DNA of 64,000 nucleotides from assembly GCA_947446975.1 (NCBI GenBank), contig CANFHM010000006.1:1-64000 (forward strand). The letters run 5' to 3'. The notes below the pieces were generated by a model. It saw only the letters and a list, made by a program, of their open reading frames with translations. It made no database searches and was not told the origin of the DNA. Positions within the stretch are counted from its first letter, which is position 1. Each line of letters begins with the position of its first letter. This stretch comes from Microthrixaceae bacterium. GTDB taxonomy: Bacteria > Actinomycetota > Acidimicrobiia > Acidimicrobiales > Acidimicrobilacustridaceae. The position numbers and the translations under genes were made by a program. Positions 1-64,000 of this stretch are shown here, piece by piece.

Positions 1-890
1 GCGGCGTCGATCCGCTCGGCCAGTCGCTGGTCCTGGGCCGTGACGCCGACGGTGGCATCGATCACCAGCAGCGCGACATCGGCTCGATCGATGGCCTGCA
101 GGGCGCGCACCAGCGAGTAGTACTCGGTGCCCTCGTCGATCTTCGCCCGTCGGCGCATGCCTGCGGTGTCGACGAAGCGCACCGGTCCGTCCGGGGTCTC
201 GACGATGGTGTCGACGGCGTCGCGGGTGGTGCCGGGCATGTCGTGGACCACGCTCCGATCCTCTCCGATGAGGCGGTTGAAGAGCGTGGACTTGCCCACG
301 TTGGGGCGACCCACGATCGCCACCGAGAAGATCTTGTCCTCCGTGGTGTCGCTGACCTGCTCCGCTTCGGGCTCGCGCTCGGGCAGCACGGCGAGGAGCG
401 CATCGAGCATGTCGCCGGTGCCTCGTCCGTGCAGCGCGCTCACCAGCACGGGATCGCCGACGCCGAGGCGGAGCAGTTCCCACGCAGCCGCATCGCGGTT
501 GGTGTCGTCGACCTTGTTGGCGATGAGCAGCACCGGACGACCGTGCTTGCGCAGGATCTGGGCGACGCGGCTGTCCTCCTCGGTGATCCCGACATTCACG
601 TCGACCACGAAGAGCACCGCATCAGCGGTGAGGATCGCCTTCTCGCTCTGCTTCGACACCTTGCTGTCGAGCTCAGTGCCTCCGGGCATCCAGCCGCCGG
701 TGTCGACAAGGTTGAACTCGTAGCCCTGCCATTCGGCCACGACCTCCTTGCGATCACGGGTGACACCGGGCTTCTCCTCGACGATGGCCTCCCGGCGACC
801 GACGATGCGGTTGAAGAGGGTCGACTTGCCCACGTTGGGGCGTCCGACCACTGCCACCGTGGGCAGTTCGCGCGTGGATCCGGTGCTCAT
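1..890 (-). CDS. der: Ribosome assembly GTPase Der/EngA (C-terminus cut by window edge)
   Basis: Der is a double-GTPase that helps mature the 50S ribosomal subunit. The first GTPase domain begins at once with a P-loop GRPNVGKS at residues 16-23, followed by DTGG and NKVD motifs. A second copy of GRPNVGKS with DTAG starts the second domain near residue 180. About 296 residues are visible; the end of the second GTPase domain and the KH-like domain lie outside the window. The ATG at 890 forms an ATGA overlap with the stop of the DUF512 radical SAM gene upstream, so the two are probably translated together. Two tandem Era-like G domains are unique to this family, so the call is secure. Confidence 0.97.
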   Translation of the reverse strand, partial: MSTGSTRELPTVAVVGRPNVGKSTLFNRIVGRREAIVEEKPGVTRDRKEVVAEWQGYEFNLVDTGGWMPGGTELDSKVSKQSEKAILTADAVLFVVDVNVGITEEDSRVAQILRKHGRPVLLIANKVDDTNRDAAAWELLRLGVGDPVLVSALHGRGTGDMLDALLAVLPEREPEAEQVSDTTEDKIFSVAIVGRPNVGKSTLFNRLIGEDRSVVHDMPGTTRDAVDTIVETPDGPVRFVDTAGMRRRAKIDEGTEYYSLVRALQAIDRADVALLVIDATVGVTAQDQRLAERIDA

Positions 891-2266
891 CGTTTCTCCA
901 GTGCCGCTCGAAGAGCGATGCCATCGGTCGGGATGATCTCGACCGGTCGAGGAAGATCCTCGGGTGTGGTGCCGTCCAGGAACCGCCCCTGTGAGAGGCA
1001 GACGTCAGGGAGAAGATAGCGGTGTCCGACGGGCTCCTCCCCGAGCACGGCGGCGATATCGGCTCCGGTCATGAGACCGGCGACGGCCGTGTTGCCCCCG
1101 AAGAAGGTGTTGGGGACCTCGATGACCCTGATGTCGGAACGATCCAGCGGAGCGAGCAGTGGTCGGAGGATCGCTGCCCCGTAGGCCCCGGTGAGGATGG
1201 CGATGGGAGCGTTCGGGGAGGGTCGCAGCGACACCGCGGTGCCATCCGCGGACACGGGGATGGCGGTGCGCGGCGCCCGGTATCCCTCGGGCGGAGCGCC
1301 ATCGACCCAGGCGAAGAAGCCGCTCGCCACCCCGGTGGGCTCATCGACGCGACCGGTGAACTCCATCTCGAAGGTGCGGGCCATGCCCACGCCGTCCTCA
1401 TGCATCGGGAAGCCCTCATAGGCCTCCGGTTCCGGGAACGGACGCTCGGCGAGCAGGTAGTACTCATCGGCGGCGAACACGAGTCGATGGCCGAGCGTGG
1501 CGAGGAAGGTCTCCTGCCACGCGCTGACGGTGTCGACGACCTCACGGGCCTCATCGAGCGTGTGCGGACGCATGGCCGCTTCGGTGTTGAAACGGCTGAT
1601 GCCGAGCGGCACGACACAGATGCTGGCCAGATCCGGGTACTGGTCGAGGACCCCGGCGAGCGTGTCGTCGAGCACCGAGCCGTTGTTGCGATCGGGACAC
1701 ACGACGATCTGGCCATGCACCTCGATCCCATGGTCGAGCAGGGCCCGCAGCCAGCGGAGACTGGTGGCCCCACGACGGTTGCGCAGAAGGGTGGAGCGGA
1801 TCTCGGGGTCGGTGGCATGGATCGACACATGCAGCGGTGAGATCCGCTCGGTGACCACCCGTTCGAAGTCGGCCTCGGTGAAACGGGTCAGCGTGGTGAA
1901 GTTCCCGTAGAGGAAGGAGAGCCGGTAGTCGTCGTCCTTGAGATAGAGACTCTCCCGCATGCCCGGCGGGAGCTGGTAGATGAAGCAGAACTCGCAGTGG
2001 TTGTCGCAGGTCCGGACCTGATCGAACAGTGCCGACTGGATCTCGGCACCGAGCGGCTCGCCGGGTGCCTTGTGCACGTCGAGCTGCAGCTCCAGACCGC
2101 CACGGGAGATGTCGAGGGCGAGGTCCATCTCATCGGTGAGCAGCCGATAGGCGATGATGTCGCGCGGCACCTCGCCGTTGAGGGCGAGGATCTCGTCACC
2201 CGGTTCGATCCCTGCGAGCGCAGCGGGCGATCCGGGCTCGACGGCGATCACGAGCGGAGCAGACAT
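887..2266 (-). CDS. PDZ/radical SAM/DUF512 protein
   Basis: A 459-residue protein with a short PDZ-like domain at residues 1-60 (EPGSPAALAG, EPGDEILALNG), a radical SAM iron-sulfur motif CDNHCEFC (Cys87, Cys91, Cys94), and a long C-terminal part typical of DUF512 proteins. The family is widespread and often sits next to der, but its substrate is unknown. I chose the ATG at 2266 because the PDZ domain begins there; an upstream GTG would run into the ispH 5' region. Its stop overlaps the der start (ATGA). ispH diverges from it with only 35 bp between the two start codons, so their promoters must overlap each other or the coding ends. Confidence 0.88.
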   Translation of the reverse strand: MSAPLVIAVEPGSPAALAGIEPGDEILALNGEVPRDIIAYRLLTDEMDLALDISRGGLELQLDVHKAPGEPLGAEIQSALFDQVRTCDNHCEFCFIYQLPPGMRESLYLKDDDYRLSFLYGNFTTLTRFTEADFERVVTERISPLHVSIHATDPEIRSTLLRNRRGATSLRWLRALLDHGIEVHGQIVVCPDRNNGSVLDDTLAGVLDQYPDLASICVVPLGISRFNTEAAMRPHTLDEAREVVDTVSAWQETFLATLGHRLVFAADEYYLLAERPFPEPEAYEGFPMHEDGVGMARTFEMEFTGRVDEPTGVASGFFAWVDGAPPEGYRAPRTAIPVSADGTAVSLRPSPNAPIAILTGAYGAAILRPLLAPLDRSDIRVIEVPNTFFGGNTAVAGLMTGADIAAVLGEEPVGHRYLLPDVCLSQGRFLDGTTPEDLPRPVEIIPTDGIALRAALEKR

Positions 2267-2301
2267 GGGTCCCCACGCTACCGCCGGTAGCCTCCGACCC
2301 C

Positions 2302-3399
2302 ATGGAACGCCCCGATCCCCCGCCCTCGACCCACCCGGGCACCCCGGACGGCACCACACCGCCGACCGGCGGCATCGAGCATGTGCTGCTGGCTGCTCCG
2401 CGTGGGTTCTGCGCCGGTGTCGAGATGGCGATCAAGGCCCTGGCATGGATGGTGCGGGCCTTCGACTCGCCCGTGTACTGCTACCACGAGATCGTGCACA
2501 ACCAGCGCGTCGTCGAACGCTTCGAGGCGTTGGGTGTGGTGTTCGTCGACGGTATCGACGAGGTGCCGCCCGGGAGCCCGCTCATGCTCTCCGCCCATGG
2601 TTCGGCGCCGGAGGTCGTGGCCGCCGCACAGAACAACGGGGGCTACGTCGTCGATGCGGTGTGCCCGCTCGTCACGAAGGTCCATCATGAGGTGAAGGTC
2701 CGTGCTGGCAAGGGCTACCAGATCGTGTACGTCGGCCATGAGGGCCATGAGGAGGCGGTGGGCACCATGGCCGTCGCCCCCCGTTCGATCCACCGCGTCG
2801 AGTCCGTGGCCGAGGTCGATGCCCTCCCCTCCTTCGAGGAACCCGTCGCACTGCTGGCCCAGACCACGCTCAGCCATCGGGATTGGGCTGATGTGCTCGA
2901 GGCCACGAAGAGCCGGTTCCCCGACATGTGGGTCCCGGGGCGATCCGACCTGTGCTTCGCCACCACCAATCGACAGTCGGCACTGCTCGAGATCGCACCC
3001 CGCTGCGATGCGGTGATCGTGATCGGTTCGGCCAACTCCTCCAACACCAGGGCACTCGAGAGCCTGGCCCGCCATGCCGGATGTGCCCGGGTCTACCGGG
3101 TGAACGGTGTCGAGGAGCTCCCGGATGATCTGTCCGGTGTCGTCGGGGTCACCGCCGGAGCCAGCGCACCGGAGGAGCTCGTCGAGGCGGTCATCTCCCG
3201 TCTCGACCCGCGACACGGTGTCGAGGAGGTGCGGGTCACCGAAGAGGATGAATACTTCCCTCCCCCGCGCAACCTGCGCGATCTCATCAATGCCGTCGAT
3301 GCAGCAGGCACCTTCCTCCTCGGCGGCCCGGTGCAGTCACGCCCTCCGGTCAACGATCGCTCGATCCACGCCAGCGACGTGCTCGCCTCATTGGACTAG
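2302..3399 (+). CDS. ispH: 4-hydroxy-3-methylbut-2-enyl diphosphate reductase IspH
   Basis: Last enzyme of the MEP isoprenoid pathway, a [4Fe-4S] reductase making IPP and DMAPP. The three cluster cysteines are at Cys37 (RGFCAGV), Cys121 (AVCPLV) and Cys218 (DLCFATTNRQ). The substrate-binding histidines (His66, His99, His149) and the catalytic Glu151 in GHEEAVGT match the E. coli enzyme. The protein is 365 residues; the first 25 are a Pro/Thr-rich extension before the conserved domain. IspH near cmk, plsC and der is a common bacterial neighbourhood. It is divergent from the DUF512 gene and is followed after 34 bp by the HD-domain gene on the same strand. Confidence 0.97.
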   Translation: MERPDPPPSTHPGTPDGTTPPTGGIEHVLLAAPRGFCAGVEMAIKALAWMVRAFDSPVYCYHEIVHNQRVVERFEALGVVFVDGIDEVPPGSPLMLSAHGSAPEVVAAAQNNGGYVVDAVCPLVTKVHHEVKVRAGKGYQIVYVGHEGHEEAVGTMAVAPRSIHRVESVAEVDALPSFEEPVALLAQTTLSHRDWADVLEATKSRFPDMWVPGRSDLCFATTNRQSALLEIAPRCDAVIVIGSANSSNTRALESLARHAGCARVYRVNGVEELPDDLSGVVGVTAGASAPEELVEAVISRLDPRHGVEEVRVTEEDEYFPPPRNLRDLINAVDAAGTFLLGGPVQSRPPVNDRSIHASDVLASLD

Positions 3400-3433
3400 C
3401 GCAACGATCCCGGACCGATGGCAGACTTCGACC

Positions 3434-3982
3434 ATGACCTTCACGCGCATGGACGAATCCACCCAGGAGCAGTGGCTCGAGATCGGCGCCCGCACCGCTG
3501 AGAACCAGGGTCGGGTCGCGGACCGGATGCTCATGCTGCTGCGCTCGTTGGCCGACATCACCGATGGCTTCGGCACCGATCAGCTCACGCACTGCCTGCA
3601 GACGGCCACGCTGGCCGAGGAGGCAGGGGCCGATGACGAGGTCGTGTTCGCGTCACTCATGCACGATGTCGGCAAGGCCATCAGCGTGCCGAACCATCCC
3701 GCCATCGCCGCCGAGATGATCCGGCCCTATGTCCGCCGCGACGTCTACGAGATGATCCGGGTCCACCAGGACTTCCAGGGTCGGCACTACTACGCCCATT
3801 TCGGTGGCGATCCCGAAGCACGCGAGAAGCACCGCGAGGCGCTCTCGGCCGATCAGTTCGATCTCGCCGCCCATTTCGCCGACGACTGGGACCAGGTCGC
3901 GTTCGATCCGGAGCGTCCCACGCTGCCTCTCGAGCATTTCGAACCTCTCGTCCGGCGCATCACCAGCAGCGCCCGGATGTGA
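3434..3982 (+). CDS. HD-domain protein resembling PhnZ/MIOX-type diiron oxygenases
   Basis: A 182-residue single-domain HD protein. Possible metal ligands occur in HD order: His53 (HCLQ), His77-Asp78 (LMHDVGK), His88 (NHPAIA), His111 (RVHQDFQG) and an Asp in DWDQ (residues 151-154). This six-ligand layout, the HCLQTATLAE helix and a YYAHFGGDPEARE segment resemble PhnZ-like HD oxygenases, which cleave organophosphonates with a mixed-valence diiron centre, more than ordinary HD phosphohydrolases. I see no clear match to the Tyr/Glu pair used by PhnZ, so the substrate is open. The ATG at 3434 starts just before the conserved part. It may be co-transcribed with ispH. Its stop codon lies in a hairpin shared with the next, convergent gene. 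Confidence 0.7.
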   Translation: MTFTRMDESTQEQWLEIGARTAENQGRVADRMLMLLRSLADITDGFGTDQLTHCLQTATLAEEAGADDEVVFASLMHDVGKAISVPNHPAIAAEMIRPYVRRDVYEMIRVHQDFQGRHYYAHFGGDPEAREKHREALSADQFDLAAHFADDWDQVAFDPERPTLPLEHFEPLVRRITSSARM

Positions 3983-4023
3983 TCACTCGTCCCGCTGGAT
4001 GCTTCCAGCGGGACGAGTGATCA
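3980..4023. terminator. Bidirectional hairpin terminator containing both stop codons
   Basis: A perfect 20-bp inverted repeat (3980-3999 with 4004-4023) around a 4-nt loop TGCT. The outermost three bases of each arm are the TGA stop codons of the two convergent genes, so the hairpin ends both genes symmetrically. No strong U-tract follows on either strand, as is common in actinobacteria. Confidence 0.85.
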
Positions 4024-5193
4024 GAGGCCGCGCTGGTCGGCGACGAGCCCGAGGAGCACCTGGGCCGAATCGGTGTAGGTCTTCTCCGAGATGAAGGCGT
4101 GCTGTGTGCCGGTGTAGAGATCCCGGAACGCCCGCTCGAGTCTGCTGCCCTCACGGATTGCCGTGGTGCCGGCGGCGAGATGCGCCCACTGGGCGACCTC
4201 TCGGCATGCCTCGGTGGCGTACGTGGCAGCGATGCGCATATCAGCCCGCATCGTGGGGGTGAGTTCCGCGCCGGCAGCGACCTCGGCCTCGACCCTGCTG
4301 AAGGTGTCGAGCACGAGCAGACGCGCCGCCCGCCACATGCCGAGATGGTGGGCGTAGCCGCGCTGGAAGGACTGCTTGTGCGCCATGGTCTCCATATCGC
4401 CCATGCGCGCCTTGACGAGCGCGAGATCGCGCACATCGTCGAGCATGCTCTCGGCCACACCGAGCGCCCAACCGGCGTGTCCGGCGGCGGTGATCGCCAT
4501 CAGACCCATGTGGAAGGCCGGGGATGAACCTCGCAGCGGCGTGCGGGCGAACAGGTTGAACGTGCGATGTTCGGGGACGAAGAGTTCCGACACGTTGTAG
4601 TCGTAGGAGCCGGTGCCACGGAGCCCCTGCACATGCCATCCATCGGTGAAGTTGATCTCCTCACGAGGGATCACCGCCGCCATGAGCATGATCTCGCCGT
4701 TCTCGTCGAAGCAGAAGTTGCCGTCCTCGAGCGGCAGGAACCCGGCGCAGACGAAGGCCGAGTGGCCGGTGCCGGAGCCGAAGTTCCAGGAACCGGAGAT
4801 GGTGTACCCACCCTCGACCCGGATGCCCTGACCGTTGGGGGCGAACTGGCCGCCGAGCGTGACGTTCGAGCCGTCGCCGAAGACCTCGTCGAACCCGGTG
4901 TCGGGCAGATACGCCGCGACCGCTGCTGCCGACGGAAGGTTGGCGATGCCGATCCAGCCGAAGGAGCCATCGAGCCAGGCCATCCGCTGCCACATCTCGA
5001 GCATCTCGGCGAACGTGGGCTCGGTCCCACCGGCCACCGCCGGATTCATGTACCGCATGAGACCGCTGTCCCACATCGCATCGACGACTGATGACGTCAT
5101 CGTCCGGCTCTCCTCGCAGGCAGCCGCCTCAGCAGTGACCAGTTCGGCGATCGAATCGATGAGCGCGGTTCCGTGTTCCCCCAGGAGTGTCAT
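4021..5193 (-). CDS. Acyl-CoA dehydrogenase-fold flavoprotein (dehydrogenase or HsaA-type monooxygenase)
   Basis: 390 residues with the acyl-CoA dehydrogenase fold: helical N-terminus, a middle beta domain (GYTISGSWNFGSGTGHS near residue 150) and a helical C-terminal domain. The C-terminal LAAGTTAIREGS and the later RAFRDLYTGTQHAF segment are more typical of the HsaA/DszC group of flavin-dependent monooxygenases than of fatty-acid dehydrogenases, so either activity is possible. The ATG at 5193 overlaps the plsC stop as ATGA, which decides the start over a GTG 18 bp upstream. It is last in the tyrA-aroA-cmk-plsC run. Its stop is embedded in the shared hairpin at 3980-4023. Confidence 0.75.
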   Translation of the reverse strand: MTLLGEHGTALIDSIAELVTAEAAACEESRTMTSSVVDAMWDSGLMRYMNPAVAGGTEPTFAEMLEMWQRMAWLDGSFGWIGIANLPSAAAVAAYLPDTGFDEVFGDGSNVTLGGQFAPNGQGIRVEGGYTISGSWNFGSGTGHSAFVCAGFLPLEDGNFCFDENGEIMLMAAVIPREEINFTDGWHVQGLRGTGSYDYNVSELFVPEHRTFNLFARTPLRGSSPAFHMGLMAITAAGHAGWALGVAESMLDDVRDLALVKARMGDMETMAHKQSFQRGYAHHLGMWRAARLLVLDTFSRVEAEVAAGAELTPTMRADMRIAATYATEACREVAQWAHLAAGTTAIREGSRLERAFRDLYTGTQHAFISEKTYTDSAQVLLGLVADQRGL

Positions 5194-5924
5194 GACTCCA
5201 TTGTGGCCCACCGCGGAGGGTTGGGTCGTCCAGCGCGCAGCTGCGCCTCATCGAAGAGTTCCTGCAGCGCAGCACCGAGCCGGGCGCTCTGCTCCTTGAT
5301 GGCCCGCCGAGGCACACGGCCGCCCTCGGTGGGTGCCGCCGGATGCAGCGGTTCGCCGATCACGATGGTGACCCTGACGGGTCGGATCATCTTCGATCCC
5401 TTGGTCATCGCCGTCTCGGTGCCCCCGAGTCCCACGGGGATGATCGGTGCACCACTGCGACAGGACACATATGCCGGGCCGTCGAAGTACTCGGTGAGGA
5501 TCGGGCCGCTCTGTCGCGTCCCCTCGGGGAACATCACAAGCGGCTCGCCGCGGGACACGACCGTCAGCGCCGCCTTCAGTGCCTCGCGGTCGGCCGACCC
5601 GCGCTGGACGGGGAACCCACCCATGGCGGAGAAGAACCAGCCGGTCAGACGGTTCGCCCACAGCGATTCCTTGCCCATGTAGCGCATGCGCCGCCGGGTG
5701 ATCGCAGAGATGACGAGGGAGTCCAGATTGGATCGATGGATCGGCGAGACGATGTAGGCACCCGAGGACGGGAGATTCTCGAGACCGGTGATCTCGAGCC
5801 GATGCCAGGCGAGCAGGTACAGGTGGATGAGACCCCGGACGGCGCTGTACATCATGTTCTGCGACCAGCTCATCACCTCCCCCTTCTCGTGACCGGCGGG
5901 GACATGCAGCTCCTCGCGGGTCAT
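5190..5924 (-). CDS. plsC: 1-acyl-sn-glycerol-3-phosphate acyltransferase family protein
   Basis: Membrane-associated acyltransferase, probably making phosphatidic acid from lysophosphatidic acid. The catalytic HX4D motif is HRSNLD (residues 63-68) and the glycerol-phosphate-binding FPEGTR is at 132-137. Length 244 residues is normal. A hydrophobic helix near residues 25-40 could anchor it to the membrane. It overlaps cmk upstream and the flavoprotein gene downstream, both by ATGA. cmk-plsC adjacency is a well-known arrangement. The actual acceptor cannot be told from sequence. Confidence 0.92.
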   Translation of the reverse strand: MTREELHVPAGHEKGEVMSWSQNMMYSAVRGLIHLYLLAWHRLEITGLENLPSSGAYIVSPIHRSNLDSLVISAITRRRMRYMGKESLWANRLTGWFFSAMGGFPVQRGSADREALKAALTVVSRGEPLVMFPEGTRQSGPILTEYFDGPAYVSCRSGAPIIPVGLGGTETAMTKGSKMIRPVRVTIVIGEPLHPAAPTEGGRVPRRAIKEQSARLGAALQELFDEAQLRAGRPNPPRWATMES

Positions 5925-6568
5925 GACAGGAGTTCCAGGATCCGATCGACGATCTCGTCCACCCCGAGGTGACTCGTGTCGATGACACAGGCATCGGGGG
6001 ACACGGTGAGGGGATCATGCGCCCGGTTCTGGTCCAGCGCGTCGCGTCGGGCGAGGTCGGAGGCCACCGACTCATAGGAGAGATCCGCCACCTCCTTGGA
6101 CCGGCGGGCGGCGCGGATCTCCGGTGAGGCATCGAGATACACCTTGAGACGCGCATCGGGGAAGACCACGGTGCCGATATCGCGACCCTCCATCACTCCC
6201 CCGCCGTGCTCGCGGGCCCACTCACGCTGACGGGAACGCATCTCGTTGCGCACTGCGGGATTGGCGGCGACGCTGCTCACGGCGCGGGTGACCTCCGGAC
6301 CCCGGATCTCGATGGTGGCATCAGCACCGTCGACGATCACCGTGCCATCGGGATCCATGATGAGGACCATCTCGCGGGCGAGGTTCGACACGAGCTCGGC
6401 GTCATCCGGGTCGACACCGGATCGCAGTGCGGCGAACGCCACGGAGCGGTACATGGCTCCGGTGTCGAGGTACGGGATGCCGACGCGGGCCGACACCGCT
6501 CGGGCGACGGTCGACTTGCCCGATCCAGCGGGACCGTCGATGGCGATGATCTGTGGTTCGTCGTTCAT
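5921..6568 (-). CDS. cmk: Cytidylate kinase
   Basis: Phosphorylates CMP and dCMP with ATP. The P-loop GPAGSGKS is at residues 12-19, followed by the typical LDTGAMYR segment, and the end carries the DALDQNRAHDPL and DTSHLGVDEIV regions of bacterial CMP kinases. Length is 215 residues. ATG at 6568 overlaps the aroA stop (ATGA), and its own stop overlaps plsC, so it sits in the middle of a translationally coupled series. Confidence 0.96.
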   Translation of the reverse strand: MNDEPQIIAIDGPAGSGKSTVARAVSARVGIPYLDTGAMYRSVAFAALRSGVDPDDAELVSNLAREMVLIMDPDGTVIVDGADATIEIRGPEVTRAVSSVAANPAVRNEMRSRQREWAREHGGGVMEGRDIGTVVFPDARLKVYLDASPEIRAARRSKEVADLSYESVASDLARRDALDQNRAHDPLTVSPDACVIDTSHLGVDEIVDRILELLS

Positions 6569-7872
6569 GGGATCTCCGGGCGGATCGAATCGAGGACATC
6601 GAAGAAGTCGGGGAAGGTCTTGGCCACACAGGATGGTCCGGCGATCTCGATGCCCGGTGAGCGAAGTCCGAGGAGGGCGAAGCTCATCGCCATGCGATGG
6701 TCGTCGTAGGTGTGCACCACCGTGGGATGGACCGTACCCGGGTGGATCTCGAAGCCGTCCTCGAGCTCCCGTGCGTCGATCCCGCAGCGTCGCAGTTCGG
6801 TGACCACCGCACCGATGCGGTCGGTCTCCTTCGCCCGGATGAATCCGATGCCCCTGATGCGGCTCGGACCCTCCGCATGGACGGCGACAGCGGCGATCGT
6901 CTGGGCGGTGTCGGAGATGTCGGAGAGATCGGCGTCGATCCCCTTCAGCCTCCCCCCGATGACGGTGATGGAGTCGGGCTCCACCTCGACGGTGGCGCCC
7001 ATCGAGGCCAGCAGATCGACGAACGCGACATCACCCTGGATCGAGGCAGGGCCGAGTCCATCGATACGCACTGATCCGCCACAGATCGCCGCAGCGGCGA
7101 AGAAGTACGACGCGGCGGACGCGTCCGGCTCGACGGGATAGTCGCGGGCCGAGTAGCCACCGGGCTCCACCTCGTAGGCCCCGGCTGCGTCGATGTGCAC
7201 CATGGCACCGAAGGACCGCATGACATCCACCGTCATGGCCAGGTACGGGGCCGAGACCGCCTCGGTGGACAGTTCGAGCCGCAGACCATGCGCCATGCAG
7301 GGAGCGGCCAGCAGGAGCCCCGAGAGGAACTGGCTCGAGAGATCAGCGGCGAGGCGCACGGTCGGACGGGAACTGTGGCTGGCACCGATGATCCGGGCCG
7401 GGAGATGACCGGGCGCGAGCGTCTCGACGACGGTGGCACCGAGGTTCCGCAGCGCCTCGAAGGTCGGAGCCATCGGCCGGGCCCGCATCTGCGCCGCTGC
7501 ATCGAGTTCGACCTCAGCGGTGGACAGCAGCGCCGACGCGGCGATGAAACGGGCGGTGGTCCCCGACTGCTTGACGTCGAGCACGGTGCCGGGGACGCAT
7601 CGCAGGACTCCACCGGTGCCGGTCACCTCGACGACATGTTGGGAGCGATCGATGCGGACCTCAGCCCCGAGGGCGGCGATGCAGCCGAGCATCGCCTCGG
7701 TGTCATCGGCGAACAGCACACCCCGGAGCGTGGAGGTTCCCGTGGCGAGTGCAGCGCACAGCAGGGCGCGGTTCGTGATGCTCTTCGATCCCGGGATGCG
7801 CACGACCGCGTCGAGTGGCCCCTCGATCGGGTGGATGGGAAGCGGATCGGGATGCCCGGCGAGGGAACTCAT
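6565..7872 (-). CDS. aroA: 3-phosphoshikimate 1-carboxyvinyltransferase (EPSP synthase)
   Basis: Sixth step of the shikimate pathway: adds enolpyruvate from PEP to shikimate 3-phosphate. Conserved motifs are PGSKSITNRAL (from residue 27), QSGTTARF near residue 105, SDTAQT near 312 and the C-terminal DDHRMAM. The length of 435 residues is standard. It overlaps tyrA upstream and cmk downstream by 4 bp each. Together with aroH and tyrA just upstream it makes a compact late aromatic pathway group; the first pathway enzyme (class II DAHP synthase) is encoded alone at 34865. Confidence 0.97.
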   Translation of the reverse strand: MSSLAGHPDPLPIHPIEGPLDAVVRIPGSKSITNRALLCAALATGTSTLRGVLFADDTEAMLGCIAALGAEVRIDRSQHVVEVTGTGGVLRCVPGTVLDVKQSGTTARFIAASALLSTAEVELDAAAQMRARPMAPTFEALRNLGATVVETLAPGHLPARIIGASHSSRPTVRLAADLSSQFLSGLLLAAPCMAHGLRLELSTEAVSAPYLAMTVDVMRSFGAMVHIDAAGAYEVEPGGYSARDYPVEPDASAASYFFAAAAICGGSVRIDGLGPASIQGDVAFVDLLASMGATVEVEPDSITVIGGRLKGIDADLSDISDTAQTIAAVAVHAEGPSRIRGIGFIRAKETDRIGAVVTELRRCGIDARELEDGFEIHPGTVHPTVVHTYDDHRMAMSFALLGLRSPGIEIAGPSCVAKTFPDFFDVLDSIRPEIP

Positions 7873-9014
7873 GCGCTGCTGCCGCCGCCCTCGAGGGCGC
7901 GCAGGCTCGGTCGATGGCCATGGGCGAGCAGCCCTTCCACCAGCCGTGGTCCGTTCGCCTCCTCGACAAGCAGGATGAGCACACCCTCGTCACCCTCGAC
8001 CGAGTGGGCGATCTCGATGTCCACGATGCTCACATCCAGATGGGCGGCGAGCGTGGTGATCCGGGCGAGCGCGCCCTTCTCGTCGGGGATCGGCACCCGG
8101 ATCTCGGAGAGCTCCTCAGCCGTGGCGAAACGGGCGGGAAGGGCCACCCGCGCCGCACGGGCCCGCTCCAGCAGGGCGAGGAGCCGCTGTCGGTCGTCGG
8201 TCGCGATGATCGAGCGAACCTCGGTGAGCCCGTCGATCAGCGCATCGAGCTGCGCGGTGATGGCAGGAGCGTTCTCCGAGCAGATATCGGGCCAGATCGT
8301 GGGCGAACCGGCGGCGATGCGGGTCATGTCGCGGAAACCACCAGCTGCGAGGCGCAGCAGACCCCGGTGCTCATCGGAGGCTGATGCCGCCAGGCCCATG
8401 AGGCTCGCAGCGGTGAGATGCGGGACGTGGGAGACCACCGCGACCATGGCGTCATGTTCCTCGGGAGGCAGGAAGACGGTCTCCGCGCCGAATGAGGACA
8501 CGATCGAGCGGACCCGGGCCAATGCGTCGTTGTCGCTGGTCGGGACGGGGGTCAGCACCCAGGTGCGGCCCTCGAAGAGATCGGCTCTGGCCCCGGCGAC
8601 CCCCTCGAGTTCGCTACCGGCCATCGGATGGCCACCGATGTAGCGGGGATCGGCCATCAGTTCGATCATGGAGGACTTCACGCTGCCGGCATCGGTGACG
8701 AGCCCGGTGGTGTCGGCGAGGGCCCCGGCGATCTCGGCGGCGATGACCCCGACCGGAGTGGCGATGAACGTGATGTCCACCGAGTGGACAGCACCGTCAG
8801 GGGCCACGGCGTCGATCACTTCGAGGTCGAGGGCGGACCGCAGGGTGGCATCCGACCGATCACGGCCGAGCACGACCCATCCGGCACGCCGGAGTGCCAG
8901 GGCGATCGAGCCGCCCATGAGTCCGACACCGATGACGAGCGCAGTGCCGGCCGAGCCCGCGGCGGACGTCGACGGCGCCTCCCCCGGGCCGGAACCTGGC
9001 TGCAGATCCGACAT
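7869..9014 (-). CDS. tyrA: Prephenate dehydrogenase with C-terminal ACT domain
   Basis: Oxidatively decarboxylates prephenate in tyrosine synthesis. The NAD(P)-binding loop GVGLMGGS is at residues 29-36 after an N-terminal 25-residue low-complexity tail, and GGHPMAGSE is the family signature in the middle. Residues from about 310 (IRVPIPDEKGALARIT) form an ACT domain, probably for feedback by an aromatic amino acid. 381 residues. The aroH stop is 3 bp upstream and the aroA start overlaps its stop. It could instead be specific for arogenate; sequence alone does not settle this. Confidence 0.93.
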   Translation of the reverse strand: MSDLQPGSGPGEAPSTSAAGSAGTALVIGVGLMGGSIALALRRAGWVVLGRDRSDATLRSALDLEVIDAVAPDGAVHSVDITFIATPVGVIAAEIAGALADTTGLVTDAGSVKSSMIELMADPRYIGGHPMAGSELEGVAGARADLFEGRTWVLTPVPTSDNDALARVRSIVSSFGAETVFLPPEEHDAMVAVVSHVPHLTAASLMGLAASASDEHRGLLRLAAGGFRDMTRIAAGSPTIWPDICSENAPAITAQLDALIDGLTEVRSIIATDDRQRLLALLERARAARVALPARFATAEELSEIRVPIPDEKGALARITTLAAHLDVSIVDIEIAHSVEGDEGVLILLVEEANGPRLVEGLLAHGHRPSLRALEGGGSSA

Positions 9015-9017
9015 CGA

Positions 9018-9386
9018 TCAGCCCGGGAGGTCGTCGCGGAGTCCGGCCGCACCCTCGAGATAGACGTGGCGGAGGTCGGCGCGAGCACGATCCGTGGTGA
9101 TGTGCATCATGACGCGGATGCACATCGCGGTGGCGTCGGTGATGTCGAGCTCGCGGGCACAGATCAGCGGCACATCGCCGAAGCCGGCATGCCGGGCCGC
9201 GGTCGCCGGGAACGCGGCGTGGAGGTCGTCGGTGGCGGTGAACAGCACACTGATGATGTCCTCATGATCGACACCGTTGCGTTCGACCATCTCGGTGAGC
9301 AGCGCGACCGTCCGCTGCTGGATCTGTTCGACGGTGTCGGCATCGACGGTGGTGGCACCCCGCAGGGCACGGACTGAGGCGTTCAC
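9018..9386 (-). CDS. aroH: Chorismate mutase, AroH type
   Basis: A 122-residue monofunctional chorismate mutase of the trimeric AroH class, very close in pattern to the Bacillus subtilis enzyme: VRALRGATTV at the N-terminus, LLTEMVERN, SVLFTATDDLHAAFPA, CIRVMMHI and RHVYLEGA. It turns chorismate into prephenate, the substrate of the next gene, tyrA. I chose the GTG at 9386 because the conserved RGATTV begins seven residues later and no ATG gives a sensible start. It follows the pseudouridine synthase gene by 11 bp. Confidence 0.95.
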   Translation of the reverse strand: MNASVRALRGATTVDADTVEQIQQRTVALLTEMVERNGVDHEDIISVLFTATDDLHAAFPATAARHAGFGDVPLICARELDITDATAMCIRVMMHITTDRARADLRHVYLEGAAGLRDDLPG

Positions 9387-9397
9387 GGATATCGATA

Positions 9398-10189
9398 CTA
9401 GGGGCGCGGGCGCCGCTGGCCGGGGCGAGCGGCCGACTGGTCGCTGGCTGCGGTCTCCAGCGCCCGCAGCTCGCCGGCGGTGAGCTCGCGCCAGTGTCCC
9501 GGCTTCAAGCGTCGGTCGGCGAGCGGGCCGATACGGGCCCTGACGAGTCGAAGCACCGGATGGCCGATGGCGTCGCACATGCGCCGCACCTGCCGGTTGC
9601 GCCCCTCATGGATGATGAGGCGGATGACCCCGGGGGCCAGCAGCGCCGCCTCGGCGGGCGCGGTCATCCCATCCTCGAGCTCGATGCCCTCCCGGAGACG
9701 ACGGAGTTCGGCTCGCGTGGGGGAACCCTCCACATGTGCGATGTACTCCTTCTCGACACCGAATGACGGATGGGTGAGCCGATGGGTGAGGGCGCCGTCG
9801 TTGGTGAGCAGCAGCAGTCCCTCGGTGTCCATGTCGAGGCGACCCACAGGGAACACCCGAGGCTCATCAGGGACGAGGCCGAGCACCGTCGGACGACCCT
9901 GCGGATCATCGGCGGTGGTGACGACGCCGGCCGGCTTGTTCAGCAGATAGTGCACGAGCCCGGGTTTCACACCCACGGCGACTCCGTCGAGCGCCACCTC
10001 GTCGACCTCGGGATCGACACGACGGCCCAGTTCGGCGATCTCGCCGTTGACCGTGACCCGACCATCGGCGATGAGGTTCTCGCAGACCCGGCGGCTGCCG
10101 AGCCCGACACGGGCGAGGACCTTCTGGAGCCGCTCGCCGTCCTCGAAGGAACTGCTGGTCCCCGCGGCGCCGTCCGTTCCCGGGGTCAA
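9398..10189 (-). CDS. rluB: RsuA/RluB-family rRNA pseudouridine synthase
   Basis: N-terminal S4 RNA-binding domain (about residues 18-80, LQKVLARVGLGSRR) followed by the RsuA/RluB catalytic domain with GRLDMDTEGLLLL at 116-128; Asp119 is the expected catalytic residue. C-terminal EGRNRQVRRM matches the family. In most actinobacteria the single homologue next to scpAB modifies 23S rRNA, hence RluB, but RsuA-like specificity is possible. The start is a TTG at 10189 that overlaps the scpB stop as TTGA; the N-terminal 18 residues are not conserved. 263 residues. Confidence 0.93.
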   Translation of the reverse strand: MTPGTDGAAGTSSSFEDGERLQKVLARVGLGSRRVCENLIADGRVTVNGEIAELGRRVDPEVDEVALDGVAVGVKPGLVHYLLNKPAGVVTTADDPQGRPTVLGLVPDEPRVFPVGRLDMDTEGLLLLTNDGALTHRLTHPSFGVEKEYIAHVEGSPTRAELRRLREGIELEDGMTAPAEAALLAPGVIRLIIHEGRNRQVRRMCDAIGHPVLRLVRARIGPLADRRLKPGHWRELTAGELRALETAASDQSAARPGQRRPRP

Positions 10190-10833
10190 GCGGACTGATC
10201 CCCGTCGAGGAGATCGTCGAGGGTGGGACGAGCATCGACCGAACCGGTCTGCTCGACCGGGGCGACGGTCATGGCATCGACGCGGAGGCCATGCTCGAGG
10301 GCCTCGACGACATCGGCACCGGGGACGAACTCGGCCACGGAGGGGAGATCGCTGATGGAGTTGATCCCGAGGCGCTCGAGGAACTGTGGTGTGGTGCCGA
10401 ACAGGACCGCCTGCCCCGGACCGGGATCCCGGGCGACCTCACCGATGTAGCCCCGCTGCTCGAGGGTGCGCACGACACTGTCGACGCTCACGCCCCGGAT
10501 GGCGGCGATCTGGGCACGACTCAACGGCTGCTTGTAGGCCACGATGGCCAGTGTCTCGAGCGCCGCGGCCGAGAGCTTGGCCGACTGACCCTCCAGCACG
10601 AACCGTTCGACATACGGGGCCATCGCCGGATGACTCTGGAATCGCCATCCACCGGCGACATGTGCCAGCTGGAACCCGCGCTCCTGTTCGGCGTACTCGG
10701 CGGCGAGTTCGGTCAGCTGGGACTCGACCTCGGCGACGCTCAGGTCGGTGAGCTGCGCCAGCAGCTGAGGCTCCAGCGGGGAGTCCGTGACCATGATGAT
10801 CGCCTCGAGGGCACGACGGGATTCTGCGGACAT
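10186..10833 (-). CDS. scpB: Segregation and condensation protein B
   Basis: Winged-helix subunit of the SMC-ScpAB condensin. Recognised by the N-terminal LEAIIMVTDSPLEPQLLAQL helix region and the strongly conserved LAIVAYKQPLSRAQI-IRG-V segment near residues 98-118, with FGTTPQFLERLG further on. 215 residues. It is 7 bp downstream of scpA and overlaps the following rluB start. scpA-scpB-rluB is a standard bacterial order. I placed the start at the ATG at 10833; longer frames run into scpA. Confidence 0.95.
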   Translation of the reverse strand: MSAESRRALEAIIMVTDSPLEPQLLAQLTDLSVAEVESQLTELAAEYAEQERGFQLAHVAGGWRFQSHPAMAPYVERFVLEGQSAKLSAAALETLAIVAYKQPLSRAQIAAIRGVSVDSVVRTLEQRGYIGEVARDPGPGQAVLFGTTPQFLERLGINSISDLPSVAEFVPGADVVEALEHGLRVDAMTVAPVEQTGSVDARPTLDDLLDGDQSA

Positions 10834-10840
10834 GCGGGCC

Positions 10841-11620
10841 TCAGCCTTCGTAGGTGTCGATGCCGGCGAGATCGGCCACACCGAGCGCCGGTGAACCGAT
10901 CCAGATGATCTCGATGTCGCCGAACGCGGCGGGCTGATCGAGTTCGACGAACCCCTGCTTGAACAGTTCGAGCACGGCGAGGAATCGCACCACGATCTCG
11001 AGCCGTTCGACGAGTGTGTCGGTGAGACGTCGGAACGTGACCCGCCCGACCCGCGGGAGCTCGTCGATGAGCTCCTCGACGGCATCGGTGACGCTCACCC
11101 GGATGCTGTGGATGTGATCGATGCTCACGACCGGCTTGGGCTTCGGGGTGGTGGCGCGGACGAACGCGTTCCTGATGTCGTCCACATCGATGCCCTCGAG
11201 CAGGTCCGGGGCGATCTCCATGAACTGCTCCTCGAGCCCGGCGGTGCGGGGCGAGGAGAGCGAGGCCGAGTCGAGCAACGCACCGATGACCTGGGCGGCA
11301 TCCTTGAAGGTCTTGCAGTCGAGGAGTCGGGCGATGAGGAGATCGCGTTCCTCCCACAGGGAGAACTCGTCATCGATGTCGACGTCGAGATCCTCGGGGA
11401 GCAGGCGCTTGCACTTGAGTTCGACGAGTGTGGCGGCGATGAGCAGGAACTCGGTGGTGATCTCGAGATCGAGCACCTCCATGCGCTCGATCTCGACCAG
11501 ATAGGCATCGACGATACTGGCGAGGGAGACCTCGTACAGGTCGACCTGCTCCCGCAGGATCAGATGGAGAAGGAGATCGAACGGTCCATCGAAGACCGAT
11601 GTCTGAACCTCGTAGGGCAT
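10841..11620 (-). CDS. scpA: Segregation and condensation protein A
   Basis: Kleisin subunit that bridges the SMC heads. Begins with the typical FDGPFDLLLHLI (residues 10-21), followed by VDLYEVSLASIVDAY and the TTEFLLIAATLVELKCKRLLP segment. The C-terminal half carries the winged helix with RFLAVLELFKQGFVELDQ. 259 residues. I placed the start at the ATG at 11620, just before the conserved region. The first gene of the scpA-to-der run; trpS diverges 110 bp upstream, so the shared gap 11621-11730 should hold both promoters. Confidence 0.95.
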   Translation of the reverse strand: MPYEVQTSVFDGPFDLLLHLILREQVDLYEVSLASIVDAYLVEIERMEVLDLEITTEFLLIAATLVELKCKRLLPEDLDVDIDDEFSLWEERDLLIARLLDCKTFKDAAQVIGALLDSASLSSPRTAGLEEQFMEIAPDLLEGIDVDDIRNAFVRATTPKPKPVVSIDHIHSIRVSVTDAVEELIDELPRVGRVTFRRLTDTLVERLEIVVRFLAVLELFKQGFVELDQPAAFGDIEIIWIGSPALGVADLAGIDTYEG

Positions 11621-11730
11621 CGCGCAGACGTTAGGCGACGTCGGCCCCCGGACGCGCCACGACACGCCCCTCGACGAGCCCGCCCACCGATTCACGGCGA
11701 CTGTGCCGCCTCCCCCTAGCATCGGCGCCC

Positions 11731-12720
11731 ATGACACGCGTCTTCTCGGGCATCAAACCCACCGGCCCGGTCCAGCTCGGCAATCTCCTCGGCGCACTCC
11801 GCCACTGGGTCGCCGATCAGGATGAGGCCGACACCATCTTCTGCGTGGTCGACCTGCATGCGCTCACCGTCCAGCAGGACCCGACCGAACTCCGCTCCCG
11901 CACGCTCGAGCTCGCCCAGCTCCTGCTCGCCATCGGGATCGACCCCGAGCGCTCCACGCTCTTCGTCCAGAGCCATGTCCCCGAGCACACCGAGCTCTCA
12001 TGGATCCTGGAATGCACCGCTGCATTCGGTGAACTGCGACGCATGACCCAGTTCAAGGACAAGAGCACCGATGCCGAGTTCGTGTCCGCCGGCCTGTTCA
12101 CCTACCCCGCCCTCATGGCCGCCGACATCCTGCTCTACGACACAGATCGGGTGCCGGTCGGTGATGATCAGCGTCAGCATCTCGAACTGGCCCGGGATCT
12201 CGCCGTCCGCTTCAACCACCACTACGGCGATACGTTCATCGTGCCCGAAGCGGCCATCGCGAAGATCGGCGCCCGGGTGATGGACCTCCAGCATCCGACC
12301 CGCAAGATGTCGAAGTCGGAGGACTCCCCACAGGGGACGATCCTCGTGCTCGAGGACCTCAGCGCTGTGGCGAAGAAGATCAAGCGGGCCGTCACCGACA
12401 ACGACACTGACGTCCGGTTCGATCCCAGCGACAAGCCCGGCGTCTCGAACCTGCTGTCGATCCTGTCGGCGTGCACCGGCGAGGCCCCCGAGTCACTCGC
12501 CGGGCAGTACTCGCGCTACGGCGACCTGAAGACCGCCACGGCCGAGGCCGTCGTCGAGACACTCCGCCCCATCCAGGAGCGCTACGCCGAGTACAACGCC
12601 GATCCCGCCGGCACGGCGGCGATCCTCGCCAGCGGTGCCGCGAGGGCCCGCGAGATCGCCGGACCCGTGCTCGCACGGGCCCGGACGAACCTCGGTCTTC
12701 TCGAACCCGGTCGGGGCTGA
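11731..12720 (+). CDS. trpS: Tryptophanyl-tRNA synthetase
   Basis: Class I aminoacyl-tRNA synthetase charging tRNA-Trp. The HIGH-equivalent motif is TGPVQLGNLLG (residues 11-21), the family GDDQRQHLELARD is at 144-156 and KMSKS is at 192-196. 329 residues is the normal bacterial length. Divergent from scpA. A weak hairpin at 12731-12750 separates it from the convergent unknown gene. Confidence 0.97.
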   Translation: MTRVFSGIKPTGPVQLGNLLGALRHWVADQDEADTIFCVVDLHALTVQQDPTELRSRTLELAQLLLAIGIDPERSTLFVQSHVPEHTELSWILECTAAFGELRRMTQFKDKSTDAEFVSAGLFTYPALMAADILLYDTDRVPVGDDQRQHLELARDLAVRFNHHYGDTFIVPEAAIAKIGARVMDLQHPTRKMSKSEDSPQGTILVLEDLSAVAKKIKRAVTDNDTDVRFDPSDKPGVSNLLSILSACTGEAPESLAGQYSRYGDLKTATAEAVVETLRPIQERYAEYNADPAGTAAILASGAARAREIAGPVLARARTNLGLLEPGRG

Positions 12721-12730
12721 ACCGGATCGC

Positions 12731-12750
12731 GGTGTCGCTACGGCGCCACC
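12731..12750. terminator. Possible bidirectional terminator hairpin
   Basis: An 8-bp stem with one mismatch (12731-12738 with 12743-12750) closed by a UACG tetraloop on the plus strand, a stable UNCG type. It lies between convergent trpS and the gene at 12738 and includes that gene's stop codon. Confidence 0.4.
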
Positions 12751-13859
12751 GAGGTGAAGTCGGCGAAGCCGGAGGGCGTATGACGCCCTGCACTGGAATG
12801 CTCGAAGAGTCCCCAGCCCTCGGCGCCGTTCACCCGGGCACGACCCACATGGTCGAGGATGCTGTAGTGGGTGGCGATCAGGTTGGCCGGATCGTTGAGG
12901 TCGTAGGTCGCACCCTCGACCCAGTCACGACCGCGCCACACGCCGTGGGTCCACTGCGGATCCGGGCCGTAGCCACAGCCGGCCGAGAGGGCGACATGCC
13001 CGAGGCAGTCGATCTCCACGACGAGCGGGGTGCCATCGGGTTCATGGGCGGTGATGGTGGCGCTGTGCGGGATGCGCGTGCCCGAGATGTAGTTGATGTC
13101 GTAGCGCGGATAGCCCAGCGGCTCGACCCCGCGAGGATCACCCGCGGGCCAGACCCGGAGAGCGTCGTTGAGCGTGCGATGGCCGTCGGCATCCTCCTGG
13201 GCGATGAAGATCAGCGCGAACTCCTCGAAACGCAGCGGCACGTACACCCAGTGGAACCCGCCATCAGCCGGGCGTTCCTGTGCGAAGCGGGCCTCGGGTT
13301 CGGGCTCACCCACCGGGCGGATGCCCCAGGAACGATCGCGGGTGCCGACCCACGTGTCGGGGCTGACGATGAACTCGTCATCGTGGACCTTCAGGACCCC
13401 CTCCCAGGTGCCGACCTGGGCGAATCGCTGTGCGTCGAGCATGACCTTCGCACCGTTGCGCAGCAGATGCGGTGATTCGTCGACCGCCGGGAACGATCCG
13501 CGCCAGTGGAGGTCGAAGGAGATGCCCCACTGCTCGCCCTCGCACACCAGGCGCAGCTCATGCAGCGGGTCGATGACCTCGATGCGATAGGGACCGACCT
13601 TCTGGTTCATCCGATCCGGTCCGAGCGCGTCGCTCATCCGGATGGTGTGCTGGAGATCACCGCGACGAACGCACGCGAAGGCGTCGGTCACCCCGAGGTT
13701 CGGATACTGGCCGAGACCGGTGATGAGGAACACCTCACCACTGCGGTCATGGGCGTTGAGATAGCAGCGGTCGTAGAAGTTCCGGTCGCTCGAGGCTGCG
13801 TACGCGAGTGAGTACGGGGCCTGATGGAGCGGGTACTCGTCGGCCGGGATCGGCGGCAT
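12738..13859 (-). CDS. Conserved protein of unknown function (lipocalin-like two-domain actinobacterial family)
   Basis: 373 residues, no signal peptide, no membrane segment. The body is rich in Trp, Asp and beta-strand-like stretches (FLITGLGQYPNLGV, WGISFDLHWRGSF, GFHWVYVPLRF, PRYDINYISGTRIPHS). The pattern reminds me of the paired beta-barrel proteins of unknown function common in mycobacteria and related actinobacteria, often near lipid or steroid genes and distantly like hydroxyneurosporene dehydratase. I cannot assign a reaction. The ATG at 13859 starts the conserved part; a longer GTG frame upstream looks non-coding. Stands alone between trpS and tRNA-Val. Confidence 0.7.
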   Translation of the reverse strand: MPPIPADEYPLHQAPYSLAYAASSDRNFYDRCYLNAHDRSGEVFLITGLGQYPNLGVTDAFACVRRGDLQHTIRMSDALGPDRMNQKVGPYRIEVIDPLHELRLVCEGEQWGISFDLHWRGSFPAVDESPHLLRNGAKVMLDAQRFAQVGTWEGVLKVHDDEFIVSPDTWVGTRDRSWGIRPVGEPEPEARFAQERPADGGFHWVYVPLRFEEFALIFIAQEDADGHRTLNDALRVWPAGDPRGVEPLGYPRYDINYISGTRIPHSATITAHEPDGTPLVVEIDCLGHVALSAGCGYGPDPQWTHGVWRGRDWVEGATYDLNDPANLIATHYSILDHVGRARVNGAEGWGLFEHSSAGRHTPSGFADFTSVAP

Positions 13860-13975
13860 GGTTGTTCTCCCCCTGGATCGCGTGCGCATCCACGCACGAC
13901 TCGATCCCGGAACCTTAGGAGATGGGCATGGAACCCCGGACACGACCACGAGCACTCGACGGGCCGGTTCGACAC

Positions 13976-14005
13976 TTGGGAGCCGTCCGCGGCTCCGGCT
14001 AGTGT
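13976..14005 (+). promoter_or_regulatory. Candidate promoter of tRNA-Val
   Basis: TTGGGA at 13976-13981 and TAGTGT at 14000-14005 with an 18-bp spacer, 10 bp before the mature tRNA 5' end. Fits a housekeeping sigma-70 promoter; based on pattern only. Confidence 0.4.
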
Positions 14006-14015
14006 TCAGCGCCTC

Positions 14016-14092
14016 GGGCGATTAGCTCAGTTGGCTAGAGCACTGCCTTCACACGGCAGGGGTCGCTGGTTCGAGTCCAGTATCGCCCACCA
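14016..14092 (+). tRNA. tRNA-Val (anticodon CAC)
   Basis: 77 nt with a perfect 7-bp acceptor stem GGGCGAT/ATCGCCC, D-arm AGCTCAGTTGGCTAGAGC, anticodon stem CTGCC/GGCAG with loop TTCACAC (anticodon CAC, reading GUG), TTCGAGT T-loop, discriminator A and an encoded CCA at 14090-14092. Confidence 0.97.
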
Positions 14093-14100
14093 CCGAGCAG

Positions 14101-14140
14101 CATGAAGAGGGACCGGCCCCATGGCCGGTCCCTCTTCATG
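14101..14140. terminator. Strong hairpin terminator after tRNA-Val
   Basis: Perfect 18-bp inverted repeat (14101-14118 with 14123-14140) with a CCAT loop, 8 bp after the tRNA CCA and 33 bp before the stop of the convergent crotonase gene. It can serve both strands. Confidence 0.85.
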
Positions 14141-14173
14141 TCCCCCTGCTCCGCCCGTCGGCGGCACGGCGTA

Positions 14174-15010
14174 TCAGGACTGCTGGGTGCGGTAGTCGCC
14201 GAACTTCCCGTCGCGCTTGGTGAGCGCAGCGGTGAGCCCGCCCTCCTTGTCCTTCTCGGCCATGAACTCGGCGAAGGTCTCGGTCTCGATGGCGAGGGCA
14301 CACAGCTCGGTGCCCTGACGGATGGCCGTCGGGAATCCCATCACCGCCATGCCGCGATGCACCGTGCGCTTGTTGATCTGCAGGATGTCGGAGGGGATGA
14401 GGGCGATGCGCTGGGCGATCTCGAGCACCCGCTGCTCGAGGTCGGCGGCGGGATAGGAACGTGTGGCGAACCCGGCACGCGCCGCCTCCTCACCGGAGAT
14501 GGAATCCCCCGTGAGCATCAGTTCCATCCCGAGACGGGGGCCGAGCAGCCATGCATGCCACTGCATGTCCGGGGTGCCGAAGCGGACCGCCGGATACCCG
14601 ATGCGGGCATCGTCGGCGACGTAGACGAGATCACAGCCGGTGGCCAGCTCGGTCGCCCCGGCGAGGCAGTAACTGTGGATCTGGGCGATCACCGGCTTGG
14701 CGAGATCCCAGATGCTCATCCAGGTCTCGGTGACCTCGCGCGGATAGCTGCCGAGTCCGGATGCCGACTTGTAGGCGGGGGGCTCGTCATCGGTGGCGCC
14801 ACCGGTGAGGTCGTATCCCGCCGAGAAACAGGGCCCGGCACCACGGATGATCGAGACCCGGACATCGAGGTCGTCATCATGGGCACGTAGCGCAGCGATG
14901 ATCTCGCGGCGCATCGTGGCCCCCAGCGGGTTGCGCTTCTCGGGATTGTTGAGCGTGATCCTGCGGACACCGGCTGCCGGCTCGTCGACGATGATCCTCG
15001 TGTACTCCAT
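14174..15010 (-). CDS. Crotonase-family (enoyl-CoA hydratase/isomerase) protein
   Basis: 278 residues with the crotonase fold: ITLNNPEKRNPLG at residues 18-30 and the oxyanion-hole segments FSAGYDL (62-68) and CLAGATEL (115-122). Glu121 aligns with the first catalytic Glu of enoyl-CoA hydratase (Glu144 in rat), but the second Glu (rat Glu164) is replaced by Ala141 in GYPAVRFG. A simple hydratase reaction is therefore doubtful; isomerase, hydrolase or lyase chemistry is possible. It follows hemW by 53 bp on the same strand and is the last gene of the lepA/hrcA-side run, ending at the hairpin after tRNA-Val. Confidence 0.85.
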   Translation of the reverse strand: MEYTRIIVDEPAAGVRRITLNNPEKRNPLGATMRREIIAALRAHDDDLDVRVSIIRGAGPCFSAGYDLTGGATDDEPPAYKSASGLGSYPREVTETWMSIWDLAKPVIAQIHSYCLAGATELATGCDLVYVADDARIGYPAVRFGTPDMQWHAWLLGPRLGMELMLTGDSISGEEAARAGFATRSYPAADLEQRVLEIAQRIALIPSDILQINKRTVHRGMAVMGFPTAIRQGTELCALAIETETFAEFMAEKDKEGGLTAALTKRDGKFGDYRTQQS

Positions 15011-15063
15011 GGTTCCCCCTTGGTCGATGCGCGAATGATGGCAGATCGGGACCCGGGGAAGGA

Positions 15064-16176
15064 TCAGCGGAGTCGGACGGCGACCTCGTTGGCGAGCAGT
15101 CGTCCCTCGAGCGAGAGATGCAGGCGACCATCACGTTCGATGAGCAGCGGACCGAGTTCGTCGCGATCACGGTCGCTCAGCGCCGAGACCGGCACTCCAC
15201 CACTGGTGCGCAGCGCGAGCTGCAGCGCCTCGATGCGACGGGCATCGCCATCGAGCAGTTCCGAGGCGGCCTCGACGGGTTCACCGGCACGCACTGCTGC
15301 GATGTACCGGTCAGGGGTGCGCAGATTCCACCATCGACGGCCCCCGACGTGGGCATGCGCCGCGCACCCGAAGCCGAAGTACTCGCCCTGCTCCCAGTAG
15401 AGGAGGTTGTGCGCGCATTCCTGACCGGGGCCGGCCCAGTTCGAGATCTCGTAGTTCCGCAGGCCAGCTTCCGAGAGCAGTCGATCGGCCAGCAGGTACT
15501 TGTCGGCCTGATCATCGTCGTCGGGATGGCGGGACGGATCCTCCGCGAGCGGCGTGCCGGCCTCGACGGTGAGGGCGTAGGCGCTGACATGATCGGGACC
15601 GAGGGCGATGGCCGCCTCGAGCGTGCGGCTCCACTGATCGAGGGTCTCCCCCGCCCCGCCATAGATCAGATCCAGGTTCAGTCTGGAGATGCCGGCAGCA
15701 CGGGCGGCGTGCACCGCAGCGGAGACCGACGCCGGATCGTGTGTGCGCCCGAGGGCGGCCAGCACCTCGGGGACCATCGACTGCACACCGAAGGAGATCC
15801 GGTTCACCCCGCCGGCCACATAGGTGCGGAACATGGCGAGATCGACGGTGTCGGGATTGCATTCCACCGTGACCTCGACCCCGGGCGCCACCGGGATGGC
15901 ATCGAGGATCCGCACGAGGTCATCGGCCGGGAGCAGAGATGGGGTGCCACCACCGAAGAACACCGAGGTGGCGATCCGGTCCGGATGCGCGGCGAAGGTG
16001 CGGCCGATGTCGGTGATGACGGCGTCGACGTAGTCGCCCATGAGATGGGCCCGGTCGGTCCATGTGGCGAAGGCGCAGTAGTCGCAGCGTCGCGTGCAGA
16101 ACGGGACATGCACGTACACGCCGAACGCTGACGATGCCGCGGCATTCCCGGATGCGCCGAGATCCTCGACACTCAT
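15064..16176 (-). CDS. hemW: Radical SAM heme chaperone HemW
   Basis: Formerly annotated as oxygen-independent coproporphyrinogen III oxidase. The radical SAM motif CTRRCDYC (Cys27, Cys31, Cys34) follows the strand VYVHVPFC, with FFGGGTPSLL downstream, and the HemW-type HNLLYW is present near residue 235. 370 residues. HemW lacks the extra N-terminal cysteine of true HemN and is thought to insert heme into respiratory proteins. It overlaps rsmE by ATGA and belongs to the lepA-hrcA-dnaJ neighbourhood where actinobacteria usually keep it. Confidence 0.94.
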   Translation of the reverse strand: MSVEDLGASGNAAASSAFGVYVHVPFCTRRCDYCAFATWTDRAHLMGDYVDAVITDIGRTFAAHPDRIATSVFFGGGTPSLLPADDLVRILDAIPVAPGVEVTVECNPDTVDLAMFRTYVAGGVNRISFGVQSMVPEVLAALGRTHDPASVSAAVHAARAAGISRLNLDLIYGGAGETLDQWSRTLEAAIALGPDHVSAYALTVEAGTPLAEDPSRHPDDDDQADKYLLADRLLSEAGLRNYEISNWAGPGQECAHNLLYWEQGEYFGFGCAAHAHVGGRRWWNLRTPDRYIAAVRAGEPVEAASELLDGDARRIEALQLALRTSGGVPVSALSDRDRDELGPLLIERDGRLHLSLEGRLLANEVAVRLR

Positions 16177-16880
16177 GGATGCACGGCCGGTGCGACCAGA
16201 CCTGCCCGCAGGGCGCCGAGCATGGCCGCTGCGGCGAACGCTGCGGTCTCGGCGCGCAGCACACTCGGGCCGAGACCCACGGTGCCGTTGAAGCGGGCGC
16301 GCTCGGCGTCGGACCAGCCCCCCTCCGGACCGATCATCACCGCCGGTCGTTCGAGGGTCGGGGCGGCGCCGTCGCGGTCAGCGGCCAGCAGTGCTCCTCC
16401 TCCGGCGAGATCGTCGAAGGTGGTGACCTCCTGCACCTCGGGCAGCCAGACCCGACGGGACTGCATGGCCGCCTCGGCGGCCACCCGGCGCAGACGCTCG
16501 GTGTTGCGGCGGGCCCGTTCGTCGTCCCAACGCACCACCGAACGCTCGGCGACGAACGGGATGATCTCGTCGACCCCGAGCTCTGTGAGCTTCTGGACGA
16601 CGAGTTCCGGCTTCTGTCCCTTCACGAGCGCGAACGCCACCGTGATCGGTGGTGCCGGCGGCGGAACACATTCGATCTCGCCGTCGGGGACGAGTGCTGC
16701 ACCGAACCGGCACCAGCGCCAGGCCCCTGCCCCATCGGTGACCGAGACCGGATCGCCGTTGCGGAGCCGCAGCACCCGTTCGAGATGGTGCCGGTCGTCG
16801 GGGTCGAGGACAGGATCGGCGACATCGGCGACGATCACATGCGGGGCGGTCCCGCCGGGCGTCCCGGGACGTTCAGCCAT
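16173..16880 (-). CDS. rsmE: 16S rRNA (uracil-1498 N3)-methyltransferase RsmE
   Basis: SPOUT-class methyltransferase of 235 residues. The SAM-binding knot is shown by MIGPEGGWSDAE near residue 195 and the following LGPSVLRAETAA, and the middle by ALVKGQKPELVVQKLTELGV. Overlaps hemW downstream by ATGA and follows dnaJ after 3 bp. dnaJ-rsmE is a widespread pair, so its expression may follow heat-shock control through HrcA. Confidence 0.95.
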   Translation of the reverse strand: MAERPGTPGGTAPHVIVADVADPVLDPDDRHHLERVLRLRNGDPVSVTDGAGAWRWCRFGAALVPDGEIECVPPPAPPITVAFALVKGQKPELVVQKLTELGVDEIIPFVAERSVVRWDDERARRNTERLRRVAAEAAMQSRRVWLPEVQEVTTFDDLAGGGALLAADRDGAAPTLERPAVMIGPEGGWSDAERARFNGTVGLGPSVLRAETAAFAAAAMLGALRAGLVAPAVHP

Positions 16881-16883
16881 GGA

Positions 16884-17984
16884 TCACTTGAACGCGCTGC
16901 GCAGCTTGGAGAGCAGACCGTGCTCCGGCTGGGTGATCACATGGCCACGCAGTTCGGCGAACCTGGCGAGCAGCGCGGACTCCTCGTCGGTGAGATCGGT
17001 CGGGGTGTCGACGATGATCTGGACGAGCAGATCCCCGCGGCCCCGGCCCTGGAGATGGTGCACCCCCCGACCACGGAACCGCTTCACGGTGCCGGTCTGG
17101 GTCCCGGGGTCGAGTTCGATCCCCTCCTCCCCGTCGAAGGTCTCGAGCAGGAGGGTCGCACCGAGCGCGGCCTGGGTGATCGGGACATGCAGCCGGTGGA
17201 CGAGATCGTCGCCCTGGCGCTCGAAGTCCGGGTCTTCGGCGACACGGATGCGGACATAGAGATCCCCTGCGGCTCCCTGGCGCATGCCGACGGCCCCGCG
17301 CCCACCGACCCGCAAGGTGGCACCGGTGTCGACGCCGGCGGGGATGTCGATCGGATAGGACTGCTCCTCGATGATCCGTCCGTCGCCGCGGCAGGCCGCA
17401 CAGGGCGACGCGATGATCGATCCGAGACTGTTGCAACGACCGCAGGGGCCAGCGGTGACCATCTGCCCGAGGATGGACTGACGGACCCGACGCACCTGAC
17501 CGGCACCGTTGCAGTCGGGGCAGGTGCTCGCGGTGGTACCCGCCTCTGCACCTGATCCGTTGCAGTCCTCGCACAGGATCGCCGTGCGCACCTCGACCGG
17601 GGCGGTCGTGCCGAACACCGCCTCGGCGAGCGTGATCTCGACGATCGCCTCCAGGTTCTCCCCCTGCGGCGGACCCGTCGGACCCGACTGACCCCCGAAC
17701 GGGCTCTGGCCGTTGAAGAACATGTCGAAGATGTCGCCGAACCCGCCCCCGAAGGATGATCCGGACTGCGGTCCCCCCTCGCCGTACAGGTCGTAGCTCT
17801 GACGTCGCTGCGGATCGGAGAGGGTCTCGTAGGCGAGCGCCACCTCCTTGAACCTCGCCTCGGCGGCGGGATCATCGGGATTGGCGTCCGGATGGAGCTG
17901 ACGGGCGAGTCTGCGATAGGCGCGCTTGAGTTCGTCGGGCGAGGCCGAACGATCGACGCCGAGCAGTTCGTAGTAGTCGGCCAT
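16884..17984 (-). CDS. dnaJ: Chaperone protein DnaJ
   Basis: Hsp40 co-chaperone. J domain at residues 1-70 with HPD at 31-33, a Gly/Phe-rich linker at about 73-101, and four zinc motifs: Cys138/141, Cys155/158, Cys181/184 and Cys195/198. The third motif reads CGRCNSLG, departing from the usual CxxCxGxG, but its cysteines are intact. 366 residues. Follows hrcA by 3 bp, so it should be repressed by HrcA at the CIRCE site upstream. No grpE or dnaK is in this window, so this is likely the DnaJ2-type copy of actinobacteria. Confidence 0.97.
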
Positions 17985-17987
17985 CGG

Positions 17988-19007
17988 TCAGCCCTCGCTC
18001 AGACGCCGGCCGAGCCGGTTGGCGACGACTGCCACCGCCGAGAGCGCCTGGTCGTAATGCATGCGAGTGGGACCGAGCACACCGATGGTTCCCGCCGCCT
18101 CACCATCGACGACATAGGGGGCGACCACCAGGGAACAATCGGCCAGCGCCTCGTTGCCGGTCTCGCGTCCGATGGCGACGGAGAGCCCGCGGCCGAGGAC
18201 ATCAGCGAGGAGGTCGACGACGAGGAGCTGCTGCTCGAGGATGCGCAGGATCTCGCTGACGGTGCCCACGGCATCGAAGGCCGCCGCCATGTCCGACGTG
18301 CCGCCGATGAACACCTGCTCCTCATGACGGTGATCGCCCCGGAGCACGGCGAGTGCGGCGATCACCACACGGTCGACCGTGGCCTCGGACCCCGGTGCCA
18401 CACCGAGATGCTGCGGCGTGAACGAACCGACCTCGGCGAGCGTGCGACCCACCGCTGCGGCGGCGAGTCGGGCCCCTGCGGCACTCACGACGAGTTCATC
18501 GGCCTCGTGATCGAGCTCGATGGTGTGCTTCTCGATGGCGCCGTTGGACAGCACGATCACGGCGAGTGCGACCCGCTGGGTGAGACCGACCAGCTGCACG
18601 GATCGGACGGTGGCCACCTCATGGGGCGGGCCGACGACGACCGCCGCATAGCGGGTCAGGTTCGACAGCAGTCGGCTCGTGTCGGCGAGCATCTGCTCGA
18701 TCTCACCATGGGCCCTGGCGAAGAAGCTGCGGACCTGCTGGGTCTCGGAGGCACCGAGGCGACCCGGTCCGCCGAGCTGATCGACGAAGAACCGATATCC
18801 CTTCTCGGTGGGGACACGACCAGCGCTGGTGTGCGGCTGGTGCAGATACCCCTCGGACTCCAGCGAGGCCATGGCGTTGCGGATCGTGGCGGACGAGACG
18901 TTGACGTCCGGAGAGGCCGCCACGTGGCTGGAGCCGACGGGCTGGGCAGTCTCGATGTATTCGGTGACCACCGCCCGCAGGATGGTGGCCTTGCGTTCGT
19001 CGAGCAT
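17988..19007 (-). CDS. hrcA: Heat-inducible transcription repressor HrcA
   Basis: Represses class I heat-shock genes by binding CIRCE. Winged-helix N-terminus with LDERKATILRAVVTEYIETA, then SSATIRNAMASLESEGYLHQPHTSAGRVPT, followed by the GAF-like domain and the HrcA insertion. I placed the start at the ATG at 19007, where the conserved sequence begins; 339 residues is normal. A near-perfect CIRCE inverted repeat lies 70-96 bp upstream, so the gene very likely controls itself and dnaJ. Confidence 0.96.
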   Translation of the reverse strand: MLDERKATILRAVVTEYIETAQPVGSSHVAASPDVNVSSATIRNAMASLESEGYLHQPHTSAGRVPTEKGYRFFVDQLGGPGRLGASETQQVRSFFARAHGEIEQMLADTSRLLSNLTRYAAVVVGPPHEVATVRSVQLVGLTQRVALAVIVLSNGAIEKHTIELDHEADELVVSAAGARLAAAAVGRTLAEVGSFTPQHLGVAPGSEATVDRVVIAALAVLRGDHRHEEQVFIGGTSDMAAAFDAVGTVSEILRILEQQLLVVDLLADVLGRGLSVAIGRETGNEALADCSLVVAPYVVDGEAAGTIGVLGPTRMHYDQALSAVAVVANRLGRRLSEG

Positions 19008-19076
19008 CGGAACCTGATCGTGACGGGGCCGACGTGATTCGGCACTCCTCTGGATGCTACCCGCAGCCCCCGGCGG

Positions 19077-19103
19077 CTGGCACTCCCGGCCGGAGAGTGC
19101 CAA
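19077..19103. promoter_or_regulatory. CIRCE operator for HrcA
   Basis: Left arm CTGGCACTC (19077-19085), 9-nt spacer, right arm GAGTGCCAA (19095-19103). It matches the consensus TTAGCACTC-N9-GAGTGCTAA with a CG pair swapped in symmetrically for a TA pair in both arms and one arm mismatch at the first or second base. Located in the lepA-hrcA gap upstream of hrcA. Confidence 0.9.
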
Positions 19104-19110
19104 CGGTGGA

Positions 19111-20901
<1,791 letters not shown>

Positions 20902-21068
20902 GCTGTCCTTCGGATGAGGGGAGCAGTCAGACTAGTTCTCGGTCGACGATCCGCCCGTACTGTGATCCGACCGCTCGGCTCGGCTAAGGTGCAGGGTCCG
21001 TGTGCGGCACTCCCGTGCCCGCTCCCCCGATCGAGCCCATCAGGGCTGACTCAACCCGAAGGTGTCCC

Positions 21069-21338
21069 ATGGCGAACATCAAGAGCCAGATGAAGCGCAA
21101 CCGTCAGAACGAGAAGGCCCGCCTGCGCAACAAGGCCGTCCGCTCGGAGCTGAAGACCCGCACCAAGCGCGCCCTCGCCGCCGCCGAGTCCGGTGCGGAC
21201 AACACCACCGAGGTCGCCCGCGAGGCCGTGAAGCGCATCGACACCGCCGCCACGAAGGGCGTCATCCACAAGAACACGGCGGCCCGTCGCAAGAGCCGTC
21301 TGATGAAGCGCATCAACGCCGCCCAGAGCGCCGACTGA
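21069..21338 (+). CDS. rpsT: 30S ribosomal protein S20
   Basis: 89-residue basic helical protein binding 16S rRNA: MANIKSQMKRNRQNEKARLR at the start, KTRTKRALAA in the middle and AARRKSRLMKRIN near the end, all typical of S20. ATG at 21069 is the only start that fits. It has its own 167-bp upstream region shared with divergent lepA, and a hairpin terminator 36 bp after the stop. Confidence 0.98.
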   Translation: MANIKSQMKRNRQNEKARLRNKAVRSELKTRTKRALAAAESGADNTTEVAREAVKRIDTAATKGVIHKNTAARRKSRLMKRINAAQSAD

Positions 21339-21373
21339 CACTGCAGCAGATCTGAACATCGCAGCACCGAGTC

Positions 21374-21400
21374 ACAGCCCCGGGATGGTTCCGGGGCTGT
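21374..21400. terminator. Terminator between rpsT and holA
   Basis: 10-bp stem (21374-21383 with 21391-21400) and a 7-nt loop, between convergent rpsT and holA; 21374 is 36 bp past the rpsT stop. The plus strand continues with TGTTG, only a weak U-run. Confidence 0.75.
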
Positions 21401-21421
21401 TGCGCGTGCGGGCGGTGATCC

Positions 21422-22468
21422 TCACCGTCGGGAACTGCGGGCAGCCCTGCTGCGGCCGGCCAGCCGGGCGACGAGCACCTCGACCACGAGTTCCGGCGGC
21501 CAGTTCTTCGCACCGTGCAGGTCCAGATCGGCCCGGGCGAGCAGGGCCACGAACTCCGCCAGGCGGGCGCTGCCGAGACGATGCGCCCCGTCGAGTGCCT
21601 TCTTCGCCGGGAACGTGCTGCCCTTGAGTCCGAGGACCTCGGCGGCCATCTTCTCGCCCCGGATGTCGGGACTGTCGAGCTGCACCATGCGCAGGTAGTG
21701 CGTGTTGAGGGTGGCGAGCACCTGCAGCGGGTGCCGCGAACCTCCGACGAGCATCCTCTGCAGCGCATCGAGGGCATCGACGACATCGCCCTTGTCGATG
21801 GCATCGGTGAGATCCCATGGTGCGATGTCGCCGGCGACACCGAGGAACGGCTCCACATCAGCAGCCGAGACTCGTGCCCCGGAACCGAACACCCCTTCGA
21901 GGGTGGTCAGGATCCCCGGGAGACGACCGAGCTCGCTGCCCACATGCTCGGCGAGGAGCTTCTGCGCCGATGCGTCGAAGCTCACCGCGGCCGCTCGGAG
22001 CTGCTCGGTGATCCAGGCCTCCTGAGCCTTCCCAGTGCCCCCCGAGGTGTCGACCACCGAACCCCCGCAGGCCGTCACGGCGTCGAGGAGCGACTTGGGG
22101 ACCGCTGGGAGCTTGGGTTGCCGCTGCGGGCGCGGATCCTTCTCCCACACCAGCACCACGGTGTTCGAGGCGAGAGGATCGGCCAGATACGCCACCAGCG
22201 GGGCGACGGCGTCCTTGGTGGAGAACACGGCGCTGTGCCGACTCACGATGATGCGACGCTCGGTGAGGAACGGTGGGGTCTGCGCCGCATCGACGAGACG
22301 GGCGATGTCGTAGCCGTCATCGTCGGGCGCGACGTGGGTGTCGATGAGGAGCTCCTCGACGAGCAGCGCCCGATCCTCGGTACCCACCAACTCGTGGAGC
22401 AGCTCGGTGAGCCCGGCGCCCAGCAGGACCTCGTCACCGCCCTTGACCACGATGATGGGCGCCGCCAT
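21422..22468 (-). CDS. holA: DNA polymerase III delta subunit
   Basis: Clamp-loader subunit that opens the beta clamp. 348 residues with the divergent but recognisable HolA pattern: an N-terminal AAA+-like domain without a P-loop (IIVVKGGDEVLL, PPFLTERRIIVSR), a middle DIAPWDLTDAIDKGDVVDAL segment and the C-terminal collar helices with LNTHYLRMVQ and KALDGAHRLGSARLAEFVALLARADLDLHG. Starts 2 bp after the folP-like stop. Its place beside comEC and rpsT is the usual actinobacterial one and supports the call. Confidence 0.92.
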   Translation of the reverse strand: MAAPIIVVKGGDEVLLGAGLTELLHELVGTEDRALLVEELLIDTHVAPDDDGYDIARLVDAAQTPPFLTERRIIVSRHSAVFSTKDAVAPLVAYLADPLASNTVVLVWEKDPRPQRQPKLPAVPKSLLDAVTACGGSVVDTSGGTGKAQEAWITEQLRAAAVSFDASAQKLLAEHVGSELGRLPGILTTLEGVFGSGARVSAADVEPFLGVAGDIAPWDLTDAIDKGDVVDALDALQRMLVGGSRHPLQVLATLNTHYLRMVQLDSPDIRGEKMAAEVLGLKGSTFPAKKALDGAHRLGSARLAEFVALLARADLDLHGAKNWPPELVVEVLVARLAGRSRAARSSRR

Positions 22469-22470
22469 GA

Positions 22471-23301
22471 TCAGGCCGCCTGCAGGATCGCCGCCATCAT
22501 GTCGGCGACCCTCCGGCCGTTGCGCACATCATGCGACCGCAGGATGCGACAGCCGAGCGCGATGCCGAGCGAGTGGGCCGCCATCGTGCCGTCGCCGGCG
22601 GAACCGCGCTCGACATCGAGCAGGGTCCAGAGGAACCGCTTGTTCGAGGCGGAGAGGAACACCGGGTGCCCGAGCGCCACGAGCGCATCGGACCGGCGCA
22701 GCAGCTCGAGCGACTGCAGCTCCGACTTGCCGAGGTCGAGCCCGGCATCGACCATGATCCGCTCCCGGGGAATGCCTGCAGCCTCGGCACGACCGGCCCG
22801 GTCAGCGAGGAACGACACCACATCGGGCACCAGATCGTCGTACTGGGGATCAGGATCCGGGACCCTCGGGCGGAGGCGGATATGGGTGGCCACGACCGAT
22901 GCGCCGGCCCGGGCACAGACGTCGAGGTAGTCGGGATCGGCGAAGCCACTGATGTCGTTGCCCACCACGGCGCCCGCCGCGAAACAGGCCTCGGCCACCG
23001 ATGCTCGCCAGGTGTCGACGGACAACGGGAGATCGAACCGGGCGCGGAGGGCCTCCACCGCCGGAACCACGCGGTCGAGCTCCTCGGCCTCGGTGACCTC
23101 CTCCCCGGGTCCGGCCTTCACCCCACCCACATCGAGGAAGTCGGCGCCGTCGAGCACCAGCTGCTCGGCCTTCCGAAGGAAATCATCGAAGGCGTAGTAG
23201 GCGCCCTGGTCGTAGAAGGAGTCCGGGGTGCGATTCAGGATCCCCATCACCACGGCCCGGTGGGTGATGTCGAAGCGGGTGGTGCCGAGGTCGAGGTTCA
23301 C
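22471..23301 (-). CDS. Dihydropteroate synthase family protein, FolP2-like
   Basis: TIM-barrel pterin-binding enzyme of 276 residues. Family landmarks are kept: MGILNRTPDSF (Asn23), SVDTW (Asp96), VGNDISG (Asn115), VDAGLDLGK (Asp185) and RSHDV (Arg255, His257). It departs from the usual DHPS at DVGGVKAGPG in place of the STRPG loop that covers p-aminobenzoate, and at SASNKRF in place of the SRK motif. No other folate gene is adjacent. Mycobacterial FolP2, as I recall, has similar changes and does not act as DHPS, so folate synthesis is uncertain. GTG start at 23301. Inserted between comEC and holA. Confidence 0.75.
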   Translation of the reverse strand: MNLDLGTTRFDITHRAVVMGILNRTPDSFYDQGAYYAFDDFLRKAEQLVLDGADFLDVGGVKAGPGEEVTEAEELDRVVPAVEALRARFDLPLSVDTWRASVAEACFAAGAVVGNDISGFADPDYLDVCARAGASVVATHIRLRPRVPDPDPQYDDLVPDVVSFLADRAGRAEAAGIPRERIMVDAGLDLGKSELQSLELLRRSDALVALGHPVFLSASNKRFLWTLLDVERGSAGDGTMAAHSLGIALGCRILRSHDVRNGRRVADMMAAILQAA

Positions 23302-23339
23302 GGGCCGACCCTACCCGCGGCGATGGCGGTGGGGATCGG

Positions 23340-25184
23340 TCAGGGCGATCGTCGCGCACCCTCTGTCATCGTCACGTCGAGACCAGATCCGCTGCTCCGG
23401 AGCGACACCCCGATCGAACCCATCTGCAGCGTCCGGGGGGTGCTGCCGCTCGCTCCCCCGACGTCCTCGGGACCGATCCTCGACCGCACCTCCACCCGCT
23501 GCTCCAGCTGCTCGACCGCCGTCATCGCCGCTGCCGCGGAACTCGTGCGCACGAGGAGATCGAGCTCGGTGGTCCCTGCGCTCCGCAGCGCTCCGAGGAG
23601 TGCACGCACATCGACACCGCCGCCGACGGCCACCACTGTGGTGGCGTCAACCGACGATCGACAGATCGTGGCTCCCGCAGTCTTCGTGCAGCCACCCTCG
23701 TGTCCGTGCAGCCGGATGCCCACGAGCATCACGAGTGGAACCAGCGTGACCAGCAGCAGCACGAACAGCATCCGACGCTCGCTGCGACGACGGACGAGTC
23801 GAACCAGCAGGACGAGCGCGATGAAGGCTGCACACCCTGCTGCGAACGGCGTGAGGCTGGGTCGGGATACGAACGCCGCCACGTGGGTGACCCACAGCAG
23901 AGCCAGCCGGGTCGGCCAGTGCAGCACAGCGGCGAGCAGGTCGGGGACGACGCCGGCGATCACCCCGGCGGTGCATCCCCACATCATGATGAACGCCGCA
24001 GCGGGTGCGGCGAGGATGTTCGCAGGGATGGCGAAGAGCGACGGCGGCCCGAAGGTGAACAGGGCGATGGGCATCACACCTGCCTGAGCCGCCACGGGGA
24101 CGGCGACCGCGAGGGAGAGTCGTCGTGGGAACGGCAGGATCGATGCGAGCCGGCCGGACAGCACGATGATCCCGGCCGTCGCCGCCACCGACAACCGGAA
24201 CCCGACGGAATGCACCAGGAGCGGATCGATCAGCACCACCGCCACGACACCGAGCCCCAGCAGCCGGGTCGGACTGGAGGGGCGACCGAGCAGGACCGAC
24301 GTCGCCAGCACCGCTGCCATGGCCGTGGCCCGCAGCACGGAGGGCTCGAACCGGGTCACACCGACGAACAGCAGGAGGACGACTGCAACGGCGATGTACC
24401 TCCGGCGGAGACCGAGTCGACCCAGCGCCGGACCGACGAGCAGCAGGAGGAAACCGAGGTTCTCCCCGCTCACGACCATCAGGTGGGAGAGCCCGGCCTG
24501 CTCGAGGTCTGAGCGGATAATCGGTGGCACGCCGCGGTCATCACCGATCACGAATCCCAGTTCGAGCGGTCGCAGCTCGGCGGGAAGCACCCGGGCGCCC
24601 CGCTGGAACAGTGCGCGAAGTGCCGTGACTCCCGAGACTGCTGCGGTGGATGGCACCCGGGTCGCGGCCCCATCCACCACGAGCCTCCCTCGCAGATGCA
24701 ACCAGAGCAGCTCGTGATCGAGCCTTCGGAGATGACCGCGCAAGCTGAACCGATCGCCTGCCGAGGCCGAAGCGATCGCCGCTGCCCCGCTCCCGTCGGT
24801 GACCAGTTGCAGACGACCGATCGAGGAACGCACATCGACGCTGACCGAATCGTGCTCCACCACCGGGTCCGCGGCCAGCTGCACGATCCCGTCGTATCGG
24901 GACGGCAGTTCGGCCCGACATCCCTGGACCGCTTGAGCGGCCAGTGCCGAACCCAGGATCCCGACTGCAGCGAGGACCACCAACGGCCGGGCGATGATCA
25001 GTGCCGGAACCATCAGCATCACGGCGAGCCAGACGGGGATTCCAATCGGGAACGACGCCGCCACGAACACGAGGACCGCAGCGATCACCGCCCAGCTGTC
25101 CCGGGCCGTGCGATGCAGCCGACCGGCCGGGCGCTGGCGGATCGGTTCCTCCGTCAACGGCGGTCCCGAGGTTCGAGATGTCAC
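23340..25184 (-). CDS. comEC: ComEC/Rec2 family DNA-uptake channel protein lacking the metallo-beta-lactamase domain
   Basis: 614-residue integral membrane protein. N-terminal TM pair at about residues 30-85, an OB-like external region, then the competence domain starting with HLMVVSGENLG (234-244) and about eight TM segments up to residue 490. ComEC channels pass single-stranded DNA during transformation. Full-length ComEC has a C-terminal metallo-beta-lactamase domain; here only about 115 residues follow the last TM and no HxHxDH motif is visible. The start is a GTG at 25184 overlapping the comEA stop as GTGA. Whether the cell is transformable cannot be judged here. Confidence 0.88.
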   Translation of the reverse strand: MTSRTSGPPLTEEPIRQRPAGRLHRTARDSWAVIAAVLVFVAASFPIGIPVWLAVMLMVPALIIARPLVVLAAVGILGSALAAQAVQGCRAELPSRYDGIVQLAADPVVEHDSVSVDVRSSIGRLQLVTDGSGAAAIASASAGDRFSLRGHLRRLDHELLWLHLRGRLVVDGAATRVPSTAAVSGVTALRALFQRGARVLPAELRPLELGFVIGDDRGVPPIIRSDLEQAGLSHLMVVSGENLGFLLLLVGPALGRLGLRRRYIAVAVVLLLFVGVTRFEPSVLRATAMAAVLATSVLLGRPSSPTRLLGLGVVAVVLIDPLLVHSVGFRLSVAATAGIIVLSGRLASILPFPRRLSLAVAVPVAAQAGVMPIALFTFGPPSLFAIPANILAAPAAAFIMMWGCTAGVIAGVVPDLLAAVLHWPTRLALLWVTHVAAFVSRPSLTPFAAGCAAFIALVLLVRLVRRRSERRMLFVLLLVTLVPLVMLVGIRLHGHEGGCTKTAGATICRSSVDATTVVAVGGGVDVRALLGALRSAGTTELDLLVRTSSAAAAMTAVEQLEQRVEVRSRIGPEDVGGASGSTPRTLQMGSIGVSLRSSGSGLDVTMTEGARRSP

Positions 25185-25846
25185 TCGACGGTGACGAGAT
25201 CCCGGATGGCCCCGAGCTTGGCGTCACCGATCCCGCGGACGTCGAGGAGCTGGTCGACACTGGCGAACCTGCCGAGACGACGACGCTCGTCGAGGATCGC
25301 CGATGCCGTCGAGGGACCGACGCCGGGGAGGGCCTCGAGCTGCTGTGCGGTGGCGGTGTTGAGATCCACATGCGACGGAGTTGCGGCCGCATCGGTTCCA
25401 GAAGGAGCAGCGCCCTGCACCGGATCGCTCGCCACACCGGGGGCCACGTCCTGTCCGAGCCTCGCCACGTAGACCCGCTGACCGTCCTCGAGTGGGGCCG
25501 CCAGATTCACCCGATCGATGTCGACATCATCGGCGACGCCGCCAGCGGCCTCGATCGCATCGGCGACACGAGCACCGACCGCAAGACGCAGGAGACCCGG
25601 TCGGCGTACCGCTCCGAGCACGTGCACCGTCACCCGGGGCGGCGTCGTCGTGGTGGTGACCGGAGGATCGAACAGCACCGGGGTCGACGCCGCTTCCGGA
25701 GCGGCCCCACCCCGAGTCGCGGACGAGAGCAGGATGAGCCCCATCACGAGGATCACAGCGACGACCGCTGCGCCGGCGATGAGAACGGTGCGATCGCCGA
25801 ACCGGGATCGCAGCTGCTCGATGGTTTCGGTGATCCGCTCGATCAT
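25181..25846 (-). CDS. comEA: ComEA-type DNA-binding protein (SLBB + helix-hairpin-helix)
   Basis: 221 residues: a cytoplasmic start, one TM helix at about residues 22-42, a Thr/Pro-rich stalk, an SLBB domain (VTVHVLGAVRRPGLLRL, ADAIEAAGG) and a C-terminal tandem HhH domain (DLNTATAQQLEALPGVGPSTA, residues about 160-220). It would bind incoming double-stranded DNA outside the membrane and hand it to ComEC, with which it is translationally coupled. comEA-comEC downstream of leuS is the standard actinobacterial position. Confidence 0.94.
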   Translation of the reverse strand: MIERITETIEQLRSRFGDRTVLIAGAAVVAVILVMGLILLSSATRGGAAPEAASTPVLFDPPVTTTTTPPRVTVHVLGAVRRPGLLRLAVGARVADAIEAAGGVADDVDIDRVNLAAPLEDGQRVYVARLGQDVAPGVASDPVQGAAPSGTDAAATPSHVDLNTATAQQLEALPGVGPSTASAILDERRRLGRFASVDQLLDVRGIGDAKLGAIRDLVTVE

Positions 25847-25992
25847 CGGGACTCCTCGCGCTGTGGGCGCGGACGTGACGATGCTCGGGGAAGCCGGAGC
25901 AGATTACGGGCGCCCCGTCTGGCGGTCATGGGGCGAACGGACCGATCCCGACGCTGCACCACCCAGTGGCGCAGCCGATCCGCCGGCGCTGC

Positions 25993-26703
25993 TCAGAAGA
26001 GCGTGGAGGTGAGCCGGCGTCGCAGCCCTGCGGTGCGGGGGTCGTCGGGTCCGAGCAGTTCGAGCAGATCGAGGAACTCCCGACGGGCGTCGTCATCGCC
26101 CTTCACGATCATGAGGAGCGCATCGAGCCGTTCCATGATCGACTCGTCGGTGGCATAGCGCCCCTCACTGCGGGCGTAGGCGGCGATCCGACGGGTGTCT
26201 GCGGATTCGGGGATCCGGTCGAGGAGCCGGAGGGCCTCCTCGAAACGGCTCTCGGCTGCGTAGAGCTCGGCGAGATCGCAGATCGTGAGGTCATCAGCGG
26301 GCTCGAGCTCGAGCGCGGCGAGCAACGACGCCTCGTCGCCGATCTCACGGAGTCGCTCCACCTCGGTGAGCTCTCTGTTCGGGAGGATGGACTGGACGAA
26401 TTCGCGCACCTCTGACTCGGGACGCGCCCCGAGGAACCCTGGACCGAGCTTGCCGTCGATGATCGCATGCACCGCCGGGATGCTCTGGGCCTTGAAGGCC
26501 TGGGCGATCTGCGGGTTCTCATCGACGTTGACCTTGGCGAGCACGACCGCTCCCCCGGTCTCGTCCACGACCTTCTCGAGGATCGGGCCGAGTGTCGTGC
26601 ACGGCCCGCACCATGGCGCCCAGAGGTCCACGATCACCGGTGTGGTGAGCGATCGCTCGAGCACATCTGTCTGGAAGGTGGCGTCGGTCGTATCGAAGGT
26701 CAC
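25993..26703 (-). CDS. Thioredoxin-domain co-chaperone, CnoX/YbbN-like
   Basis: 236 residues: N-terminal thioredoxin fold with WCGPC at residues 31-35 and the cis-Pro segment SIPAVHAI, followed by a TPR-like helical C-terminal region (from about residue 115). This is the layout of CnoX/YbbN, a holdase that works with GroEL. Unlike E. coli CnoX, the full redox motif CGPC is present, so it may also act as an oxidoreductase. The GTG at 26703 gives a natural thioredoxin N-terminus; a longer frame reads through the divergent promoter region. The kinase-like gene diverges 77 bp upstream. Confidence 0.85.
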   Translation of the reverse strand: MTFDTTDATFQTDVLERSLTTPVIVDLWAPWCGPCTTLGPILEKVVDETGGAVVLAKVNVDENPQIAQAFKAQSIPAVHAIIDGKLGPGFLGARPESEVREFVQSILPNRELTEVERLREIGDEASLLAALELEPADDLTICDLAELYAAESRFEEALRLLDRIPESADTRRIAAYARSEGRYATDESIMERLDALLMIVKGDDDARREFLDLLELLGPDDPRTAGLRRRLTSTLF

Positions 26704-26780
26704 GAGGGCAGGATAGGGCCGCTCCCACGCCGCCACGACGCCAGCCGACCGGTAGCGTGTCAGGACCCGAGGGAGGTCAT

Positions 26781-27833
26781 GTGGGATCGAACGTCGAAGT
26801 CGCAGGGATCAACGCCGAAGCGGTCACCGGTTGGATGGCCGAGCGCGTCCCCGGCATCGCCGCGCCACTGTCGTTCGAGCTGATCACCGGTGGACTCTCG
26901 AACCTGACCTACCGCCTCCGCGACACCGCCGGCGGGTGCTGGGTCCTGCGTCGACCCCCTCTCGGCCATGTGCTGGCCACGGCCCACGACATGGCCCGCG
27001 AGCATCGGATCATCTCGGCCCTCGCACCGACCGCCGTCCCGGTGGCCCCGCTCGTCGGCTTCTGCGATGACGAGGCCGTCAACGGCGCACCGTTCTACGT
27101 GATGGACCACGTGGACGGGATCATCGCCCGTGATGTCGCCGCTGCGGAGACGATGCCACTCGCCGGGCGGAGGGCCGCCGGTCGCAACCTCGTCGATGTG
27201 CTCGGATCGATCCATGAGGTCGACATCGATGCCGTGGGGCTCGGCGATCTCGGTCGTCGGGAGTCGTACGTCGAACGGCAGCTCTCCCGCTGGCACAAGC
27301 AGTGGGAGGCCACGAAGGACACCGAGGTGCCGGTCATCGAGGACCTCCATGCGCGTCTCGCCTCCTCGGTCCCCGTCCAGGGTCCGGCCACGATCGTCCA
27401 TGGCGACTACCGCCTCGACAACTGCATCCTCGAACCCGACGGCTCGATCGCCGCGGTGCTCGACTGGGAGCTGTGCACCCTCGGCGATCCGCTCGCCGAC
27501 GTCGGCCTGATGCTCGTGTACTGGACCGAGGCCGACGACACCATCTCCATCGGCCTCCCGCAGGGATCCACCGTCGAGGGCTTCGCCTCCCGCTCACAGC
27601 TGCTCGACCTCTACGCCGATCGCACCGGCCGGGATCTCTCGGGCATCGGGTACTACGTGGCCCTCGGCTACTGGAAGCTGGCCTGCATCCTGCAGGGCGT
27701 GCTCGTGCGCTACCGGGCCGGGGCGATGGGAACCGCCGCCACCGACGACGACCCGTTCTCCTCCCAGGTCGCAGCGCTGGGTGCTGCCGGGATGGCGGCG
27801 CTCGACGGAAGGATCGGTTCGCACCATGGCTGA
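26781..27833 (+). CDS. Aminoglycoside phosphotransferase/ACAD10-like kinase-fold protein
   Basis: 350 residues with the APH kinase-like fold: ITGGLSNLTYRL in the nucleotide loop region, HGDYRLDN (207-214, catalytic Asp and Asn) and LDWE (metal-binding Asp228). The sequence is closest in style to the APH domains linked with acyl-CoA dehydrogenases (ACAD10/11), which phosphorylate hydroxyacyl-CoA, rather than to antibiotic resistance enzymes; this is inference. I chose the GTG at 26781 because GGGAGG lies 5 bp upstream; an earlier GTG at 26757 has no such site. The PAC2 gene start overlaps its end by 8 bp. Confidence 0.85.
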   Translation: MGSNVEVAGINAEAVTGWMAERVPGIAAPLSFELITGGLSNLTYRLRDTAGGCWVLRRPPLGHVLATAHDMAREHRIISALAPTAVPVAPLVGFCDDEAVNGAPFYVMDHVDGIIARDVAAAETMPLAGRRAAGRNLVDVLGSIHEVDIDAVGLGDLGRRESYVERQLSRWHKQWEATKDTEVPVIEDLHARLASSVPVQGPATIVHGDYRLDNCILEPDGSIAAVLDWELCTLGDPLADVGLMLVYWTEADDTISIGLPQGSTVEGFASRSQLLDLYADRTGRDLSGIGYYVALGYWKLACILQGVLVRYRAGAMGTAATDDDPFSSQVAALGAAGMAALDGRIGSHHG

Positions 27834-28686
27834 GCTCTATGAACTGCTCGACTCCCCGGAACTCGACGCCCCGGCGCTCATCCTCGGACTCGACGGCTGG
27901 ATCGACGCCGGATTCGCATCCGCCAACGCGCTCGGCACGATCCTCGAGGATCTCGACACCATCACCCTCGCCGTGTTCGACACCGATGCACTGCTCGATC
28001 ACCGATCACGCCGCCCCACGATGCATCTGCTCGACGGCATCAACACCGGCCTCACCTGGCCCTCGATCGAACTGCGGGCCGGCGTCGACCGTGTCGGCAA
28101 CGAGGTGCTGTTCCTCGTCGGCGTCGAACCCGACCATCGGTGGCGGGCCTTCGGCTCGGCCGTCGCCGATCTCGCCCTCGAGTTCGGCGTCTCCACCGTG
28201 TACGGGCTCGGTGCCTACCCTGCACCGGTGCCGCACACCCGGGCCACCCGACTCGTCTCGACGGCCACCACGAATGATCTGGCATCCCGGATCGGCAATG
28301 TGCCCGGTCGCATCGATGTGCCCGCCGGTGTGCATGCCGTGATCGAACGCAGCTGCGCCGACGAGGGAGTGCCCGCCACAGGTCTGTGGGCGCAGGTCCC
28401 CCACTACGCCGCCGGCATGCCCTACCCCGATGGCGCCTTCGCACTCATCGAGGGTCTCCGATCGGTGGCCGGGCTCCAGTTCCCGCTCGGTTCACTCGTC
28501 GACGATGCCAGGACCACCCGTCATCGCCTCGACGAACTGGTCGCCAACAGCGAGGAGCATGTGGCGATGGTGCGTCAGCTCGAGATCCAGGTCGACGCCA
28601 TCATCGATACGACCCCCGCCGCGCCACTCCCCACCGGCGAGGATCTCGCCGCCGAACTCGAGCAGTTCCTGCGCGAGCAGGAATGA
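27826..28686 (+). CDS. PAC2 family protein
   Basis: 286 residues of the PAC2 family, proteins related to proteasome assembly chaperones that occur in actinobacteria as soluble proteins of uncertain function. Landmarks: PALILGLDGWIDAGFASANA near the start, the FDTDALLDHRSRRPTM segment, VSTVYGLGAYPAPVPHTR and GLWAQVPHYA in the middle, and a C-terminal helix with Glu-rich end. ATG at 27826 lies inside the preceding gene (8-bp overlap), pointing to translational coupling. It runs into leuS from the opposite strand with only 9 bp between stop codons and no visible hairpin. Confidence 0.88.
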   Translation: MAELYELLDSPELDAPALILGLDGWIDAGFASANALGTILEDLDTITLAVFDTDALLDHRSRRPTMHLLDGINTGLTWPSIELRAGVDRVGNEVLFLVGVEPDHRWRAFGSAVADLALEFGVSTVYGLGAYPAPVPHTRATRLVSTATTNDLASRIGNVPGRIDVPAGVHAVIERSCADEGVPATGLWAQVPHYAAGMPYPDGAFALIEGLRSVAGLQFPLGSLVDDARTTRHRLDELVANSEEHVAMVRQLEIQVDAIIDTTPAAPLPTGEDLAAELEQFLREQE

Positions 28687-28695
28687 CCCTGCGTC

Positions 28696-31164
28696 TCAGA
28701 CGACGAGATTGACGAGGTTCGGCGGACGGGAGATCACCTTGCGGATCTCCGCCCCCTCGAGGAACGACTGCACCTTCTCGCTGGCGAGCGCCAGATCCCG
28801 GGCCGCGTCCTCGGAGATCGCGGCGTCGACCTCGATCCGGTCGCGGACCTTCCCGTTGACCTGGACCACGAGGGTGACGGTGTCCACCACCAGCAGCGCC
28901 GGATCGGCCTCCGGCCACCGTTCGAGATGGATGTGCCCACCGCGTCGCATCTCCCACAGCTCGGCGGTGATGTGCGGGGCCATGGGTGCCATGAGCAGCA
29001 GGAGTGTGTCGACGCATTCGGCGAGCGTGCCCGCCTCCGGCCCCTGCTCTGACTGCACATAGCGGTACAGCTCGTTCGTGAACTCCATGAAGGAGGCCAC
29101 AGCGGTGTTGTACGACCACCGCTCGAAGTCCTCGTCCACCTTCACGATCAGTCGATGGCAGGAGCGCAGGATCTCGACATCCCGGGGCGAACGTTCCCGC
29201 TGGATGGGCAGCTGGCCGACCTCGCCCTGCGCCAGACGCCACACCCGCTGCAGGAACCGGGCGCAGCCGTCGATCCCGACGCCCTCCCAGTCGACGTCGT
29301 CCTGCGGCGGTCCGACGAACATGTGGGCCAGACGCAGCGCATCGGCCCCCTGTGCGTCGAGGATCTCCTCCGGCGCCACGAGATTGCCCTTCGACTTGGA
29401 CATCTTGTCCCCGCCGAGACGGATCATGCCCTGGGTGAACAAGCGGGTGAAGGGCTCCCGCAGCCCCGCAGGGGCGACGCCGAGATCCGACAGCGCCTTC
29501 GTGAAGAAGCGGGCGTACATCAGGTGCAGGATCGCGTGCTCCACACCACCGATGTACTGATCCACTGCCATCCAGGAATCCGCTGCGGCAGCGGAGAACG
29601 GCGAATCGTCGTTCCAGGGTTCGGTGAACCTGAGGAAGTACCAGGAGGAGTCGACGAACGTGTCCATGGTGTCGGTCTCGCGCTGCGCCGCCGCCCCGCA
29701 CGATGGGCAGGTCGTGTGCAGGAAACCCTCATGGGCCCGCAGCGGGGACTCACCGGTGGGCAGGAACTCGACATCATCGGGGGCCAGGACAGGGAGCTGC
29801 TCGACCGGGACGGGCACCACCCCGCAGGAGGCGCAGTGCACGACGGGGATCGGACAGCCCCAGAACCGCTGACGACTGACCAGCCAATCACGGAGCCGGA
29901 AGTTGATCCGCCCCTCCCCGATCCCTTCGCGCTCGAGGAATGCGATCGCCGCCTCGATGGCCTCATCCTTGGCCATGCCGTCGAGCCACTCGCTGTTCAC
30001 GTGGACGCCGTCGCCGGTGTAGGCCTCGCCGTCGAAATCCTCAGGAGTGGCGATGGTGCGGATGATCGGAAGACCATGCGCCATGGCGAAGTCCCAGTCG
30101 CGCTGATCCTCCGCCGGCACCGCCATGATCGCCCCGGTGCCGTACCCCATGAGCACGTAATCGGCGAGATACACCGGGACCGGCCGACCGGTGAACGGAT
30201 TGCGCACATGCGCTCCGGTGAACACCCCACGCTTGTCGAGGGAACCCTCCGACGACATGCGCTCCACATCGCTCGACTGACGGGCCAGGGCGATGAAGTC
30301 CTCGACCGCCCGACGCTGGTCCTCCGACACGATGTCGGCCACGAGCGGATGCTCGGGCGCCATGACCGCGTAGGTCATGCCGAAGGCCGTGTCCGGGCGG
30401 GTGGTGAACACCTGCAGCGCAGCGACGCCCTCGATCAGGTTCCCGGACCCATCTGTGAACGGCATCGAGAACTCCGCACCCTCGGAGCGTCCGATCCAGT
30501 TCCGCTGCATGGTCTTGACCCGCTCGGGCCAGTCGAGTCCGTCGAGATCATCGAGCAGCTGCTGGGCGTAGTCGGTGATCTTCAGGAACCATTGGTTGAG
30601 ATCGCGCTTCTCGACGGCATCGCCCGATCGCTCACAGGTGCCATCGGCGAGGACCTGTTCGTTGGCCAGAACGGTCTGACAGCCCGGGCACCAGTTCACC
30701 GGTGCATTGCGGCGATACGCGAGGCCGGCCTCGAGGAACTTCAGGAAGATCCACTGCGTCCAGCGCTGGTACTCCGGACTGTGGCTCGTGACCTGACGAC
30801 GCCAGTCGTAGACCGCCCCGATCCGCAGGATCGAGCTGCGCAGCTGCACGATCCGCTCATCGGTGAACTCTCGCGGATGACGACCCGTCTTGATGGCGGC
30901 GTTCTCGGCGGGCAGACCGAAGCTGTCGAAACCCATCGGCGAGAGCACGGCGTACCCGTTCATCGTCCGGTACCGGACGATCACATCACCGAAGGTGTAG
31001 TTGCGCACATGACCCATATGCGCCGAACCGCTCGGATACGGGTACATGCACAGCGTGTACCAGTGCGGACGGGGGTCGTCGTTCTCGACCTGATACGTGC
31101 CCTCGACGTCCCAGCGGGTCTGCCATCTCTGCTCGATCGCCTGCGGGTCGTACACGTCAGCCAT
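28696..31164 (-). CDS. leuS: Leucyl-tRNA synthetase
   Basis: Class I synthetase for leucine with an editing domain. HMGH (HIGH motif) at residues 49-52, [14 protein letters not shown] in the zinc/editing region, and DKMSKSKGN near residue 587; the C-terminal anticodon-binding domain ends the protein. 822 residues is usual for bacterial LeuRS. ATG at 31164. tRNA-Ala diverges upstream with a 148-bp gap; I see no T-box-like leader there. Confidence 0.98.
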
Positions 31165-31271
31165 GGCGCCGATCGTAGGCGACCAGCCCCGGCCCCCCGA
31201 TCGTCGAACACCTCCGCGCGGAGTTCCGGATGCTCACCGACCGGTCGTTGTGAGACTCCCGATCGACGATT

Positions 31272-31299
31272 TTGCGAACAGCGCATCCACCGGTAATGT
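31272..31299 (+). promoter_or_regulatory. Candidate promoter of tRNA-Ala
   Basis: TTGCGA at 31272-31277 and TAATGT at 31294-31299, 16-bp spacer (17 bp if TTTGCG at 31271 is used), 13 bp before the tRNA 5' end. A good sigma-70-type match. Confidence 0.55.
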
Positions 31300-31312
31300 T
31301 CGCCTTCCTCAC

Positions 31313-31385
31313 GGGGCTATAGCTCAGTTGGTAGAGCGCTTCCATGGCATGGAAGAGGCCAGGAGTTCGATTCTCCTTAGCTCCA
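31313..31385 (+). tRNA. tRNA-Ala (anticodon GGC)
   Basis: 73 nt: acceptor GGGGCTA/TAGCTCC with one G-U pair, anticodon stem CTTCC/GGAAG with loop ATGGCAT (anticodon GGC, reading GCC/GCU), TTCGATT T-loop, discriminator A. No CCA is encoded, unlike the other three tRNAs here, so it must be added after transcription. Its last nine bases overlap the rsfS 3' end on the other strand. Confidence 0.96.
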
Positions 31386-31745
31386 CTCCACGGCGGGGAC
31401 ATCCCGCCAGAGACGCTCGAGGTCGTAGAAGGCCCGTGTCTCATCCAGAAACACATGGACGATGAAATCGCCGTAATCCATGAGGATCCACTGCGATGAA
31501 TCGAGCCCTTCGATACGGAGCGGTTTCGGCCCACCGATGGCGTCGATCTGCTCCTCGATCGTCTCGGAGATGGTGCGCACCTGACGAGTGTTGGTCCCGC
31601 CGGTGATGACGAACCAGCCCGTGATCGAGAGCACCTCACCGACGTCGAGGACGACCGTGGGCTCGTCGGTCTTCGATGCTGCTGCACGAGCCGCTTGGAT
31701 GACCCATGCGAGGCTCTCGCTCTCGCTCGGGTTCGGATCAGGCAC
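31377..31745 (-). CDS. rsfS: Ribosomal silencing factor RsfS
   Basis: 122-residue RsfS/Iojap protein that binds L14 and blocks subunit joining in starvation. Typical segments: TVVLDVGEVLSITGWFVITGG, NTRQVRTISETIEE, GLDSSQWILMDYGDFIVHVF and YDLERLWRDVP at the end. The GTG at 31745 overlaps the LCP-like gene by 8 bp. The final codons and the TAA stop lie inside the 3' end of tRNA-Ala on the other strand, so there is no room for a terminator before the tRNA. Confidence 0.95.
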   Translation of the reverse strand: MPDPNPSESESLAWVIQAARAAASKTDEPTVVLDVGEVLSITGWFVITGGTNTRQVRTISETIEEQIDAIGGPKPLRIEGLDSSQWILMDYGDFIVHVFLDETRAFYDLERLWRDVPAVEWS

Positions 31746-33120
31746 CGGGTCCTCCAGGTGAGGTTGTCGACGTTCGTGTCTGGTAGTCGGCGCCGATCAT
31801 CACGGTGAGATCGAGTGCCGAGTTCGTCTGCTTGCTCTCCACGACCTCGCCGACACCGAGAGCTGCACGCATGCGCTCGGCGGCCTCGCGCTGGGCCGGA
31901 TCGAAATAGGTGATCGACGTGGTGTCCGCCCCGAAGGACGGAGCATTGCCGATGATGTCGACCTGTCCGCCGCCGGCGGCGAGCACGATGGCAGGGCCCT
32001 CGGCATCGGAGAGGTCACCGGTGCCGTCGAGGACCTTCAGCCGCGGGCGGCGACCGGGCGACCCGTCGGGGAACGGCACGATCTGTGCCACCGCCGAGGC
32101 TCCGGTGAGTCCGGGGGCGAGGCGATACTGGACCGGCTCCTCGGGAGTACCCGGGAGATCGGTGACCGGAAGAGTCTCGACGGTGAGGCGGTCGACTGCG
32201 AGTGCAGCGAGATAGCGACCGATCCCGGCGGATGTGGGGACCTGGACGGCCACATCAGCGCCCTTCGCTCCGATCGACCCCAGCCATCCCTTCCAGAACG
32301 CCTGCTGACGCAGCGTCCGGTCGAGTTCCGAGGAGCCGTCGGACCGAGCGGAAAGATAGCTCCACACCTGCTCAGCGGTGATCTGGATCGAACCCTTCGG
32401 GAAGAGTTCATCGCCCCCGACCGTGACGGCCGAGGGATTGCTCACGGTGAGCGGGGCAGCCGGCGCCACGAGCGCTGCCAGATCAGTGGACCGGAGGATG
32501 AACGTGTCGGTGAAGGTCAGGTTCAGCAGTTCGCCGAGTGAGGACCGGGCAGCATCAGCGCCGTTGGCGGCGAACAACGACCGCAGGGTGATCGGAACGA
32601 TGGCACCGGGTGTCGGGGCGATGTAGACGTCGGTCTCGACGGGGATGCTCATCAACCCGCCATCACCCTCGGAGGTCAGGGCGAGCAGCGTGGCCCCGTC
32701 GAGCTGACCGTCGTCGGTCGTGGTGAACACGAGTGCGGTCGGGGTCTTCTCGACGATGGCCTCGAATCCCGGCTTCGTGCGATCCGACTCCGCCGAGACG
32801 ATCCTTCCATCGCTGCTGTCGAGGATGACCCGCATCCCGAACCAGACGAGCGCCACCGCCACCACGGCGAGAGCGACGAGTGCCACCAGGAACCCACGAC
32901 GCGAGAAGCGGGAGATGGCCGACTGCACCGCTGCCGGCACCGGGATCGGGATCGACCCTGCCGATTCATCAGCTGGGGCGACAGCTGGTTCGACGATCTC
33001 GGCCTTTCGGACCTGCGGTTGGGTCCAGACATCGGCGAGCAGCGCGGCGATGGGATCATCGAGCGGAGCAGGCGACGCAGGGTCGGCGGGGGGTTCTTCG
33101 GGCCAGAGTGGATCAGTCAT
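31738..33120 (-). CDS. Divergent LytR-CpsA-Psr (LCP) protein with LytR_C domain
   Basis: 460 residues: a 70-residue acidic cytoplasmic tail, one TM helix (about 75-96), an LCP-like extracellular domain and a C-terminal LytR_C domain (KVLDGTGDLSDAEGPAIVLA onward). LCP enzymes transfer polymers to peptidoglycan. The late LCP signature is kept (ARSDG, LDRTLRQQ near residue 265), but the usual SIPRDT pyrophosphate-binding motif reads SIPVETDV, losing the key Arg. The protein may be inactive or bind a different ligand. It sits between nadD (ATGA overlap) and rsfS, the normal place for such a gene in actinobacteria. Confidence 0.8.
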   Translation of the reverse strand: MTDPLWPEEPPADPASPAPLDDPIAALLADVWTQPQVRKAEIVEPAVAPADESAGSIPIPVPAAVQSAISRFSRRGFLVALVALAVVAVALVWFGMRVILDSSDGRIVSAESDRTKPGFEAIVEKTPTALVFTTTDDGQLDGATLLALTSEGDGGLMSIPVETDVYIAPTPGAIVPITLRSLFAANGADAARSSLGELLNLTFTDTFILRSTDLAALVAPAAPLTVSNPSAVTVGGDELFPKGSIQITAEQVWSYLSARSDGSSELDRTLRQQAFWKGWLGSIGAKGADVAVQVPTSAGIGRYLAALAVDRLTVETLPVTDLPGTPEEPVQYRLAPGLTGASAVAQIVPFPDGSPGRRPRLKVLDGTGDLSDAEGPAIVLAAGGGQVDIIGNAPSFGADTTSITYFDPAQREAAERMRAALGVGEVVESKQTNSALDLTVMIGADYQTRTSTTSPGGPGA

Positions 33121-33743
33121 GAGACCCCCCCACCGTACAGCCGGTGCTCCCTGATGTATGTCAGCACCGCCTCCGGAAGATGCCCGGGATCATCGACCCC
33201 ATCCTCCAGCGCCGTACGCAGCTGCGATGACGAGACATCGGTCGTCCGGATCGCGAGGTGTCGCACGTCGGTTCCATCCCGCCATGGCTCGGGCCACTGG
33301 GACGTGTCAGAGAGGGCGTCCTCCCCCGGGCGGTCCACGATGACCAGGGTCGCGAGTGCGCCCAGCTCCTCGGAGCGATGCCAGGTGTGCAGCCCCGCCG
33401 CCGCATCGGCCCCCACGATGAGGAACAGTTCGGCGCCGGGAAGCTGCCCGGACAACTGCTCGAGCGTCTCGATCATGAACGATGGTCCCCCGCGGTCGAT
33501 CTCGATGGACGAGACCTCGATACCGCCGAGACCATCGGCTGCTGCGCGGGTCATCGCCAGCCGATCGGCTGGTGCGGAGATCGGTCTCGAACCGACCTTC
33601 TGCCAGGGCTCGTTGGCCACGATCAGCAGCACCCGGTCGAGGGAGAGGGCCGAACGGACCTGCATCGCCACCTCGAGGTGCCCGATATGCGGTGGATCGA
33701 ACGTGCCGCCGAACAGACCCAGACGAGGGATTCCGCCTTCCAT
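33117..33743 (-). CDS. nadD: Nicotinate-nucleotide adenylyltransferase
   Basis: Makes NaAD in NAD synthesis. GGTFDPPHIGH at residues 12-22 is the nucleotidyltransferase motif; the C-terminal SSSQLR replaces the usual SSTxIR. 208 residues. First gene of a coupled nadD-LCP-rsfS set. The 231-bp gap upstream (33744-33974) to the divergent sigma factor contains no gene and probably both promoters. Confidence 0.95.
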   Translation of the reverse strand: MEGGIPRLGLFGGTFDPPHIGHLEVAMQVRSALSLDRVLLIVANEPWQKVGSRPISAPADRLAMTRAAADGLGGIEVSSIEIDRGGPSFMIETLEQLSGQLPGAELFLIVGADAAAGLHTWHRSEELGALATLVIVDRPGEDALSDTSQWPEPWRDGTDVRHLAIRTTDVSSSQLRTALEDGVDDPGHLPEAVLTYIREHRLYGGGVS

Positions 33744-33974
33744 CCGATCATCCTACGGTTCGAGCTGCAGGGGGACCCGAGCGGGTCGCTGGAGCCTCTA
33801 CCCGCCTCACGGGGAGTTCGCACCATGACGTGACACAAGTCACCGGACGGAGACGGAACATTGTCGTCACTCCGTGCGGTTACACCCATGTGATCCTGCA
33901 GGAGCCCAGCCGTTCGGTCCGGGTGGAGGGTCACCGCAGACACCGGTCATCAGATCCGGATGGAGAGAAGTGAC

Positions 33975-34805
33975 ATGAGCGATTCAGTCGGCCAGTACCT
34001 CAACGAGATCGGCCTCGTGCCGCTGCTCACCGCGCTCGAGGAGCGGGAGCTCGCCCAGATCATCGAGAAGGGCGTCGAGGCCTCCGCTCGCATCGAGGGC
34101 GGGGAGCGGACACCCGAACTCAAGCGCGCCGTCCGGGCCGCCGCTTCGGCCAAGGACCGTTTCATCCGGGCCAACCTCCGTCTGGTCGTGAGCGTGGCCC
34201 GCCGCTATCCCCTCCCGCCGGGCATGGAACTGCTCGATCTCGTTCAGGAGGGCAACATCGGTCTGGAGCACGCCGTCGACAAGTTCGACTGGCGCAAGGG
34301 GTTCAAGTTCTCCACCTACGCCACCTTCTGGATCCGTCAGGCCATCGGGCGTGCCCTCGACCAGAAGGCGAGTCTCGTCCGGCTCCCCGGGGATCGCTCG
34401 GCGAGCCTCCGAGCAGCTCTTCGGCAGGTCAGCGGCAACGGAGACGAACTCGACGCAGAACATGCTGCGCTCCACCGCCTCACCACCCCGACCTCACTCG
34501 ATCGCACCATCGGTGAGGACGACTCCAACCAGCTCATCGACCTCATCCCGGACTCCCTGCCCGGTCCGGAGCAGATCGTCATGGACCGCATCGACGAGCA
34601 GATGATCACCGATCTCCTCTCGGTGCTCGACGCCCGAGCCCGGTTCGCCGTCGAGGCCCGGTTCGGCCTGGCCGATGGCCAGCGGCGTTCCTACCGCGAG
34701 GTCGGCGATGAGCTCGGCGTCACGGCTGAGGCGGCCCGTCGCCTCGTGAAGCGGGCGGTCACCACCGTCAAGGAGCACGCCGGCGAGCCGATCGACGCCA
34801 TCTGA
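33975..34805 (+). CDS. RNA polymerase sigma-70 family factor
   Basis: 276 residues with region 1.2 (DSVGQYLNEIGLVPLLTALEE), region 2 (RFIRANLRLVVSVARRY, LLDLVQEGNIGLEHAVDKFDW, FSTYATFWIRQAIGRAL), a reduced region 3 and region 4 (RARFAVEARFGL, SYREVGDELGVTAEAARRLVKRA). No region 1.1, so it is a group 2 or short group 1-like factor rather than ECF. The ATG at 33975 follows a GAGAAG ribosome-binding site; an upstream ATG at 33960 covers that site. A DAHP synthase gene follows 59 bp downstream. Regulon unknown. Confidence 0.92.
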   Translation: MSDSVGQYLNEIGLVPLLTALEERELAQIIEKGVEASARIEGGERTPELKRAVRAAASAKDRFIRANLRLVVSVARRYPLPPGMELLDLVQEGNIGLEHAVDKFDWRKGFKFSTYATFWIRQAIGRALDQKASLVRLPGDRSASLRAALRQVSGNGDELDAEHAALHRLTTPTSLDRTIGEDDSNQLIDLIPDSLPGPEQIVMDRIDEQMITDLLSVLDARARFAVEARFGLADGQRRSYREVGDELGVTAEAARRLVKRAVTTVKEHAGEPIDAI

Positions 34806-34864
34806 GCGCCACCGGCGGAAACGGCTTTGCGCCGGGACCCCGGGATCGGACAACGTAGTCACTC

Positions 34865-36211
34865 GTGAGCACTCAATGGTCCCCCACATCATGGCGGCAG
34901 TTCCCTGCCGTCCAGCAGCCGGTGTGGGCCGATCCAGCCGAACTCGACGCCGCAGTGGCTGTGCTCAGCACCCTTCCGCCCCTGGTCTTCGCCGGTGAGG
35001 CCCGCAAGCTCACCTCGGATCTCGCCCGGGTCGCCGGTGGACGGGCCTTCCTGCTCCAGGCGGGCGATTGCGCCGAATCCTTCGACTCGTTCTCCGCTGA
35101 TTCCATCCGCGACAAGCTCAAGGTCATGCTGCAGATGGCCGTCGTGCTCATGTACTCCTCCGGCGTGCCGGTCGTGAAGGTCGGTCGCATCGCCGGGCAG
35201 TTCGCCAAGCCCCGCTCGGCCGATGACGAGACGATCGACGGTGTGACCCTCCCGTCGTTCCGCGGCCACATGGTGAACGACATCGCCTTCGACGAATCGT
35301 CGCGCCGCGCCGACCCGTCCCGACTCCTCACCGCCTATCACCAGTCGGCGTCCACCCTCAACCTGGTCCGGGCCTTCGCCAAGGGCGGCTTCGGTGACCT
35401 CTCCCGGGTGCATGCGTGGAACCAGGAGTTCGTGGCCTCCAGCGCCGAAGGTCGCCGCTACGAGGAGGTGGCCGCCGGCATCGATCGCACGCTCCGGTTC
35501 ATGGCGGCGTGCGGCATCGACACCGAGGCCACCCCCCAGCTCCACACCGTCGACGTCTCCACCAGCCATGAGGCCCTCATCCTCGGATACGAAGAGGCAC
35601 TGACCCGTCAGGACTCGCTCACGGGCGACTGGTACGACTGCTCGGCGCACATGCTCTGGATCGGCGAGCGCACCCGTCAGCTCGACGGCGCCCACGTCCA
35701 CTTCCTGTCCGGCGTCGGGAACCCCGTCGGATGCAAGGTCGGTCCGTCGGTCTCCCCTGATGATGTGCTCGCCCTCTGCGAGGCACTCAACCCGGATCGG
35801 ATCCCCGGTCGACTCACCCTCATCACCCGCATGGGCGCCGACACCATCGCCGAGGCCCTTCCGCCGCTGCTGCGAGCGGTGCAGGCTGCCGGTCACCCCG
35901 TCGCCTGGGCATGTGACCCGATGCACGGCAACACCTTCACCGCACCCAGCGGACGCAAGACCCGCCATTTCGATGCGGTGCTCGCCGAGATCGCCGGGTT
36001 CTTCCGTGCGCATCGCGAGGTCGGGACCTGGCCCGGCGGCGTGCATATCGAGCTCACCGGCGACGACGTCACCGAATGCCTCGGTGGCGCCGAGGAGATC
36101 CTCGACGCCGATCTCGGCAACCGCTACGAGACCATGTGCGATCCGCGCCTCAACGGCCGTCAGTCTCTCGATCTGGCCTTCAGGGTCGCCGAACTGCTCC
36201 AGCAATCCTGA
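34865..36211 (+). CDS. Class II 3-deoxy-7-phosphoheptulonate synthase
   Basis: First enzyme of the shikimate pathway, plant/actinobacterial type. Signatures: [14 protein letters not shown] near residue 59, [48 protein letters not shown] and CDPMHGNTF near residue 350. 448 residues matches class II enzymes. The GTG at 34865 directly precedes [10 protein letters not shown], a usual N-terminus. It lies apart from the aroH-tyrA-aroA set but serves the same pathway. Confidence 0.96.
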
Positions 36212-36232
36212 CCCGGGCGCCGCACCGGGCGC

Positions 36233-37696
36233 TCATTCGAGGACTTCGACGAACTTCTCCAGCTGGCGCAGGTTGCGGCACTCATAGGTGCCGTCGCAAT
36301 GGGCGCCGTACTCCCCCACGATGGAGTCGCCGGTGTCCCAGTAGGCCTTCGGCTCGGGGTTCAACCAGTAGACATGCCGCGCCTTCTTGCGCATCTCCTT
36401 GATGACCCAGGACTGCGAGGCGTGATAGTTGTTCCTGGCATCGCCGAGGATGAGGATCGTGGTCTTGGGGCTGATCTCCCGGCCGTAGCGATCCCAGAAC
36501 ACCTCGAAGGCATGGCCGTAGTCGGAATGTCCATCGACCCACACGACATCGGCCTCGGTGTTGACCCGATGGATCGCCTGACTGATGTCGTCCACGCCCT
36601 CGAAGAAGCGGGTGACCTCATCGATGCCATCGATGAACACGAAGGAGCGGACCCGTGAGAACTGACCCGAGATCGCATGCACGAGCTGCAGCGTGAACCG
36701 GGCGAAGGCGGCCACCGAACCGGAGATGTCGGCGATGACGAAGATCTCCGGCTTGGCGGGTCGCGGATAGCGGAACTTGGGATCGGCGGGCACACCGCCG
36801 TAGCTGAGCGAATGGCGGACGGTGTTGCGGAAGTCGAGGGGCCCCTTGCGACCGTGTCGCCGCTTCCGGGCCAGCCGGACAGCGAGCTTGCGCGTGAGCG
36901 GGTAGATCGCCTTGCGCAGACCCATGAGCTCCTCACGACTGGCGTGCATGAAGTCGACGTCCTCGGGCAGGGGCTTCCGGAGGGTCTTGGCCATGGCCTC
37001 GACACCACGATCGGCCACGAGTCGACGACGGATCTCGGCCTCGATCTCCTGCTTCAGGCGATCGACCCGGGACTGGAACTCGTCCTGCTCGAGACGTTCC
37101 TCGAGCGGGGTGAGCGGCGCCGGCGCCTGCTCCTTCGCCTGGGACATCAACTGCTCGAGCACGTTGTCCAGATCGAGGTTCCGCAGCGTGCGGTAGAGGT
37201 AATAGGTGCCACCGACCGGTCGACCGGGCTCCATGCCCGCGTAACGGGTGACCGCCTGACGGGCGAGGGCCCGGAGCATGGCGTCATCACCCTGCTGGAG
37301 CGCCTTGAAGAGCATCTCCGCCATCTGCTCGGGGGTGAGTGCCTCTCCCCCGCCACCGCCGTTGCCGGCGCCGGCGGCCTCGGGATTGGCGGCGGTGTCA
37401 TCGTCATCGAGTTCGGGCAGTTCATCGCCGCCGCCGAGTGCGTAGGCCGGGCCGCGCAACGAGAAGTAGACCTCGAACACCGTCTCGAAGGCCCGCCAGT
37501 GCGCGTTGTTCTTCACCAGCGTGGCCGCCAGCGCGTACTTGAACGCGTTGCGATCCTCGATCGGGATATGCGTGATCGCCTGCATGGCGTCGAGGTTCTC
37601 GGTGAGGCTCACGGGGAGGCCCGCGGCACGGAGTTCGACGATGAAGCCCGTGAGCAGATCGAGCATGGACGACTGCGATGGTTCGGCGATGGTCAT
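36233..37696 (-). CDS. VWA domain-containing CoxE-like protein
   Basis: 487 residues with a helical N-terminal half (LLTGFIVELRAAGLPVSLTE start, an acidic GGGDELPELDDDD stretch, a Gly-rich GAGNGGGGGE linker) and a C-terminal VWA domain with MIDAS motif DISGS near residue 323, later LILGDARNNYHAS. CoxE-type proteins pair with MoxR ATPases as chaperone-like machines that mature cofactor enzymes or complexes. The moxR gene is 26 bp upstream. No carbon monoxide dehydrogenase or other obvious client is adjacent, so the target is unknown. Confidence 0.88.
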   Translation of the reverse strand: MTIAEPSQSSMLDLLTGFIVELRAAGLPVSLTENLDAMQAITHIPIEDRNAFKYALAATLVKNNAHWRAFETVFEVYFSLRGPAYALGGGDELPELDDDDTAANPEAAGAGNGGGGGEALTPEQMAEMLFKALQQGDDAMLRALARQAVTRYAGMEPGRPVGGTYYLYRTLRNLDLDNVLEQLMSQAKEQAPAPLTPLEERLEQDEFQSRVDRLKQEIEAEIRRRLVADRGVEAMAKTLRKPLPEDVDFMHASREELMGLRKAIYPLTRKLAVRLARKRRHGRKGPLDFRNTVRHSLSYGGVPADPKFRYPRPAKPEIFVIADISGSVAAFARFTLQLVHAISGQFSRVRSFVFIDGIDEVTRFFEGVDDISQAIHRVNTEADVVWVDGHSDYGHAFEVFWDRYGREISPKTTILILGDARNNYHASQSWVIKEMRKKARHVYWLNPEPKAYWDTGDSIVGEYGAHCDGTYECRNLRQLEKFVEVLE

Positions 37697-37722
37697 GGGC
37701 GCAGGGGGTTCGATCGGATCGA

Positions 37723-38625
37723 TCAGGACGTGCGCGGAACGCCCGGACGGCGCTGCGTCGTGTCCGCCGAGAGTTCCTTGGTGGCCCGGGTGATGTCGCT
37801 CTGGTACTTGAGCAGGATGTTCAGCGTGTCGATGGCATCGGCCTCGGTGATCGACTCGACACCGAGCATCAGCAGCGTGCGGGCCCAGTCGATGGTCTCG
37901 GACACCGACGGGGACTTCTTGAGCTCCAGCTGACGGATCGAGCGAACGATGCGGGTCACCTGATCGGCGAGGTTGTCGGTGATCTCGGGCACCTTCGTGA
38001 GCACGATCTCCTTCTCCCGTTCCATGTCGGGATAGTCGATGTGCAGGAACAGGCAGCGCCGTTTCAGGGCCTCGGAGAGCTCACGGGTGTTGTTGGAGGT
38101 GAGGAACACCATCGGGATCTGCTTGGCGGTGATGGTGCCGAGCTCGGGGATGGAGACCTGGTAATCGGAGAGGATCTCGAGGAGCAGCGCCTCGGTCTCG
38201 ATCTCGACGCGATCGACCTCGTCGATCAGCAGCACGACGGGATCATCGGAACGGATCGCCTCGAGCAGGGGTCGGGTGAGGAGGAACTCATCGGAGAAGA
38301 TGTCGGTCTCGATGTCCTCCCAGGTGGATTCGTTGTTGCGCTCGGCCTGGATGCGAAGCAGCTGCTTCTTGTAGTTCCACTCGTAGAGCGCCTTCGATTC
38401 GTCGAGACCCTCGTAGCACTGCAGACGGATGAGACGTGCGCCGAGGATCTCGGCCACCGACTTGGCGAGCTGCGTCTTGCCGGTTCCCGCCGGCCCCTCC
38501 ACGAGGATCGGCTTGCCGAGACGATCGGCGAGGAAGACGACCCCGGCGATCGCGTCGTCGGAGAGGTAGTCGACGTCCCGGAGTCGGGATCGGACGGCGT
38601 CAGGGGAAACGAATCGGGAATCCAT
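37723..38625 (-). CDS. MoxR-type AAA+ ATPase
   Basis: 300 residues. Walker A GPAGTGKT at 44-51, Walker B VVLLIDEVDR, sensor 1 TSNNTRELS and RRCLFLHIDYPD with the arginine finger, then a helical lid. I placed the start at the ATG at 38625. MoxR ATPases work with VWA proteins; the CoxE-like gene follows by 26 bp, forming a two-gene unit. It lies downstream of proA on the same strand with a 56-bp gap holding a weak 6-bp hairpin (38643-38662), so some readthrough is possible. Confidence 0.92.
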   Translation of the reverse strand: MDSRFVSPDAVRSRLRDVDYLSDDAIAGVVFLADRLGKPILVEGPAGTGKTQLAKSVAEILGARLIRLQCYEGLDESKALYEWNYKKQLLRIQAERNNESTWEDIETDIFSDEFLLTRPLLEAIRSDDPVVLLIDEVDRVEIETEALLLEILSDYQVSIPELGTITAKQIPMVFLTSNNTRELSEALKRRCLFLHIDYPDMEREKEIVLTKVPEITDNLADQVTRIVRSIRQLELKKSPSVSETIDWARTLLMLGVESITEADAIDTLNILLKYQSDITRATKELSADTTQRRPGVPRTS

Positions 38626-38681
38626 CCGGTGGAACTTATCGGTCGGAGCCCTGTCACTCCGATTCCGCCGGACCGAGGTGG

Positions 38682-39980
38682 TCAGCCGCGGGTCTGTCCA
38701 TCCCCGCGCACGATGAACTTCACGCAGGTGAGCTCCCGCAGGCCCATCGGGCCACGGGCATGGAGCTTCTGCGTCGAGATGCCGATCTCGGCGCCGAATC
38801 CGAACTCCTCGCCGTCGACGAACCGGGTGGAGGCGTTGACGAGCACGGCGGCGGCATCGACCTCGGCGGTGAAACGATCGGCGGTGTGCACCGAGCCGGT
38901 GATGATGGCCTCGGAGTGTCCCGACCCATAGGTGGCGATGTGGTCGATCGCGTCGTCGAGACCATCGACGACCTTCACGGCCAGGCGCAGATCGAGGAAC
39001 TCGGTGGACCACGCAGCCTCATCAGCAGCGGTGGCGCCGGGCAGATGGGCCGCCGCACGGGGATCGGCGATCAGCTCGACCCCATCGAGCGCGGCCGCTG
39101 CTCCCGGGAGGAACTCCGCGGCGATGTCCCGATGGACGAGGAGGGTCTCGGCGGCGTTGCACACCGACGGACGCTGCATCTTGGCGTTGACGATGATGCG
39201 TCGGGCCATGTCGAGATCGGCCTCGACATCGACATACACATGACAGTTGCCATCACCATCGATGACATAGGGGACGGTGGCGTTCTCGAGGATCGACCGG
39301 ATGAGCGAGGGTCCGCCACGGGGGATCAGGCAATCGACGGTCGCCCGCTGCCGCATGAACGCCACTGCGGCCTCTCGCGATGTGTCCTCAACGAGGATGA
39401 CCGAATCAGCGGGCAGGCCGGTGGAGGCGATGGCGTCGCGCAGCACCGCAGCGATGACGGTGTTGGACCTGATGGCACCGGAGGAGCCGCGCAGGAACGC
39501 CGCGTTGCCCGACTTCAGGCACAGACCAGCCGCATCGGAGGTGACGTTCGGCCGGTTCTCGTAGATGATCGCCACGACGCCGAGCGGCACCCGCACCCGG
39601 GAGATCCGCAACCCGTTCGGTCGCACCCATCCGTCGAGCACCTCGCCGACCGGATCGGCGAGCCCGGCGACCTGCCGCAGACCGGCGGCCATCGACTCCA
39701 CGCGGGCAGAGGTGAGTCGCAGACGATCGATGACCGTGGGCGACACGCCGTCACGCTCGGCCGTGGCCACATCCTCGGCGTTGGCGGCGAGGATCTCCTC
39801 GGTACGGGCCACCAGTGCATCCGCCGCGGTGCGCAGCGCGTGGTCCTTGGCGTCGGAGGAAGCACCGGCGAGCACCCGGGACGCCGCCTTCGCCCGCTGG
39901 CCGAGCGCAGCCATCGTCGAGTCGAGCAGATCGGTCCGGGTGGCGTCGTCGCCGTCGGCGTGGGAGGAGGAGGTGGTCAC
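38682..39980 (-). CDS. proA: Gamma-glutamyl phosphate reductase
   Basis: Second step of proline synthesis, NADPH-dependent. Catalytic Cys274 is in [15 protein letters not shown]; other landmarks are [24 protein letters not shown] and IPRGGPSL. 432 residues from the GTG at 39980; the ATG 22 codons later would also leave a complete enzyme. In most bacteria it follows proB directly, but here murJ on the other strand lies between them. It diverges from murJ across an 87-bp gap. The same frame stays open far upstream through murJ only because of high GC. Confidence 0.96.
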
Positions 39981-40067
39981 AGCTGCCACGATAATCGGGA
40001 CCCGCTCGACCGCCCCCGGTGCCCCATCGACCCGGTCGGGGTCATGGTCCGAACTACGGTTCTCCCG

Positions 40068-41657
40068 ATGAGCCGACCCGCCGATGAGCCGGCTGCGCCG
40101 AGGAGCGATCGCCAGCTGCTGCGATCGAGTTCCGTCGTCGCCCTCGGCACCGGACTCAGTCGCATCACCGGGTTCATCAGGGTGGCCGTCATGGCCTACG
40201 CCATCGGCGCCACGGCGCTCGCCGAGGCCTACAACCTGGCCAACAACACCCCGAACCTGCTCTACGACCTCGTGCTCGGCGGCATCCTGTCGGCGACCCT
40301 CGTCCCGGTCATCGTCGAACATATGGATCGTGATGACGAGGCGATCGACGCCGTCGCCACCGTGATCTTCGTGGTGCTGCTCGCCGCCACGGCGCTCGCC
40401 ATGCTGGCGGCACCACTGATCATCGCCATGTTCAACCTCGACAGCGATGCGGCGCAGGCCCGCTCCCAGGCCACGGTGGCGGTGCCCCTGCTGGTGCTGT
40501 TCCTCCCCCAGGTGCTGTTCTACGGACTGTCCAGCCTGGGCACGGCGATCCTCAACGCCCGGCGATCGTTCGCCGTGCCGGCCTTCGCCCCCGTCCTCAA
40601 CAACATCATCGTCATCCTCGTCTTCCTCGCCCTGCCCAGGGTGGCGGGAGGCTCCGCACCGTCGCTCGACGACGTGGCCCATGACGATCTCCTCCTCATC
40701 TACCTCGGGCTCGGGACCACCCTCGGCATCGTGGCCATGACCGCCGTGCTCTGGCCCGCCCTCCGGGCCTCCGGGGTCCGCCTGCACTGGCGGTTCCGAC
40801 CCCGTCATCCCGCGGTGCGCGAGATCGGCCGCCTCTCGGGCTGGACCCTCGGCTACGTGATCAGCAATCTGGTGGCGTACATCGTCATCCAGACCCTCGC
40901 CAACGGGGTTGAGGGTGTCACGGAGTACGCCTACGCCTACATCTTCTTCCAGCTCCCCTACGGGCTCTGGACGGTGTCGGTGATGACCGCCTACACCCCC
41001 GAGATGGCCGCTGCGTGGGCCCGCGGTGAGATCGGGGAGCTCCGCGATCGCTTCAACTCCGGGTTCCGACTCCTCCCGGTGGTGATCCTCCCGCTCACGA
41101 TCGGGCTCGTGGCGCTCGCCCACCCGATCATCTCGATCGTGCTGGAACATGGATCGTTCGATCTGGCATCCGGGGATCTCACCGCCCGCACCCTCATCGC
41201 GTTCGCCGTCGGGCTGCCGATGTTCTCGACCTATCTCTTCGCCATGCGCGGGTTCTATGCGCTGCGGGACACCCGCACCCCGTTCATCATCAACCTCGGG
41301 GAGAACATCGCCAATGTGGTGATCGGCCTGCTGCTGCTGGATCGGTTCGGCGTGGTGGGTCTCGCCGCCTCGTTCTCGATCGCCTACGGACTGTTCGGGG
41401 TGGTGGCACTCGTGGTGCTCCGCCGCCGCATCGGCACCATCCTCGAACACCGAACCCTTCGAGCACTGCTCCGACAGCTGCTGGCGTCGGGGGCGATGAT
41501 CCTCGTGATGGTCCTCGGCGATCGCCTGCTCGACGTCGGCGCCCTGATGCAGCTCGTGCTCGTCGGTGGAGCAGGCGTCGTCGTCTACGGGACCTGCCTT
41601 GTCGCCCTGCGCTCCGAGGAGACAGATCTGGTGCTGGCCAGGTTCAGACGAGGATGA
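40068..41657 (+). CDS. murJ: Lipid II flippase MurJ
   Basis: 529-residue membrane protein of the MVF/MurJ family with about 14 TM helices, thought to flip lipid II for peptidoglycan synthesis. Typical start [29 protein letters not shown], then [42 protein letters not shown], and [11 protein letters not shown] in the second half. The ATG at 40068 begins the usual short cytoplasmic N-terminus; an in-frame ATG 24 bp upstream is possible. It is inserted antisense between proB and proA, and its end overlaps the proB end by 14 bp. Confidence 0.93.
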
Positions 41658-42705
41658 CGAGATCGTCGGCGTGGACCAGCACGGTCGACCCGACGACGGG
41701 GAGCGCATCGGCTGCGACCCGCACCAGTCCCTTGGCGAAGACCTCACCGGATGGGTCGGAGATCTCGACGGCGTCGTCAGCGGCGAACGAGCCGGTGGTG
41801 CCGGTGAGACCCGCGGCCAGCAGCGAGACGCCACCGCGCTCGAGCGCCTGCCGGGCTCCGGCGTCGACGACGAGTGTCCCCGAGGATCGCACGGCGAAGG
41901 CGATCCACAACTTGCGGGCCGGCAGGTGGCGGGCGTGGGGAGCGACGATCGTGCCCACCCCCGGGGTGCCGGCGACAGCGTCTCGCAGCACATCGGGGCG
42001 GGCGGCCGAGGCGATGACGGTACGGACCCCAGACCAGGCTGCGATCTTGGCCGCCGCCACCTTGGAGGCCATCCCACCGCTGCCTCCGGCGGTCCCCGGA
42101 CCACCGGCCACCGCCTCGAGCTCCTTGTCGAACTCGACGATCTCCTCGATGAGCGTCGCATCGGGATCGAGTCGCGGATCGGCGGAGAGGAGTCCGGGCA
42201 TGTCGGTGAGGAGGACGAGCAGATCGGCGCCGATCAGCTGGGCCACCAGTGCGGAGATCCTGTCGTTGTCACCGAATCGGATCTCGTCGTCGGCAATGGC
42301 ATCGTTCTCATTGATGATCGGCACGACGCCGAGCTCGAGGAGCCGGGTGAGGGTGCCCCGGGCCTGCAGGTACTGCCGTCGTTCGATGAAATCCAGTGGT
42401 GCGAGCAGCACCTGACCGGGCACCAGCCCATGAGGGGCCAGTTCCGTGTCGTAGACCCCCATGAGTCGGCTCTGACCGACCGCCGAGAGCGCCTGGAGGG
42501 TGACGGCGTCCTTCGGTCGGTTCTCACCACCGAGTCCGAGGGCGGGGAGGCCGGCGCCGATGGCACCGGAGGTGACCACCACGACCGAGTGTCCGTCGGC
42601 ACGGAGCCCGGCGACCTCACCGCAGAGCTTGGCGATGGCGTCCCGGCGGATCGCTCCTGAGGAATCGGTGAGTGAGGAGGTGCCGATCTTGGCGACGACG
42701 ATCAC
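41644..42705 (-). CDS. proB: Glutamate 5-kinase
   Basis: First step of proline synthesis. Amino-acid kinase domain: [12 protein letters not shown] at the start, [44 protein letters not shown]; a C-terminal PUA domain (about residues 275-353) follows. 353 residues. The GTG at 42705 is 2 bp after the obg stop, so obg and proB are probably coupled. Its 3' end overlaps the convergent murJ end by 14 bp, leaving no space for a terminator. Confidence 0.96.
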
Positions 42706-42707
42706 CG

Positions 42708-44000
42708 TCAGTCCTCCTCGTACTCGAAGTTGAGACCGCCGATCCTGACGATGTCGCCCTCCTGGGCGCCGGCACGGGCGAGTGCCTTGTCCACTCCCAG
42801 CTTCTTGAGACGGCCGTGGGCGAAGTCCAGTGCCTCGAGGTTGGTGAGGTCCGAGAGCGCCACGGCACGTTCGGCCTGTCGACCTACGACGCGGTAGCTG
42901 CCGTCGTCCTCGCGTTCGATGCGGAATCCCTCGGCCATCGGACGATGCACGATGAACCCCTCCGGCTCGGGCTCGACGGACCGTGCCTCGCGGACGAGAT
43001 CGGCCATCAGACCGGTGAGTCGGGCGAGACCGGCGCCGGTGACGGCGGAGATGCACAGGTCGAGTTCGAGGCCGTCATCGGTGGTGAGCGCCTCGTTCCC
43101 GTCGGCGAGGAGTGCGTGCTCCGGAGAGAGATCTGCCCGGGAACCGATGATGAGACGGGGACGATCGAGGAGATCGGGTTCGTAAGCCGCCAGTTCGTCG
43201 AGCAGGACCTGCGCCTGCACCGCCGGCGCCTCGGCCGTGGACCCGGTGTCGCCGCCGGCGAGGTCGATGAGCAGCACCAGCACACGGGCCCGTTCGATAT
43301 GACGGAGGAAGCGGTGGCCGAGACCCCGCCCCTCGCTCGCCCCCTCGATGAGTCCGGGGATGTCGGCGACGACGTACTCGTAGCCATCATCGAGTCGCAC
43401 CACACCGAGGTTCGGCTCCAGCGTGGTGAAGGGATAGTCGGCGATCTTGGGCTTGGCGGCCGAGATCCTCGAGATCAGCGTGGACTTCCCGACATTGGGG
43501 AAGCCCACCAGGGCCACATCGGCCATGAGCTTCAGTTCGAGGTTGAGCCACTGCTCCTCGCCCAGTTCACCCTGTTCGGCGAACGAGGGGGCACGACGGC
43601 GATTCGACAGGAAGCGGGCGTTGCCCTTGCCCCCGCGACCGCCGGCGGCGGCCAGCCATCGATCACCCTTGGTGACGAGGTCGGCGAGCACATTGCCCTC
43701 CCGATCGAGCACCACGGTGCCCTCGGGCACGTGGACGATGAGATCGTCACCGCCGGCGCCATGCTTCTTCTTGCCCTGCCCGTGGGTCCCGTTCGGGGCC
43801 CGTCGGTGGGGATGGTCGCGGAAGGCCAGTAACGAGGCGACATTGCGATCGGCGACGAGCCAGATGCTGCCCCCGGAGCCACCGTCACCACCATCGGGAC
43901 CGCCCTTGGCGACATGGGCCTCGCGGCGGAACGCGACGCAACCGGCGCCCCCGTCCCCGCCTCTGACATTCAGTTGACATTCATCGACGAATCCGGACAC
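42708..44000 (-). CDS. obg: GTPase Obg/CgtA
   Basis: Essential GTPase in 50S assembly and stress response. Obg glycine-rich domain at residues 1-158 (GGDGGAGCVAFRREAHVAKGG), G1 GFPNVGKS at 166-173, DIPGLIEGA (G3), and an OCT domain at the C-terminus (about 350-430, EGDIVRIGGLNFEYEED). 430 residues. I placed the GTG at 44000, directly before the conserved SGFVDECQ. rpmA should lie just upstream on the same strand; here dgt on plus separates them. Confidence 0.97.
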   Translation of the reverse strand: MSGFVDECQLNVRGGDGGAGCVAFRREAHVAKGGPDGGDGGSGGSIWLVADRNVASLLAFRDHPHRRAPNGTHGQGKKKHGAGGDDLIVHVPEGTVVLDREGNVLADLVTKGDRWLAAAGGRGGKGNARFLSNRRRAPSFAEQGELGEEQWLNLELKLMADVALVGFPNVGKSTLISRISAAKPKIADYPFTTLEPNLGVVRLDDGYEYVVADIPGLIEGASEGRGLGHRFLRHIERARVLVLLIDLAGGDTGSTAEAPAVQAQVLLDELAAYEPDLLDRPRLIIGSRADLSPEHALLADGNEALTTDDGLELDLCISAVTGAGLARLTGLMADLVREARSVEPEPEGFIVHRPMAEGFRIEREDDGSYRVVGRQAERAVALSDLTNLEALDFAHGRLKKLGVDKALARAGAQEGDIVRIGGLNFEYEED

Positions 44001-44094
44001 TGCCGACCAGCCTAGGAGCAACAGGACCACACAGGGTTCAGACGCCCCGCGTGCACACCCGTCGGCTGTCACAGGCGGCTGGGAGACTGCGCCC

Positions 44095-45354
44095 ATGGCG
44101 AACGACGGAAACGCTCCCCGAACTGGAACCCCCCACCCCGACAGCCCGAACACCGGCAGCCCGAACACCGGCAGCCCGAGCACCGGCAGCCCGAGCACCG
44201 GCAGCACAGAGCTCGCCACCGACGGGCTCACCGAGCGGGCGCGCACCTGGGCGTCCACGATGCAGGCCCACGGCGTCGCCGGCGAACCTGCCCACGCGCA
44301 TCGCCAGATCGGTCCACCGGTGGGCCAGGTGGCGGTGCTCGATCGCGCCGCACGCGAGGAACGGGAACGGCGCCAGCTCACCACTGGAGCCACATTCGCA
44401 GTGGGCGCCGGCGATCGACTGCTCCCCGAGGAGCCCGATCCGATCCGCACCTGCTTCGAGCGCGATCGCGACCGCATCCTCCATGGCGCCACGGCGTTCC
44501 GCCGTCTCGCCGGCAAGACCCAGGTGTTCATCTTCCCGGACGACCACCAGCGCACACGGCTCACCCACGCGCTCGAGGTCGCGCAGATCGCAGTCGCCAT
44601 CGCCCGCACGCTCGGTCTCAACGAGGCCCTCACCGAGGCCATCGCCCTCGGCCACGACTGCGGCCACGGGCCCGGTGGGCATGCCAGCGAGGACGCCTTC
44701 GCCCCCTACCTGCCCGAGGGGTTCGATCACGCCGAATGGGGGGCCGATGTCGTCCTCGCCCCCCTCAACCTCTGCGCACAGACCCTCGACGGCGTCCGGA
44801 ACCACTCATGGTCGCGCCCCACCCCCGCCACCCCCGAGGGCGAGGTGGTCAGCTGGGCCGATCGGATCGCCTACGTCTGCCATGACTTCGAGGACGCCGT
44901 CAGTGCCGGGATCCTCGCACCCGATGCACTCCCCCGCTCCGTCACCGACGTCTGCGGCACCACCCGCTCCGCATGGATCCGTCACTTCATCGCCGGCGTC
45001 GTCGAGGGCACGGCGGCGGCGGGCCATGTGGCCATGACCGACCACCTCGCTGCCGCTCTCGCCGAGTTCCGGTCCACCAACTACGAGCGGATCTATCTCC
45101 GTCCCGAGTCCATCCGCCAGGGCCGCGATGTCGTCACCGTGCTGCAGGCTCTCGTCGAGCATTTCGCCGCCGATCCGTCCCGTCTCCCCCGCCCTGACGA
45201 ACACGCCCGAGCAGGAGGAGCTGCGGCACTGCATCATGCCGTCGCGTATGTCGCCGGCATGACCGACCGATTCGCGTGCATCACCGCCGTGCAGGAACTC
45301 GACTGGGATCCGGGGTCGCTGCCCAGGGGTCTCGACAGTCGCTTCAGCCCCTGA
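44095..45354 (+). CDS. dgt: Deoxyguanosinetriphosphate triphosphohydrolase-like protein
   Basis: 419-residue dGTPase-type HD protein cleaving dNTPs to nucleoside and tripolyphosphate. HD ligands: His158 (RLTHALE), His187-Asp188 (LGHDCGHGPGGH) and a later Asp (WADRIAY). RRLAGKTQVF and the C-terminal SxNYERIY segment are typical. Residues 17-36 are a tandem SPNTG/SPSTG repeat encoded by a 15-bp DNA repeat, not part of the enzyme. It sits on the plus strand between obg and rpmA, splitting the usual rplU-rpmA-obg operon. Confidence 0.92.
   Translation: MANDGNAPRTGTPHPDSPNTGSPNTGSPSTGSPSTGSTELATDGLTERARTWASTMQAHGVAGEPAHAHRQIGPPVGQVAVLDRAAREERERRQLTTGATFAVGAGDRLLPEEPDPIRTCFERDRDRILHGATAFRRLAGKTQVFIFPDDHQRTRLTHALEVAQIAVAIARTLGLNEALTEAIALGHDCGHGPGGHASEDAFAPYLPEGFDHAEWGADVVLAPLNLCAQTLDGVRNHSWSRPTPATPEGEVVSWADRIAYVCHDFEDAVSAGILAPDALPRSVTDVCGTTRSAWIRHFIAGVVEGTAAAGHVAMTDHLAAALAEFRSTNYERIYLRPESIRQGRDVVTVLQALVEHFAADPSRLPRPDEHARAGGAAALHHAVAYVAGMTDRFACITAVQELDWDPGSLPRGLDSRFSP
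44143..44202 (+). repeat. Four tandem copies of a 15-bp repeat inside dgt
   Basis: AGCCCGAACACCGGC twice, then AGCCCGAGCACCGGC twice, head to tail. The unit is a multiple of three and encodes SPNTG/SPSTG, so copy number can change without a frameshift. Confidence 0.93.
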
Positions 45355-45393
45355 CATTCGCCGGAGCGGCCAGAACGCTGCTGCAACGCGCAA

Positions 45394-45415
45394 GGAGCGG
45401 CCCGAAGGCCGCTCC
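45394..45415. terminator. Bidirectional terminator between dgt and rpmA
   Basis: Perfect 9-bp stem (45394-45402 with 45407-45415) with a CGAA tetraloop, 39 bp past the dgt stop and 22 bp from the rpmA stop. It closes the long tig-to-rpmA run. Confidence 0.8.
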
Positions 45416-45437
45416 CGGACTGCTCGATCGACTGGGA

Positions 45438-45692
45438 TCAGCTGGCAGGAAGGATGTCCACCAGCTTGCGGCCCTTGCGGGAGCCGAACTTCACAGTTCC
45501 CTCGGTGAGGGCGAACAGCGTGTCGTCGCCACCCTTGCCGACGTTCTCACCCGGATGGATACGGGTTCCGCGCTGGCGGACGAGGATCGTGCCGGCCGTG
45601 ACCTCCTGGCCGTCGAAGCGCTTCACGCCGAGGCGCTGGGCGTTGGAGTCGCGTCCGTTGCGGGTCGAACCGCCACCTTTGGTCTTTGACAT
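45438..45692 (-). CDS. rpmA: 50S ribosomal protein L27
   Basis: 84-residue L27 with the typical start [20 protein letters not shown] and [23 protein letters not shown]. Its N-terminal tail reaches the peptidyl-transferase centre. No Firmicutes-type cleavable extension is present. 3 bp after rplU. Confidence 0.97.
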
Positions 45693-45695
45693 GAT

Positions 45696-46001
45696 TCAGC
45701 CCTTCGAGATTCCGGTGATTTCAATGGTTGCGTAGTGCTGACGATGACCCCAGCGACGGCGCTCATTGGCCTTGTTCTTGTAGGTGAAGCCGATGACCTT
45801 GGGGCCCTTCGCCTCGCCCACGACACGGGCGGTGACGGTGGCACCGGAGAGTTGGGCAGGCGTGGCGAGAACAGCATCACCGTCGACGAGAAGGATGGGC
45901 GTGAGGGTGACCTCATCGGCATCGCCGAGGCGCTCGACCTCGAGACGCTCTCCTTCTTGGACTCGATACTGCTTACCACCGGTTTGGATCACGGCATACA
46001 T
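45696..46001 (-). CDS. rplU: 50S ribosomal protein L21
   Basis: 101-residue L21: MYAVIQTGGKQYRVQEG at the start, KVIGFTYKNKANERRRWGHRQ in the middle and the ATIEITGI end. Follows RNase E/G with a 46-bp gap and precedes rpmA; rng-rplU-rpmA is a conserved order. Confidence 0.97.
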   Translation of the reverse strand: MYAVIQTGGKQYRVQEGERLEVERLGDADEVTLTPILLVDGDAVLATPAQLSGATVTARVVGEAKGPKVIGFTYKNKANERRRWGHRQHYATIEITGISKG

Positions 46002-46047
46002 AGGGCTACGACCTTAGCTGAAGGAATGGATGGGGGGAAAACGGGAC

Positions 46048-48102
46048 TCAGCCGAGCAGGGTGCCGTCGATGCGGACACCACGACCCTCGCACTCGGGAC
46101 AACCGGCGGCGAAGGATTCGAGGAGACCCTCGCCGATGCGCTTGCGGGTCATCTCCACGAGTCCGAGTTCGGAGATGTCGAAGACCTGGGTGCGGGTCTT
46201 GTCCCGGGCGAGGGCATCACGGAACACCCGGATGACGTCGTCACGGTTCTGGCGGATCTCCATATCGATGAAGTCGATCACGATGATGCCGCCGACATCA
46301 CGGAGGCGCAGCTGCTTGGCGATCTCGACCGCCGCCTCGAGATTGTTGCGGTAGACGGTCTCCTCGAGGTTCGAGGATCCGACGTTCTTGCCGGTGTTCA
46401 CGTCGATCACGGTGAGCGCCTCGGTGTGCTCGATGATGAGCGAACCACCCGACGGCAGCCACACCTTGCGGTCGAGCGCCTTGTGCAGCTGTTCATGGAC
46501 ATGATGCCGCTCGAAGATCGACAGGGGCTCCACGGAGCGGTCATAGAACTGCACCCGGTCGGCGAGGGCGGGCGAGATGCTCGAGACGTACTCGTGGACC
46601 TCGTTGAAGAGCACGGGGTCATCGATGATCACCCCGCGGTAGTCATCGTTGAACTCCTCCCGGATCACCCGCAGCGCCATATCGGGTTCGCGGTAGAGCA
46701 GCGCCGGCGCCTGGACACTCGCCGCTCGCTTCTCGATCTGCTCCCACTGGGACAGCAGGCGCCTGACGTCGGCGGAGATCTCCTCGGAGGTGACGCCCTC
46801 GGCCGCAGTGCGGACGATGACACCGTGCTGGGGCGGCTTCACCTTGTCGAGGATCGACCGGAGACGACGTCGCTCGTCGTCGGCGAGCCGCTTCGAGATG
46901 CCGTAGGTGGTGGAGTTGGGGATGAGGACGACGAACCGACCCGGGAGCGAGACCTCCTGGGTGAGTCGGGCGCCCTTGTGCGCGATCGGGTTCTTCGTGA
47001 CCTGGCAGATGATGGGCTGCTTGGCCCGGAGGATCTGCTCGATACGGGCTGCTCCCCCACCCTCGATCTCATCGGCGTCGAACTGCACATCACCCCGGTA
47101 GAGCACCGCGTTCTTCGGAGTGGAGATGTCGACGAATGCGGCCTCCATGCCGGGCAGCACGTTCTGGACCTTGCCCAGGTAGATGTTCCCGTGGATCTGG
47201 GCCACATCGTCGGCCGGCTTGGACACGAAATGCTCGATGAGGTTGCGTCCCTCGAGCACCGCGATCTGTGTGGCCTCCGGACGCACGCTCACCGTCATGA
47301 GATAGCGACCGACGGGTCGGCCGTTGCGCTCACGACCCTTGCGTCGCTCGAGGGTCTCCTCGTCGAGTGCGGGACCGCCACCGCCGAGGATGGCCTCGAC
47401 CGGCCGCTCACTCTGGTTGCGGCCGGACCGCTGGTTCGAGCCCTGTCGCTGCTGACCGGAGCGCCCACCGTTGCCGGAGCCGCCCTGGCCATTGCCGGCG
47501 TTCTGACCCTGCGAGTTCTGGCCCTGACCGTTCTGACCCTGGCCACCCTGGCCGCGACCACGGCCCCCACGACGTCGCCGGGCGTTCTTCGACCCCTGGC
47601 CCTGCTCGCCCTCCTGCTGGGCCGACGGGGCCGGGGCGGGCATGGACGGAACGACCGGGGCGGGCCGGCTGTCACCGATCTGGGGTCGGGGTGCAGCCGC
47701 TGGACCCGGCGCCGGCCGGGACGCGGCGGGTCCGGCGGGAGCACCGGGACGATCAGGTGCTGCGGCGGAGGGGGCGGGAGCCGAGGGTGCGGACCCGTCA
47801 GCGGCAGCAGCTCCCTCGCCGTCGGGGCGCTGTCCGGCCGGACGGGAGCGGTTCCGCCCACCCCGTGAGCCGCGCCGACGCCGGTTCCGGTTCGCAGCGT
47901 CGCCCTGGCCGTCGTCGTCACCTCCGGCATCGGCACCGCGGGGCGCACCGGGCTGGCGCGCCGGTCGTTCAGCGCCGGCTGAGGAGCCGGGATCGGCGCC
48001 CTCCGCCCTCGCAGCCTCGCGTGGCGGATTCGCGCTGGTGTTCGGCGACTCGCGTTCGGTATCGCGGGCCGGCGTGGGTTCGGACACTGGAGTGTCGGAC
48101 AT
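46048..48102 (-). CDS. rng: Ribonuclease E/G family protein with long disordered N-terminus
   Basis: 684 residues. The first 260 are low-complexity: Pro/Ala/Glu-rich, then Arg-rich (NRNRRRRGSRGGRNRSRP) and a Gln/Gly/Asn-rich repeat (QGQNGQGQNSQGQN) likely to bind RNA or protein partners. The catalytic part then carries the S1 domain (HGNIYLGKVQNVLPGMEAAFVD), DNase-I-like domain with metal Asp in TVIDVNTGKN (about 565) and VIDFIDM (about 609), and the zinc-link GCPECEGRG near 665. The catalytic core with N-terminal rather than C-terminal disorder fits actinobacterial RNase E. Translation may instead begin later, but no ATG/RBS pair suggests it. Confidence 0.93.
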   Translation of the reverse strand: MSDTPVSEPTPARDTERESPNTSANPPREAARAEGADPGSSAGAERPARQPGAPRGADAGGDDDGQGDAANRNRRRRGSRGGRNRSRPAGQRPDGEGAAAADGSAPSAPAPSAAAPDRPGAPAGPAASRPAPGPAAAPRPQIGDSRPAPVVPSMPAPAPSAQQEGEQGQGSKNARRRRGGRGRGQGGQGQNGQGQNSQGQNAGNGQGGSGNGGRSGQQRQGSNQRSGRNQSERPVEAILGGGGPALDEETLERRKGRERNGRPVGRYLMTVSVRPEATQIAVLEGRNLIEHFVSKPADDVAQIHGNIYLGKVQNVLPGMEAAFVDISTPKNAVLYRGDVQFDADEIEGGGAARIEQILRAKQPIICQVTKNPIAHKGARLTQEVSLPGRFVVLIPNSTTYGISKRLADDERRRLRSILDKVKPPQHGVIVRTAAEGVTSEEISADVRRLLSQWEQIEKRAASVQAPALLYREPDMALRVIREEFNDDYRGVIIDDPVLFNEVHEYVSSISPALADRVQFYDRSVEPLSIFERHHVHEQLHKALDRKVWLPSGGSLIIEHTEALTVIDVNTGKNVGSSNLEETVYRNNLEAAVEIAKQLRLRDVGGIIVIDFIDMEIRQNRDDVIRVFRDALARDKTRTQVFDISELGLVEMTRKRIGEGLLESFAAGCPECEGRGVRIDGTLLG

Positions 48103-48117
48103 GGATGAGTTCCCTTC

Positions 48118-48849
48118 TCATATGACACCCGCCGTGGCGAGGGTCATCGACGGCGCGCCCGGCGGAAGAGGTTCCCGCGTCGCGCCGTTCTCTGTGATCA
48201 GTTGTCGGATCCTTCTGACCCGACCCTCGATGAGGGGCGGATCGAACACGGCCATCAGTTCCGATGGCCGCACGGAACGGGGCGATGTCGCCAGTTCCGC
48301 GTACAGCACCGGGCCGGCGAGATCCGCAGGCACGGCAGTGGGATCGAGCACCTCGAGGTGCACGATCCCGGGTCGGAGATCGTCGGAGACGGGTTTCCCC
48401 TTGCGCTCCCTGACGATCGGGAGAGTGTCGGAGGCGACCAGACGATCGACCGCAGCACGGAGCTGGTCGATGGTGAGGGTCGGGACCTCGATCTGCCAGG
48501 TGCAGGAGGTGACGGCCTCCTGCAGGGACGGCTCGGAACGATCGATGACCGCCACCGTCTCGATGTCGATGCCATCGGGGAGATGGCCGGAGAGCATGGC
48601 CGGGAGCGCGTCGAGATCGACCGAGTCGCTCTCGGGATCCAGCAGGTCGAGATCGAGGTACTCCCCGAGCGATTCATGACTGGTGGAGAGTGCCAGGCCG
48701 AAGTGCATCTTCGGACGCGGCGAGAACCCCTCGGTGCTGGCGATCGGGAGGCCGCTCGTGCGGAACGCCCGCTCCCAGCATCGGGCGACGTCGCGATGAC
48801 TGGTGAAACGCACCTTGCCGAGCTTGCGGTAGCGCAGACGGATCCTCAT
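48118..48849 (-). CDS. TIGR03936/DUF2344 radical-SAM-linked protein
   Basis: 243-residue partner protein of the TIGR03960 radical SAM family: starts with RIRLRYRKLGKVRFTSHRDVAR, then LPIASTEGFSPRPKMHFGLAL and a DLDLLDPESDS segment. It has no iron-sulfur motif of its own. Function is not known; in some bacteria the two are fused. The ATG at 48849 shares one base with the stop of the upstream gene (TGATG), so they are coupled. RNase E/G starts 15 bp downstream, suggesting a role in RNA or ribosome metabolism (inference). Confidence 0.88.
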   Translation of the reverse strand: MRIRLRYRKLGKVRFTSHRDVARCWERAFRTSGLPIASTEGFSPRPKMHFGLALSTSHESLGEYLDLDLLDPESDSVDLDALPAMLSGHLPDGIDIETVAVIDRSEPSLQEAVTSCTWQIEVPTLTIDQLRAAVDRLVASDTLPIVRERKGKPVSDDLRPGIVHLEVLDPTAVPADLAGPVLYAELATSPRSVRPSELMAVFDPPLIEGRVRRIRQLITENGATREPLPPGAPSMTLATAGVI

Positions 48850-50798
48850 CAGACCGGGACGTCCTCGGCGGAACGGATGCTGACCGGGACCCACGTGCTG
48901 GAGAGATCCTGCCCGGTGCCCTGCGAACCACCGGCGGGCGGGGTGGCTGAGGCCACGATGTGCTCGATCGAGTAGCCGGTGCAGGCGCCACAGTCGTAGC
49001 AGGGGGTCCAGCGACAGTCGGGAAGGCCGACCTCGGCGAGGGCGTCGCGCCAGTCCTGCCAGAGGAAATCCTTGTGGAGACCCGCCGAGAGGTGATCCCA
49101 CGGGAGCACCTCGGTCTCGGTGCGGTGACGATGCGTGTACCAGTCGGGGTCGAGACCATGCTCCGCCATGGCGTCGAGCCACAGGGAGAGGTCGAAACGT
49201 TCGTTCCACTCCTGGAAGGTGCCGCCGTTGCGCCAGACGGTCTCGATCACCGCTCCGACACGCCGATCACCACGGCTCATGATCCCCTCGACCTGCGTGG
49301 CCTTCGGGTCATGCCACTTCACCTGCACACCGTGCATGCGTCGGGTGGCATCGCGAAGCAGGTTGATCTTGCGCTGGAGCTCCTCGACGGTGTTCTGGCC
49401 GAACCACTGGAACGGGGTGAACGGCTTCGGCACGAAGCCACCCACCGAGACGGTGACCGATGGATTGCGTGTATGCGCCCGGCCGATCTCGACGCAGTTC
49501 CGGGCCAGCTCCGCGATGCCGAGTGTGTCCTCGTCGGTCTCCGTGGGCAGTCCGGTGAGGAAGTAGAGCTTCACCCGACGCCAGCCGTTCGAGAACGCCG
49601 CCTCGACCGCGCTGTAGAGATCCTCTTCCCGGATCAGCTTGTTGATGACCTGGCGCATGCGCCAGGTGCCCGCCTCAGGAGCGAACGTGAGTCCGGCCCG
49701 ACGCGCATGCTGCAGCTGGGTGGCGATCCCGACACCGAAGGCGTCGACGCGGAGACTCGGCAGGGCGACCGTGATGGACGGCCCATCGCCAGCCGCATCC
49801 ACGATGTCGGTGACCAGGGCCTCGATACCGGAATAGTCGGCGGTGGAGAGCGACGTGAGCGAGACCTCGTCGTACCCGGTGCGACGAAGGCCGTCGGCGA
49901 CCATCGAACGGACCTGTTCGGCCGGCCGTTCACGGACCGGACGCGTGATCATCCCCGCCTGGCAGAACCGGCATCCCCGGGTGCAGCCACGGAAGACCTC
50001 GACGTTGAGTCGATCGTGGACCACCTCGGTGAGCGGGACCAGTTGCTGCTTCGGATAGGGGAAATCGGCGAGATCAGCGATGGTGCGCTTCTCGACGAGT
50101 TCAGGGACCTCGCGGGAGCAGGTCTCGATGCCGACGAGATCGACGCCCGAGTACACGGGCCGGTACATCGAGGGGACGTACACGCCCTCGACCTGTGCAA
50201 GTGCCCGCAGCACACCGGTGCGATCGCCGAGTCGGCGCCCGTCGGCCTTCCAACCGCCCACCACCTCGGTGATCTCGGCGACCACCTCCTCGCCGTCGCC
50301 GAGGACGACGAGATCGAGGAAATCCGCCAACGGCTCCGGGTTGTAGGTGCAGTGACCCCCTGCGGCGATCAGCGGATGGGACGCCGTGCGATCGGCGGCA
50401 CGCACCGGCACTCCGGCGAGATCCACCATGTTGAGCAGGTTCGTATAGGTGAGTTCCGCCGACAGGTTGAACCCGAAGATGTCGAAATCCGCGGCGCTGC
50501 GATGGGTGTCGACCGAGAACAGCGGGATCCCGTGCTCCCGGAGGAGTTCCTCGAGGTCGTGCCAGGGCGCATAGGTCCGCTCGGCGACAGCATCGGGGCG
50601 TTCGTTGAGGATCTCATAGAGGATCTGGAGGCCCTGATTGGGAAGTCCGATCTCATAGGTGTCGGGATAGGCCAGCAGCCACGCCACCTTGTCGGGGGCG
50701 TGCTGGGGCTGTTGCGCCCCGCCCTCCATCCCGATGTAGCGCGCCGGCTTGGAGACTCGGGACAGCAGCGGTTCGATCTGAGGCCACAGTCCGTTCAC
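48849..50798 (-). CDS. B12-binding-type radical SAM protein, TIGR03960 family
   Basis: 649 residues. N-terminal cobalamin-binding-like region (about 30-240), radical SAM motif CTRGCRFC near residue 270 in VEVFRGCTRGCRFCQAGM, TIM-barrel core with FAPEAGTWRMRQVIN and FLTGLPTETDED, and a C-terminal CYDCGACTGY cysteine cluster that could hold a second cluster. Start is the GTG at 50798. The reaction is unknown. Coupled to its DUF2344 partner and upstream of RNase E/G. Confidence 0.9.
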   Translation of the reverse strand: MNGLWPQIEPLLSRVSKPARYIGMEGGAQQPQHAPDKVAWLLAYPDTYEIGLPNQGLQILYEILNERPDAVAERTYAPWHDLEELLREHGIPLFSVDTHRSAADFDIFGFNLSAELTYTNLLNMVDLAGVPVRAADRTASHPLIAAGGHCTYNPEPLADFLDLVVLGDGEEVVAEITEVVGGWKADGRRLGDRTGVLRALAQVEGVYVPSMYRPVYSGVDLVGIETCSREVPELVEKRTIADLADFPYPKQQLVPLTEVVHDRLNVEVFRGCTRGCRFCQAGMITRPVRERPAEQVRSMVADGLRRTGYDEVSLTSLSTADYSGIEALVTDIVDAAGDGPSITVALPSLRVDAFGVGIATQLQHARRAGLTFAPEAGTWRMRQVINKLIREEDLYSAVEAAFSNGWRRVKLYFLTGLPTETDEDTLGIAELARNCVEIGRAHTRNPSVTVSVGGFVPKPFTPFQWFGQNTVEELQRKINLLRDATRRMHGVQVKWHDPKATQVEGIMSRGDRRVGAVIETVWRNGGTFQEWNERFDLSLWLDAMAEHGLDPDWYTHRHRTETEVLPWDHLSAGLHKDFLWQDWRDALAEVGLPDCRWTPCYDCGACTGYSIEHIVASATPPAGGSQGTGQDLSSTWVPVSIRSAEDVPV

Positions 50799-50826
50799 CC
50801 TTCCGAGCGTACCGGTCGGCGGTGCT

Positions 50827-51972
50827 CTACCGGAACCGCCGCATATGGACGTTCAGGACGAGTCCGATGGCAGCCAGCGCCGTGATCGTCGAGGAGCCGC
50901 CCGCACTCAGCAGCAGCAGCGGGATCCCGGTCACGGGCATGATGCCCATCGCCATCCCGACGTTCTCGAAGATGGAGAACAGGAACATCGCCAGGACCCC
51001 GATGCAGACCAGGGTTCCGAACTGGTCACGGGCGATCCGGGCGGTCCGCCAGATCCGATGACACATAGTGGCGTAGAGCAGCAACATGATCCCGGCGCCG
51101 ATGAACCCGAACTGCTCGGCCACGGCTGTGAAGATGAAGTCGGTCTGCTGCTCGGGAACGATCCCCAGCCGGGTCTGGGAGCCCTCGAACAGCCCCTGAC
51201 CGGTGAGCTGCCCGTTGGCGATGGCCAGCTTGCTCTGCTCGATGTTGTAGACCGCCGGATTGCTCCGATCGTCGGGATTGGCGAACGCCGTGAGCCGGTC
51301 CTGCTGGTACTGCTTGATCACCGGCGAGCTCAGCGCCACGACCACGCCCAGCACACCGACGATGGTCAGCACGACGATGTAGCGGGTGGGCAGGCCGCCG
51401 ATCAGCAGCATCGCCATCATGATCACGGTGAGGATGAGCACCAGGCCGAGGTCTGGCTGCAGCATGATGAGCGCCATCGGGATGGCCGAGACACCGAGCA
51501 GCGCCGCCGTGCGCCGCACATCGAGATCGCCCCGGTACTCCGAGAGCATGAAGGCGAGCACGCCGATCAACGAGAGTTTGGCGAACTCGGCGGGCTGCAT
51601 CTGGAACGGCCCGATCGCGAACCACGCCTGGGCACCGTTCGACCGGGAACCGAGCGGCGACACCACGAGCAGCAGCAGCAGGGTCGTGATCCCGTAGAAC
51701 ACCCACGCCCAGTCATGGAGCTTCTGGTAGTCGACGGCGGTGAAGACGAACATCACGCCGGCGCCGATCACCACGAAGAGCGCCTGCTTGTAGAGATAGG
51801 CATGGGAGAAGGTGGGACCGGGACCCCTGGTGGCGCTGTAGACGGAGATCACGCCGATGAACGCCAGCGCGGCGGTGCAGCCGAGCAGCACCGGGTCGAG
51901 ATGGCGCAACGGCGAGGTCGGGTCACGACGACTGAGACGCGAGGACCGACGGGAGATGGACGACGGGAACAT
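50827..51972 (-). CDS. rodA: Rod shape-determining peptidoglycan glycosyltransferase RodA
   Basis: SEDS-family polymerase of 381 residues with about ten TM helices. Landmarks: GVISVYSATRG, FQMQPAEFAKLSLIG, LIMLQPDLGLVLIL, LTGQGLFEG, EQQTDFIFTAVAEQFGFIG with the catalytic Asp, and IPLLLLSAGGSS near the end. The ATG shares a base with the PBP2 stop (TGATG), matching the known RodA-PBP2 partnership. Last gene of the mre/rod set. Confidence 0.95.
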   Translation of the reverse strand: MFPSSISRRSSRLSRRDPTSPLRHLDPVLLGCTAALAFIGVISVYSATRGPGPTFSHAYLYKQALFVVIGAGVMFVFTAVDYQKLHDWAWVFYGITTLLLLLVVSPLGSRSNGAQAWFAIGPFQMQPAEFAKLSLIGVLAFMLSEYRGDLDVRRTAALLGVSAIPMALIMLQPDLGLVLILTVIMMAMLLIGGLPTRYIVVLTIVGVLGVVVALSSPVIKQYQQDRLTAFANPDDRSNPAVYNIEQSKLAIANGQLTGQGLFEGSQTRLGIVPEQQTDFIFTAVAEQFGFIGAGIMLLLYATMCHRIWRTARIARDQFGTLVCIGVLAMFLFSIFENVGMAMGIMPVTGIPLLLLSAGGSSTITALAAIGLVLNVHMRRFR

Positions 51973-53930
51973 CAGTCGCGGGTCCCCTGGGTGGCGCTCG
52001 ACACGGCGGTGAGCGGACGGTCGGCCAGCACCTCGTAGACATGGCGGACGACTTCGCCCGATGCCTCGGCGCCGAACCCCGACTCCTCCATGACGGCGGC
52101 CACGGCGTATCGGGGGGCGTCCATGGGGGCGAAGGAGGCGAACAGCGAGGTGTCGGCCTTCCCGGTGACCTGGGCTGTCCCGGTCTTGCCGGCCACCTTG
52201 AAGCTGGTCTGGTCGAAACCGATGAAGGCCGAGGTGGCGGTGCCGAGCCCGGTGGTGACCCCGCCGAACCCAGCCATGATGGGATCACGGACCTCGGGAG
52301 GGAGATCGATCCTGCCGGTGACCACGGGTTCGATGGTGCGGAGGATCCCGCCGACATCGGTGGGCAGGGCACCGGCATGGAGCACACGCCAGGCGACATG
52401 GGGCTGGTACACCGTGCCGCCGTTCGCCAACGTGGCGTAGGCCCGGGCGATCTGGATCGGGGTGGCGGTGATCACGTACTGCCCCACTGCGAGCTGCACG
52501 TTGTCGCCGGTGAACCACTCCCCGTCGGGGTAGGCCTTCGGATACTTCTGATGCAGCGCCTTCTTCTCGGCGGCGGTCCAGACGTAGCCGGCCGACTCGT
52601 TGGGCAGATCGATCCCGGTGCGCTGATCGAAGCCGAATGCGGTGGCGGTGTCCTGGATGTAGGTGGTGCCGTCCATACGATCGCCGAGCCAGTAGAAGTA
52701 CACGTCCGAGGAGACGGTGAGCGCCTGGGGCAGGGCGATCCCGCCGTTCTTCACGCCACCGGCATTGGTGAAGGGACGGGGCGGATCACCGACTTCGTAG
52801 ACCCCCTCATCGTCGTAATAGGTGTTGCCGTTGATGAGACCGTGGGAGATCGCTGCGGTGGCGGTCACCAGCTTGAAGGTCGAACCAGGGGCGTACTGTC
52901 CGGAGATCGATCGGTCGACGAGGGCACTCACACCGTTCTGATCGAGCAGCTCGTTGTAGCGCTCCTGACTGATCCCACCGGAGAACTCGCCGGGATCGAA
53001 GGACGGATACGTGGCGAGAGCGATCACTCCCCCATCGACCGGGCTGAGCGCGACCACGGAACCGGCCGGGGCACGCCGGATGGTGCCATCGCGCTGGGCC
53101 GTGCCCCGCAGGACATCCAGCTTGTCGGCGAGCGCCTGCTCGGCACGGAGCTGGACATCGATGTCGAGATGGAGCTGGACATCACTGCCCGGCCGCGGCG
53201 ACTGGTAGTCCACGCGACGCACCGGCCGGTTCTTGGAATCGACCTCGATGGTCTCGACGCCGGGGGTCCCGCGGAGGTCCTGCTCATAACTCGACTCGAC
53301 CCCGGCCAGACCGACGAACGAATCGGCGCTGTAGACCTTCGCCGCACCTGAATCGGGGTCGACACCCGGTTGCAGCGTCCTGAGCGCGTCGGCGGAGATC
53401 CGACCCACGTACCCGAGCACGTTCGCCGCGGCCATCCCGTAGGGGTACACCCGCATCGACTCGCGGCTCACCGACACCCCCGGGAAGTCCTCGGCATGCT
53501 CGGACAGGAACACCATGACCTCGGGCGACACATCGCTGGCCACCGGGACGGGATGGAGCTGGTCGTACTGCGAGGCGGAGATCCGTCGCTTCACGGTGGC
53601 GGACTTCGTGGGTGTGCCGAATCTGGTGAACACCGCCGCCAGCGCGGAGGCATAGGCGTCCTTGTCCGTGATCTTCGCCAGCGTGTTGCGATCGACCGCC
53701 ACCACGAGGGAGGTCCGGTTGTCGACGAGCACCCGCCCCTTGACGTCGAGGATCCGACCACGCGGTGCTTCGACCGCCACCGTGCGCAGCGACTGGGCAC
53801 TGGCCCGCTGCACCAGTTGGGGGGCCTCCATCACCTGGAGGTACCAGAGCCGGGCGAACAGTGCCACGAAGCACGCGACCACGAGGACACCGAGCACGCT
53901 CATCCGCGTACGGGGGGAGGCGGTGTCCAT
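51972..53930 (-). CDS. mrdA: Penicillin-binding protein 2 (class B transpeptidase)
   Basis: 652 residues: one TM anchor (about 10-28), a dimerisation domain, then the transpeptidase with SxxK as PGSTFK near residue 347, the second motif as SSD in TVSSDVYFYWLG, and KTG in VAGKTGTAQV near 581. Crosslinks peptidoglycan during elongation. Between mreD (71 bp upstream) and rodA (overlap). Confidence 0.95.
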   Translation of the reverse strand: MDTASPRTRMSVLGVLVVACFVALFARLWYLQVMEAPQLVQRASAQSLRTVAVEAPRGRILDVKGRVLVDNRTSLVVAVDRNTLAKITDKDAYASALAAVFTRFGTPTKSATVKRRISASQYDQLHPVPVASDVSPEVMVFLSEHAEDFPGVSVSRESMRVYPYGMAAANVLGYVGRISADALRTLQPGVDPDSGAAKVYSADSFVGLAGVESSYEQDLRGTPGVETIEVDSKNRPVRRVDYQSPRPGSDVQLHLDIDVQLRAEQALADKLDVLRGTAQRDGTIRRAPAGSVVALSPVDGGVIALATYPSFDPGEFSGGISQERYNELLDQNGVSALVDRSISGQYAPGSTFKLVTATAAISHGLINGNTYYDDEGVYEVGDPPRPFTNAGGVKNGGIALPQALTVSSDVYFYWLGDRMDGTTYIQDTATAFGFDQRTGIDLPNESAGYVWTAAEKKALHQKYPKAYPDGEWFTGDNVQLAVGQYVITATPIQIARAYATLANGGTVYQPHVAWRVLHAGALPTDVGGILRTIEPVVTGRIDLPPEVRDPIMAGFGGVTTGLGTATSAFIGFDQTSFKVAGKTGTAQVTGKADTSLFASFAPMDAPRYAVAAVMEESGFGAEASGEVVRHVYEVLADRPLTAVSSATQGTRD

Positions 53931-54001
53931 CGATCAGTCGAGCTCCGGGGTCGTGGGTCGGCGGCTGGGCTGGCCGCCCGGGACAGTCCAGCAGAAACTG
54001 C

Positions 54002-54511
54002 TCATGGATGGATGGCGGTGCGATGGTCGTCCGATCCCGCGAGCACCCATCGCACGACCCGACGGGTGGGCAGGACGAGCACAGCGGAGGAGCAGCCCAC
54101 GAGGAACGTGACGGTGATGAGGTGACCACCGACGAGTCCGACGGCCCCGATGAGCGAGCCCAGGAGGGCGAAGAAGAGCACGCCGGCGCTGCTGGCCACG
54201 AAGGCGACGAGCAGCGTGATCCAGACGGCGCTGTGCACCACGACGCCCTCGAGGAGCCCGCCGAGCGCGCCGGCGACGAGATACGAGAGCGCCCCGAGAC
54301 CGAACGGGGTCACGACGAGGAGATCGAGGCAGAGCCCGGAGGCGAATCCGAGGATCGCTCCCTGCCGTGCACCCCCGACCATGCCGGTGGCGACCGCGAT
54401 GACGAGGAGGGCATCGGCGGCCACGCCGTCGACACGGAACTGGTCGAACAGGAATCGTTGGATCACGACCGTCGTGAGCAGCAGTAGGGCGAAGCGGATC
54501 GGGGTGCGCAC
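54002..54511 (-). CDS. mreD: Rod shape-determining protein MreD
   Basis: 169-residue membrane protein with five or six TM helices (LLLLTTVVIQRFLF, GVAADALLVIAVATGM, GFASGLCLDLLVVTPFGLGAL, ITLLVAFVASSAGVLFFALLG). The pattern DLLVVTPFGLGALSYLVAG is typical MreD. GTG start at 54511, 5 bp after mreC. Identity rests on position between mreC and PBP2 as well as sequence. Confidence 0.92.
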   Translation of the reverse strand: MRTPIRFALLLLTTVVIQRFLFDQFRVDGVAADALLVIAVATGMVGGARQGAILGFASGLCLDLLVVTPFGLGALSYLVAGALGGLLEGVVVHSAVWITLLVAFVASSAGVLFFALLGSLIGAVGLVGGHLITVTFLVGCSSAVLVLPTRRVVRWVLAGSDDHRTAIHP

Positions 54512-54516
54512 TGGCG

Positions 54517-55347
54517 TCAGCCGACCGGGTTCCAGAGCACGACATCGGCATAGGTGAGGTCGCGGGTGCTGGCGAACATCTCGATGTCGACGAGCTTCTG
54601 GCGGGTGGTCTCTTCGGCACGCACCGAACGCACCGTGCCGATCGGGATGTTCGGTGGGAACGAGCTGCCGCGCAGTCCGGCGGTGACCGCGATCTGGCCG
54701 TCCTCGACGGACTGGGCGACGTCGATGTTGGTCCCCCGCAGGATGCTGGGGCGTCCGACGCCCTCGGCGACGCCGACCGCCGAGGTACCGATGACCAGGA
54801 AGCCGACCCGGAAGGATCCACCGGTGATCAGTTCGACGGTGCACCGGTCCTCGGCGACGATCTTCACCCGGCCGATGAGGCCCCGGCCGGTGATGACGGG
54901 CATGCCGGCGAGGACGCCGGAGGTGGATCCCTTGTCGAGCTCGATGGTGTCGCCGAAGTTGCCGACGGTGCCGCTGATGACCCGTGTGTGCACGACGGGG
55001 GTGTCACCGACGAAGGGGATCCCGACCAGCTGCAGCAGCTCCTGCAGCTGCTGGGTGGCGACGGAGCCCTGGGTGACCTCGCCACGCAGGCGATCGTTCT
55101 CCTCCACGAGCTCCGCGTTGCGTCGTTCGAGATCGCCCTGGTCGAACGCCGCCTTCCATGCATCGGAGAACGGACTGAACACCCAACGGGCTGCACTGCC
55201 GACCGGTGACACCGCCGATGACACCGCCGCCCGGGCGGAGTCGAGCGGACCGAACCCTCGCCCGCCGAGGGTGAGCAGGGTGACGGCGGTGAGGATCAGC
55301 AGGATCACCGTCGAACGGGACCGACCGGTGGATCGGCGAGGAGCCAT
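54517..55347 (-). CDS. mreC: Rod shape-determining protein MreC
   Basis: 276 residues: TM helix near residues 12-28, a coiled-coil (LERRNAELVEENDRLRGEV, about 73-95) and a C-terminal beta domain (VIGTSAVGVAEGVG, GLRGSSFPPNIPIGTV). Scaffold linking MreB, MreD and PBP2 outside the membrane. 8 bp after mreB. Confidence 0.95.
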   Translation of the reverse strand: MAPRRSTGRSRSTVILLILTAVTLLTLGGRGFGPLDSARAAVSSAVSPVGSAARWVFSPFSDAWKAAFDQGDLERRNAELVEENDRLRGEVTQGSVATQQLQELLQLVGIPFVGDTPVVHTRVISGTVGNFGDTIELDKGSTSGVLAGMPVITGRGLIGRVKIVAEDRCTVELITGGSFRVGFLVIGTSAVGVAEGVGRPSILRGTNIDVAQSVEDGQIAVTAGLRGSSFPPNIPIGTVRSVRAEETTRQKLVDIEMFASTRDLTYADVVLWNPVG

Positions 55348-55355
55348 GGCGGCCC

Positions 55356-56429
55356 TCAGTGGATGGTCGACGAGAACAGCACGCCCTTGAGCGCGTCGAA
55401 CTCCTCGAGCGATTGGCCCGAGCCGATGGCGACGGCGAACAGCGGATCGGGCGCGATCAGGATCGGCATACCGGTCTCGTGCTCGAGACGGGCGGCCAGA
55501 CCATGCAGCAGTGCCCCGCCGCCGGCCAGCACGATCCCCTGCTCCATGATGTCGGCAGCGAGTTCCGGTGGCGTCTTGTCGAGGGTGACCTTCACGGCGT
55601 CGACGATGCCCGCCACCGGTTCCTCGATCGCCTCGCGGATCTCCTCGGTGGTGGTGACGATGGTCTTCGGGAGGCCGGTGATGAGATCACGACCGCGCAC
55701 CTCGGCGTGCAGTTCGACCTCGAGCGGCCACGCCGAACCCATCGCCATCTTGACCTCCTCGGCGGTGCGATCACCGAGGGCGAGGCTGTACTGCTTCTTG
55801 ATGTAGGAGATGATTGCTTGGTCGATGGCATCGCCGCCGACCCTGGCCGACTGTGAGGTGACCACGCCGCCGAGAGAGATCACGGCGACCTCGGTGGTGC
55901 CACCTCCGATGTCGACGATCATGTTGCCCGTGGGCTCCTGGACTGGGAGACCGGCACCGATCGCCGCCGCCATCGGCTCCTCGATGATGTAGGCCGGTTT
56001 GCGGGCGCCGGCGAACTCGGCGGCTTCCTGCACGGCTCGCTGCTCCACGGCGGTGATGCCCGAGGGCACACAGATCACCATGCGCGGCTTGGCCCAGCGC
56101 GAGGTGTGCACCTGCTGGATGAAATAGCGGAGCATCTTCTCGCAGATCTCGAAGTCGGCGATCACGCCGTCCTTCAGCGGTCGGATGGCCTGGATATGTG
56201 CCGGGGTGCGACCGATCATCCGCTTGGCGGCCGCACCGACGGCGACCGGGCGGCCGTCCTTCACATTGATGGCCACGACCGATGGTTCGTTGAGGACGAT
56301 CCCCTCACCGCGGACGTAGATGAGGGTGTTGGCCGTGCCGAGATCGACAGCCATGTCGCGTCCCATCAGTGCCGGGAACTGGGCACGGGACGCGAACGCC
56401 TCGAGGCTCGACCGGAGACCTGAAGCCAT
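55356..56429 (-). CDS. mreB: Rod shape-determining actin homologue MreB
   Basis: Filament-forming ATPase organising cell-wall elongation. [27 protein letters not shown] is phosphate-1, [20 protein letters not shown] phosphate-2, and [14 protein letters not shown] the adenosine motif. 357 residues from the ATG at 56429, which has GGGAGG 10 bp upstream; a GTG further up overlaps that site. The N-terminus is about 25 residues longer than E. coli MreB. First gene of mreBCD-mrdA-rodA. Confidence 0.97.
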
Positions 56430-56531
56430 ATGCGGTGAACCTCCCACTGTGTCGGGCCCCGACGCAGTGGCCGGGACGAGGATGCCGATCAGGCCCGGAC
56501 GATGCGCGTCCGACCGGGTACCGGGGAGAGA

Positions 56532-56559
56532 ACGGTAGCGTTCCGTAACAGAAACGCAA
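56532..56559 (-). promoter_or_regulatory. Candidate promoter of the mre operon
   Basis: On the minus strand TTGCGT (56554-56559) and TACCGT (56532-56537), spacer 16 bp, about 100 bp before the mreB ATG and just past the ndk stop. A small GAACG/CGTTC hairpin (56530-56543) overlaps the -10. Pattern match only. Confidence 0.4.
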
Positions 56560-56567
56560 AACGGCGA

Positions 56568-56969
56568 TCAGCCGAAGAAGATGCCGATCTCGCGGTCGGC
56601 CGACTCCTGGCTGTCGGAACCGTGGATGAGGTTCTCGGTGAAGAGGATCCCGAGATCGCCGCGGATGGTGCCGGGGGCGGCATCGCGGGGATTGGTGGCG
56701 CCCATCATGGTGCGGACGACCTTCCAGGTGTCCTCAGGGCCCTCGACGATCATCACCATGGCCGGACCACGGGTGATGAACTCGACGAGTTCGCCGAAGA
56801 ATGGCTTCTCGGCATGTTCGGCGTAGTGGACACCGGCGGCCTCGGCACTGATGGTGCGGAGTTCCGCAGCGACGATTCGCAGGTTCCGACGCTCGAAGCG
56901 CGAGATGATCTCTCCGACGAGGCCACGCTCGACGGCGTCGGGTTTGCAGATGACAAGGGTGCGATCCAT
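56568..56969 (-). CDS. ndk: Nucleoside diphosphate kinase
   Basis: 133 residues, equalises NTP pools. Active-site His116 in NLIHGSDS, start [34 protein letters not shown]. 20 bp after folC. Confidence 0.98.
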
Positions 56970-56989
56970 GGGCGGGGACGCTAGACGAC

Positions 56990-58288
56990 CTAGGAACCGG
57001 CGAGCGATTCCAGTGCCGTGCGCGCTGCACCGGCGACGTAGAGCGAACCGGCGATGAGCACAGCGTCATCCTCGGTGGAGATCGAGACGGCGCGGTGCAC
57101 GGCGGTGGCGACGTCGTCGATGGTCTCGACGAGCACTCCCATGGCGCGACAGACCGCGGCGAGATCGTCAGCCGGGACAGCCCTCGGGCTGTCGGGCGTG
57201 CAGGCGATGACGAGATCAGCACTGCGGGCGCCGAGCTGTTCGAGCATCTCGACGACATCGCGGCCGCCGAGCATCCCGACGACGAGCACCCGACGTCCGG
57301 CGATGTCGAACTCCTCCTCGAGGGTACGGGCAGCTGCGGCGGCCCCCTGCGGGTTGTGGGCGCCGTCGATGACGATGAGCGGGCCGTGACCCATGACCTC
57401 GAAACGCCCCGGTGAGGTGACGGCTGCGAATGCGGCCTGCACGATGTCGGCATCGATCGACCGATCGAAGAAGGCTTCGACCGCGGCGAGCGCACAGGAG
57501 GCGTTCAGTCCCTGATGACGGCCGTGGAGGGGGAGGTAGATGTCGTCGGTGGTGCCGTTCGGGGTGCGCACCGCCAGCAGATGGCCGCCGAGTGCGGTCT
57601 GATCGGCGATGACATCGAAGTCACTCCCCCGCACCCACATGCTCGCGGGTCCCTCGGCGGAGAAGGCACCGTGGAGCACGGGGTCCGGTTCTCCGACGAC
57701 GGCCACCGACTCCGGTTTGATGATCCCGGCCTTCTCCGAGGCGATGGCCTCGCGCCACTGGCCGACACCGTCGGTGTGGTCCCGACCGATGTTGGTGATG
57801 ACGGCGACATCGGCGTCGCAGACATTGGTGGCGTCATAGCGGCCAAGCAGGCCGACCTCCACCACTGCGACATCCACGGCGTTCTCGGCGAACCACAGCA
57901 GGGCACCGGCGGTGAGCAGCTCGAAATAGGAGGGTTGCACGCCGGACAGCGGCGCCAGTCGGGCGAGTTCGGTGATGACGGCGGCGAGGTCCTCATCGGA
58001 GATGGGTTCGCCGTTCCAGCAGATCCGCTCGTTGATCCTCTGCAGATGCGGGCTCGAATAGGTGCCGACCGAGAGCCCGGACTCCACCAGCAGTGAGGTG
58101 ATCATGCGGGCGGTCGAGCCCTTGCCGTTCGTCCCGGTGATGTGGATCACCTTGAACGACTCCTGGGGGTCGCCGAGCACCGAGACGAGCGATCGCATCT
58201 GGTCGAGCGAGAGACCGTGGATATCGCCGGCTGTCGCCTCGAGGTTGATGTGCCGGTCGAGGAACCGGAGCGATTCTGCGTAGTTCAC
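56990..58288 (-). CDS. folC: Folylpolyglutamate synthase / dihydrofolate synthase
   Basis: Adds glutamate to folates, possibly also to dihydropteroate. P-loop TGTNGKGS at residues 51-58, [25 protein letters not shown] with the second ATP/metal motif, [11 protein letters not shown] and [11 protein letters not shown]. 432 residues. I placed the start at the GTG at 58288, 43 bp after clpX, because the conserved YAESLRFL begins there; no good ribosome-binding site is visible. In Streptomyces, as I recall, valS lies between clpX and folC; it is absent here. Confidence 0.94.
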
Positions 58289-58331
58289 GAAGGCCGATCG
58301 CTCGGTGCGTACGAGGAGAGTCGGACGGGAG

Positions 58332-59603
<1,272 letters not shown>

Positions 59604-59635
59604 GATCTGCTCCGATGTGAGGGTTCGTGAACTGA

Positions 59636-60301
59636 TCAGCTCACGGCGGTGATGGGACCGCTGGTGTCGGCCAGCTGTCGGGCGGAGATCACCTCGTCGA
59701 TGATCCCGTACTCCTTGGCCTCCTCCGCAGACATTACAAAGTCGCGGTCGGTGTCGCGGTGGACCTTCTCCTGCGTCTGACCGGTGTGGGAGGACAGCAG
59801 CTCCTCGAGGAGGCTGCGCATGCGCAGGATCTCCTTCGCCGCCAGTTCGATGTCAGTGGCCTGACCCTGGGCGCCGGCATAGGGCTGATGGATGAGGACC
59901 CGGGCGTGCGGGAGGGCGAGGCGCTTGCCCGGCGTTCCGGCGGCAAGGAGCACCGCTGCAGCCGAGGCCGCCTGACCGAAGCAGATCGTCATGATGTCGG
60001 GCTTGACGAACTGCATCGTGTCGTAGATCGCGAACAGCGCCGTGATGTCGCCACCGGGGCTGTTGATGTAGATGTTGATGTCCTTGTCGGGACTCTCCGA
60101 CTCGAGGTGGAGCAGCTGGGCGCAGATGAGGTTGGCGACCGTGTCATCGATGGGCGTGCCGAGGAAGATGATGTTCTCCTTCAGCAGACGCGAGTAGAGA
60201 TCGGCCTGGATGGTCTGGCCCCGACTGGTCTCGTAGAGCACCGCCGGGTTCGGGATGTAGTTGCTGATCTGGAGACCGCTCAGGCCGGTTGTCTCGTTCA
60301 T
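59636..60301 (-). CDS. clpP: ATP-dependent Clp protease proteolytic subunit ClpP
   Basis: Serine peptidase of 221 residues with catalytic triad Ser113 (GQAASAAA), His138 (VLIHQPYAG) and Asp187 (DTDRDFVMS); SPGGDITA oxyanion segment. The residue after the catalytic Ser is Ala where MGA is usual (GQAASMGA). Only one clpP lies in this operon, although actinobacteria usually carry tandem clpP1-clpP2. 5 bp after tig. Confidence 0.97.
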
Positions 60302-60306
60302 CGGTG

Positions 60307-61710
60307 CTACCCCTCCTCAGTGGGGGTTGACGCTTCGGCCTCGGCCTCGGCGGTGTCGGATTCGATGATGTCGGCGATGAAATCCTCGTCCTCGTCGATG
60401 GCGAGGTCGGCGAAGGAGATCGAGACACCCGCCTCATCGACGATGGCGACGGTCTCGGTGAGCCAGTCGAGCGCCTTGCGCTTGGCGACATCGGTGCGCA
60501 GCGCCGGGAGATGGCCGGCCTCGGTGAGCTGCTCGCGCACGATGTCGACGTCCTGGGAGACGCGCTGCGCAACAGCGTCGAACTCCAGCTCGAGGTCGTC
60601 GTCGGTGGCCACGATGGACTCAGCCAGCGCGATCGCTCGGAGGGCGAGATCGACCCGGGCCGAACGCTCGGCGGTCTGACGGAGATCGGCGATGAACTGA
60701 TCGGGCTCGGTGCCGGAGAACTGCAGCCACTGATCGAGCGAGAGACCCTGAGCCTCGAGACGCATCGCCATGTCCTGGAGGCGTTCCTGCATCTCGGCGG
60801 CCACGAGCTGCTCGGGTACCTCGTCGACGACGAGTTCGGCGAGTGCCTCACCGATCTTCTCCCGGACCGCCATCTGGGTCTGGGCCCGCTTCACCTGGGT
60901 CATACGACGGACGAGATCGGCCCGCCAGTCGGAGAGGCTCTCGAACTCGGATGCCTCGGTGGCGAGGGTGTCGTCGAGATCGGGAAGGACCTTCGCCTTG
61001 ACCTCGGTGACCGTGACCTCGAAGTGGAGGTCGTCCTCGCCCTCCTCGGCGTTGGGGTGCGGTGCGTCGAAGGAACGGGTGTCGCCGGCGGCGGCGCCGA
61101 CGAGCTGCTCGTCGAGGGCGGGGACGATGGCCCCGGAACCGACCTCGTAGAGGTACGCGCTGGCCACGAGGCCCTCGAGGACCTCGCCGTTCTGGCTGCC
61201 CTCGATGTCGATGGTGACGTAATCACCCTCCGACGCGCTGCGCTCGGCGATCTCGAGCTCCGCGTACTGGTTGCGGACCCGCTCGAACTGGGCGTCGATC
61301 TCGTCGTCGGCGACGGACGGGGACGGGACGGTGATGCTCAGCGAGCCGTACCCCTCGATGGAGATGACCGGACGGACCTCGACCACGGCCTCGAACACGA
61401 CCGGACCAGACTCCTCACCCGAGGTGATGTTGATCTCGGGAGGGGCGATGACATCGACCTCGTGGTCCCGGACGGCGTCGGCGTAGTACTCGGGCAGCGC
61501 GTCGTTGAGCGCCTGCGAGCGGCCGGCACCGGTGCCGAGTCGGGATTCGAGAAGACGACGCGGAGCCTTGCCGGGCCGGAAGCCGGGCATGCGCACCTCA
61601 CGGGCGATCTTCTTGAACGCAGCATCCACTGCTTTTTCGAACTCCTGCTCGTCGATCTCGACGGAGAGCTTGACCTTGTTGCCTTCTTGGGGCTCGACAG
61701 TTGCTTTCAC
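60307..61710 (-). CDS. tig: Trigger factor
   Basis: Ribosome-bound chaperone and prolyl isomerase, 467 residues. Ribosome-binding signature [19 protein letters not shown] (about 41-59), PPIase domain ([19 protein letters not shown], 160-245) and the helical C-terminal arms with an acidic tail. First gene of the tig-clpP-clpX group; its promoter should lie in the 100-bp gap to tRNA-Pro. Confidence 0.97.
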
Positions 61711-61810
61711 AGATCGGCGAGTGTACCGGTGCCCGGGGACACCCCGTGCACCGAGGCCGGGAATGTGCTGCAGATCCCGACGGCCCGAGAGCGCACTACC
61801 ATCGCCGCCA

Positions 61811-61887
61811 CGGGGAATGGCGCAGCTTGGTAGCGCGCCTGCTTTGGGAGCAGGAGGCCGGGAGTTCGAATCTCCCTTCCCCGACCA
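61811..61887 (+). tRNA. tRNA-Pro (anticodon TGG)
   Basis: 77 nt: acceptor CGGGGAA/TTCCCCG, D-arm GGCGCAGCTTGGTAGCGC, anticodon stem CCTGC/GCAGG with loop TTTGGGA (anticodon UGG), TTCGAAT T-loop, encoded CCA at 61885-61887. The C1 start and G73-less form with discriminator A are typical of tRNA-Pro. Confidence 0.97.
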
Positions 61888-61954
61888 TGCCGCAGTAGCA
61901 TGCGACGGAATTCACACCGTCGATCCGACGCCTTCCCGACCGACATCGACAGCG

Positions 61955-63253
61955 ATGTCCGAGCAGAACGGAAGCACCATGTCCCTGTCATCCGAGACCG
62001 GCGCCGAGAGCACCACGACCGTGGCTCCGCCCTCAAACCACTCCGATCGGATCACCGTCGGCACCTACGTGCGCTGGTTCGCCGCCGCACTGTCGGTGGC
62101 ATCAGCAGCCATCCATTACGGCTACGCGCCGCATCATCTCCAGGACGACTGGGCGCACGGCTGGTTCTTCGTCCTCATCGCCACGGCGCAGCTCGGCTTC
62201 GCCTTCCTCGTGGTCACCCGCCCCACGCGCTGGCTGTGGTCGCTCGCCGCGCTGCTCAACATCGGCATCATCGGCACATGGGTGGTCTCCCGCACCGCCG
62301 GCCTGCCCTTCGGGCCACAGGCATTGCGCAAGGAGGCGGTGGGCACCGCCGATGTGGTCTCCACGGTGCTCGAGGCGGCCGTGCTGGTGCTGGCCCTCGT
62401 CGCCATCTTCGCCCCCGGGCTCATGGACCGCGAACTGCGCGATCGCATGGGCGCCCGCTTCACCACCGGGGCGCTCAGCGGTGTCGCCCTGCTCGCGGCA
62501 TTCGTGATGCTCACCCCCACCTACACCGAGGCCCATGCTGCCGGTGGTCACTCCCACGCCGCATCCGGCGTGCTCACGGGCAACACCCCGTGTGAGAAGT
62601 CGGGCCCGGCTGCCTCGCCGGGTCAGGAGAACACCGACGCAGAGGGCCACAGCCATCGCGGGCCCACGGCCCAGCAGGTCGTGTCCCCCGAGGATCGTCA
62701 GACCCTGATCGAGCAGCAGCAGCAGGCCCGTGACGTCGCGCTGCGGTACCCCACCGTGGCCGATGCCGAGGCTGCCGGCTACCGCATGTCCACCGTGTAT
62801 GTGCCCTGCATCGGCGCCCACTACACCAACACCCGCCTCGCCATCCGCTTCGATCCCTCCCATCCGTCGGAGCTGCTCTACGACGGCACGAACCCGGATT
62901 CCAAGATCGTGGGCCTGAGCTTCCTCGTCTGGCATCCGAACGGCCCGCCGGAGGGGTTCGCCGGACCGAACGACTCCTGGCATCAGCACAACTTCAACGG
63001 CGGTCTCTGCCTGAAGGGCGGCGTGGTCGTCGGTGCCGAGGCCCTCACCCAGGACGAGTGCGCAGCCCGTGGTGGCGCCAAGCTCGGGCTCGAGGACATC
63101 TGGATGGTCCACGACTGGGTCGTCCCGGGCTGGGAGTGCTCGTGGGGCGTGTTCGCCGGTGAATGTCCCGAACTCGGCGGCGTCACCGGTCGCACCGCCT
63201 GGGACACCAACGACGGATCCGCTCCCGACCCGCTGCAGGCCATCGGGAAGTGA
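61955..63253 (+). CDS. Membrane protein with uncharacterised His/Cys-rich C-terminal domain
   Basis: 432 residues (424 if the ATG at 61979, with GGAAG 5 bp upstream, is the start). Five predicted TM segments at about 38-58, 68-88, 94-114, 132-153 and 171-188. Then a His-rich linker (GGHSHAA, 198-203; GHSHRG) and a 190-residue domain with YPTVADAEAAGYR (265-277), GAHYTN (287-292), a DSWHQHNF motif (His343, His345), HDWVVPGWECSWG (His386) and six or so cysteines (213, 285, 352, 369, 395, 404). The spaced His and Cys suggest a metal site on the outer face. I do not recognise the family with certainty. It stands alone after tRNA-Pro and is followed by a hairpin terminator. Confidence 0.8.
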   Translation: MSEQNGSTMSLSSETGAESTTTVAPPSNHSDRITVGTYVRWFAAALSVASAAIHYGYAPHHLQDDWAHGWFFVLIATAQLGFAFLVVTRPTRWLWSLAALLNIGIIGTWVVSRTAGLPFGPQALRKEAVGTADVVSTVLEAAVLVLALVAIFAPGLMDRELRDRMGARFTTGALSGVALLAAFVMLTPTYTEAHAAGGHSHAASGVLTGNTPCEKSGPAASPGQENTDAEGHSHRGPTAQQVVSPEDRQTLIEQQQQARDVALRYPTVADAEAAGYRMSTVYVPCIGAHYTNTRLAIRFDPSHPSELLYDGTNPDSKIVGLSFLVWHPNGPPEGFAGPNDSWHQHNFNGGLCLKGGVVVGAEALTQDECAARGGAKLGLEDIWMVHDWVVPGWECSWGVFAGECPELGGVTGRTAWDTNDGSAPDPLQAIGK

Positions 63254-63259
63254 TCTGCA

Positions 63260-63287
63260 CCGGTACGGGTGTCATCGCCCGTACCGG
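63260..63287 (+). terminator. Hairpin terminator after the membrane protein gene
   Basis: Perfect 10-bp stem (63260-63269 with 63278-63287) with an 8-nt loop, 6 bp after the stop codon. Confidence 0.8.
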
Positions 63288-63349
63288 CTCCTCCCGGCGC
63301 TGGAGTACGATCTCTCCGCCGGAGCGACCCAGTCGGTCCGGCACACCTT

Positions 63350-63424
63350 GCGGGTGTAGCTCAATGGCTAGAGCGCCGTCCTTCCAAGTCGGATACGCGG
63401 GTTCGACTCCCGTCACCCGCTCCA
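63350..63424 (+). tRNA. tRNA-Gly (anticodon TCC)
   Basis: 75 nt with CCA: acceptor GCGGGTG/CACCCGC, D-arm AGCTCAATGGCTAGAGC, anticodon stem CCGTC/GTCGG with loop CTTCCAA (anticodon UCC), TTCGACT T-loop, discriminator T, CCA at 63422-63424. The anticodon stem has a T-T mismatch at the fourth pair (30-40). Confidence 0.95.
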
Positions 63425-63432
63425 TCGCATTC

Positions 63433-64000
63433 TCAGGCGGGTTCGATCCGCACGGGCAGTCCCGACTGCAGGATCATCCCGGTCAGTGGATCCACCTGCT
63501 CCGATGCGCTCGTGAGGCGGCTCACGTCCGCCGAGGCCCAGCCATGGGGCAGCCCGACACACCCCTGCTCCATGCGAGCGGAGACCTGCACGGTCGCAGT
63601 GATCGAACCGTGGTCCGAGGAGATCACGACGGTGTCCCCGTCGGAGATCCCGAGCCGAGCACAGTCGTCTCCGGCGAGTTCCGCACCCGGAACCTCGAGT
63701 CGACCACCGGGGGCGGCGACATCGCGCAGCTGAGAGTTCATGGTTCTCAGCCGCCGCTGCGGGATCAGCACGAACGCATGGGGATCATCCGGGTCGGCGT
63801 CGGTGGCACCTGCGAGCAGCGTCTGCTGGTCCCTGCCGAACTGCTCGACCAACGGCGCCGGGGCGAGTCGCCATCTGCCGCCGGGCAGCACCCGATCGTG
63901 GACCCAGCCGTGGACGGCACCACTGACGACCTCGCCATGGCGGGCGGCACGCACGGCGGCCGGTGTGGATCGGCTGCGGGAGAGGATCTCGTCGAGCAGC
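63433..64000 (-). CDS. Molybdopterin-dependent oxidoreductase, C-terminal part (cut by window edge)
   Basis: The last 188 residues of a protein whose start lies beyond the window. They form a molybdopterin-dinucleotide-binding domain of the DMSO reductase/formate dehydrogenase superfamily: RLRTMNSQLRD, the ARLGISDGDTVVISSDHGSI barrel segment, LPHGW and the final DPLTGMILQSGLPVRIEPA. The exact substrate (formate, nitrate or others) cannot be told from this end. It ends 8 bp from tRNA-Gly on the other strand. Confidence 0.88.
   Translation of the reverse strand, partial: LLDEILSRSRSTPAAVRAARHGEVVSGAVHGWVHDRVLPGGRWRLAPAPLVEQFGRDQQTLLAGATDADPDDPHAFVLIPQRRLRTMNSQLRDVAAPGGRLEVPGAELAGDDCARLGISDGDTVVISSDHGSITATVQVSARMEQGCVGLPHGWASADVSRLTSASEQVDPLTGMILQSGLPVRIEPA

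Follow-up and report, generated by a model that had tools for sequence, protein, structure and literature searches.

A predicted membrane-tethered extracytoplasmic domain with four conserved histidines, a candidate metal site, in an acidimicrobial genome

A gene encoding a membrane protein of 432 amino acids was identified on the plus strand at positions 61955-63253 of the window, i.e., the whole stretch of 64,000 nucleotides analysed from contig CANFHM010000006.1 of a Microthrixaceae bacterium. The open reading frame agrees in position, strand and length with that proposed in a first-pass annotation of this DNA. Its start near 61955 is in line with the similar starts of close orthologs, which show 88% identity in the C-terminal domain and have the tig/clpP neighbourhood in common. 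The features of the locus are as follows:

61811-61887: tRNA-Pro
61955-63253, plus strand: whole gene, 432-amino-acid membrane protein with a predicted extracytoplasmic C-terminal domain (open reading frame, ortholog starts)
62060-62518, plus strand: N-terminal membrane half, five transmembrane segments (hydropathy, 32-homolog alignment)
62519-62674, plus strand: His-containing linker, residues 189-240 (from the sequence, which includes AHAAGGHSH and EGHSHRG)
62675-63193, plus strand: conserved, predicted extracytoplasmic domain, about residues 241-413 (alignment, AlphaFold2)
62819-62821, plus strand: H289 of HYTN, putative metal ligand (89/92 homologs)
62981-62989, plus strand: H343-Q-H345 of WHQH, putative metal ligands (91/92 and 92/92)
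63008-63010, plus strand: C352, putative disulfide with C369 (90/92, lost together with C369)
63059-63061, plus strand: C369, putative disulfide with C352 (90/92)
63104-63118, plus strand: M384-V-H386-D-W388 of WMVHDW, with H386 and possibly M384 as putative ligands (M 89/92, H 91/92, W 89/92)
63260-63287, plus strand: perfect 12-pair hairpin, likely a terminator without a U-tract (folding; missed by the consensus scan)
63350-63424, plus strand: tRNA-Gly (TCC)
63433 to window end, minus strand: convergent gene that reads as a molybdopterin oxidoreductase

The gene had been described as flanked by tRNA-Pro and a terminator. The tRNA-Pro gene is present, and the terminator is borne out in part: the hairpin (-24.9 kcal/mol, z -3.7) lies just 3' of the stop codon, but it has no T-run, and a consensus terminator scan found none for this gene. 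The tRNA-Gly gene directly downstream had been overlooked, and the gene thus sits between two tRNA genes. The convergent neighbour (locus L071:7437-9530) starts with CRVCNAMCGI and is also found in L033 and L089, two close relatives. Among such relatives, the gene for the membrane protein adjoins tig/clpP/clpX and the molybdopterin oxidoreductase gene, and elsewhere the neighbours vary. No conserved operon, copper operons included, was found among the neighbouring genes of the relatives. Gene context was therefore set aside as a clue to role, in agreement with the first-pass annotation.

The N-terminal half contains five transmembrane segments (residues 36-56, 66-88, 93-111, 128-153 and 167-188), as had been proposed. 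Hydropathy is clear for four of them; the first is weaker, yet conserved in homologs. Among 32 homologs, H54 and Q79 are invariant, and H61, W109 and D133 are nearly invariant. With the N-terminus inside, H54, H61, W109 and D133 would face outside, so that the membrane half probably does more than anchor the protein. A Pfam scan of this half gave no family over its cut-off. DUF7475 (PF24287) was rejected at 13.1 bits against a cut-off of 31.3, though nearly the full profile was covered; weak matches to it were seen in the membrane halves of four of the 32 homologs.

The linker that follows carries two His-rich stretches noticed earlier, AHAAGGHSH (193-201) and EGHSHRG (230-236). In 86 homolog linkers, a His content of at least 8% was found in 24%, compared with 6% of background stretches, and a Met content of at least 8% in 4.7%, compared with 0.2%; the background stretches were derived from a rough gene caller. 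His-rich linkers occur in many relatives, whereas Met-rich linkers (MNMGSS, MGNMVM, MPxMGG/MPxMGGGG) occur in about ten, other than the ten plastocyanin-fused relatives described below. The linker of relative L038 reads MSKMKGMDH.

The C-terminal domain contains the motifs HYTN (289-292), WHQH (342-345) and HDWVVPGWEC (386-395) at the places where they had been reported. Conservation was assessed in an alignment of 92 non-redundant homologs with less than 82% mutual identity, reaching down to 19% (about 20%) identity to the window protein. All four histidines (H289, H343, H345 and H386) are kept in 89 of the 92, a frequency that places the motif far above chance, and H345 is the single invariant column of the alignment. 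M384 and W388 are each kept in 89. The earlier suggestion of a three-histidine set therefore holds as a conserved, putatively metal-like His set, but the set comprises four histidines together with a conserved Met. Of the six cysteines in the protein (213, 285, 352, 369, 395 and 404), only C352 and C369 are shared by the whole family. C285, C395 and C404 are each found in 17 of the 92 homologs, and the cysteines other than the shared two are confined to one clade, so that the paired cysteines noted before reduce to a single family-wide pair.

Losses of these residues cluster in a wider set of 169 relatives. L051 combines H289M with H386R, and L275 combines H289E with H386D. Three changes (H289T, H343Q and M384T) occur together in L212 and two (H386D and M384V) in L279. 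An isolated loss of H289 is seen only in L220. L188, L189 and L199 lack both C352 and C369. The events are few and the evidence is evolutionary, but clustered loss of the histidines is the pattern that one shared site would tend to leave, and joint loss of C352 and C369 is that expected of one disulfide. The copy in L279 (892-2790, minus strand) is decayed and forms a fusion with a SurE domain and repeats of the bacterial Ig-like type.

A short sister family with the pattern MGxHYVN...LHVWxWxxNPxGxF was found in Actinomycetota, Pseudomonadota, Gemmatimonadota and haloarchaea. Its proteins are soluble or secreted and about 180 amino acids long, and its core is homologous to that of the window domain (hhalign 99.6% and 99.5%). 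The equivalents of H289 and H386 and the PExLLY and LVGVEY cores are kept, whereas WHxH, the methionine and both members of the cysteine pair are missing as a block. The HxH, Met and both Cys thus appear to come and go as a module.

Searches of the domain against Pfam, NCBIfam and PDB sequences were run singly and with the 92 members. No Pfam, NCBIfam or PHROGs profile exceeded its cut-off, and the PDB sequence search gave no match. The half-a-barrel family HAB (PF24721) was rejected, since it reached 14.2 bits against a cut-off of 27 (E 0.058) over 40 residues in one of 22 members. The domain family is thus undescribed in the libraries searched. The pattern AGY...HYxN...WH...HxW, which the first-pass annotation likened to uncharacterised bacterial domains without a family name, proved to be the genuine signature of this large family. 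The description of the protein as an orphan did not hold: the domain is present in 44 of the 61 nearest genomes, in 96 of the 298 genomes sampled from the order and in 23 of the 396 from the phylum, and the genome of the window itself encodes a paralog (L002, G000:C4:46148-46669) that is 43% identical in the domain and also has the membrane half. No copy of the window protein was found in viral contigs, phages or plasmids. Two tandem copies of the domain per protein were observed in L067 and L202, and about eleven matches in genome G552.

An AlphaFold2 model of residues 241-432 built from 92 sequences has a mean pLDDT of 90.5 and a pTM of 0.84, with a core near 97; a model built from 22 sequences gave 78.8 and 0.75, respectively. 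A Foldseek comparison with the PDB and with viral models returned no significant match.

The domain is predicted to lie outside the cytoplasmic membrane, since some relatives carry it in secreted (signal-peptide) or apparent lipoprotein versions and since the Cys pair is conserved. The count of five helices agrees with this placement if the N-terminus is inside.

A link to copper is suggested by ten relatives in which a plastocyanin-type domain forms the C-terminal partner in the same polypeptide, with all four type-1 copper ligands (H..C..H..M; VPHT...C.LHPDM). The cut-off of the plastocyanin/azurin profile (PF00127) was exceeded in all four fusion relatives scanned. The window protein has no PF00127 match, and the window domain was rejected as a cupredoxin. 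Extracytoplasmic stretches rich in His or Met, like partnerships with plastocyanin, are typical of copper proteins; His-rich stretches are equally typical of zinc or nickel handling. Against the copper reading stand the His-rich linkers, which fit zinc or nickel, the lack of a conserved copper operon among the relatives' neighbouring genes, and the origin of the fusions in a single family branch, that of Ilumatobacter-like lipoproteins, outside the clade of the window protein.

These observations make it quite probable that the domain is a membrane-tethered extracytoplasmic metal-binding domain, whichever the ion, with copper, the most likely ion, standing at an even chance. The ion would be bound by H289, H343, H345 and H386, perhaps with M384, inside a small fold rich in beta structure that a C352-C369 disulfide would stabilise; M384 could instead be conserved for packing. 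The five-helix half would anchor the domain and present its own conserved His/Asp/Trp set on the outer face, and the His-rich linker, Met-rich in some relatives, would gather metal near the domain. Because a plastocyanin-type carrier ends the same polypeptide in relatives, an exchange of electrons or copper between the domain and a partner of this type is proposed as most likely.

Of the alternatives, an unlikely one that nevertheless carries some weight is that the histidines form a real site in the same architecture for zinc or another ion, as in a metallo-hydrolase or a zinc-sensing or zinc-storing domain. Sites of four histidines, like His-rich linkers, are often seen in zinc proteins, and the linkers in most of the family are His-rich and not Met-rich. 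The type-1 copper domain fusions and the Met-rich linkers in about ten relatives indicate copper instead, and no conserved Asp or Glu, usual in hydrolases, is found beside the His set. It is less likely still that His, Met, Trp and Cys line a metal-free pocket, either for catalysis in an enzyme or for the binding of a small molecule. Conserved Trp and Gly residues do surround the histidines, and the compact, confidently predicted fold has no characterised match; such a pocket would, however, make a coincidence of four essentially invariant histidines and a Met spaced i/i+2 in two segments, and another of the His- and Met-rich linkers and cupredoxin fusions. As for the "metal or heme site" of the first-pass annotation, the conservation of the four histidines favours metal, while heme is very improbable: conserved histidines could serve as axial ligands, but CxxCH is absent, four histidines are kept where one or two suffice, heme ligands are seldom spaced as closely as in HxH, at a distance of two residues, and structure comparisons gave no heme-protein fold.

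A second structural comparison with both AlphaFold2 models returned a sole match at a Z of 2 or more, a weak one to TTHB210 of Thermus thermophilus (3vg8; Z 2.9 across 72 residues for one model and 3.3 across 82 of 115 for the other, values that prove nothing by themselves); no other fold surfaced in this comparison, though others may exist. The structure of TTHB210 was reportedly solved in 2011 without an assigned function, and neither TTHB210 nor DUF5602 (PF18197) occurs in the set of papers searched; further literature searches gave nothing specific. The TTHB210-like/DUF5602 proteins share with the window family the order FIPGLG-x(3)-Y/F ... LLAY/LLY ... LV. The cores FIPGLG...FLAYD...LV...PHxH of TTHB210 and VPCIGAHY...LLYDG...IVG...WHxH of the window family run parallel, with an invariant PHxH in DUF5602 in the place of WHxH. 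An equivalent of H289, the Cys pair and the membrane half are absent from DUF5602. By hhalign, PF18197 aligned with the alignments A4 and A5 and the short family at 17%, 6% and 25%, respectively, over the expected core; these values lie below the usual thresholds, and an unrelated control gave 0.05%. The PF18197 profile had no match in the genome of the window or in 99 others, nor in the Pfam scans. The domain was accordingly not filed as TTHB210-like, in view of the low Z, the hhalign values of 6-25% and the lack of a PF18197 match. A distant relation is plausible.

At seven annotated alphaproteobacterial loci (L120, L121 and L125-L129), the DUF5602 gene overlaps the start of a plastocyanin/azurin gene, a parallel to the cupredoxin fusions in the family of the window protein that, like the parallel cores, points towards the distant relation. 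In two cases a sigma-factor gene follows, and some DUF5602 loci lie near genes for a cbb3 oxidase and a hexameric tyrosine-coordinated heme protein. A sigma-regulated copper unit at these loci is possible. It may further be proposed, tentatively and against somewhat unfavourable prospects, that the domain defines a new superfamily of copper proteins that has a fold of its own and a site of four His plus Met. Such a superfamily would have membrane-anchored, lipoprotein, secreted and cupredoxin-fused forms and would span Acidimicrobiales to haloarchaea (via the short family). It would also take in the TTHB210-like proteins, as remote partners to carriers of the plastocyanin type. If the metal-binding reading is right, a new extracytoplasmic cuproprotein or metalloprotein is encoded in about one third of the sampled genomes of this actinobacterial order, and the TTHB210-like proteins would gain their first functional lead. 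A possible counterpart in manner of working is YcnI (DUF1775) of Bacillus. Its conserved residues differ from those of the window domain, and no Pfam sequence match was obtained here; the likeness is one of working only, in that YcnI is described as a membrane-linked extracytoplasmic copper-binding domain from a previously uncharacterised family (PMC8424229).
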